A stretch of 27,513 bases of DNA from a virus. The first letter of the stretch is position 1. Every line of letters starts with the position of its first letter. The notes under the pieces are model-generated. The model had not been told where the DNA came from. It saw nothing but the letters and a program-made list of their open reading frames with translations, and did no database searches. A program made the translations under genes and the position numbers. The stretch is from IMG/VR virus record IMGVR_UViG_3300025692_000001, positions 1 to 27,513 of that record. One strand, given 5' to 3'. Of the stretch, positions 1-27,513 are shown in pieces.

Positions 1-630
1 GCGAGCGCCTCACTATCGTGGACGGCTGCCCCAGCCAAGACCTTGACTGCCGCTTCGACCCTGACGGCCTTCACCTCGGCGGCGGCGAGCCTCTCACACA
101 CGCCCCCGGCCGCGCGCACGCTCACGGCAGCGAGCACGCTCACGGGCTTCACGGCGGGGAGCGCCAGCATCACATGGGCGTCCGGTCCCGCGATCACTGC
201 CGCCAGTACGCTGACAGGTTTCACGCACGCCGTCGCCAGTCTCAGCCACACCGGCCCGCCAGCAAGAACGCTGACCGCCGCTTCTACCCTGACGGCCTTC
301 ACGAACTCCGCTGCCAGCATCAGCCACACGCCGCCAGCGAAGACACTCACGGCGGCCTCTACCCTGACCGCGTTCACGGCAGGTTCGGCCAGCCTCTCGT
401 GGACGGCCCCGCCAGCCAAGACGCTGACGGCAGCCTCTACGCTGACGGCCTTCGCCGCGGGTTCGGCCAGCCTCTCGTGGACTGCGGCCCCGGCGAAGAC
501 GTTCACGGGCGCGAGCACGCTCACCGGATACGTGTCAGCGAGCGCCAGCCTGGCGCACACCGCGCCTGCCGCGCGCACGCTTACCGCTGCTTCGACGCTG
601 AGCGCGGTCGTCTCCGCAAGCGCCTCGCTG
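1..630 (+). repeat. Tandem repeat of about 75-78 nt (eight or more degenerate copies)
   Basis: Each unit encodes about 26 residues containing TLTAASTLTAF followed by an SASLSWT-like block. Copies differ by substitutions and one shorter unit (near 181-240), and all keep the reading frame. The repeat probably continues left of the window. Confidence 0.85.
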
Positions 631-831
631 CGCAGTTACTCGGGAACCATGATGACCGCCGACAGCATGCTCACGGCGGCGGTTTCTTCAGCAACGTTCA
701 TCCGCAACAGCGGGCTCAACGGAACGGCCACCATCGGCCTTGCCTCAACAGGCAGAACCCGTGGCATCGCGGCGAACGGTGCAATCAATCGAGGTCTGAC
801 ATCCGCAGGCCGCAGCCGAGAAGGGCGGTAA
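1..831 (+). CDS. Repeat-rich Ala/Ser/Thr protein, probable fibre or surface protein (5' partial)
   Basis: The frame is open from the first base, so the N-terminus lies outside the window. About eight imperfect units of roughly 26 residues alternate two half-motifs, one like TLTAASTLTAF and one like SASLSWTAPPAK; regular small and beta-branched residues suggest a beta-solenoid or beta-strand fibre. The last 60-70 residues leave the repeat and are richer in Gly, Asn and Arg. No catalytic motif or Cys is seen. It lies just upstream of a small gene and the portal gene, where terminase genes often sit, so a virion surface or decoration role is an inference from repeat type and location only. An overlapping frame from 18 to 965 is rejected as a shadow because it lacks this repeat logic. 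Confidence 0.7.
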   Translation, partial: ASASLSWTAAPAKTLTAASTLTAFTSAAASLSHTPPAARTLTAASTLTGFTAGSASITWASGPAITAASTLTGFTHAVASLSHTGPPARTLTAASTLTAFTNSAASISHTPPAKTLTAASTLTAFTAGSASLSWTAPPAKTLTAASTLTAFAAGSASLSWTAAPAKTFTGASTLTGYVSASASLAHTAPAARTLTAASTLSAVVSASASLRSYSGTMMTADSMLTAAVSSATFIRNSGLNGTATIGLASTGRTRGIAANGAINRGLTSAGRSREGR

Positions 832-835
832 CGCC

Positions 836-1138
836 GTGTACCCAAAGCCCGTCTACGTGGGCACATTCGATCCAATCCCGACCACCGACATCGTTGACCT
901 CTTCCTCGACATCGCGGCAGACCTCGAGGTCGGCGAGGCTGTCAGCTCCGTCACATTCACCGTGACGAACGGGGCGGGGGCGACCGTGGCGGGCGTCGTG
1001 GGCAGCCACACCGAGACGGCATCGCGCACAGACTTCCGCGTCACGGCGCCGGCCGCCGGAGGATACCTGCTCGCGGCCGTGTTCACCATCTCGGATGGTC
1101 AGCAGTACACACGCATCGCGAATCTAGTGGTGGTCTGA
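836..1138 (+). CDS. Small beta-rich hypothetical phage protein
   Basis: A 100-residue protein starting at GTG 4 nt after the preceding stop and ending 1 nt before the portal start. Alternating hydrophobic strands, a VTFTVTNGAGATVAG segment and a YLLAAVFTISDGQ segment resemble a small Ig-like or fibronectin-like beta-sandwich. It has no Cys, signal peptide or membrane segment. Placed between the repeat protein and the portal, it may be a capsid decoration protein or a partner or chaperone of the repeat protein; no family was recognised. The start is set by tight spacing between neighbours. Confidence 0.7.
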   Translation: MYPKPVYVGTFDPIPTTDIVDLFLDIAADLEVGEAVSSVTFTVTNGAGATVAGVVGSHTETASRTDFRVTAPAAGGYLLAAVFTISDGQQYTRIANLVVV

Positions 1139-1139
1139 C

Positions 1140-2474
1140 ATGGCGCTCTCACAGAAGCAGGCAATCGCGCAGACCCAACTCATGCTCGGCTGGCGCAACG
1201 CCGACACGACGCGACTTGAGCGTCTCTACAGCTACATCAAGGGGCGCCAGAACTTCCTGTGGCTGCCCGCGTCGGCTCCGCTTGAGGTGCTGCGCATCGC
1301 CCAGATGAGCAGGGTCAACGTCCTTGGCCTCGTCATCGACTCCATGGCGCAGAGCATGTACGTGGACGGCTACAGGGCTCCGAAGACGACCGAAGAGGCG
1401 CCGGCTTGGGACATCTGGCAGCGCAACCAGCTCGACGCCCGCCAGCTCGGCGTCCACCGCGCCGCCCTGAGCTACGGGGTCTCCTACACCACAGTTCTGC
1501 CGGGCGATCCGGTAGCCGTGGTCCGCGGCATCTCGCCGCGCCAGATGACCACCGTATACGGCGAGGATGACGGCTGGCCCGTGTGGGCGCTTGAGAAGCG
1601 CCGCTCGGCCGTGATTGGCCAGACCCTGTACCGCCTCTTCGATGACACGGATGTGTACTACCTGAGCGCCAATGCGGGCGGCTCCGTCAAGTTCATCTCG
1701 TCGGAAACGCACGGCCTCGGCGTCGTCCCCGTCATCCGCTTCCTGTCAAAGTCGGACCTCGACGACGAGATCACATCGGAGATAGACGACCTGATTTGCA
1801 TCCAGGACCAGATCGACCTGACGACCTTCGGTTTGCTTGTCGTCCAGCACTACGGCGCGTTTCCTCAAAAATGGATTACCGGCTGGATGGCCGAGACGGA
1901 GAACGAGCAGGTCCAGGTGGCGGCCAACAAGGTCCTCACATTCGAGGCCCCCGACACGAAGCTCGGCGAGTTCGCGGCTGCCGACCTGTCCGGCTACATC
2001 GAGTCCCGACGTGACTCCCTGCGCAACCTCGCCGCAATCTCACAGACGCCGGCCCACGCCCTGCGCGGTGAGTTGGTCAACCTCTCGGCCGAGGCACTCG
2101 CCGCAGCCGAGCAGTCCGAGCGGCGCAAGGTGACCGAACGCGAAACCATGTTCGGCGAGGCATGGGAACAGACGCTGGCTCTGGCCGCCGACGTTGCCGG
2201 CCTCGAGACCGACCCCGCCGCTCAGGTCCGCTGGAAGGATACCGAGGCCCGCGCCTTCGCAGCTACGGTCGACGGTCTCGGCAAACTGGCCACCATGCTC
2301 AGCGTCCCCGTGCAGGAACTCTGGGAGCGCGTGCCCGGCGTGACGCAGGCCGACGTTGAGAGGTGGAAGTCCGCCGCCGCTCAGGGCGACTCATTCGCGC
2401 AACTCACCGCGATGCTCGACAGGCAGGCGGGCGCGGAGGCACCGGCGGCGGCCCCGCCAGCAGTCACGCCATAA
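1140..2474 (+). CDS. Portal protein (SPP1 gp6-like)
   Basis: At 444 residues this is the usual size of SPP1 gp6-type portals, which form the dodecameric ring at one capsid vertex through which DNA enters and leaves. The N-terminus has the expected helical start and a VNVLGLVIDSMAQSMYVDGY segment typical of these portals. A DDEITSEIDDLICIQDQIDL block resembles the conserved region before the crown, and the C-terminal part is helical with an Ala/Pro-rich tail. ATG lies 1 nt after the upstream stop, with only a weak GGTGG before it. The stop overlaps the next ATG as TAATG, the normal portal/MuF arrangement. Confidence 0.93.
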   Translation: MALSQKQAIAQTQLMLGWRNADTTRLERLYSYIKGRQNFLWLPASAPLEVLRIAQMSRVNVLGLVIDSMAQSMYVDGYRAPKTTEEAPAWDIWQRNQLDARQLGVHRAALSYGVSYTTVLPGDPVAVVRGISPRQMTTVYGEDDGWPVWALEKRRSAVIGQTLYRLFDDTDVYYLSANAGGSVKFISSETHGLGVVPVIRFLSKSDLDDEITSEIDDLICIQDQIDLTTFGLLVVQHYGAFPQKWITGWMAETENEQVQVAANKVLTFEAPDTKLGEFAAADLSGYIESRRDSLRNLAAISQTPAHALRGELVNLSAEALAAAEQSERRKVTERETMFGEAWEQTLALAADVAGLETDPAAQVRWKDTEARAFAATVDGLGKLATMLSVPVQELWERVPGVTQADVERWKSAAAQGDSFAQLTAMLDRQAGAEAPAAAPPAVTP

Positions 2475-3229
2475 TGGCGCGCACCCCCCTCGGCACCGCA
2501 CTTACCCAGTCGCACCGCAAGCAGCAACTCGCGCTGCGGGCGTCCGTCGTGCGCGACGTGATGAAGCTCTGGCCGGCGTGGCAGCCGAGTAGGCCGGATT
2601 CGTACCAAGCATTCGAGCGCGCGATGGTGCTCCTGGTGCAATCGCGCTCCGTCCAGTCGGCAGCGATATCGGCTCGTTATTACGAGCTGTTTCGCGCCGC
2701 TGACGCTCCCGGGCGGCAGGTTGCCCGGACGGTGGCGCTTGCTGCCGCTCGTGACGAGGCCGCGATCCGTGCCTCTATCTCGGTGACGGCGCGCGCCGGA
2801 GTCTACGCGGCACTGGGCGCCGGGCAGACATACGAGGCCGCGATGCGCAACGGGCTCGTGCGCGTATCCGGGGCCGCGTCAAGGAACGTGCTGAACGCCG
2901 GCAGGGACACGGTCGTCAACGAAGTCCAGCGCGACCCGAGGGCGCAAGGCTGGGCGCGCGTCACGAGCGCGGCGCCTTGCGCATTCTGCGCCATGCTCGC
3001 CAGTCGTGGCCCGGTCTACAAAGAAGACACCGTCGACTTCGAGGCACACGACCACTGCTCGTGTGATGCCGAGCCGGCGTACGAGGGCTCCGAGTGGCCC
3101 GGCCAGGCACAGGAGTACCGGAAACTGTGGCAGGAGACCGGAAGCCTCAAGGAGTTCCGCTCCGCGCTAGGTAGGGGCGAGACGAGTGCATCGGACGAGT
3201 TCTTCACGCCCAATCTTGGACGCACCTAG
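2474..3229 (+). CDS. MuF-like minor capsid (head morphogenesis) protein
   Basis: The 251-residue product, counted from the ATG overlapping the portal stop, has a helical N-terminal half and the C-terminal signature of SPP1 gp7/MuF-like proteins in Gram-positive phages: SAAPCAFCAMLASRGPVY followed by HDHCSC and a Pro/Tyr-rich end. The Cys/His cluster (CAFC, HDHCSC) probably binds zinc or stabilises the fold. Such proteins bind the portal and act in capsid assembly or genome ejection. No protease or toxin domain is fused. The frame is open upstream to 2363, but that stretch overlaps the portal and lacks a ribosome site. Confidence 0.88.
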   Translation: MARTPLGTALTQSHRKQQLALRASVVRDVMKLWPAWQPSRPDSYQAFERAMVLLVQSRSVQSAAISARYYELFRAADAPGRQVARTVALAAARDEAAIRASISVTARAGVYAALGAGQTYEAAMRNGLVRVSGAASRNVLNAGRDTVVNEVQRDPRAQGWARVTSAAPCAFCAMLASRGPVYKEDTVDFEAHDHCSCDAEPAYEGSEWPGQAQEYRKLWQETGSLKEFRSALGRGETSASDEFFTPNLGRT

Positions 3230-3284
3230 TCCATGCAAGCGGCCGCCGTCACGGTGGCCACAACCCGACATGGGAGACATTCAC

Positions 3285-3836
3285 ATGCCAGAAGACGCAC
3301 AGACGCCGCAGCAGGACGAGAAGCAAGACGGTTCTGACGGCAAAGACAGCGAGGCCCCGGCCGGCAAGGACGGAGCACCCGACTACAAGGCAGACGCCGA
3401 CAAGTGGAAGGCCATGAGCCGGAAGCACGAGGCACAGGCCAAGCTCAACGCCGGCGCAGCCGAGAAGCTCGCCGAAATCGAAGAGGCGAACAAGACCGAG
3501 GCCCAGAAGGCCGCCGACAAGGCGACGCTCTCTGACCAGGCCGCGGCAGACGCCAAGCAAGAACTCGCACGCCTGCGAGTCGCCATGCGCAAGGGGCTGA
3601 CAGAGGCCCAAGCGAAGCGACTCATCGGCGCCACCGAGGAGGAGCTTGAGGCGGACGCCGACGAGCTACTCGCCTCATTCACGACCAAGGACGCATCCGA
3701 TGGCGACAAGCCCTCGACGCGGCCCAAGGAAAAGCTCAAGTCCGGGTCGACCAACGCGGAGGAACTGTCCAGCGACCCGCAGCAAATCGCTCGCGACTAC
3801 TACGCGAACGCAGGAAGTAAACCGGACAGGAAGTAA
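3285..3836 (+). CDS. Capsid scaffolding protein
   Basis: This 183-residue, highly charged Ala/Glu/Lys/Asp-rich protein is almost entirely helical with a long coiled-coil centre (about residues 35-125), typical of scaffolds that template procapsid assembly. The N-terminus is acidic and disordered; the C-terminus is basic, as expected for a capsid-binding tail. It lies directly before the major capsid gene. ATG 3285 is preferred because GGGAGA lies 8 nt upstream; ATG 3270 would add five residues. The last codons lie in a 16-nt tandem duplication that sets the C-terminal end. Confidence 0.85.
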   Translation: MPEDAQTPQQDEKQDGSDGKDSEAPAGKDGAPDYKADADKWKAMSRKHEAQAKLNAGAAEKLAEIEEANKTEAQKAADKATLSDQAAADAKQELARLRVAMRKGLTEAQAKRLIGATEEELEADADELLASFTTKDASDGDKPSTRPKEKLKSGSTNAEELSSDPQQIARDYYANAGSKPDRK

Positions 3837-3841
3837 ACCGG
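3811..3841 (+). repeat. 16-nt-period tandem duplication at the scaffold gene end
   Basis: The 15-nt word CAGGAAGTAAACCGG occurs at 3811-3825 and 3827-3841, one base apart. The first TAA is out of frame, the second is the stop. Loss of one copy would change the frame and the C-terminal end. Confidence 0.9.
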
Positions 3842-3887
3842 CCCCCGGCAGACGCTAGGGGCAACTGACACAAGGAGTCCAGGCACC

Positions 3888-4841
3888 ATGGCACTGACCC
3901 TAGCGGAATCAAACAAGGTCACCAGCAGCAATCCTGTCTACGGCATCGTCGAGACGTTCGTCAAGGAGTCCCCGGTCATCGACCGCATCCCCTTCAAGGA
4001 CATCTCCGGCAACGCCTACAAGTACAACGAAGAGTTGGCCTTGCCGGGCGTCGAGTTCCGCGCCATCAACGCCGCTTACGCGGAGTCGACCGGCACCGTG
4101 AACCCCAAGACCGAGAGCATCGTCATCCTCGGCGGCGACGCCGACGTGGACACGTTCCTGGTCGCGACCGGCGGCGACCTCGCCGACCTGCGCGTCACGC
4201 AAAACAACATGAAGACCAAGGCCGCCGCGTACAAGTTCGACGACACGTTCATCAACGGAGACACCGGCAGCGACGCGAACAGCTTCGACGGCATCAAGAA
4301 GCGCCTCATCGGTGCCCAGACCATCCTGGCCGCGACCAACGGCCTGCAAATCCTCGGCACCGCCGACGAGACGCGCCACCTGTTCTTCGACCAGCTCGAC
4401 GGCCTCATCGCCGCGGTGCTCGGCATCAACGCCAGCAACGGCGCGCTGTACATGAACGCCGCCGTCAAGGCGAAGATCGCCAGCGCGGCGCGACGCCTGA
4501 CTACCTACGATCAGACCGTCGACAGCTTCGGCCGCCACATCCAGATGTACAACGGCATCCCGCTGCTCGACATTGGCAACAAGGCCGACGGCACGCTCGT
4601 CATCCCGCAGACCGAGACGGCGGGCTCGTCCAGCGCCACCTCCTCGATCTATGCCGTCAAGTTCGGCCAAGGCGAGGAAGACGGCAGCGTGTGCGGCCTG
4701 CAGAACGGCACCCTCCGCGTGACCAACCTCGGAGAACTCGATACCAAGCCGTGCTTCAGGACCCGCATCGAGTGGTTCGTCGGCCTCGGCGTGTTCAGTG
4801 GCAAGGCCGCTGCCCGCCTCTCGGGCGTCCTCGCGACCTAA
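3888..4841 (+). CDS. Major capsid protein (HK97 fold)
   Basis: The 317-residue protein is preceded by AAGGAG 10 nt before the ATG, the clearest ribosome site of the head module, as expected for the most abundant virion protein. It begins with a short helical arm (LAESNKVTSSNPVYGIVETF), has an extended-loop-like segment, a helix around AAAYKFDDTFINGD, a P-domain-like helix (MNAAVKAKIASAARRL), and ends with a GLGVFSGKAAARLSGV segment common to this capsid family. There is no N-terminal delta domain, which fits the separate scaffold gene. A 253-codon antisense frame is a GC-driven shadow. Confidence 0.92.
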   Translation: MALTLAESNKVTSSNPVYGIVETFVKESPVIDRIPFKDISGNAYKYNEELALPGVEFRAINAAYAESTGTVNPKTESIVILGGDADVDTFLVATGGDLADLRVTQNNMKTKAAAYKFDDTFINGDTGSDANSFDGIKKRLIGAQTILAATNGLQILGTADETRHLFFDQLDGLIAAVLGINASNGALYMNAAVKAKIASAARRLTTYDQTVDSFGRHIQMYNGIPLLDIGNKADGTLVIPQTETAGSSSATSSIYAVKFGQGEEDGSVCGLQNGTLRVTNLGELDTKPCFRTRIEWFVGLGVFSGKAAARLSGVLAT

Positions 4842-4848
4842 CCACGCT

Positions 4849-4885
4849 GGCCCCCAAGGCCGCGACAGTGCGCGCCTTGGGGGCC
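4849..4885 (+). terminator. Strong hairpin after the capsid gene (terminator or mRNA-stability element)
   Basis: GGCCCCCAAGGC (4849-4860) pairs perfectly with GCCTTGGGGGCC (4874-4885), with an extra GCG/CGC pairing in the loop. No T-run follows, so partial termination or 3'-end stabilisation of capsid mRNA is more likely than full termination. The next gene begins 31 nt downstream. Confidence 0.65.
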
Positions 4886-4916
4886 GGTCCCGCCCCTTCC
4901 CTGACTGGAGTCATCC

Positions 4917-5201
4917 ATGAGTGACAAGACCGAAAAGACCGACAAGACCGACAACACCAAGCTCGTCGACCGCGACGATGCCCTCGACCTGGGCGTCCCG
5001 ATGCTGCAGGGTGACCCGTCGGAGCCGCAAGGTCCCGAGGATGCGTTGGGTGACGGCCCCAAGAGGGGCGATTACCGCGACCGCATCGGACCGTCGAACT
5101 ACCATCCCCACACCGGCGCGGAGCCGCAGCGGCCCAAGGCCGACGACATCGGCGACGCCAAAGGCCTCAAGGGCGGCGTAGAGACGGCCAAGAAGGACTG
5201 A
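4917..5201 (+). CDS. Small charged protein bracketed by hairpins
   Basis: A 94-residue, very hydrophilic protein rich in Asp, Lys, Gly and Pro, with no predicted hydrophobic core, Cys or membrane segment. It starts with a run of Lys/Thr/Asp repeats and is probably largely disordered. GGAG lies about 8 nt before the ATG. It sits between the capsid and connector genes, a common slot for head-decoration or head-associated proteins, but no family was recognised. The hairpins on either side mean its mRNA level may be set independently of its neighbours. Confidence 0.75.
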   Translation: MSDKTEKTDKTDNTKLVDRDDALDLGVPMLQGDPSEPQGPEDALGDGPKRGDYRDRIGPSNYHPHTGAEPQRPKADDIGDAKGLKGGVETAKKD

Positions 5202-5204
5202 CAC

Positions 5205-5261
5205 ACCCGACCTCGCCGTCCCCTGCGCTTAGCACATCCGGGGCGGCGAGGTCCTTCGGGT
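5205..5261 (+). terminator. Long imperfect hairpin before the connector gene
   Basis: GACCTCGCCGTCCCC (5209-5223) pairs with GGGGCGGCGAGGTC (5240-5253) with one bulge. Outer bases ACCCG and CGGGT (5257-5261) extend the stem across a CTT bulge. No T-run follows, and a good ribosome site (AGGAG, 5268-5272) begins 7 nt after it, so it may attenuate transcription or mark an mRNA processing site. Confidence 0.6.
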
Positions 5262-5281
5262 ACCGATAGGAGACTAATGCT

Positions 5282-5716
5282 ATGACCTTCGTGTCCCTCG
5301 ACGAGTTCCAGACCCGCTACGAGAACACCATCCCGACCGCCGATGAGGTGCGGGTCGGCGCTCTCCTTGACGACGCTTGCGCCCAAGCCGCAGACATCAC
5401 GGGGACCGCATACGCAGCCGGCAACGAGATCCCCGGCACGATCACGGCGACGGTCTGCAACGCCGTCCGCCGCGCCTATGAGAACCCCATGGGGCTCAGC
5501 GGGGAGACCATCGGCGATTACGGCTGGCGCGGCGCGTCGGCGGGCAACGATTCCGGCGTGTACTTCAGCCCCAAAGAGGAACGCATCATGCGCCGGGCGG
5601 CCGGCAAGTCGAGCGTCGGGACGCTGGAACTCCAGGTCATGCTGCCGAACACCATCGGCACCACATACGGCACGCCCGTCACGGTGGACGGCGTCACGTA
5701 CTACATCCGGCCGTGA
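5282..5716 (+). CDS. Head-to-tail connector (adaptor) protein
   Basis: A 144-residue protein with the layout of the gp15/gp6-like adaptors that dock under the portal: SLDEFQTRYENTIP at the start, a helical bundle with DDACAQAADITG and a VCNAVRRAYENPMGL helix, then a Gly-rich loop and a KEERIMRRAAGKSSVG segment, the usual connector C-terminal signature. A C-terminal beta extension (TIGTTYGTPVTVDGVTYYIRP) is longer than in many relatives. ATG 5282 has AGGAG 9 nt upstream; an ATG at 5277 is out of frame. It overlaps the next gene by 4 nt. Confidence 0.85.
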   Translation: MTFVSLDEFQTRYENTIPTADEVRVGALLDDACAQAADITGTAYAAGNEIPGTITATVCNAVRRAYENPMGLSGETIGDYGWRGASAGNDSGVYFSPKEERIMRRAAGKSSVGTLELQVMLPNTIGTTYGTPVTVDGVTYYIRP

Positions 5717-6027
5717 AGACGCTCCCCCGCAGGCTGCGCAAAGACTCGATAACGGTCGAAGCCTACTCAGGTGAGGGCGGCGACGGCTCCATCTATGACG
5801 ATCCCGTCACCGTGCTCGGCAAGGTCGCCTACATGCGCCAGTTGGTACGCGACGCCGCGGGCGCAGAGACCGTCTCTGAAGTCACCGCATACGTCCACCC
5901 CGACGACGCGGAGCCGTTCGTGACCGGGGCGCGAGTCGTGATTGACGGCAGCCCCACTTACGTCATCACAGCAGGCCCACAGGGGCGCCCCGGCGAGGCC
6001 GTCCAGGTCAAGGTGACGTGCCAATGA
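5713..6027 (+). CDS. Head closure / stopper protein
   Basis: This 104-residue beta-rich protein starts at GTG within the connector stop (GTGA overlap), with no separate ribosome site. A small SH3-like barrel pattern (SITVEAYSG, GKVAYMRQLV, VRVVIDGSPTYVITAG-like strands) fits SPP1 gp16/HK97 gp7-type stoppers that close the filled head. Its position right after the adaptor is the expected one. Assignment rests on gene order and fold pattern. Confidence 0.7.
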   Translation: MKTLPRRLRKDSITVEAYSGEGGDGSIYDDPVTVLGKVAYMRQLVRDAAGAETVSEVTAYVHPDDAEPFVTGARVVIDGSPTYVITAGPQGRPGEAVQVKVTCQ

Positions 6028-6047
6028 CAACTCAGGAGGCCTGACCG

Positions 6048-7334
6048 ATGCCTTGGTACAAGCTGCCGCACACCGAGATAGTGATGTGGTTCCAGTATGA
6101 GATGGACTTGGAGCCCGCAGGCACGCCGCCCCCGCCGGCGCTACCCCTCGCTACCTGCGGCATGCTCAACGTGTCCGAGTTCGGCGCGACTGGCAGCGGC
6201 TGGCACGACGACACTACGCACATTCAGGCCGCCCTAGACGCTTGTGCGTCTGAGGGCGGCACTGTTGTCGCTCCTCCGGGTCGCTTCCTTATCTCCGCCC
6301 CCATCCTCGTCCCCTCCGGCGTCAACCTCTGGGGTGCGGGCATGGACTTCTCGGCCAGCCTGCAGGGGACCACGTTCCTCTGCGGTACCGCCGACGCCAC
6401 CATCCGCTTCGGCGAACTCGGAATAGCCAACGGGAACACCGGCGGCCTCTCGGGGAACTTCAACATCGACGGCGACGGGGCGGCCGACGTCGGCCTCTCT
6501 ATCGGCCTCTCCGTGAGTCGCTCCTATCAGTCGATTCAGTCGCACGCTGCTGCCGTAGGCGTGCTTGTTGAGCAGGCGCAGAACAACTCTTTCGCCAACA
6601 TCCAAGCCGACACCTCGTCGGTCAGCGGCTTCATTCTCGACAAGGGCTGCGCCGCCAACGTATTCACCAAATGCAACGTCAGCGGATACGGTGCGCACGG
6701 AATCCATATCCGGCAGACGGGCGACAACGAGGCCGGGCTCCCCGTGGTCCCTTCACACAACACCTTCTACGGGAACATCTTCGAGTGGGGACTCGTCACC
6801 GCCGATGCCGTGCTCTATCACGGCGCGGGGCTGTCCAACGCATTCGTCGACTCGCAGTTCTCCCCCGGCAACGACTGCCCGAACACGCCGGTCGTCAAGA
6901 TGGTCTACGACGAAGGCGTGGAGCAGTGCGTAAATCTCAGGCTGGTGCGCGGCATCGTCAATGGCGACTCCAACGTTGTCCCACTGGTCGACGGCATTGA
7001 CGTGGGCCCGAACTGCATGATGCAACTCGCGGGCGTGAACATCCACAACTGCCGTTACGCCTTCATCCCCGGAGCGGGGTCGGTGATCGAGAGCGACTCG
7101 CCGCTGTACTCGGGACACTACGAACTGGCCGCCGACCTCAGCGCCGCCAACGCCGCCATCACGAAGACGATGTACCTCACTGGTGGGGCCAACGTGCTCG
7201 GCTGCGTGGGGACTCCAGAGGGTGCCGTTGTTGCCAATCCAGGTAGCCTCTGCCTGCGCAGCGACGGCGGCGCGGGCACCAGCCTATACGTCAAGCAGTC
7301 GGGCGCCGGCAACACCGGCTGGGTCGGAAAGTGA
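6048..7334 (+). CDS. Pectate-lyase-like beta-helix protein (tailspike or depolymerase candidate)
   Basis: A 428-residue protein with AGGAGG 9 nt before the ATG. Residues 1-35 form a distinct N-terminal segment that may anchor it. From about residue 40, NVSEFGATGSGWHDDTTHIQ and GGTVVAPPGRFLI are the classic start of pectate-lyase-3/right-handed beta-helix proteins, followed by Asn/Gly-rich coils. The C-terminal ~45 residues (PGSLCLRSDGGAGTSLYVK and a GNTGWVGK end) match a short module often found at the ends of phage fibres. Such proteins bind or cleave surface polysaccharide; substrate and catalytic residues cannot be read here. The location between stopper and gp10-like genes is abnormal for a tailspike. 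Confidence 0.82.
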   Translation: MPWYKLPHTEIVMWFQYEMDLEPAGTPPPPALPLATCGMLNVSEFGATGSGWHDDTTHIQAALDACASEGGTVVAPPGRFLISAPILVPSGVNLWGAGMDFSASLQGTTFLCGTADATIRFGELGIANGNTGGLSGNFNIDGDGAADVGLSIGLSVSRSYQSIQSHAAAVGVLVEQAQNNSFANIQADTSSVSGFILDKGCAANVFTKCNVSGYGAHGIHIRQTGDNEAGLPVVPSHNTFYGNIFEWGLVTADAVLYHGAGLSNAFVDSQFSPGNDCPNTPVVKMVYDEGVEQCVNLRLVRGIVNGDSNVVPLVDGIDVGPNCMMQLAGVNIHNCRYAFIPGAGSVIESDSPLYSGHYELAADLSAANAAITKTMYLTGGANVLGCVGTPEGAVVANPGSLCLRSDGGAGTSLYVKQSGAGNTGWVGK

Positions 7335-7723
7335 GCACGTCTAGCATCGTCGTGCGCGCCGACTACACTGCCGCGGTCAAGGCGAAGATGCACGAGGCCG
7401 GCGGCGCGGCGCTCAAAGAAGCGGCCGACGAACTGCTGAGCGTCGCTAGCGAGACGGTGCCCGTGGCCCCTGTCGGCGGCGGCCTCCTCCGCGACTCCGG
7501 CAAGGCTGAGGTCGACGAGGCTGGACTGTGCGCCCAGGTCGGCTACACCACGGGGCCGTCGGGACGCCCCGGCGGTGGCAGCATCGCAGTCGTTGTGCAT
7601 GAGGACACGACGGCCAGCCACCACGGCGGAGGCCACGCCAAGTGGCTGGAGATGGCCGCCAAGGAAACAGCCAAGCGTCTCGGCATCGCTATCGGCGTGA
7701 GCATCAAAGGCAGGATGGGATGA
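7331..7723 (+). CDS. HK97 gp10-like neck/tail-completion protein
   Basis: The 130-residue protein begins at GTG overlapping the beta-helix stop (GTGA). It shows the gp10-like pattern: an N-terminal helix with alternating charges (KAKMHEAGGAALKEAADELL), a TVPVAPVGGGLLRDSGKAEV segment corresponding to the P-x-x-T-G-x-L-x-x-S-motif region, then VHEDTTASHHGGGHAKWLE, where related proteins have a YAxxVEFG/H..G.A.KFL block. These proteins join the head-to-tail interface or tail completion complex. The extra His/Gly cluster is notable. Confidence 0.78.
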   Translation: MSTSSIVVRADYTAAVKAKMHEAGGAALKEAADELLSVASETVPVAPVGGGLLRDSGKAEVDEAGLCAQVGYTTGPSGRPGGGSIAVVVHEDTTASHHGGGHAKWLEMAAKETAKRLGIAIGVSIKGRMG

Positions 7724-8154
7724 TATCGCGCGCCCTCGCCAAGTACCTCACCGTGGTACAGATTGTCACCTACTCCACGTCATCCGGTGGCGACTGCTTC
7801 CTCGAGCACCTGCCGGACGCGCCGGACGCCGCCGACATGATTCTCAGCACGGGCGGCAACCCGACGCCGGCCGCGGCCACCTGGGGCTACGACGAGCCTA
7901 CCGTGCAGCTCATGGTGCGCGGCGCGCCGAATGACCCCGTGACGCCGCAGACGCGCGCCGTGGCCATCTACGGCGCACTCCAGGGGCTGCGCGGCGTGAC
8001 TCTTGACGCGGGCGGGCCGGACGAGGTCTACCTCATCGTCTGCGAGTCGCTCCAGACGGCCCCCGTGAACATCGGCACCGACCTCAAGAACCGCTACCGC
8101 TACACGCTCAACTTCGCCCTTCATATCCGGTCACTCACCACACATCGAGACTAG
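7720..8154 (+). CDS. Tail terminator protein (minor capsid 3-like)
   Basis: A 144-residue protein starting at ATG overlapping the previous stop (ATGA). Features shared with tail terminators: an N-terminal helix (ISRALAKYL), a central VQLMVRGAPNDPVTPQTRAVAIY segment where the strand VQV.VRG.....A...A..I is expected, a GVTLDAG loop and a final NRYRYTLNFALHIR strand. The hexameric terminator caps the tail tube and binds the head. It sits just before the tail tube gene, the standard position. An upstream extension to 7642 overlaps the gp10-like gene and is rejected. Confidence 0.8.
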   Translation: MISRALAKYLTVVQIVTYSTSSGGDCFLEHLPDAPDAADMILSTGGNPTPAAATWGYDEPTVQLMVRGAPNDPVTPQTRAVAIYGALQGLRGVTLDAGGPDEVYLIVCESLQTAPVNIGTDLKNRYRYTLNFALHIRSLTTHRD

Positions 8155-8163
8155 GAGCGCATC

Positions 8164-8619
8164 ATGCCCGGCACGCCCGACAAGGTTCTGAGCAGAGACT
8201 TCAAGATCGGCGTCAACACCGGCACCGTCTCGGTGCCCGTCTACACGGACATCGGCGGCCTCGACGAAGACGGCATCAGCTTCAGCACGTCCAGCCGCGA
8301 GGTCGACTACATGGACGCCGACGACGGCGGCCTCGCCAAGCCGGTCGTCATCGGCCACGGCTACACCTGCTCCCTCAAGGGTGCCCGCATGGAGTCCATG
8401 ACGGACGGCGCGCGCGACCCCGGACAGGCGGCCGTAGAGGCCATGCAGGACCTCACCGGACTCGCCGGGATGCTCATGTACCAGATCACCAGCCCCGCCA
8501 CCGCAACCCCCGAGGTCCTGACCTTCTCCGCCACATCCAACGTGAACTCCTTCGCTGGCGGCGAGAAGACCGCATGGACCGCCGAGCTGAAGATATTCGG
8601 CGCCGTCGTGAGGTCGTAA
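8164..8619 (+). CDS. Major tail (tube) protein
   Basis: A 151-residue protein whose AGGAG overlaps the upstream stop, 6 nt before the ATG. It begins PGTPDKVLSRDFKIGVNTG, carries a VDYMDADDGGLAKPVVIG segment and a KGARMES strand, and ends with a TAWTAELKIFGAVV strand, the arrangement seen in beta-sandwich tail tube proteins that stack as hexamers. Size, position between terminator and chaperones, and its own ribosome site all fit an abundant tube subunit. Confidence 0.85.
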   Translation: MPGTPDKVLSRDFKIGVNTGTVSVPVYTDIGGLDEDGISFSTSSREVDYMDADDGGLAKPVVIGHGYTCSLKGARMESMTDGARDPGQAAVEAMQDLTGLAGMLMYQITSPATATPEVLTFSATSNVNSFAGGEKTAWTAELKIFGAVVRS

Positions 8620-8620
8620 G

Positions 8621-9001
8621 GTGCCCGGAAAGTACATCGACGCCGAGCAGGCGCTCGCCGAACTCGACCAGACCCCCGTCGTGCTCAAGAACTTCCAGGG
8701 GCAGGATTGGGAACTGTTCGCGGCCATGCCCGCCAAGCCCGTCTTCAAGATTCTACAGCTTGAGGCCAGTGGTCAGGCGCAGGAAGAGATGAGCGGCGGC
8801 GAGTCGCTCCGGATGATGAGCGAGATGGTGCCGGAGGACGTCTTCACGGCATGGGTCGACGGCGGCATGACCACCCCCGAGGCCATCACGCTTATGACAG
8901 CCATCATAGCGGCCTACAACGGCGACTCCGCGAGCGAAGAGGGGGAAGCCGAGGCCCCCAAGAAGGGGCGTACTCCTTCCTCGAAAACTGGGTCGCGGTA
9001 G
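8621..9001 (+). CDS. Tail assembly chaperone gpG-like
   Basis: The 126-residue protein starts at GTG 1 nt after the tube gene stop, with GAGG about 8 nt upstream. It is helical and acidic; the last 20 residues are a charged Glu/Lys/Arg linker ending SSKTGSR. Its position between tube and tape measure, and an overlapping downstream frame with no start of its own, identify it as the short chaperone of a gpG/gpGT pair. These bind the tape measure during tail assembly and are absent from the mature virion. Confidence 0.85.
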   Translation: MPGKYIDAEQALAELDQTPVVLKNFQGQDWELFAAMPAKPVFKILQLEASGQAQEEMSGGESLRMMSEMVPEDVFTAWVDGGMTTPEAITLMTAIIAAYNGDSASEEGEAEAPKKGRTPSSKTGSR

Positions 9002-9210
9002 AGGCTGACTTTGCCCGCGAATACCGCATGGACCTACTCCGCGAACTGGGCACCGGCATGACTTGGCGGCGCTTCCAGGTGCTGCTCGCCGGGCTCTCCG
9101 CCGAGTCAGTCTACGCCTACGCAATGCGCGCGGCTCCGGGCCCCAAGCCGCTCACCGCGGCCGACGCGCCCGGCTTCTTCGCATCCTTCCCGAAAGCGGG
9201 TGAACGATGA
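8621..9210 (+). CDS. Frameshifted tail assembly chaperone gpGT-like (-1 programmed frameshift)
   Basis: A second frame, -1 relative to gpG, is open across the end of gpG and runs to 9210, where its TGA overlaps the tape measure ATG. It encodes GAYSFLENWVAVEADFAREY, a W/F/Y-rich segment with the typical look of the T domain, then a helical region and a Pro-rich tail. It has no convincing start codon or ribosome site, so it is expected only as a gpG fusion. The shift must happen before the gpG stop at 8999-9001. The annotated span covers both frames; the fusion would be about 195 residues. Confidence 0.8.
8941..8962 (+). other. Candidate -1 slippery region
   Basis: In the gpG frame, G-GGG-GAA (8941-8947) and C-CCC-AAG (8956-8962) both allow the P-site tRNA to re-pair perfectly in the -1 frame, with an imperfect A-site match. 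Neither is a perfect X-XXY-YYZ heptamer. Both are upstream of the gpG stop and inside the shared open region. Confidence 0.5.
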
Positions 9211-11330
9211 GCCTCACAGTCGCAGACTTGGTCGCCAAGCTCGGCCTCGACGCGAGCGAGTTCGACAAAGGCATGGACAAAAGCCAGAAGAAGTCCATGA
9301 CGTGGGGCGACGCGCTGCAGAAATCGCAAAAAGTGGCGGCCGTCGGGCTTGCTGCCGTTACCGGCCTCATCGTCGGGGGCGTCAAGGCCTACGGGGACCT
9401 CACATCGTCCATCGGTGCGCTACAGCGGCAGACGAAGATAAGCGCCGAGGACGCGTCCCTGCTTGTCGGCGAGTGGCAGCGTTACGGCGTGAGCATCGAA
9501 CAGGGCACGACCGCAACAGTGATGCTCTCTAAGGGCATGGAAACCGCGCAAGCGGCCGCGGCGAAGACTCAGGCCGAGATCGCCGGCCTCGACAAGGGCA
9601 GCAAGACCTACGGCGACCAACTCTCCACGCTACAGGCGAAGCTCGTCGGCAACGCGGGAGCCTTCGGCCAGCTCGGCATTAGCCTCCAAGAGGTAGCGAC
9701 TCTGAGCCCGGCCGACATGCTTGAGGAGGTGCGTCAGAAACTCTCCGAGATGCCCGCCGGAGCTGAGCGGACGGCCATCGCCGCCAAGCTGCTCGGGCGT
9801 GGGTTCCAGGGCCTATCGAAGTGGATCAATGCGTCGAAGGGTGACCTTTCGGCGGTGGATCAGCAGATCAAAGACACCGGCCAAGTGATGAGCACATCGG
9901 AACTCGCCAAGGCCAAAGACGACGCCAAGAAGATGGCCGAGCTTCAATTGCAGTGGCGCGGCTTCATGGTCGAAGTCGGGCGGGCGGCCATGCCCGCCAT
10001 GGAGAAACTCGTTCCCGCCCTCAAGAAACTTCTGGAGGTCGTCAGGCCGCTTGCGCCTCACCTTGTCGAGATCGCTGGAGCTCTGGCAGGGTTCCTTGTC
10101 GTCACCAAGGCCGCGCAGAGTTTCACGATCCTGGTCGGAGCCCTACACACACTGAAGGGGCTCGTTGTCGGCGGCAAGCTGGCGAGCGGTCTCGCGGGCG
10201 TAGTGGGCGCGGCTGGGACCGGTGGCGCAGGCTTTGTAACGACCGCCGGCGGACAGACCGTTGCGCAGAGCCTGCTTTCCGTCCCGACGGGTGACACATT
10301 CACCGGAGGGGCGGCGCTGGCCGGGGCCAGCAAGGGAAATGCAGCGCTCACGGCGTCAAACTTGGGCGGCAAGGGAGTACCAATTTTCGCGGCTGGTGGG
10401 GTGGGCCTTCCCGTCACCATTATTGGAATGACCGCTGCCGTGGGCGTCGGTCTGGCCGTTGCTCTGGCGACCTACAAAGAAAAGCCGGATTCGCCGGGCG
10501 GGGTCACGGTCGGCGGCACCCCGCAGGGCGGACCTACTGGCGCAGGCACCAAGCGCCCAGATACCGGCCCGACGATGGACTACATGCTCCGTCAGAACGC
10601 GGCGGCGATCAACGCGTCTATCAAGTCCCTCAGCGCGCAAGCCGTCACTCAGACCGGCGCCGCTTTCAGTTCGACCCTGCGCCAGATAAACCAACTCCAC
10701 AAACTGGCCGCAAAGAAGATCGTGCTCGGCAAGATTGACGGTGCCCACACGGACGCCGAACTGCGTACCACCCGCGACCACATCATGGCCGCGCTCCACA
10801 TCACGCAGAAAGCCGCCGACCGCATCATGGCCACCATGTTCAAGGACTGGCGCCCGCAGGACCAGCTTGTGCCGAAGATCAACCGGGCCGCGGCTGCTGC
10901 TGAGAACCGCATCGCCATCCTGCGCCAGCGCGCCGGCCGGAACATCCACATGGGCAACCTCGACGCGACGAACATGATCAACGAGATCGGCCGAGTGAGT
11001 GCCGCGCTCGGCGGCGTCAGAGGCGCTGCTCGGACGGCCGGAAACGCCGTGGCAAACGCGCTAGGCGCGAAGAGCGGGGTTCAGTCCGAGTCATATCGTG
11101 GCTACTTCATGGCTGCCGGCGGCTACGTCCCGGCGCGCCCCGGCGGCACCCCTGTTGTCCTCGGCGAGGGCGGCGAGGGCGAGTACGTCACGCCCGCATC
11201 GAAGATGGGCGGCGGCGGCACCGTTCTCAACATCAACGTCGCCAACGTCCACGGCACCGACCGCGCCGCCGCTACGAAGCTGGCGAACATGGCCGGCGAG
11301 ATATTCATGCAGCAAGTGAGGTTCGCATGA
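9207..11330 (+). CDS. Tape measure protein
   Basis: The largest gene in the window (707 residues), starting ATGA over the gpGT stop. The start LTVADLVAKLGLDASEFDKG is the familiar tape-measure N-terminus. It is mostly helical with hydrophobic segments near residues 45-70 and 395-430 that may insert in the host membrane, and ends with the common AAGGYVPARPGGTPVVLGEG module followed by an EYVTPASKM strand. It sets tail length (at about 0.15 nm per residue, roughly 105 nm) and is ejected with DNA. No lysozyme or peptidase motif was seen, though a Gly/Thr-rich linker lies near residues 425-450. Confidence 0.93.
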   Translation: MSLTVADLVAKLGLDASEFDKGMDKSQKKSMTWGDALQKSQKVAAVGLAAVTGLIVGGVKAYGDLTSSIGALQRQTKISAEDASLLVGEWQRYGVSIEQGTTATVMLSKGMETAQAAAAKTQAEIAGLDKGSKTYGDQLSTLQAKLVGNAGAFGQLGISLQEVATLSPADMLEEVRQKLSEMPAGAERTAIAAKLLGRGFQGLSKWINASKGDLSAVDQQIKDTGQVMSTSELAKAKDDAKKMAELQLQWRGFMVEVGRAAMPAMEKLVPALKKLLEVVRPLAPHLVEIAGALAGFLVVTKAAQSFTILVGALHTLKGLVVGGKLASGLAGVVGAAGTGGAGFVTTAGGQTVAQSLLSVPTGDTFTGGAALAGASKGNAALTASNLGGKGVPIFAAGGVGLPVTIIGMTAAVGVGLAVALATYKEKPDSPGGVTVGGTPQGGPTGAGTKRPDTGPTMDYMLRQNAAAINASIKSLSAQAVTQTGAAFSSTLRQINQLHKLAAKKIVLGKIDGAHTDAELRTTRDHIMAALHITQKAADRIMATMFKDWRPQDQLVPKINRAAAAAENRIAILRQRAGRNIHMGNLDATNMINEIGRVSAALGGVRGAARTAGNAVANALGAKSGVQSESYRGYFMAAGGYVPARPGGTPVVLGEGGEGEYVTPASKMGGGGTVLNINVANVHGTDRAAATKLANMAGEIFMQQVRFA

Positions 11331-11737
11331 GCTTCGTTACTCTCGGAGCCTTCCCGTTCCACGCCACCGGCGTCGAAATCGGCGCCCGTCCCCGCACCAT
11401 CGGCGTGTCCTGCAACGCGCTCTCGCCTGAGCCCGTGCAGACGGTCGACTACGTTTCCGGCTACATGCCGGTGCGCATCGACGGCTACATGGTCGGCCTC
11501 GACACGGAAAGCGAGACGGCTGCGGAGCACCTCGTGCGCCTGCGCGCGAACCTCAAGACGGAGGTTGGCAAGGATCACAACACGCTCACCATCGTCTGGC
11601 GCGGCCTCGAGAGTTCCCCCGAGACGTATCGGGTCTTCAAGAACGAGGACTACGCGCTCGCCATCATGGACTCACAGATGCACGCGCAGGACACGCACCG
11701 CGTCGACTTCACCATCACTCTCAACTGCCTGCCATAA
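11327..11737 (+). CDS. Minor tail protein, distal-tail position
   Basis: A 136-residue, beta-rich protein starting ATGA over the tape measure stop. It occupies the slot of the distal tail (Dit) protein that joins tube to tip, but is shorter than classical Dit proteins (about 250 residues), so it may represent only the N-terminal ring domain or a different tip protein. Segments VDYVSGYMPVRIDGYMVG and TLTIVWRGLESSPETYRVF look like strands. No Cys motif or enzyme motif is present. The functional name is from gene order. Confidence 0.65.
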   Translation: MSFVTLGAFPFHATGVEIGARPRTIGVSCNALSPEPVQTVDYVSGYMPVRIDGYMVGLDTESETAAEHLVRLRANLKTEVGKDHNTLTIVWRGLESSPETYRVFKNEDYALAIMDSQMHAQDTHRVDFTITLNCLP

Positions 11738-11746
11738 GGAGCATCC

Positions 11747-12145
11747 ATGCCTTGCACCGAATACCGCGCCAATCAGATCGCCGTTGCGGAGATGGGCGGC
11801 ACGCCGTTCCAGGGGCCGGCCACAATCTATCTGCGGCTCTGCAGTGACACGCCGACCAAGTCCGTCGCCGGGACGCCGGTCGTGTATACCGGGTACGCCC
11901 CCGTCGCATGGACGGCGGCGAACTGGGACAGCGACGACGTTGGCAACCTGGTGAACGGCGCCAACGTCGTCACGTTCCCGACGCCGACCGGAGGCGATGA
12001 CTGGGCCTGGTACGTCGAGGCATGGAGCGCAGCCAGCGCCGGGACGCGCTTCTGGTACGAGGAGCTGGCCGATCCGATTCACATCACCGCCGACTTGCCG
12101 GCCGTGGAGTTCCCGGTGGGGCAGTTGCACTTCGGGGTGGTGTAA
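11747..12145 (+). CDS. Phage tail fibre-like protein (gp80-type fold)
   Basis: A 132-residue protein with AAGGAG 6 nt before the ATG. It resembles a small tail protein family of actinophages: N-terminal helix (EYRANQIAVAEMGG), a strand with LRLCSDTPTKSVAG, a TGYAPVAW segment, a NGANVVTFPTPTGG block, a W/Y strand stating the state of the sample-like sandwich (AWYVEAWSAASAG), and a final strand VEFPVGQLHFGVV. Likely a beta-sandwich at the tail tip. The following gene is one frame away and lacks a canonical start just after this stop, so a +1 fusion is possible. Confidence 0.75.
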   Translation: MPCTEYRANQIAVAEMGGTPFQGPATIYLRLCSDTPTKSVAGTPVVYTGYAPVAWTAANWDSDDVGNLVNGANVVTFPTPTGGDDWAWYVEAWSAASAGTRFWYEELADPIHITADLPAVEFPVGQLHFGVV

Positions 12146-12146
12146 C

Positions 12147-12821
12147 ATCCTCGAAGCTCACGTCACGGTCAGCGTTGCCGACCCATACCCGCTGCCGCGA
12201 CTCTACTACGAATCGCCCGTCGTCCCGGCGGCTGCGCTCGAAGCGCACGTCACCGTCAGCGTCGCCGACCCCTACCCGTTGCCGCGACTCTCTTACGTGG
12301 TCCCGGCGGCTGCGCTCGAAGCGCACGTCACCGTCCGCGTCGCCACGAAGCGGGCGCGCCTATCCTACGTCGGCGCTCCCGCACTGCCCGCCACCGATGA
12401 CCTTGGCTGGACGGCCCCCGACGTTACCGCCCCGGCGCTGCAGGGGCTTACGGTGACGCTCGGCGGCCACAACGTGAACCGCGCCCTCATCGAAGACCTC
12501 ACCATCGAACTGTCCGACTGCGGCGGGCCTATCAGCGCGACGATGACGCTGGCGCGGGACGTGCGCCTCGCCGCCACGCCGATGCTGTCGCAGCTCGTGG
12601 TGACGTACCTGGGCCAGCGCCTCTTCAAGGGTCGCCTCGAAGCGCGCGGCCTCGACCTCGGCAGCGACATGGCGAACACGCTGACGTTCACCGGCCCCAT
12701 CAAGCAACTCGGCGACCATCGCGCCTTCCGCCGCGTGTACGTCGACTCCGACCTCGACAACTGGCGCACCGACCAGGGGCCGAATACGAGCGCCAACGTC
12801 TTCGAGGTGACGGCATCGTGA
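12147..12821 (+). CDS. Minor tail / hub-like protein, N-terminal part, start unresolved
   Basis: The frame is clearly coding to 12821 (about 225 residues) but has no ATG, GTG or TTG between the upstream stop and its repeats. The first canonical options are TTG 12279 and GTG 12297, both without a ribosome site and both cutting into the repeat. ATC at 12147 has GGGGTGG six nt upstream, so a rare ATC start, +1 slippage from the preceding gene, or a sequence error are all possible. ATG 11997 would overlap the previous gene by 149 nt and reads as shadow. After the repeats, LQGLTVTLGGHNVNRALIED and strands up to DSDLDNWRTDQGPNTSAN look like the first domain of tail hub proteins. Confidence 0.65.
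   Translation: MLEAHVTVSVADPYPLPRLYYESPVVPAAALEAHVTVSVADPYPLPRLSYVVPAAALEAHVTVRVATKRARLSYVGAPALPATDDLGWTAPDVTAPALQGLTVTLGGHNVNRALIEDLTIELSDCGGPISATMTLARDVRLAATPMLSQLVVTYLGQRLFKGRLEARGLDLGSDMANTLTFTGPIKQLGDHRAFRRVYVDSDLDNWRTDQGPNTSANVFEVTAS
12150..12380 (+). repeat. Coding tandem repeat, three units of 78-87 nt
   Basis: Units start at CTC in 12150, 12237 and 12315. They encode LEAHVTVSVADPYPLPRL plus a linker ending VVPAAA; the third is diverged and cut short. The first is nine nt longer than the second. Nucleotide identity between units 1 and 2 is high, so the duplication is fairly recent. Confidence 0.85.
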
Positions 12822-13687
12822 GTAAGGAACTGCGCATCTCGGCGCCGGGGGCCAGCATCCCCTTCTCGGCAACGGCCCTTGTATTGGCGGGAGCGGGCAT
12901 GGCGGGCGGCGACGTATCGGGCGACGCCGGCGGCGGCGGCGCCGCCGGTGGACTCCTTATAGGGACGGTGACGCTTGCGGGCATCATGCCCGTCGTGGTC
13001 GGAGTCGGCGGTCCATGGGCAGCACCGGGGCCGATCAATCACAGCGAGGGACAAGACAGCAGTTTCGGGACTCTTACCGCCAAGGGCGGCGGACCCGGTG
13101 GAGGCAACAACCAGCCGGGCGGCGCAGGCGGCTCCGGCGGCGGCGCGGGCTACTCATCGGGCATCAACTCGCTTGGAGGTGTAGCGACTCCCGCCGAGCA
13201 AGGGCACGACGGCGGGCGCAACGTCTACCTCAGCTCTCCGTTCCCTTCCGGCGGCGGCGGCGGGGCGAGCGGCGGTGGCGCCGCCGGATCGCCGAGTGGC
13301 TCTGGCGCGGGCGGTGCCGGGGTCTTGTCTTCAATCACGGGCTCGTCCGTGACCTATGGCGTCGGGGGGCAGGGCGGCAACTGGAACTCCGGGGCGCAGC
13401 GTGGCGGCAACGGCAGCGCCGGCGGGTACGGCAATCCCGGCATCGTCGTCATCCGCTACCTGACATCTGCCGGCAGCGCGACCGGCGGAACGATCACCTA
13501 TGACGGCCTCTACACCGTCCACACATTCACTGCGTCCGGCACGCTGACCGTTGCTCCATCGTCCGGCGTCGCCTTCGCCGTCCACCGCCACAGCGCCGGC
13601 ATCTGCATCGCCGTGCGCGACAACGCCGCGCCGCAGTTTTCCGTGGGCCGCGACGCCGATGGCATCACCCTGGGGGCGGGGCGATGA
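12818..13687 (+). CDS. Glycine-rich tail fibre/adhesin-like protein
   Basis: A 289-residue protein beginning GTGA over the preceding stop, with GAGGTGA 8 nt upstream. Residues 1-25 (KELRISAPGASIPFSATA) read like hub sequence rather than fibre. From about residue 30 to 205 it is a Gly-rich domain with GGGGGASGGG-type runs, ending NPGIVVIRYLTS, a signature of Gly-rich phage adhesins. Then comes a YTVHTFTASGTLTV strand module and a C-terminal beta segment. Poly-Gly sandwiches of this type form receptor-binding tips. Inferred role: host recognition. Confidence 0.75.
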   Translation: MSKELRISAPGASIPFSATALVLAGAGMAGGDVSGDAGGGGAAGGLLIGTVTLAGIMPVVVGVGGPWAAPGPINHSEGQDSSFGTLTAKGGGPGGGNNQPGGAGGSGGGAGYSSGINSLGGVATPAEQGHDGGRNVYLSSPFPSGGGGGASGGGAAGSPSGSGAGGAGVLSSITGSSVTYGVGGQGGNWNSGAQRGGNGSAGGYGNPGIVVIRYLTSAGSATGGTITYDGLYTVHTFTASGTLTVAPSSGVAFAVHRHSAGICIAVRDNAAPQFSVGRDADGITLGAGR

Positions 13688-14853
13688 CCGCCCCGACGAA
13701 CGCCCCTCGCGCATCCGCCCGCGTCTACTACCCGCTGTTCGACGGCATCGACCCCGAGTCGCAGGACCAGCGCATCCGTGCGATCGACATGGTGCTGAAG
13801 ATTGGCGGCGAGAAGGCCGACCTCGGCACGAACTACCAGGTCAGCATCTACGGGCGCAGGCAAGTTGACGAACCGAACCTCGTTACCATCTTCCGTCGGG
13901 TTGTGGAGCGCGCCGCCGGCGATCCCTGGGTCACGGTGCCGGTGGGCCGCACTATCGACACGCCGAACGTGCATTGCATCGTGCTCAAGCTCGAGGAGAT
14001 CGCCGCGGACTTCACGCCTCCGGACGACCCCACCGCGACCCACACATACGACGACCAGACGAGCACCGCCGACCCGCCGTCCTGGGGCGTGTGCCTCAAG
14101 AGTTACTCCCTCTACGCCTCCGACTGCGTGCGGGACGTGACCGTGCGGCACGTCATCGAAGACATCGTGCGTGGCGGCAACGAGGAATACTTCACGGTCA
14201 CCGGCGCGAACTCGACGCTGATGCTGGACCAACTCGCCTTCTCGGACATCCCGAAGACCTGCGCCGAAGCGCTCGACGACGTGAACGCCATGATGGGCTA
14301 CTGCTATTCCTGCTGGGTCGACGGCGAGATCAACCTGCAGGAACCGGACACCGGGACGCGGTGCGTCGCCGACGTCCACGATCCACGAATCAGCTTCAAC
14401 TTCGCCGAGAACATCGACGACACGTTCAACGCCTGCAGGGTGCTTTACCAGAACAAATACGGCCGCGCCCGCGACACCATCGTACATCTCGACTCCCGTG
14501 CGCTCGGCTCGCTCGTCAAGGCCGACACGATCACGGCACCCGACAGCGTGCAGAGTGAGAAGGCGGCAATCAAGGTCGGCCAACGCTACCTGCGCGACCA
14601 CAACGCCAAGTCGGTGAGTGGCAGCCTGCACGTCGAGGGTGAATCGACCTCGTTCGGCGATGCGCTGCTCGTCAGGCCCGGCGACCGCGTGACCATCGCC
14701 GGGGCCGGGGGCGTGCGCCACGACCTGCCGGTTACGGGCGTCACGCTGCACCCGCTGACGTGGGAGGCCGACGTGCAGTTCGACGTAGCGCCGGCGAAGT
14801 TCGCGCGGTGGCTGGCGAAGGTCGCGGCCGGCGCCCATGCGAGGAAGCGATGA
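13684..14853 (+). CDS. Minor tail protein, hub-like C-terminal part
   Basis: A 389-residue protein starting ATGA over the Gly-rich gene stop. The N-terminal RVYYPLFDGIDPESQDQRI segment looks like the interior of a hub protein, followed by beta domains, a helix with SDIPKTCAEALDDVNAMMGY (typical of the tail hub fold before its tip domain) and an ending LLVRPGDRVTIAGAGG then LPVTGVTLHPLTWEADVQF, a common C-terminus of Tal/gp37-like minor tail proteins. With 12147-12821 it may represent one ancestral gene. It would form the tail-tip hub below the distal ring. Confidence 0.8.
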   Translation: MTAPTNAPRASARVYYPLFDGIDPESQDQRIRAIDMVLKIGGEKADLGTNYQVSIYGRRQVDEPNLVTIFRRVVERAAGDPWVTVPVGRTIDTPNVHCIVLKLEEIAADFTPPDDPTATHTYDDQTSTADPPSWGVCLKSYSLYASDCVRDVTVRHVIEDIVRGGNEEYFTVTGANSTLMLDQLAFSDIPKTCAEALDDVNAMMGYCYSCWVDGEINLQEPDTGTRCVADVHDPRISFNFAENIDDTFNACRVLYQNKYGRARDTIVHLDSRALGSLVKADTITAPDSVQSEKAAIKVGQRYLRDHNAKSVSGSLHVEGESTSFGDALLVRPGDRVTIAGAGGVRHDLPVTGVTLHPLTWEADVQFDVAPAKFARWLAKVAAGAHARKR

Positions 14854-14863
14854 AGGGCAAGCG

Positions 14864-15265
14864 ATGACCGATACAGCATTCAGAGAAGCGATGATCGCCC
14901 AAGTGGCGGCGCTCACGACGTCGGTCGACATGCTCAGAGATGACGTCAGCAACAACATCGAGACGCTTTGGAAGCGAACAGACGACCGATTCACGTCGAT
15001 GGACAAGGCCACCACGGCGGCACTCGCGGCAACGGACAAGGCCAACCTGATTGCTCTTACGGCAGCCAAGGAAGCCGTGTTGAAGGCCGAGCTGGCCGCT
15101 ACGGCGCGTTACGACAAGCAGGACGAGCGGATCAGCGACCTCAGCCGTCGCTCTGACCTGGACCTGGGCCACGACTCGGGAGTGAAGGCCGTCGCCTACG
15201 GCATCGCGGCCGCCGTCGCCACCGTCGTCGCCGTCGTCTCGATCATCATTCAGCTCAGCCACTGA
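14864..15265 (+). CDS. Coiled-coil protein with C-terminal membrane anchor (holin candidate)
   Basis: A 133-residue protein; GAAGGG lies 6 nt before ATG 14864, so the upstream ATG 14837 inside the hub gene is less likely. Residues 1-100 are helical with Ala/Asp/Lys heptads (coiled coil); a basic RR patch and a short linker precede a C-terminal hydrophobic segment of about 22 residues (AYGIAAAVATVVAVVSIIIQ). Similar coiled-coil plus one-TM proteins lie next to endolysin genes in many actinophages and are treated as possible holins or lysis regulators. The endolysin follows after 91 nt. Function is inferred from position and topology. Confidence 0.7.
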   Translation: MTDTAFREAMIAQVAALTTSVDMLRDDVSNNIETLWKRTDDRFTSMDKATTAALAATDKANLIALTAAKEAVLKAELAATARYDKQDERISDLSRRSDLDLGHDSGVKAVAYGIAAAVATVVAVVSIIIQLSH

Positions 15266-15356
15266 CGCTGTAGACGCGCGCGGGTACCACACAACCTCTT
15301 GTAGTACAAGCGTTGGCGCGCGCCTAGGCTGTAGTCAACCGAACAGGAGGCACTAG
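15266..15356 (+). promoter_or_regulatory. Intergenic region before the endolysin with inverted repeats
   Basis: One of the few real gaps in the plus-strand operon. It holds CTTGTAGTACAAG (15298-15310), a palindrome around one central base, flanked by CGCGCGC (15275-15281) and GCGCGCG (15316-15322), which can form an outer stem, and a direct repeat GCTGTAG (15268, 15328). No convincing -35/-10 pair was found. AGGAGG (15345-15350) is the ribosome site of the endolysin. Confidence 0.5.
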
Positions 15357-16130
15357 GTGCCCACGAATATCGCCGTCACGAAGAAGATGATCTTCTACGC
15401 CAAGGGCCACGAGAAGTGTCTGAAAGGGGCCATCGACGTCCCGCCCGTGAGCCTCATCAACCCGTTCTGGGGCACTGGCAAGCAGCAGCTCGCCTGGCGC
15501 GTATCCGGCCACCTGCACGCGCACGGCAAGCCGGTTCGGCAGTCGAAGCAGAAGACGCCCGAGCTGGTCGCGGCGCTGTTCCCTGCTCCCGAGCCGAAGT
15601 ACGCCGTCCGCAGCGACTACCACGCCATCCACAATTCCGGCCGCAGACCGCTGTCGGCCGTTCACCTCATCGTCCTTCACGACATGGAGGTGGCGCTGTA
15701 CGACGAGGCCGCCGAGGCCGTGGGCCGCTACTTCGAGTCGAAGGCATCCGGCGGCTCGACCAACTATGGGGTCGACAACAACAGTATCCAGTGCTACCTC
15801 CAGGACAGCATCATCCCGTGGGGGGCGCCCTACGCGAACACGGCTGGACTGCACATCGAGCAGATGGGCAAGGCAAGCTGGACCGATGCCGAGTGGAAGA
15901 AGCTCGCCGCCGGCACGCTGGACCGGACCGCCTGGCTCATTGCGCAGAAGTCGAAGAAGCTCGGCATCCCGATCCGCAGGTTGACCGACGAGCAGGTGAA
16001 GGCCGGCAGCAAGGGCGTGACGACGCACCGCCAATGTACGCGAGTGTTCCACGTCTACGGCGGTCACACAGATCCCGGCACGGGGTTTCCCTACGACGAG
16101 ATTCTCGAGACCGCGCGGGCGTACCTGTGA
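15357..16130 (+). CDS. Endolysin: N-acetylmuramoyl-L-alanine amidase (Amidase_2)
   Basis: A 257-residue protein with AGGAGG 6 nt before a GTG start. The amidase domain runs from about residue 95: LIVLHDME (H108), a GLHIEQMG strand (E168), THRQC (H224) and GGHTDPGTGFPYD (H237, D239), which are the usual zinc ligands and active-site region of Amidase_2/T7 lysozyme-like enzymes. It cuts the bond between MurNAc and L-Ala. Residues 1-90 form an unrecognised N-terminal domain (SLINPFWGTGKQQLAW), perhaps for wall binding. There is no signal peptide, so export needs a holin. An alternative 358-codon frame over this gene is a shadow. Confidence 0.92.
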   Translation: MPTNIAVTKKMIFYAKGHEKCLKGAIDVPPVSLINPFWGTGKQQLAWRVSGHLHAHGKPVRQSKQKTPELVAALFPAPEPKYAVRSDYHAIHNSGRRPLSAVHLIVLHDMEVALYDEAAEAVGRYFESKASGGSTNYGVDNNSIQCYLQDSIIPWGAPYANTAGLHIEQMGKASWTDAEWKKLAAGTLDRTAWLIAQKSKKLGIPIRRLTDEQVKAGSKGVTTHRQCTRVFHVYGGHTDPGTGFPYDEILETARAYL

Positions 16131-16492
16131 AGATCACATTCACCTGCCCCGACTGCGGCACCCTGATTCAAGAGTCCGAGATTGCGATGACGGAGTACAG
16201 CGGCCACTGGGGCTTCGAGGACGTTCTGACGTGCCCGAAGTGCCCGAAGTGCGCCAAGCTCACGTATGGAGCCTTGACCGAGGGAATGATGGCCGAGGCG
16301 CTCCGGGTCGCTCGCGATAGTGCGCCCGGATGCGGGCTGCGAGAACTCGCGGCGGGACCGGCGGCACAGGCCCGCTTCGTCCTGCGGCTGCTCAACGATG
16401 GCGAGTTCACGCACGCCGCACGGTGGCCACACGCGAACTTCCATCCAGAATCTTGGAGCGAACGGCTCCTCGACTTGGCTCGGCAGCCGTGA
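16127..16492 (+). CDS. Small zinc-ribbon-like hypothetical protein
   Basis: 121 residues, starting GTGA over the endolysin stop. The N-terminal half holds TCPDCG and TCPKCPKCAK, one CxxC pair plus a tandemly extended CxxCxxC, consistent with a zinc ribbon. The C-terminal half is helical (MMAEALRVARDSAP; ARFVLRLLNDGEF; SERLLDLARQP). It could be a nucleic-acid or protein-binding adaptor. No family was recognised. Confidence 0.75.
   Translation: MKITFTCPDCGTLIQESEIAMTEYSGHWGFEDVLTCPKCPKCAKLTYGALTEGMMAEALRVARDSAPGCGLRELAAGPAAQARFVLRLLNDGEFTHAARWPHANFHPESWSERLLDLARQP
16232..16249 (+). repeat. 9-nt tandem duplication inside the CxxC motif
   Basis: TGCCCGAAG occurs twice in a row (16232-16240, 16241-16249), followed by the diverged TGCGCCAAG. 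It turns a normal CPKC knuckle into CPKCPKC while keeping frame. Confidence 0.85.
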
Positions 16493-16752
16493 CGTTTTCT
16501 CCCCGCTGCCAGTCCTGCGGCCTCGGCGGCGAGTCCTGCCGCCTCAGGTTCGCCAAGTCCCCGCAGCCGCACTATCGCTATGAGAAGCGCAAGTCCGGCC
16601 TCGGCATCCAGGACGTGTGCGTCGGCATCTCCCCGGCCCCGCGCAAGGCGAAGCGGCCGGACCTCGAGTCCTGCGAGGCATGGCGAGATCCGGCCGGCAA
16701 CTCTGCCGAGGCCGTGCGTCAGGCCATCGCGGCGGGGGAGTATCGGGAGTGA
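16489..16752 (+). CDS. Small Cys-rich basic hypothetical protein
   Basis: 87 residues beginning GTGA over the previous stop. The N-terminal CQSCGLGGESCRL is a Cys cluster, and further Cys residues occur at VCVG and ESCEAW, enough for one zinc site. The protein is basic (Arg/Lys) and has a C-terminal helix (SAEAVRQAIAAGEYRE). The role is unknown. Its stop overlaps the phosphoesterase start, so the two are probably coupled. Confidence 0.7.
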   Translation: MTFSPRCQSCGLGGESCRLRFAKSPQPHYRYEKRKSGLGIQDVCVGISPAPRKAKRPDLESCEAWRDPAGNSAEAVRQAIAAGEYRE

Positions 16753-17573
16753 GGCACCTCACCATCCGCCGCCAGTTCACCGAGGGCGAGTGTCATCCGT
16801 TCTTCTTCTGGGGCGACTGGCACACGTTCAACCGGTCGTGTGCGAAGGGCGAGCTTCACAAGGACCGCGAGATCATCCGCACGACGCCCAACGCCCTGTA
16901 CGCGAATATGGGCGACAACGCGGACTTCATCGGGCACGACGACCGTCGCTTCAAGGCGTCCCAGCTAGACCCCGACCTGCTCGCGCTGGAAGACCTTGAC
17001 GAACTCGGCGACGTGCAGGTCGCTTGGCTGACCGAGTTCGAGGCGCCAGTCATAGATCGCTGCGTCGTCCAACTCGGGTCGAACCACGCTAACAAGTTCG
17101 ACCGGATGCACCACACCAACACGATGAAACTCAAGCTCAAGGCGCTGGGCGGGAAGGACCTGGCGGACAAGCTCTGGGCTCCCGCGATGGCGCAGGTACA
17201 ACTCCTGTTCACGGACGAACACGGGCACGCCTGCGAGGTAATGCTGAATGTCCACCACGGAACGCACGCGGGCGACCCGGACCTGCTACTCAAGCGGCTG
17301 CGGATGAAGATGCGGTTCTGGCCGACGACCGACGTGATGGCGCGCGGCCACTGCCACTGGTGCCGCCACACAAGCGAGAAGCGCATGGTCCCCGACCGCC
17401 GGAACAAGAAACTCCACGACCGGCGCGTCTTCGTCATCCTGACTGGTGGCTACGGCAAATCCTTTGAGGACAACTACGCCGAGGATATGGACCTGGACCC
17501 AATCGACATCGGGATGGCGCGGCTCGACATCTTCCCGAGCCGGTACGGGGCGCGGCTGGAGGTAGTGACGTGA
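16749..17573 (+). CDS. Calcineurin-like metallophosphoesterase
   Basis: 274 residues, starting GTGA over the preceding stop. The five metal-binding motifs of the calcineurin-like family appear in order: GDWH (D23, H25), MGDNAD (D56), GSNHANK (N112, H113), NVHHGTHAG (H170 or H173) and RGHCHW (H201, H203). It is therefore likely an active dinuclear-metal phosphatase or phosphodiesterase acting on nucleotides or nucleic acid. The substrate cannot be read. The GNH motif carries an extra residue (GSNH), a mild departure. It lies among small accessory genes downstream of lysis. Confidence 0.85.
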   Translation: MRHLTIRRQFTEGECHPFFFWGDWHTFNRSCAKGELHKDREIIRTTPNALYANMGDNADFIGHDDRRFKASQLDPDLLALEDLDELGDVQVAWLTEFEAPVIDRCVVQLGSNHANKFDRMHHTNTMKLKLKALGGKDLADKLWAPAMAQVQLLFTDEHGHACEVMLNVHHGTHAGDPDLLLKRLRMKMRFWPTTDVMARGHCHWCRHTSEKRMVPDRRNKKLHDRRVFVILTGGYGKSFEDNYAEDMDLDPIDIGMARLDIFPSRYGARLEVVT

Positions 17574-17845
17574 TTCCGGCAGGAATTCTTATCTGTGGTC
17601 GCACCTACTCCGTCAGCGTCCAGCCCATGGGCAGCGGCGCCATCGGCTCCTGTAGCAACGACGACCAGGACATCACCATAGAGGCGGACATGCACGCCGA
17701 GACGCAGGCGTCGGTACTCCTGCACGAGGTCATCGAGGCCATCAACGCGAGCATGAACTTGAACTTGAGGCACAAGACCATCTCGGCGCTGGAGACGGCG
17801 CTGTACGGAGTTCTGACCAGCAACGATGCGTGGTGGGGTCCGTGA
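17570..17845 (+). CDS. Zincin-like small protein with HEVIE motif
   Basis: 91 residues starting GTGA over the phosphoesterase stop. A short beta start (GILICGRTYSVSVQPMG) is followed by a helix LLHEVIEAINASMNLNL and a second helix (KTISALETALYGVLTSN). This matches small phage metallopeptidase-like proteins in which a LLHExxH helix is followed by a helix with LxxALxxVL. The second His is replaced by Glu (HEVIE), which can still bind metal (as in HExxE or gluzincin relatives) but may mean lost or altered activity. Target unknown. Confidence 0.75.
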   Translation: MIPAGILICGRTYSVSVQPMGSGAIGSCSNDDQDITIEADMHAETQASVLLHEVIEAINASMNLNLRHKTISALETALYGVLTSNDAWWGP

Positions 17846-18288
17846 GTCTCCATCTTCAGCCCATCACATTCTCTGAGGCATCGGCGTTTGTGACACAGCA
17901 CCATCGGCACCACATCCCCCCCGTTGGGCACAAGTTCAGCATCGGGTTGAACGACGGCCATCGAGTCGTCGGCGTGGTCGTCGTGGGCCGCCCCGTTGCT
18001 CGCGGATATGACGACGGCTACACCGCCGAGGTCACTCGCTGCTGCGTTCTAGACGACGTGCCCAATGCTTGCTCCAAACTCTACGCAGCTGCGTGGCGCG
18101 CGTCGCGGGCGATGGGCTATCGCCGCCTCATCACATACACCCTCGCCAGTGAATCGGGCGGGGCAATGATCGCGTCTGGATGGCGCGTCGTGCATGAGGT
18201 GAGAGGTCGCTCGTGGAGTTGTCCCAGTCGCCCGCGAGTCGACAAGCATCCGACCGAAGACAAATTGCTATGGGAGGTTTCGGCGTGA
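17842..18288 (+). CDS. XF1762-family (acetyltransferase-like) protein
   Basis: 148 residues from GTG overlapping the previous stop. The family signature is clear: HHRHHIPPVGHKFSIGL, a GVVVVGRPVARGYDDGYTAEVTRC strand-turn-strand, NACSKLYAAAWRASRAMGYR and LITYTLASESG. These proteins have a GNAT-like fold and occur in many phages and prophages, but their substrate is unknown. The C-terminus (RSWSCPSRPRVDKHPTEDK) is basic. It could modify a host or phage protein or small molecule by acyl transfer; this is inference. Confidence 0.85.
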   Translation: MSLHLQPITFSEASAFVTQHHRHHIPPVGHKFSIGLNDGHRVVGVVVVGRPVARGYDDGYTAEVTRCCVLDDVPNACSKLYAAAWRASRAMGYRRLITYTLASESGGAMIASGWRVVHEVRGRSWSCPSRPRVDKHPTEDKLLWEVSA

Positions 18289-18533
18289 CAATCCTTGAAG
18301 CCCGCATCCGCCGCAGCCTATTCGGGACGCGCTCCGTGCAGGTATTCCGTGGCGGCGACCTGGTATTCGGCTCCGACGCCGACGTGGTGAAGATGCGCCG
18401 CACGCGCACGGGGGTCCGGTTGTGGAGCCTCTGGGCGGAGCGTCGCCACGGCGTAGAGGAGGACCTGGAGGTTATGGAGTGGTGGTTCCCTGTGATGGAC
18501 GAGATGAGGGTGGAGAAGGTGTCTGATGAGTAA
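18285..18533 (+). CDS. Hypothetical small Arg-rich protein
   Basis: 82 residues. GTG 18285 overlaps the previous stop and has GGGAGG 7 nt upstream; ATG 18270 is possible but lacks it. The protein begins with a basic helix (ILEARIRRSLFGTRSVQ) and shows beta strands with Trp (LWSLWAERRHG, MEWWFPVMDEM). No family or enzyme motif was seen. It overlaps the next gene by 8 nt. Confidence 0.65.
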   Translation: MTILEARIRRSLFGTRSVQVFRGGDLVFGSDADVVKMRRTRTGVRLWSLWAERRHGVEEDLEVMEWWFPVMDEMRVEKVSDE

Positions 18534-19008
18534 CCGTCCTTGCGCGAACGACTTTGACGACTTGATTCAGATCGAGCAGCATTCCGGCGGCATCTCGACT
18601 GCGGCGACAATCGTCGGGTGGATGGTCGAGTCGAGGAAAGGAGGCCGCTTCGTTCACTACCAGCTTGAGGGATTCCCTCAGTGGCAGACGCTCTGCGCCC
18701 TCGAAGACGCGCTCATCGACAATGACGTGAATGAGGGCTGGGAGTTCGTCGTCGGCCGCATCGCGGACATGGCCGAAGTCCGCGGATGGATGGAGTATGA
18801 CGGCTGGGTGGTCGTGCCTTACGGCCCCGAACAGAAGCAGTCCGGCAGCGACATTGGCGTCTGGAGCTCCGTCGACTTCACCACCGACGTCGAGTACGAC
18901 GAATGGGCCAGAGCCGATGCCGCGCCAGAGTCCGGCATCGTGCTCAACGCCTGGCTCAAGCAGACGTTCCATCTCGGTCCCGACGAGTCACTGGGGGAGG
19001 CTACGTGA
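18526..19008 (+). CDS. Hypothetical acidic protein
   Basis: 160 residues, ATG overlapping the previous gene end by 8 nt. It is acidic and Trp-rich (WMEYDGWVVVPYG, VWSSVDFTTDVEYDEWARAD), with one Cys near each end of the first half and no membrane segment. It looks globular and conserved in codon use with its neighbours. No family was recognised. GTGA links it to the next gene. Confidence 0.65.
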   Translation: MSNRPCANDFDDLIQIEQHSGGISTAATIVGWMVESRKGGRFVHYQLEGFPQWQTLCALEDALIDNDVNEGWEFVVGRIADMAEVRGWMEYDGWVVVPYGPEQKQSGSDIGVWSSVDFTTDVEYDEWARADAAPESGIVLNAWLKQTFHLGPDESLGEAT

Positions 19009-19535
19009 CCACATCGACGCCGCCGGCATGGGGATGGCTGGACGAGTGCTACGTGCCCAACGCGGGGACCGATCACGAGTACGGCCAGATGCGGGAAGAG
19101 GCACTGTCAACGGGCGCGCGCAACCTACCTGATTCTGCCACTTTACATGCTCAGAATGACAGCGGAACCGAGCCTGAAGTGTCAAGTTCTACAACAAGAA
19201 AACTTGAGCCCGACCCGACCGGCGAGGATGCGTGGCCGCTGGAGCGCGCAGTTATCACTAACGCGAGTAGTGAATGCTGCGCGTCAGGGTGCGCGGCGTA
19301 CACGTTGCGCGGCGTACACGTTGCGAAGTGCCCCGTCTGCCTGCACGAGCTGGAAAACGACGAGGGCATCCTCTGCGACCACTGCGAGTTGCCCACCGGC
19401 CTCGAAAGTTTCGCCGTCGTCTACGGTCACAGCGGCGTGTTCGTCTACCACCTGCACTGCTACGACGAGGTGTATGGGGGGGGTGGACAAAACATTGGAC
19501 ACATTGGACCCGACTTTGGACACGGACGGGGATGA
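19005..19535 (+). CDS. Cys/His zinc-binding protein, possibly altered by a 16-nt duplication
   Basis: GTG 19005 has GGGGGAGG four nt upstream and overlaps the previous stop. The first 35 residues (WGWLDECYVPNAG) look genuine; residues 36-95 are Ser/Thr-rich and encoded by less GC-rich DNA. The C-terminal domain is a clear zinc module: KCPVCLHEL, ILCDHCELPTG, VYHLHCYDEVYGG. A 16-nt tandem duplication (19293-19324) joins the two parts; without it the zinc domain would be in a different frame from the N-terminus and would read from an ATG at 19274. So the gene is either a real 176-residue fusion or a product of a recent frame change. It ends in a His/Gly-rich tail. Confidence 0.6.
   Translation: MTTSTPPAWGWLDECYVPNAGTDHEYGQMREEALSTGARNLPDSATLHAQNDSGTEPEVSSSTTRKLEPDPTGEDAWPLERAVITNASSECCASGCAAYTLRGVHVAKCPVCLHELENDEGILCDHCELPTGLESFAVVYGHSGVFVYHLHCYDEVYGGGGQNIGHIGPDFGHGRG
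19293..19324 (+). repeat. 16-nt exact tandem duplication in a coding region
   Basis: GCGGCGTACACGTTGC occurs exactly twice (19293-19308, 19309-19324). 16 is not a multiple of three, so it changes which upstream frame is joined to the zinc domain. Confidence 0.92.
19492..19509 (+). repeat. 9-nt tandem duplication at a gene overlap
   Basis: ACATTGGAC is present twice in a row, followed by ACTTTGGAC 3 nt later (19513-19521). It lies where the Cys/His gene ends and the upstream extension of the DUF1599-like gene is open, and adds IGH/TLD repeats to those frames. Confidence 0.85.
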
Positions 19536-19536
19536 G

Positions 19537-19881
19537 GTGGACAGAATCTGCGACGAGGTGCGCTGCCCCGATGAATGGCCAGAGGGACACAACTCCCTGC
19601 ACCACCACATGCGCGCGACCTTCGACGCCTGCCTGGCGATCAGTGTCGCGAAGAATGCCGACTACGCCTCATCGGGCGATCCGCTCGCCAACTTCCGCGC
19701 CTGCCAGAAGTTCGGTGTGCCGCTCACGAAGGGCATCATGGTCCGCCTGTCCGACAAGTTCGCCCGCATCGGGAACCTGCTGGAGAGAGAGGCGAAGGTG
19801 AAGGACGAAGCGATAGCAGACACCATCGACGATGCGATTGACTACCTCGCGATTCTCAAGTATGCGCTGGAGACGGAGTGA
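19537..19881 (+). CDS. DUF1599 / Nmad1-like nucleotide-associated protein
   Basis: About 114 residues if GTG 19537 is used, one nt after the preceding stop; GTG 19483 or ATG 19474 would add a TLDTLDPTLD repeat segment. The core matches DUF1599/nucleotide-modification-associated domain 1: VAKNADYASSGDPLANFRAC, GIMVRLSDKFARIGNLL and DEAIADTIDDAIDYLAILK, an all-helical MazG-like layout with the acidic DT-DD pair expected for metal binding. It may act on nucleotide pools or modified bases. Start confidence is low, family confidence good. Confidence 0.82.
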   Translation: MDRICDEVRCPDEWPEGHNSLHHHMRATFDACLAISVAKNADYASSGDPLANFRACQKFGVPLTKGIMVRLSDKFARIGNLLEREAKVKDEAIADTIDDAIDYLAILKYALETE

Positions 19882-20171
19882 CCACCCCCCTCGCCCGGTA
19901 CCGCAACCTGGCCCTCATCCAGTGCGAATCGTGCGTCGTCCTCGCCGTCGTGATGCGGGGCGCGACTCAGATCCTTGACGCAGCGCTCGAGGACTTCATC
20001 GCCACGACAGTAGCCGGGATGGAGCAGGACGACATGCCGTTTGACCCCGCTGACATCCTGAGCCGCGTGGAGTTCATGCGCGCGTCCCTGCGCGGGGCGA
20101 TGGAGGATGTGTTGCAGCGGGTGCCGGCCAATCCGGGTTACGACGCCGCGGCGAAGGGGAGGGCGTGCTGA
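19878..20171 (+). CDS. Hypothetical helical protein
   Basis: 97 residues starting GTGA over the previous stop. It has a helical N-terminal half with two Cys (IQCESCVV) and a central amphipathic part (QILDAALEDFIATTVAGME), then an acidic loop (EQDDMPFDPADIL) and a helix. No family was recognised. It is the last gene of the coupled train; the next gene has its own strong ribosome site. Confidence 0.6.
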   Translation: MTTPLARYRNLALIQCESCVVLAVVMRGATQILDAALEDFIATTVAGMEQDDMPFDPADILSRVEFMRASLRGAMEDVLQRVPANPGYDAAAKGRAC

Positions 20172-20254
20172 AACATCGGTTGCTAATCAGTACCGCAAAT
20201 ACGTCTCAAGACGAGGATACGGGACTCTTCACCTACGCGCCGAAAGGAGGTAGC

Positions 20255-20449
20255 ATGCAGGCACTCATCAACTGGCTAGACGGCAAGAAGACGTATCTTC
20301 TGTCCATCGCCATCATCGTGTACGCGGTGTTGGCCTACTTCGGGGTCGCGCCCGAGCCGGACAAGGTGCAGGCCGCCATGGTCATCATCTCCGGCTACGC
20401 CCTGACGTTCCGCTCGGCCTTCTCCAAGTTCCTAGCCGACTTCAAGTAA
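20255..20449 (+). CDS. Small membrane protein, holin-like
   Basis: 64 residues. AAAGGAGGT (20243-20251) just before ATG 20255 is one of the strongest ribosome sites in the window and decides the start over GTG 20165. After a short amphipathic start with GKK, a hydrophobic segment (TYLLSIAIIVYAVLAYFGV) is followed by a loop (PEPDKVQ) and a second weaker segment (AAMVIISGYALTFRSAF), then a basic tail. This two-TM layout is common for small holins. It is 4 kb from the endolysin but is the last gene before the terminator. Function is inferred. Confidence 0.7.
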   Translation: MQALINWLDGKKTYLLSIAIIVYAVLAYFGVAPEPDKVQAAMVIISGYALTFRSAFSKFLADFK

Positions 20450-20475
20450 CCACCCCGGCCCATCCCGGCCCAAAA

Positions 20476-20521
20476 GAAACGCCCGCCCCCGGTTTGCCTC
20501 CATCCGGGCGGCGGGCGTTTC
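20476..20521 (+). terminator. Strong bidirectional terminator hairpin
   Basis: GAAACGCCCGCC (20476-20487) pairs perfectly with GGCGGGCGTTTC (20510-20521), with CCC/GGG (20488-20490, 20506-20508) extending it inside. On the minus strand a short T-run (CTTTTG) follows. It lies between convergent genes, so it can end both the long plus-strand operon and the lipoprotein transcript. Confidence 0.85.
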
Positions 20522-20533
20522 GTCGTCTCTACC

Positions 20534-20923
20534 TCAGTCCGCCCGGACGAAGTTGCGCTGCTGCGTCGACCCGTCCGTTCCTGGAAACTCGACGCTCACG
20601 ACCGAGCCCCCGACTAAGGTGAAGATCGACCCCTGGTCGTCAGAGTAGACGGTGTCGCTCTTGCGCTTCATCTGGAATGTGACGACGGGCGCCATCGTGG
20701 ACGCGGACGGGTCGGGGGTCGCTGCTGTCGCCTGCGATGGGTTCGCCCAGGTCACGGCGTAGACACCACCGGACGGAGCGGCAACGTGAAAGGACATATC
20801 TACGGTCGTGTCCTGCGACTTCCAGTCGCCGACGATTGGGTCCGCCTTCCCTCCACACCCCGACCCGGCGGCGACAGCCAGTAATACGAGCGTGAGACAT
20901 ACGGATAGCGTGATGCGCTTCAT
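20534..20923 (-). CDS. Predicted secreted lipoprotein (only minus-strand gene)
   Basis: 129 residues with a good ribosome site (GGAGGGG about 3 nt before the ATG on the minus strand). The N-terminus is a bacterial lipoprotein signal: MKR, a hydrophobic core LSVCLTLVLLAVAA, and GSGC with the modified Cys near residue 23. The mature part starts GKADPIVGDWKSQD, a pattern seen in lipocalin-like proteins, with further strands (VYAVTWANP, VTFQMKRKSDTVYSDD). Its opposite orientation and terminator make it a candidate moron expressed in lysogens, with superinfection exclusion or host-surface change as possible roles. No direct evidence of function. Confidence 0.8.
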   Translation of the reverse strand: MKRITLSVCLTLVLLAVAAGSGCGGKADPIVGDWKSQDTTVDMSFHVAAPSGGVYAVTWANPSQATAATPDPSASTMAPVVTFQMKRKSDTVYSDDQGSIFTLVGGSVVSVEFPGTDGSTQQRNFVRAD

Positions 20924-21139
20924 TGCCCCTCCAAAGTTGGCCCCGGTTTACCCCGCCTATTCACTCCCCCATGATACTCCCGCAGGCGTATCCCGCGTGG
21001 GCAACGGAACTCGTCCACGAGCGTGGCCGGACTGGCGTCCACCACGTCGCCGGCATCTTCCGTCCGACCCTCCTGCTACCGTAAGCGCCACTTAGTCAGA
21101 TACCCCCCGGGGGCATCGGGGTTATGGCGCGGGGTATAG
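20924..21139. other. Divergent intergenic region without a gene
   Basis: Between the reversed lipoprotein and the rightward operon. It holds the lipoprotein ribosome site (CCCCTCC on the plus strand, 20926-20932), a GC palindrome CCCCCGGGGG (21104-21113), and the rightward promoter at its end. Candidate minus-strand -10 hexamers (e.g. TATCAT at 20971-20976 on the minus strand) lack a matching -35. Open frames here are short and unsupported. Confidence 0.6.
21100..21137. promoter_or_regulatory. Operator-like inverted repeat
   Basis: ATACCCC (21100-21106) and GGGGTAT (21131-21137) are exact inverted copies separated by 24 nt, with the CCCCCGGGGG palindrome between them. The right arm abuts the promoter -35 at 21140, so a regulator bound here could control rightward transcription. 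Binding is inferred. Confidence 0.45.
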
Positions 21140-21167
21140 TTGACAGATGTGGCCAGAGGTGTATGAT
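21140..21167 (+). promoter_or_regulatory. Near-consensus sigma-70/SigA promoter for the rightward operon
   Basis: TTGACA (21140-21145, six of six) is 16 nt from TATGAT (21162-21167, five of six). Transcription should start near 21173-21175. This is the best promoter in the window and lies just before the first HTH gene. Confidence 0.78.
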
Positions 21168-21203
21168 GACCCCATGGCATCACACAGCAGGAGGGAGGGA
21201 GCG

Positions 21204-21401
21204 TTGACCGACCGCCCGGAGAGGCAAGAGTTCACCACAGCACAGGCCGCCGAATGGCTGACTGCGCACGGGCTCCGGATGTCCAGACGGACCGTTTCGC
21301 GTCGCATAGACGAGGGGCTTCTTGGCGCTCGCCGTACCACTGGTGGAGCGCGCCGCGTTCGACTTCGCGCCCTTGAAGCGTACCTGCGCGACCACTCGTG
21401 A
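21204..21401 (+). CDS. Excisionase-like helix-turn-helix protein
   Basis: 65 residues from TTG 21204, chosen because AGGAGGGAGGG (21189-21199) lies 4 nt upstream and the promoter puts the transcript start about 30 nt before it. ATG 21174 coincides with the predicted transcript start and would give a leaderless product ten residues longer. The sequence is one MerR/HTH_17-type domain: TTAQAAEWLTAHGL, RMSRRTVSRRIDEGLL, a basic hairpin with TTGGARRVRL and a final helix LEAYLRDHS. As first gene after the promoter it is a plausible excisionase or early regulator. Confidence 0.82.
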   Translation: MTDRPERQEFTTAQAAEWLTAHGLRMSRRTVSRRIDEGLLGARRTTGGARRVRLRALEAYLRDHS

Positions 21402-21461
21402 GACACCACAGAGAAGAAGGGAGGCGAACCTGATCAACTGACCCATCATGGCGCTCCGTAG

Positions 21462-21473
21462 AGGAGGATATTT
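21462..21473 (+). promoter_or_regulatory. Ribosome site supporting a TTG start
   Basis: AGGAGG (21462-21467) is 5 nt before TTG 21473. An ATG at 21448 lies in another frame and has no such site. Confidence 0.6.
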
Positions 21474-21826
21474 TGAGAGCGCAAAAAGGCGGCCGCCCAA
21501 TGGCACTGGAATGCCAGGGCGGCCTAACGGAGAATCCGGAACAGTCACGAACCAAACCCGCCGCTCGACGTACTGTAGCAGAATCGACAAAGGTTGACAA
21601 GCGTTCGGCCGCAGACGCGCCACAGAACGGCATAATCCCGTTTGCCGTCTACACCCTCACCGAAGCCGCCGCCCTGCTCAAGGTGAGCGACCGCAAGGTC
21701 CGTGAGCTGGAAGCGGCCGGTCAGCTTCCGAGGCTGCGCCACACCCGCAACTTTGTCGTGTGGGGTGAAGACCTCATCGCCTTCCTGCGCTCAGTGAGCG
21801 CGACCAAGGCGGAGGTGGCCCCATGA
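21473..21826 (+). CDS. HTH_17-domain DNA-binding protein (second excisionase-like)
   Basis: 117 residues from TTG. The first ~55 residues are polar and low in structure; the C-terminal domain is a clear helix-turn-helix: VYTLTEAAALLKVSDRKVRE, LEAAGQLPRLRHTRNFVVWG, EDLIAFLR, as in phage Xis and plasmid/ICE excisionase-like regulators. ATG 21500 is an alternative start. It overlaps the next gene by 4 nt (ATGA). Two such proteins in a row suggest one excisionase and one regulator; which is which cannot be read. Confidence 0.8.
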   Translation: MRAQKGGRPMALECQGGLTENPEQSRTKPAARRTVAESTKVDKRSAADAPQNGIIPFAVYTLTEAAALLKVSDRKVRELEAAGQLPRLRHTRNFVVWGEDLIAFLRSVSATKAEVAP

Positions 21827-22029
21827 CCGGCCGGCCCCACATCGACCCCCTAGCCGCCGCTCGCGGCATCTTCGCTGGACTTGCCTTCACCCTCTTCCTC
21901 GTGGCCTTCGTGGTAGCGGCGTGCTACCTCGTCGGTTACATAGCCTTCCACGTGCCCACGGCCGTCGTCATCCTTGGCGGCCTCGTTCTCGTTGGGCTCG
22001 TGGTCGCAAGAGGGGCGACGCAATCATGA
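21823..22029 (+). CDS. Small two-segment membrane protein
   Basis: 68 residues, ATGA over the HTH gene stop. Two hydrophobic segments (GLAFTLFLVAFVVAACYLVG and AVVILGGLVLVGLVVA) are joined by a short YIAFHVPT loop, with polar ends. Small hydrophobic proteins of this kind are common in early phage operons, with roles in exclusion or lysis control in some cases. No family was recognised. Confidence 0.7.
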   Translation: MTGRPHIDPLAAARGIFAGLAFTLFLVAFVVAACYLVGYIAFHVPTAVVILGGLVLVGLVVARGATQS

Positions 22030-22253
22030 ACCCCAGAGGCCGTCTATCGCTGGACCAGGTGAAGGCCGCGGGGCTCCGCGCATTCCGCAATACAGGAGCG
22101 CAATCCTACAGCCGTTATGAGTACCGTCCGGGCCTGGGCGTCTTTGCCATCAGCCGCTATGGCGGCGAGGTCACGGGGATGCTTGAGCCGACGCGGGGCT
22201 GGCAGCACTACGTGGGCTGCCGGTGCGCGCTCTGCACGGGCGATGCGTCGTGA
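22026..22253 (+). CDS. Hypothetical protein with C-terminal CRCALC motif
   Basis: 75 residues starting ATGA over the previous stop. The N-terminus is a helix (SLDQVKAAGLRAF), then a beta part with YSRYEYRPGLGVFAISRYGG and a C-terminal HYVGCRCALCTGD, a compact Cys cluster with no obvious second half for zinc, so it may use His or pair with a partner. Function unknown. Confidence 0.65.
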   Translation: MNPRGRLSLDQVKAAGLRAFRNTGAQSYSRYEYRPGLGVFAISRYGGEVTGMLEPTRGWQHYVGCRCALCTGDAS

Positions 22254-22348
22254 CCGCCCTGCCCTGGTGGGCCGTCCTCATCGCCGTGCTCGGCTTCATC
22301 GGCTGGTTCGCCATCTTCGCGCTGTTCGCGCTGCAGGCGGTGACGTGA
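22250..22348 (+). CDS. 32-residue membrane microprotein
   Basis: A short open frame between coupled genes: GTG overlaps the previous stop as GTGA, and its TGA overlaps the next ATG as TGATG. It encodes one Trp/Phe-rich transmembrane segment (WWAVLIAVLGFIGWFAIFAL) and a short tail. Exact coupling at both ends and the membrane character support it as real. Function unknown. Confidence 0.6.
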   Translation: MTALPWWAVLIAVLGFIGWFAIFALFALQAVT

Positions 22349-22560
22349 TGGGCGACGCGACCTGCAACACGTGCCCGTGGTGCGACGAGGACAGGTGCCG
22401 GAAGAATCCGCCGACCCTCATCCCCACGCGCAACACTCGGGGGGCGTACACGGCCGACCCCGTGACCATCCATACGGCGGGTAGCTTCTGGCCGAAAGTG
22501 GTCCCTAGCCTCGACTGGTGCGGCAAGCACCCCGATCGCCGGCCGCGGGTGACGTCATGA
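22348..22560 (+). CDS. Small Cys-rich zinc-binding-like protein
   Basis: 70 residues, TGATG start. It begins with TCNTCPWCDEDRCRKNPPT and ends with PSLDWCGKH, so it has CxxCxxC, a C-R-x-x-P-P segment and a WCG-H terminus, the layout of a common actinophage miniprotein with two separated Cys/His halves. The Cys/His pattern suggests one zinc. Role unknown. Confidence 0.75.
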   Translation: MGDATCNTCPWCDEDRCRKNPPTLIPTRNTRGAYTADPVTIHTAGSFWPKVVPSLDWCGKHPDRRPRVTS

Positions 22561-22751
22561 CCGACACCATCCGCAAACGCCGCGAGCAGCGAGCCCGCTA
22601 CGAGGCCGCCGTCGCGAGATGGGGAGTATCGTCCGCCGCCTGTCCGGCCTGCCACGACGCCGGCACCATCCAGCACGAATCGGGCGAGCTGCCTTGTCCC
22701 ATGTGCAATCCGGCCGGAGCGCGCGAAGCGGCGCGGGAGGCGAGGCCATGA
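22557..22751 (+). CDS. Small zinc-finger-like protein (CPAC/CPMC)
   Basis: 64 residues, ATGA over the previous stop. A basic helical start (RKRREQRARYEAAVARWG) is followed by ACPACHDAGTI and LPCPMCNP, a two-knuckle zinc motif like the DnaJ Cys-rich repeat, and an Arg-rich end. It may bind nucleic acid or a protein partner. Confidence 0.72.
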   Translation: MTDTIRKRREQRARYEAAVARWGVSSAACPACHDAGTIQHESGELPCPMCNPAGAREAAREARP

Positions 22752-23002
22752 ATAGCCTGGACGAACTGCGGGAGGCGCTTGTGTCCGGGTGGGGCAGTCT
22801 CATCGACTACAACGCAAGCGAGATACGGGACGGCATCAACGCAGACCTCGACGCCTTCGAGGCCGCGCATCCGGGGCTGGTGGACAGGACGGTGCCGTGC
22901 CCGCACTGTGGCAAGCCAACTGTTCTGAATGGAGACTACACGGACAGGCGGCTTGGATACTGGCGCGGTGTCTGCCCGGCCTGCGCCGAGGCGACCCCAT
23001 GA
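22748..23002 (+). CDS. Small zinc-ribbon protein (CPHC/CPAC)
   Basis: 84 residues, ATGA over the previous stop. A helical N-terminus (LDELREALVSGW, ADLDAFEAAHPG) precedes a zinc ribbon with VPCPHCGKPTVLNG and a second knuckle VCPACAEA. No catalytic motif is present. Likely a DNA- or protein-binding adaptor; not assigned. Confidence 0.72.
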   Translation: MNSLDELREALVSGWGSLIDYNASEIRDGINADLDAFEAAHPGLVDRTVPCPHCGKPTVLNGDYTDRRLGYWRGVCPACAEATP

Positions 23003-23370
23003 CTTTGACTATGGATGAAGCCGCGCGCCTATGCGGCCTGCCGAAGCTACCCACCCCGCTGATCACGCGGGAACCCTGTGAGTCCTGTGCCGACGCAGAC
23101 ACCGAGACGGACACCGGCGCGTTCCGGTGCCGGGCCAGTATGTCCGGCGTCCCTGAGTGCGAATCGTACCGGGCCGTCCGGGAACTCGAAGACATCGCCT
23201 GCCAATGCGCCGCCCTGTTCAAGAGGATAGGCGACCACGACATGCGCCACGAGCTGGCCTTCGGCACGGCAGACGGATTCTCGAATGCCCTGCACGAGCA
23301 GGGGCTCGGCGCCGAGTTCGACACCGGGGCGTTTCTGGAACTGAGCGGATGCGGGAGGGATTCATCGTGA
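22999..23370 (+). CDS. Hypothetical protein with scattered Cys residues
   Basis: 123 residues, ATGA start over the previous stop. It contains EPCESCADAD, RCRASM, PECESY and IACQCAALF, eight Cys in its first 75 residues, so zinc binding is possible but the spacing is irregular. The C-terminal half is helical (MRHELAFGTADGFSNALHEQ). Function unknown. Confidence 0.65.
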   Translation: MTLTMDEAARLCGLPKLPTPLITREPCESCADADTETDTGAFRCRASMSGVPECESYRAVRELEDIACQCAALFKRIGDHDMRHELAFGTADGFSNALHEQGLGAEFDTGAFLELSGCGRDSS

Positions 23371-23612
23371 CGCGCTTCGACGCCATCCGCCGCCAACTCG
23401 GCGATATCGAAAAGCACAACGAACGGGCGGCGGCCAAACATGAGATGCAGGTCAACCTACTGTGCGCCTACCGGGACGAGCTTGAGGACAAGCTGGACAT
23501 CGCCGTCGGGATGCTCGTGGGCACGTTCCACTACAGCAAGGACGAGGCCGCTGAGGAGATGGACGCCTACTACAGGGTGCGGCAGGCGGCGCGCAAGGCA
23601 GTGACGACGTGA
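23367..23612 (+). CDS. Hypothetical helical protein
   Basis: 81 residues. GTG 23367 has GGGAGGGA 6 nt upstream and overlaps the previous stop; ATG 23349 is possible. The sequence is almost all amphipathic helix (FDAIRRQLGDIEKHNERAAA; RDELEDKLDIAVGMLVG; EAAEEMDAYYRVRQAARK), so a coiled-coil or helical bundle is likely. It precedes the nuclease gene directly and may belong to the recombination unit. Confidence 0.65.
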   Translation: MTRFDAIRRQLGDIEKHNERAAAKHEMQVNLLCAYRDELEDKLDIAVGMLVGTFHYSKDEAAEEMDAYYRVRQAARKAVTT

Positions 23613-24433
23613 ACTTTGCCGCCTATTGCCAACTCGACGCCGTGAACGCCAGCAGCCTGAAGTCGGCCGCGGTCTCGGCCGCAGACTACCACTACGACCT
23701 GACCCACGCGCGACCCGATACGGCCGCCATGGCGAAGGGCCGGGCCATCCACTGCGCGACGCTGGAGCCCGACGAGTTCCCGAGACGGTACACGGTCTGG
23801 AGGGATGCCCGGCGCGGGAAGGACTGGCTGAAGTTCGAAGAGGGCGCAACCGATGCCGGGCTGGAAATTCTGACGCCGGCTGAGTACGACGACGTGCTCG
23901 CCACCCGCGACGCCGTGCGGGCGCATCCTTACGCCGCTAGCTTCCTCGATCTGGACGGCCTCGCCGAGCAGACGATCACATGGGTCGACCATGACACGGA
24001 CCTGCCCTGCAAGGCGCGGATCGACTTCGTCACACCCGACAACGTCATCGTCGACCTCAAGACGGCGGCTCACATCGACCCACATGCATTCGAGAACCAG
24101 ACCGAGAAGTTGCTGTACCACATGAGCGCGGCTCACTACCTCAACGGGATGCAGGCGATCACCGGCGAAGACTGGCGATTCGTCTTCATCGTAGTCAAGT
24201 CCACACCGCGACACGCCGTTCGCTGTGGGCCGCTAACCGAAGACGCCAGATACTGCGGCGAGCAAGAGGTGGCCCGGCTGCTACGCCTGGTCGCCGACTG
24301 CACCGCTTCTGGTACATGGCCGGAAGCCTACCCGGACGAAGACACATTCGACCTTCCGGCGTGGTTCTACGCGCAGGGAGAACGCGCCGACGCTATGGCG
24401 CTTGAGGGCCTGACACCGAAGGGGGACAAGTGA
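23609..24433 (+). CDS. RecE/YqaJ-like PD-(D/E)xK exonuclease
   Basis: 274 residues starting GTGA. The order of motifs is that of the RecE C-terminal/PDDEXK_1 nucleases: an N-terminal NASSLKSAA segment, AKGRAIHCATLEP (H48), AEQTITW (E120), KARIDFVTP (D139), VIVDLKTA (D149, K151) and a YHMSAAHY helix. The catalytic Asp/Lys core appears intact. Such enzymes process double-stranded ends 5' to 3' for phage recombination, working with a single-strand annealing or binding protein. The gene is followed by such a candidate. C-terminal part (TWPEAYPDEDTFDLPAW) is typical. Confidence 0.88.
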   Translation: MNFAAYCQLDAVNASSLKSAAVSAADYHYDLTHARPDTAAMAKGRAIHCATLEPDEFPRRYTVWRDARRGKDWLKFEEGATDAGLEILTPAEYDDVLATRDAVRAHPYAASFLDLDGLAEQTITWVDHDTDLPCKARIDFVTPDNVIVDLKTAAHIDPHAFENQTEKLLYHMSAAHYLNGMQAITGEDWRFVFIVVKSTPRHAVRCGPLTEDARYCGEQEVARLLRLVADCTASGTWPEAYPDEDTFDLPAWFYAQGERADAMALEGLTPKGDK

Positions 24434-25281
24434 CTGAGCAGAAGCGCCCATGGCGCGCATACATGGAGACCGAGCACCTGAAGGGTCCCGACCTGTCACG
24501 CGAGGGTGACACGTTCCGCATCACGGCCGAGCAAGAGGCCGCCCCACAGAAGAATGCCAAGTCGCGGCTGATCCTGACGCTGCGCGACAAGACGCGCCAA
24601 GGCCTCACATGGGTTACGAACAACACCAACTGCGAGTGTATGGAGCGCATGTACGGGTCCGAATTCCCGCCGGACTGGGTGGGCCGCCTCGTCACCATCG
24701 CCTATGACCCCAATGTCAAGTTCGGCAAGGACGTGGTCGGTGGCATTCGCGTCATCGGCTCGCCGGAACTGAAGAAGCCGCTGTCCTTCCCGTTCCAGGA
24801 GAACAGCCGCAAGCAACCGCATCAGGTGACGCTGAAGCCCACCGGCACCACCACCGCCAAGCCCCCCGCCACCGTCGACCCGACCTACGAGAAGGTGTTC
24901 GCCCTCGACCCCGTCACCGGTGAGGTCGGCGACGACGACATCGGCTTCACCGACGAGGCGCCGCACCCGGAAGAGGCCGTCTCGTCAACGCAGAGGCCCC
25001 AAATCAGCGACGCCGTGGACGAGGGCGGTCCGTACGCTTCCGCCGAGGAAGATGCGCCAGATGGCGATATTCCCGGACGCGGCGCCCTCTTCGCCGCTGA
25101 CGATCCGAATCGGTCCGCGAGCAACAGCGACAAGAAGAAGCTCAGCGAGGCGCTGGCCGGCCTCAACCCCGTGACCGTGAAGCAGTACCGCAAGCGCTTC
25201 GGCGGGCGCGGGAACAGCGAGCTGACGCACGGCGAGTGTGATGAGTTTCGGGCGTGGGCTGTGAAGGAGGCGCTGACGTGA
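24430..25281 (+). CDS. Recombination-associated protein, OB-fold-like N-terminus
   Basis: 283 residues, GTG with GGGGG four nt upstream and overlapping the nuclease stop. The first ~110 residues are beta-rich (FRITAEQEAA, SRLILTLRDKTRQGLTWVTN, WVGRLVTIAYDP, GGIRVIGSP), like the short OB-fold or ssDNA-binding-like domain seen beside RecE-type nucleases. Residues ~140-230 are acidic and disordered, and the end is a helical domain with KKKLSEALAGLNPVTVKQY and RFGG. A role as nuclease partner or ssDNA-binding/annealing factor is inferred from position and the beta pattern; it is not a clear RecT or Erf. Confidence 0.68.
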   Translation: MTEQKRPWRAYMETEHLKGPDLSREGDTFRITAEQEAAPQKNAKSRLILTLRDKTRQGLTWVTNNTNCECMERMYGSEFPPDWVGRLVTIAYDPNVKFGKDVVGGIRVIGSPELKKPLSFPFQENSRKQPHQVTLKPTGTTTAKPPATVDPTYEKVFALDPVTGEVGDDDIGFTDEAPHPEEAVSSTQRPQISDAVDEGGPYASAEEDAPDGDIPGRGALFAADDPNRSASNSDKKKLSEALAGLNPVTVKQYRKRFGGRGNSELTHGECDEFRAWAVKEALT

Positions 25282-25817
25282 AACACGGCACAGGCACGGC
25301 CTACACCAGACACGGATGCCGCTGTGCTGATTGCCGTGCCTATAAGGCAACGAAGGCGCGCGAACGTTACGCGGCTAAGCACAGCGGCGAGGAACCAAAG
25401 TGCCGCCACAAGATTGATGAGGTGCAGAGGCACATCGCCAGGATGAAGACGCTAGGCATGTCATCCGCTGGAATCGCGAGACAGGCCGGGGTTAGCGTGG
25501 ACTGCGTGACGGACATCACCGCCGGCAAGCCCGCCTACGTGACGACACGGACGCGCGACAGCATCCTCGGCGTCTCAGTAGACAACACGGCGTATGTACC
25601 GGGCTGGAAGGTGCGCCTGCTCGCCGCCCACATCGAGCGTGCCGGTGTGGATGTTCCGGAGATTGCGCGGGCGCTGAAGATGAATCCCGCATCCTGCGCC
25701 GTAACGCTGCACCGCAAAACCCATACCCGCAGGACGCTCGATAAGTACGTCATCCTCGCCCGCTACCTCGCCGGCCAAGGCATCGTCCCCGCCAGCGTCC
25801 TTGAGGAGGTCGCATGA
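25278..25817 (+). CDS. CxCxxC-motif helix-turn-helix protein
   Basis: 179 residues; GTG has AAGGAGG about 8 nt upstream and overlaps the previous stop. The start HGTGTAYTRHGCRCADCRAYKA is typical of an actinophage and plasmid DNA-binding protein motif. A predicted helix-turn-helix follows (GMSSAGIARQAGVSVDCVTDI), and a second near the C-terminus (VDVPEIARALKMNPASCAV). It is basic with internal homology between the two halves. Probably a transcription factor of the early operon. Confidence 0.78.
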   Translation: MKHGTGTAYTRHGCRCADCRAYKATKARERYAAKHSGEEPKCRHKIDEVQRHIARMKTLGMSSAGIARQAGVSVDCVTDITAGKPAYVTTRTRDSILGVSVDNTAYVPGWKVRLLAAHIERAGVDVPEIARALKMNPASCAVTLHRKTHTRRTLDKYVILARYLAGQGIVPASVLEEVA

Positions 25818-26050
25818 CCCAGACCTGCACCACCTGCTTCGACCGCGACTGTCCCAAGGTGGGGGCGGACATGCCCCGCTGCGAGCACTACGTCAGGCTC
25901 AGCGACGTTGAGCCCCTACCTGTTGTCGAGGGAACCTTGAGTCATCGTCAAGAGTTACTCAACGTCTATCGCGAACTCGACACCCGCCTGCGCCGCGTCG
26001 AGCGGGCACTATGTGACATTTCGCGGGCGACCAAGGGGGAGCTGCCGTGA
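25814..26050 (+). CDS. Small Cys-rich protein with helical tail
   Basis: 78 residues; AGGAGGT 3 nt before ATG. The Cys-rich start (CTTCFDRDCPK, RCEHY) is followed by a helical region (ELLNVYRELDTRLRRVERALC). Six Cys/His in the first 30 residues could bind zinc. Role unknown; it overlaps the next gene by 4 nt. Confidence 0.7.
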   Translation: MTQTCTTCFDRDCPKVGADMPRCEHYVRLSDVEPLPVVEGTLSHRQELLNVYRELDTRLRRVERALCDISRATKGELP

Positions 26051-26439
26051 GCGAGTACGAGCGCATTGTCGCCGCCTACGATGCTAATCCGAAGTGCCAC
26101 AACTACGACTTCTCGGTGGCCCGTGCCCGCGTCGCCGAGCTGGAGGACCACGTTGAATGGCATGAGGGGCAGTCAAAGCTAGATGTGGAGCGCATCGCCG
26201 AGCTGGAGGCCATGGGCACCAGTGAATCAGCGCGGCTCTCGCAGTTGCTTGTCACCGAGCGCGAGCGCGTCGCCGAGTTGGAGGCCGCGCTGGCAGCACT
26301 GACTGCGCGGCGGTGCTGGACGTGTGGCAACTTGGACGTCGAAGGCGACAGGTGCGAGTCCTTCTCTGATGCGTTCCGGGAGTACATGAAGGAGAAGGAC
26401 GGCGAGTGCTCCTGCACGCTGTGGGAGGCGATGACGTGA
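26047..26439 (+). CDS. Coiled-coil protein with C-terminal Cys cluster
   Basis: 130 residues, GTG with AAGGGGGAG 5 nt upstream. Heptad-rich helix with repeated RVAELE motifs (ARVAELEDHVEWHE; ERIAELEAMG; ERVAELEAALAAL), then a Cys-rich end RRCWTCGNLDVEG, RCESF and ECSCTLWEA. It is a likely dimer with a zinc-binding tail. The function is not known. Confidence 0.72.
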   Translation: MSEYERIVAAYDANPKCHNYDFSVARARVAELEDHVEWHEGQSKLDVERIAELEAMGTSESARLSQLLVTERERVAELEAALAALTARRCWTCGNLDVEGDRCESFSDAFREYMKEKDGECSCTLWEAMT

Positions 26440-26825
26440 GCGGCCGCCTCCTATACATCTACGTAGCGGGACCGTTGAGCGACATGCCGCCGCAGTACCT
26501 CGCGAACGTGGCGGCGATGACCGCCATGAGCCGGCGCCTGATCGAGCTTGAGTTCTGCCCCATCAACCCCGCGGCCGACATGCTCGAGGGCTTGATGGCC
26601 GCGGCGCCGCTCACGCTGGAACAGTATCAGCGTCGCTCGATGGACCTGCTGCGCCTTCTCGGAGCCCTGGAACGTGGCCGCGCCGCCGTCTTCGTCGTCG
26701 CCACCAAGCACCGGAACGGGAGCGTATCCGGCGGCGTCGCGGCGGAGATCGCGGAGGCGGACAAGATCGGCATCCCGGTCGTGCATAGCCTGGTGGAGCT
26801 GCTGGCGTTGAGGGCGGCGGAGTGA
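26436..26825 (+). CDS. DUF4406-like (deoxyribosyltransferase-like) protein
   Basis: 129 residues; GTG has GGGAGG 7 nt upstream and overlaps the previous stop. The beginning YIYVAGPLSDMPPQYLANV and later FCPINPAADMLEG, LEQYQRRSMDLL and GIPVVHSLVELL match the Rossmann-like family related to nucleoside 2-deoxyribosyltransferases (DUF4406/DUF1937). Such proteins may act on nucleotide pools; the glycosidic-bond residue was not verified. It precedes the methyltransferase. Confidence 0.8.
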   Translation: MSGRLLYIYVAGPLSDMPPQYLANVAAMTAMSRRLIELEFCPINPAADMLEGLMAAAPLTLEQYQRRSMDLLRLLGALERGRAAVFVVATKHRNGSVSGGVAAEIAEADKIGIPVVHSLVELLALRAAE

Positions 26826-27513
26826 CGGCAGTCGTCAAGCCACGCCTGCTCGACCTCTTCTGCGGCGCAGGCGGGGCGGCCATGGGCTACCACCGCGCAG
26901 GGTTCGAGGTAGTCGGCGTGGACATCAAGCCGCAGCCTCACTACCCCTTCGAATTCCACCAGGGCGACGCGATGACGTGGCCGCTGGAAGGGTTCGACGC
27001 GGTACATGCGAGTCCGCCGTGCCAGTTCTTCACGCAGATGAGGGCAAGCTGGCGTGCCCAGGGCGTGAACGACGGATACGAGGACTATCTGACCCCGATT
27101 CTCGCGCGGTTTCGCGCCGCATCAGTGGATTGGGTGGTCGAGAACGTCGTTGGGGCCGGCAGGTGCGACGCCTTCCATCCGACCCTGCTTCTACATGGAG
27201 CCATGTTCGGCCTGCGTGTCGACCGCGCCCGGCTGTTCGAGTCTAACGTGCTGATTCTGGCTCCCCACCAACGGCGGACAGAGAAGCCCATCGGCGTCTA
27301 CGATTCACGACCCCGCGGCAAGACTCACCACCGCACGCGCCTCAACGGCAACGGCAGGGGACGCTCCGAGATGCGCATTGCCCGGACGTTGGAAGAGGCT
27401 CAAGACGCAATGGGCATGGATTGGGCCGACTGGCACGGCACGAAAGAGGCCATCCCCCCCGCCTACACGGAGTTCATAGGGGCTCAACTACTGGCGTTCG
27501 TGGATGTGACGCC
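26822..27513 (+). CDS. C5 cytosine DNA methyltransferase (3' partial)
   Basis: Starts GTGA over the previous stop and is open to the window end (about 230 residues seen, probably close to full length). Motif I is DLFCGAGGAAMGYHRAGF, with the SAM-binding region ending GVD; motif IV is SPPCQ with catalytic C67; motif VI is VVENVV (E107); FGLRVDRARLF is at the motif VIII position. The C-terminal part (AIPPAYTEFIGAQLL) is the usual late motif. It transfers methyl from SAM to cytosine C5. No restriction nuclease is adjacent, so it looks like an orphan phage enzyme, probably against host restriction. Confidence 0.92.
   Translation, partial: MTAVVKPRLLDLFCGAGGAAMGYHRAGFEVVGVDIKPQPHYPFEFHQGDAMTWPLEGFDAVHASPPCQFFTQMRASWRAQGVNDGYEDYLTPILARFRAASVDWVVENVVGAGRCDAFHPTLLLHGAMFGLRVDRARLFESNVLILAPHQRRTEKPIGVYDSRPRGKTHHRTRLNGNGRGRSEMRIARTLEEAQDAMGMDWADWHGTKEAIPPAYTEFIGAQLLAFVDVT

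Follow-up and report, generated by a model that had tools for sequence, protein, structure and literature searches.

The window analysed here is the whole of an IMG/VR record (IMGVR_UViG_3300025692_000001; 27,513 bases) from an uncultured virus of bacteria. Its head-neck genes include an adaptor, a stopper, a gene for a protein of 428 amino acids, an HK97-gp10-like gene and a terminator gene, followed by the genes for the major tail protein, a probable chaperone and the tape measure (Table 1). The DNA of the capsid region resembles that of Streptomyces and Gordonia phages, suggesting that the host is probably an actinobacterium. In the interval from capsid to adaptor genes the window also encodes a 94-amino-acid acidic low-complexity protein (4917-5198), a homologue of which was found in L004 only among the relatives searched.

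Table 1. Features of the head-neck region of the window and, in the last four lines, example loci of the variable gene that follows the major tail protein gene in Gordonia and Rhodococcus phages
Feature	Location	Strand	Evidence
Head-tail adaptor	5282..5716	+	phrog_137, 2.9e-18
Head-tail stopper	5713..6027	+	phrog_3881, 2.9e-15
Shine-Dalgarno AGGAGG	6034..6039	+	kept upstream of the small gene of relatives
Fusion gene, 428 aa (candidate docking peptide and linker, then pectate-lyase-like beta-helix and fibre-end module)	6048..7334	+	
Codons 1-27, candidate docking peptide MPWYKLPHTEIVMWFQYEMDLEPAGTP	6048..6128	+	also starts the small gene (46-93 aa) that fills this slot in 11 related contigs
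Short proline-rich linker, residues 28-39	6129..6164	+	sequence inspection
PF12708 pectate-lyase-like N-cap and first beta-helix turns, residues 40-222	6165..6713	+	Pfam match
Probable further beta-helix, residues 223-372	6714..7163	+	inferred; only a weak PF13229 match (167-243), low-confidence model
C-terminal fibre/spike end module, ending in GSLCLRSDGGAGTSLYVKQSGAGNTGWVGK	7164..7331	+	matches to fibre/spike ends
GTGA stop/start overlap with gp10-like gene	7331..7334	+	sequence
HK97-gp10-like neck protein	7331..7723	+	PF04883 weak; conserved in syntenic relatives
Tail completion/terminator	7720..8154	+	phrog_2595, 2.1e-16
Major tail protein	start 8164		phrog_3884
Variable gene, L059	7001-8362		
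Variable gene, L060	5001-5258		
Variable gene, L066	4001-6421		
Variable gene, L067	4001-5233		

Domain structure of the fusion protein

An earlier note on this DNA had described a 428-residue protein with a pectate-lyase-3 start and a fibre-type C-terminal module, lying between the stopper and gp10-like genes and coupled to the latter by GTGA. Each of these features is confirmed. The reading frame is open over all 428 codons, and residues 40-222 match PF12708 (Pect-lyase_RHGA_epim, formerly Pectate_lyase_3) with 1.9e-13 and 51.1 bits against a curated cut-off of 27, placing the protein in this beta-helix superfamily. The gp10-like neighbour matches PF04883 weakly (0.002; 19.5 bits, below the cut-off of 21.4), but its synteny is conserved. 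PHROG tail-spike families also match the fusion protein (best 2e-12), and so, weakly, do phrog_4775 and phrog_17212, both named 'pre-neck appendage' (residues 37-102; E 0.002-0.004). The AlphaFold2 model, built from a shallow alignment, is of low confidence, with a pLDDT of 45.5; the top PDB matches that Foldseek returns for it are beta-helix enzymes and adhesins, at non-significant E-values of at least 0.01. Among the PDB sequence matches is 2pyg. A signal peptide is not evident.

Residues 373-428 align at about 50-69% identity with the C-terminal parts of proteins from Klebsiella, Acinetobacter, Pseudomonas and Gordonia phages, and the final 42-56 residues are 55-69% identical to fibre and spike termini from many phages. 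A scan of IMG/VR found the module at 66 loci; in about 50 it forms the C-terminus of its own ORF, and 8 of these ORFs have a recognisable pectate-lyase cap motif. Since the module is one found at the C-terminus of fibres and spikes, the window protein ends where such proteins end and is complete. It thus has a fibre/spike-type module at its end, as expected of a tailspike.

The whole fusion protein had no close relative in IMG/VR, and a search for a second copy of the fusion found none, so that it is known from one contig. GC3 is continuous (0.82-0.85) across the stopper, the N-terminal peptide, the pectate-lyase domain and gp10. Chance does not account for a domain fusion that stays in frame over 428 codons and is bounded on both sides by conserved genes of the neck.

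A small gene occupies the same slot in related viruses

Ten related contigs were retrieved with the gp10-like protein as query and one more by pattern and profile scans. All 11 (7 distinct sequences) have a small gene of 46-93 amino acids between stopper and gp10. Its near-invariant N-terminus reads MPWYKLPH..VM.F..M..L.P, and its tail is acidic or charged, proline-rich and disordered-looking, ending near ETEAT. In the window this tail is exchanged in frame for the beta-helix and end module, whereas about the first 27 codons are kept. The Shine-Dalgarno sequence and the opening 24 bases of the gene hardly differ between the window and its relatives, residues past codon 8 are also conserved among the relatives, and the start of gp10 has the same bases as in L011. 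The window peptide fits the family pattern MP[WY]YKLPH..VM.F...L.P, but has drifted (Q16 Y17 versus D16 Q17). The earlier note had proposed searching related phages for the same insertion; the slot is indeed occupied in them, but by the small gene without a spike. Its idea that the neck operon has taken up a moron is supported and can now be made precise: the cassette replaces the tail of a pre-existing small gene.

An exact scan of 2.9 million viral contigs with back-translated MPWYKLPH gave matches in the small-gene family only, and the peptide is absent from every tail-tip gene of the related contigs. Three matches in bacterial genomes (Saprospiraceae, Tahibacter, Fructobacillus) were dismissed as chance ORFs of 8-18 amino acids. 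As a query among cultured phages the 27-residue peptide yielded nothing significant. Nyceirae gp15 and Ewald gp14, disordered proteins encoded in the same slot, were rejected as homologues, having no sequence resemblance on inspection.

Five more distant contigs were added from the terminator alignment. L051, the exception to the stopper/gp10 position, encodes a 64-amino-acid homologue (MPYYKLPH...; 1082-1276) directly upstream of the adaptor, by a small decoration-like gene; its peptide is kept at residue level with synonymous changes. L047, L048 and L050 (L049 maps like L048) have no small gene, and the stopper abuts gp10. The small gene is therefore optional and mobile within the head-neck cluster, and not a core part of the neck. 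In close relatives the block of stopper, gp10 and terminator near-constantly accompanies the peptide. Moreover, the small gene and its flanking neck block were found with two unrelated major capsid proteins (L004, 871-1824, versus L009, 745-1719), indicating that the capsid gene has been swapped. Since the neck block stays with the small gene in both capsid backgrounds, a partner in the neck is favoured over one in the capsid lattice. The pN/pS ratio of codons 1-19, 0.45 compared to 0.37 for the stopper, is derived from few sites and indicates moderate selection.

Tail tip and a second cargo slot

According to the earlier note, a spike gene found in related phages only in the tail-tip cluster would speak against a neck appendage. 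PF12708 is absent from all 17 related contigs, all of them fragments, so that this objection does not arise among them, and an origin of the spike gene in the tail-tip cluster of relatives is accordingly unsupported. The tip of the window does differ from that of two relatives. Two adhesin-like genes that follow the Gp80-like fibre gene (PF23140; 11747-12145 in the window) in L008 and L011 are missing: an F5/8-type C-like domain protein and a 162-amino-acid protein in L008, a disaggregatase-repeat-like protein and a 181-amino-acid protein in L011. Compared to both contigs, about 1.1-1.3 kb are lacking at 12143-12300, directly 3' of the Gp80-like gene. The next tail gene of the window is without its usual start, has no obvious start codon and contains repeats of LEAHVTVSVADPYPLPRL. 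That one genome should have lost a tip adhesin and acquired a neck spike is suggestive, but it is a single case.

A second slot for cargo, flanked by the genes for the major capsid protein and the adaptor, exists in relatives. It holds a 498-amino-acid fibre-like protein in L006 (460-1956), L007 and L029, a 599-amino-acid protein with an Ig-like stretch in L009 (1803-3602) and L010, and genes for a glycosyltransferase, an FkbM methyltransferase and a glucosyltransferase-like protein in L011 (4835-6926). These transferases may alter the surface of the virion. In this lineage, surface-acting cargo is repeatedly found in the head-neck cluster.

A parallel arrangement in Gordonia and Rhodococcus phages

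Gordonia phage Sour gp22 (701 amino acids) combines PF12708 with the same end module as the window protein; the modules are 64% identical over 42 residues, and the DNA is 81% identical over 70 bases. Its gene is flanked by those for the major tail protein and a head-to-tail adaptor. The first 30-40 or so residues of Sour gp22 recur in about 96 records of Gordonia phages (Vividuovirus, Sourvirus, Kroosvirus) and Rhodococcus phages, for example in Angelicage gp24, Rofo gp24 and Nordenberg gp19. In all regions opened the gene directly follows the major tail protein gene or lies a few genes on. The N-terminus may stand alone as a protein of 85 or 159 amino acids (Rofo, MoontowerMania); in other phages it is fused to proteins annotated as deacetylase, glycoside hydrolase, lipase, esterase, hydrolase, GH55 or PF12708 spike. 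The earlier note's statement that tailspikes usually sit after the tape measure hence describes a tendency only, as PF12708, GH55, lipase and deacetylase proteins are encoded before the tape measure in this group.

As in the window family, a short N-terminus occurs with or without swappable cargo upstream of the tape measure. However, the candidate docking sequence of the group, MPYTRPTIVSGVTRATKAFFDNLLDGIDER, differs from that of the window, and its gene adjoins the major tail protein rather than stopper and gp10. The window protein does not have the N-terminus TRPTIVxGVTRATKAFFDNLLDGIDE and has only the PF12708 cap and the end module in common with Sour gp22.

Comparison with known neck appendages

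Lactococcal siphophages of the 936 group bear a neck passage structure (NPS), an optional neck decoration with a conserved N-terminus and a variable C-terminus (PMC6669499). NPS groups D and E end in a beta-helix with HHpred matches to 1gq8 and 2pyg (PMC6669499), the latter also being on the match list of the window protein. NPS have N-termini of about 130-180 residues, BppU-like and followed by coiled coils, in a total of 500-900 amino acids (PMC6669499). In contrast, only about 39 residues of unrelated sequence precede the beta-helix in the window protein. It has neither BppU-like domain nor coiled coil and was rejected as a member of the NPS. Neck decorations of 936 phages tend to exclude other decorations (PMC6669499), a likeness to the window with its two missing tail-tip genes.

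The p12 protein of phi29, a pre-neck appendage, is a trimeric receptor-binding protein (PMC11476376). Like the window candidate it is a beta-helix spike, and its name refers to the neck. But phi29 is a podovirus, the anchor of p12 is unrelated, and the likeness is limited to a generic PF12708 cap, as the weak 'pre-neck appendage' matches reflect. In the Anabaena myophage A-1(L), neck-ring fibres are docked via the N-terminal part of one protein and bear a carbohydrate-binding module at the distal end (PMC10966104). These differ from the window protein in being multi-protein bead-chain fibres of a myovirus, with a much larger N-terminal domain of 125 residues and no beta-helix lyase. Given the beta-helices of the 936 NPS and the neck fibres of A-1(L), the window gene represents no new class.

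Discussion

On balance we favour, with modest confidence, a virion-borne spike that arose by domain grafting and that a short docking peptide attaches to the particle; we infer that the neck is the probable site. A small gene of the neck operon has kept its ribosome site and about its first 27 codons, its tail being replaced by the beta-helix and end module. The N-terminal residues would bind to the assembling head-tail joint, with the portal, adaptor, stopper, gp10-like protein or terminator ring as candidate partners. The beta-helix would trimerise like that of a tailspike and the end module cap its distal tip, so that the neck region of the particle would be ringed by spikes. These might bind polysaccharide on the host surface, perhaps also cleaving it, and thereby help reversible adsorption. 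In relatives, the bare small protein would serve either as an unoccupied dock or as a plain decoration of the neck. The neck-attached appendage of the earlier note is thus plausible, with the retained peptide as candidate tag and the 936 beta-helices as precedent, its support being indirect.

The spike might instead be attached elsewhere on the virion, to the tail tube by the major tail protein, to the tail tip or to the capsid surface, its gene merely lying at a tolerated insertion site. The L051 homologue upstream of the adaptor, beside a decoration-like gene, would accord with this, as would the position after the major tail protein of the comparable variable gene in the Gordonia and Rhodococcus phages opened, and the large adhesin- or enzyme-like genes that relatives insert between capsid and adaptor. 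With two tail-tip genes missing, the spike could also replace a tip adhesin. We nevertheless regard attachment elsewhere as rather unlikely, because the peptide is so constantly paired with the stopper-gp10-terminator block in close relatives and occurs in none of their tail-tip genes.

That the product is no virion component at all but a soluble polysaccharide-degrading moron, made late and released at lysis, appears improbable. Its N-terminus would then represent translation signals or a small non-structural protein, and near-identity of the Shine-Dalgarno sequence and the first 24 bases is what retained initiation signals would leave; yet conservation among relatives extends past codon 8, the protein has no evident signal peptide, and it ends in a module typical of fibre and spike termini. 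Still less credence, in fact very little, is due to an assembly chimera or a degenerate fusion of a neck gene with an unrelated phage fragment. The fusion does come from a single metagenomic contig without a second copy, but both of its joints are in frame, the GTGA coupling is kept, the DNA of the gp10 start matches L011 and GC3 is continuous from stopper through gp10.

Returning to the grafted neck spike, a wider reading is possible, which we put forward tentatively: the peptide of about 27 residues may be a general neck docking tag of this siphovirus lineage to which any surface tool can be fused, and one of several systems of short tags with swappable cargo encoded before the tape measure in actinobacterial phages. 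Comparison has here caught a domain graft, the same small neck gene occurring bare in relatives and fused to a spike in the window. Should the peptide prove to be a docking tag, it would explain how a siphophage can acquire a neck decoration that has no large anchor domain, and would constitute a minimal attachment signal open to testing. The approximately 96 Gordonia and Rhodococcus records provide a parallel system in cultured phages that is experimentally accessible.
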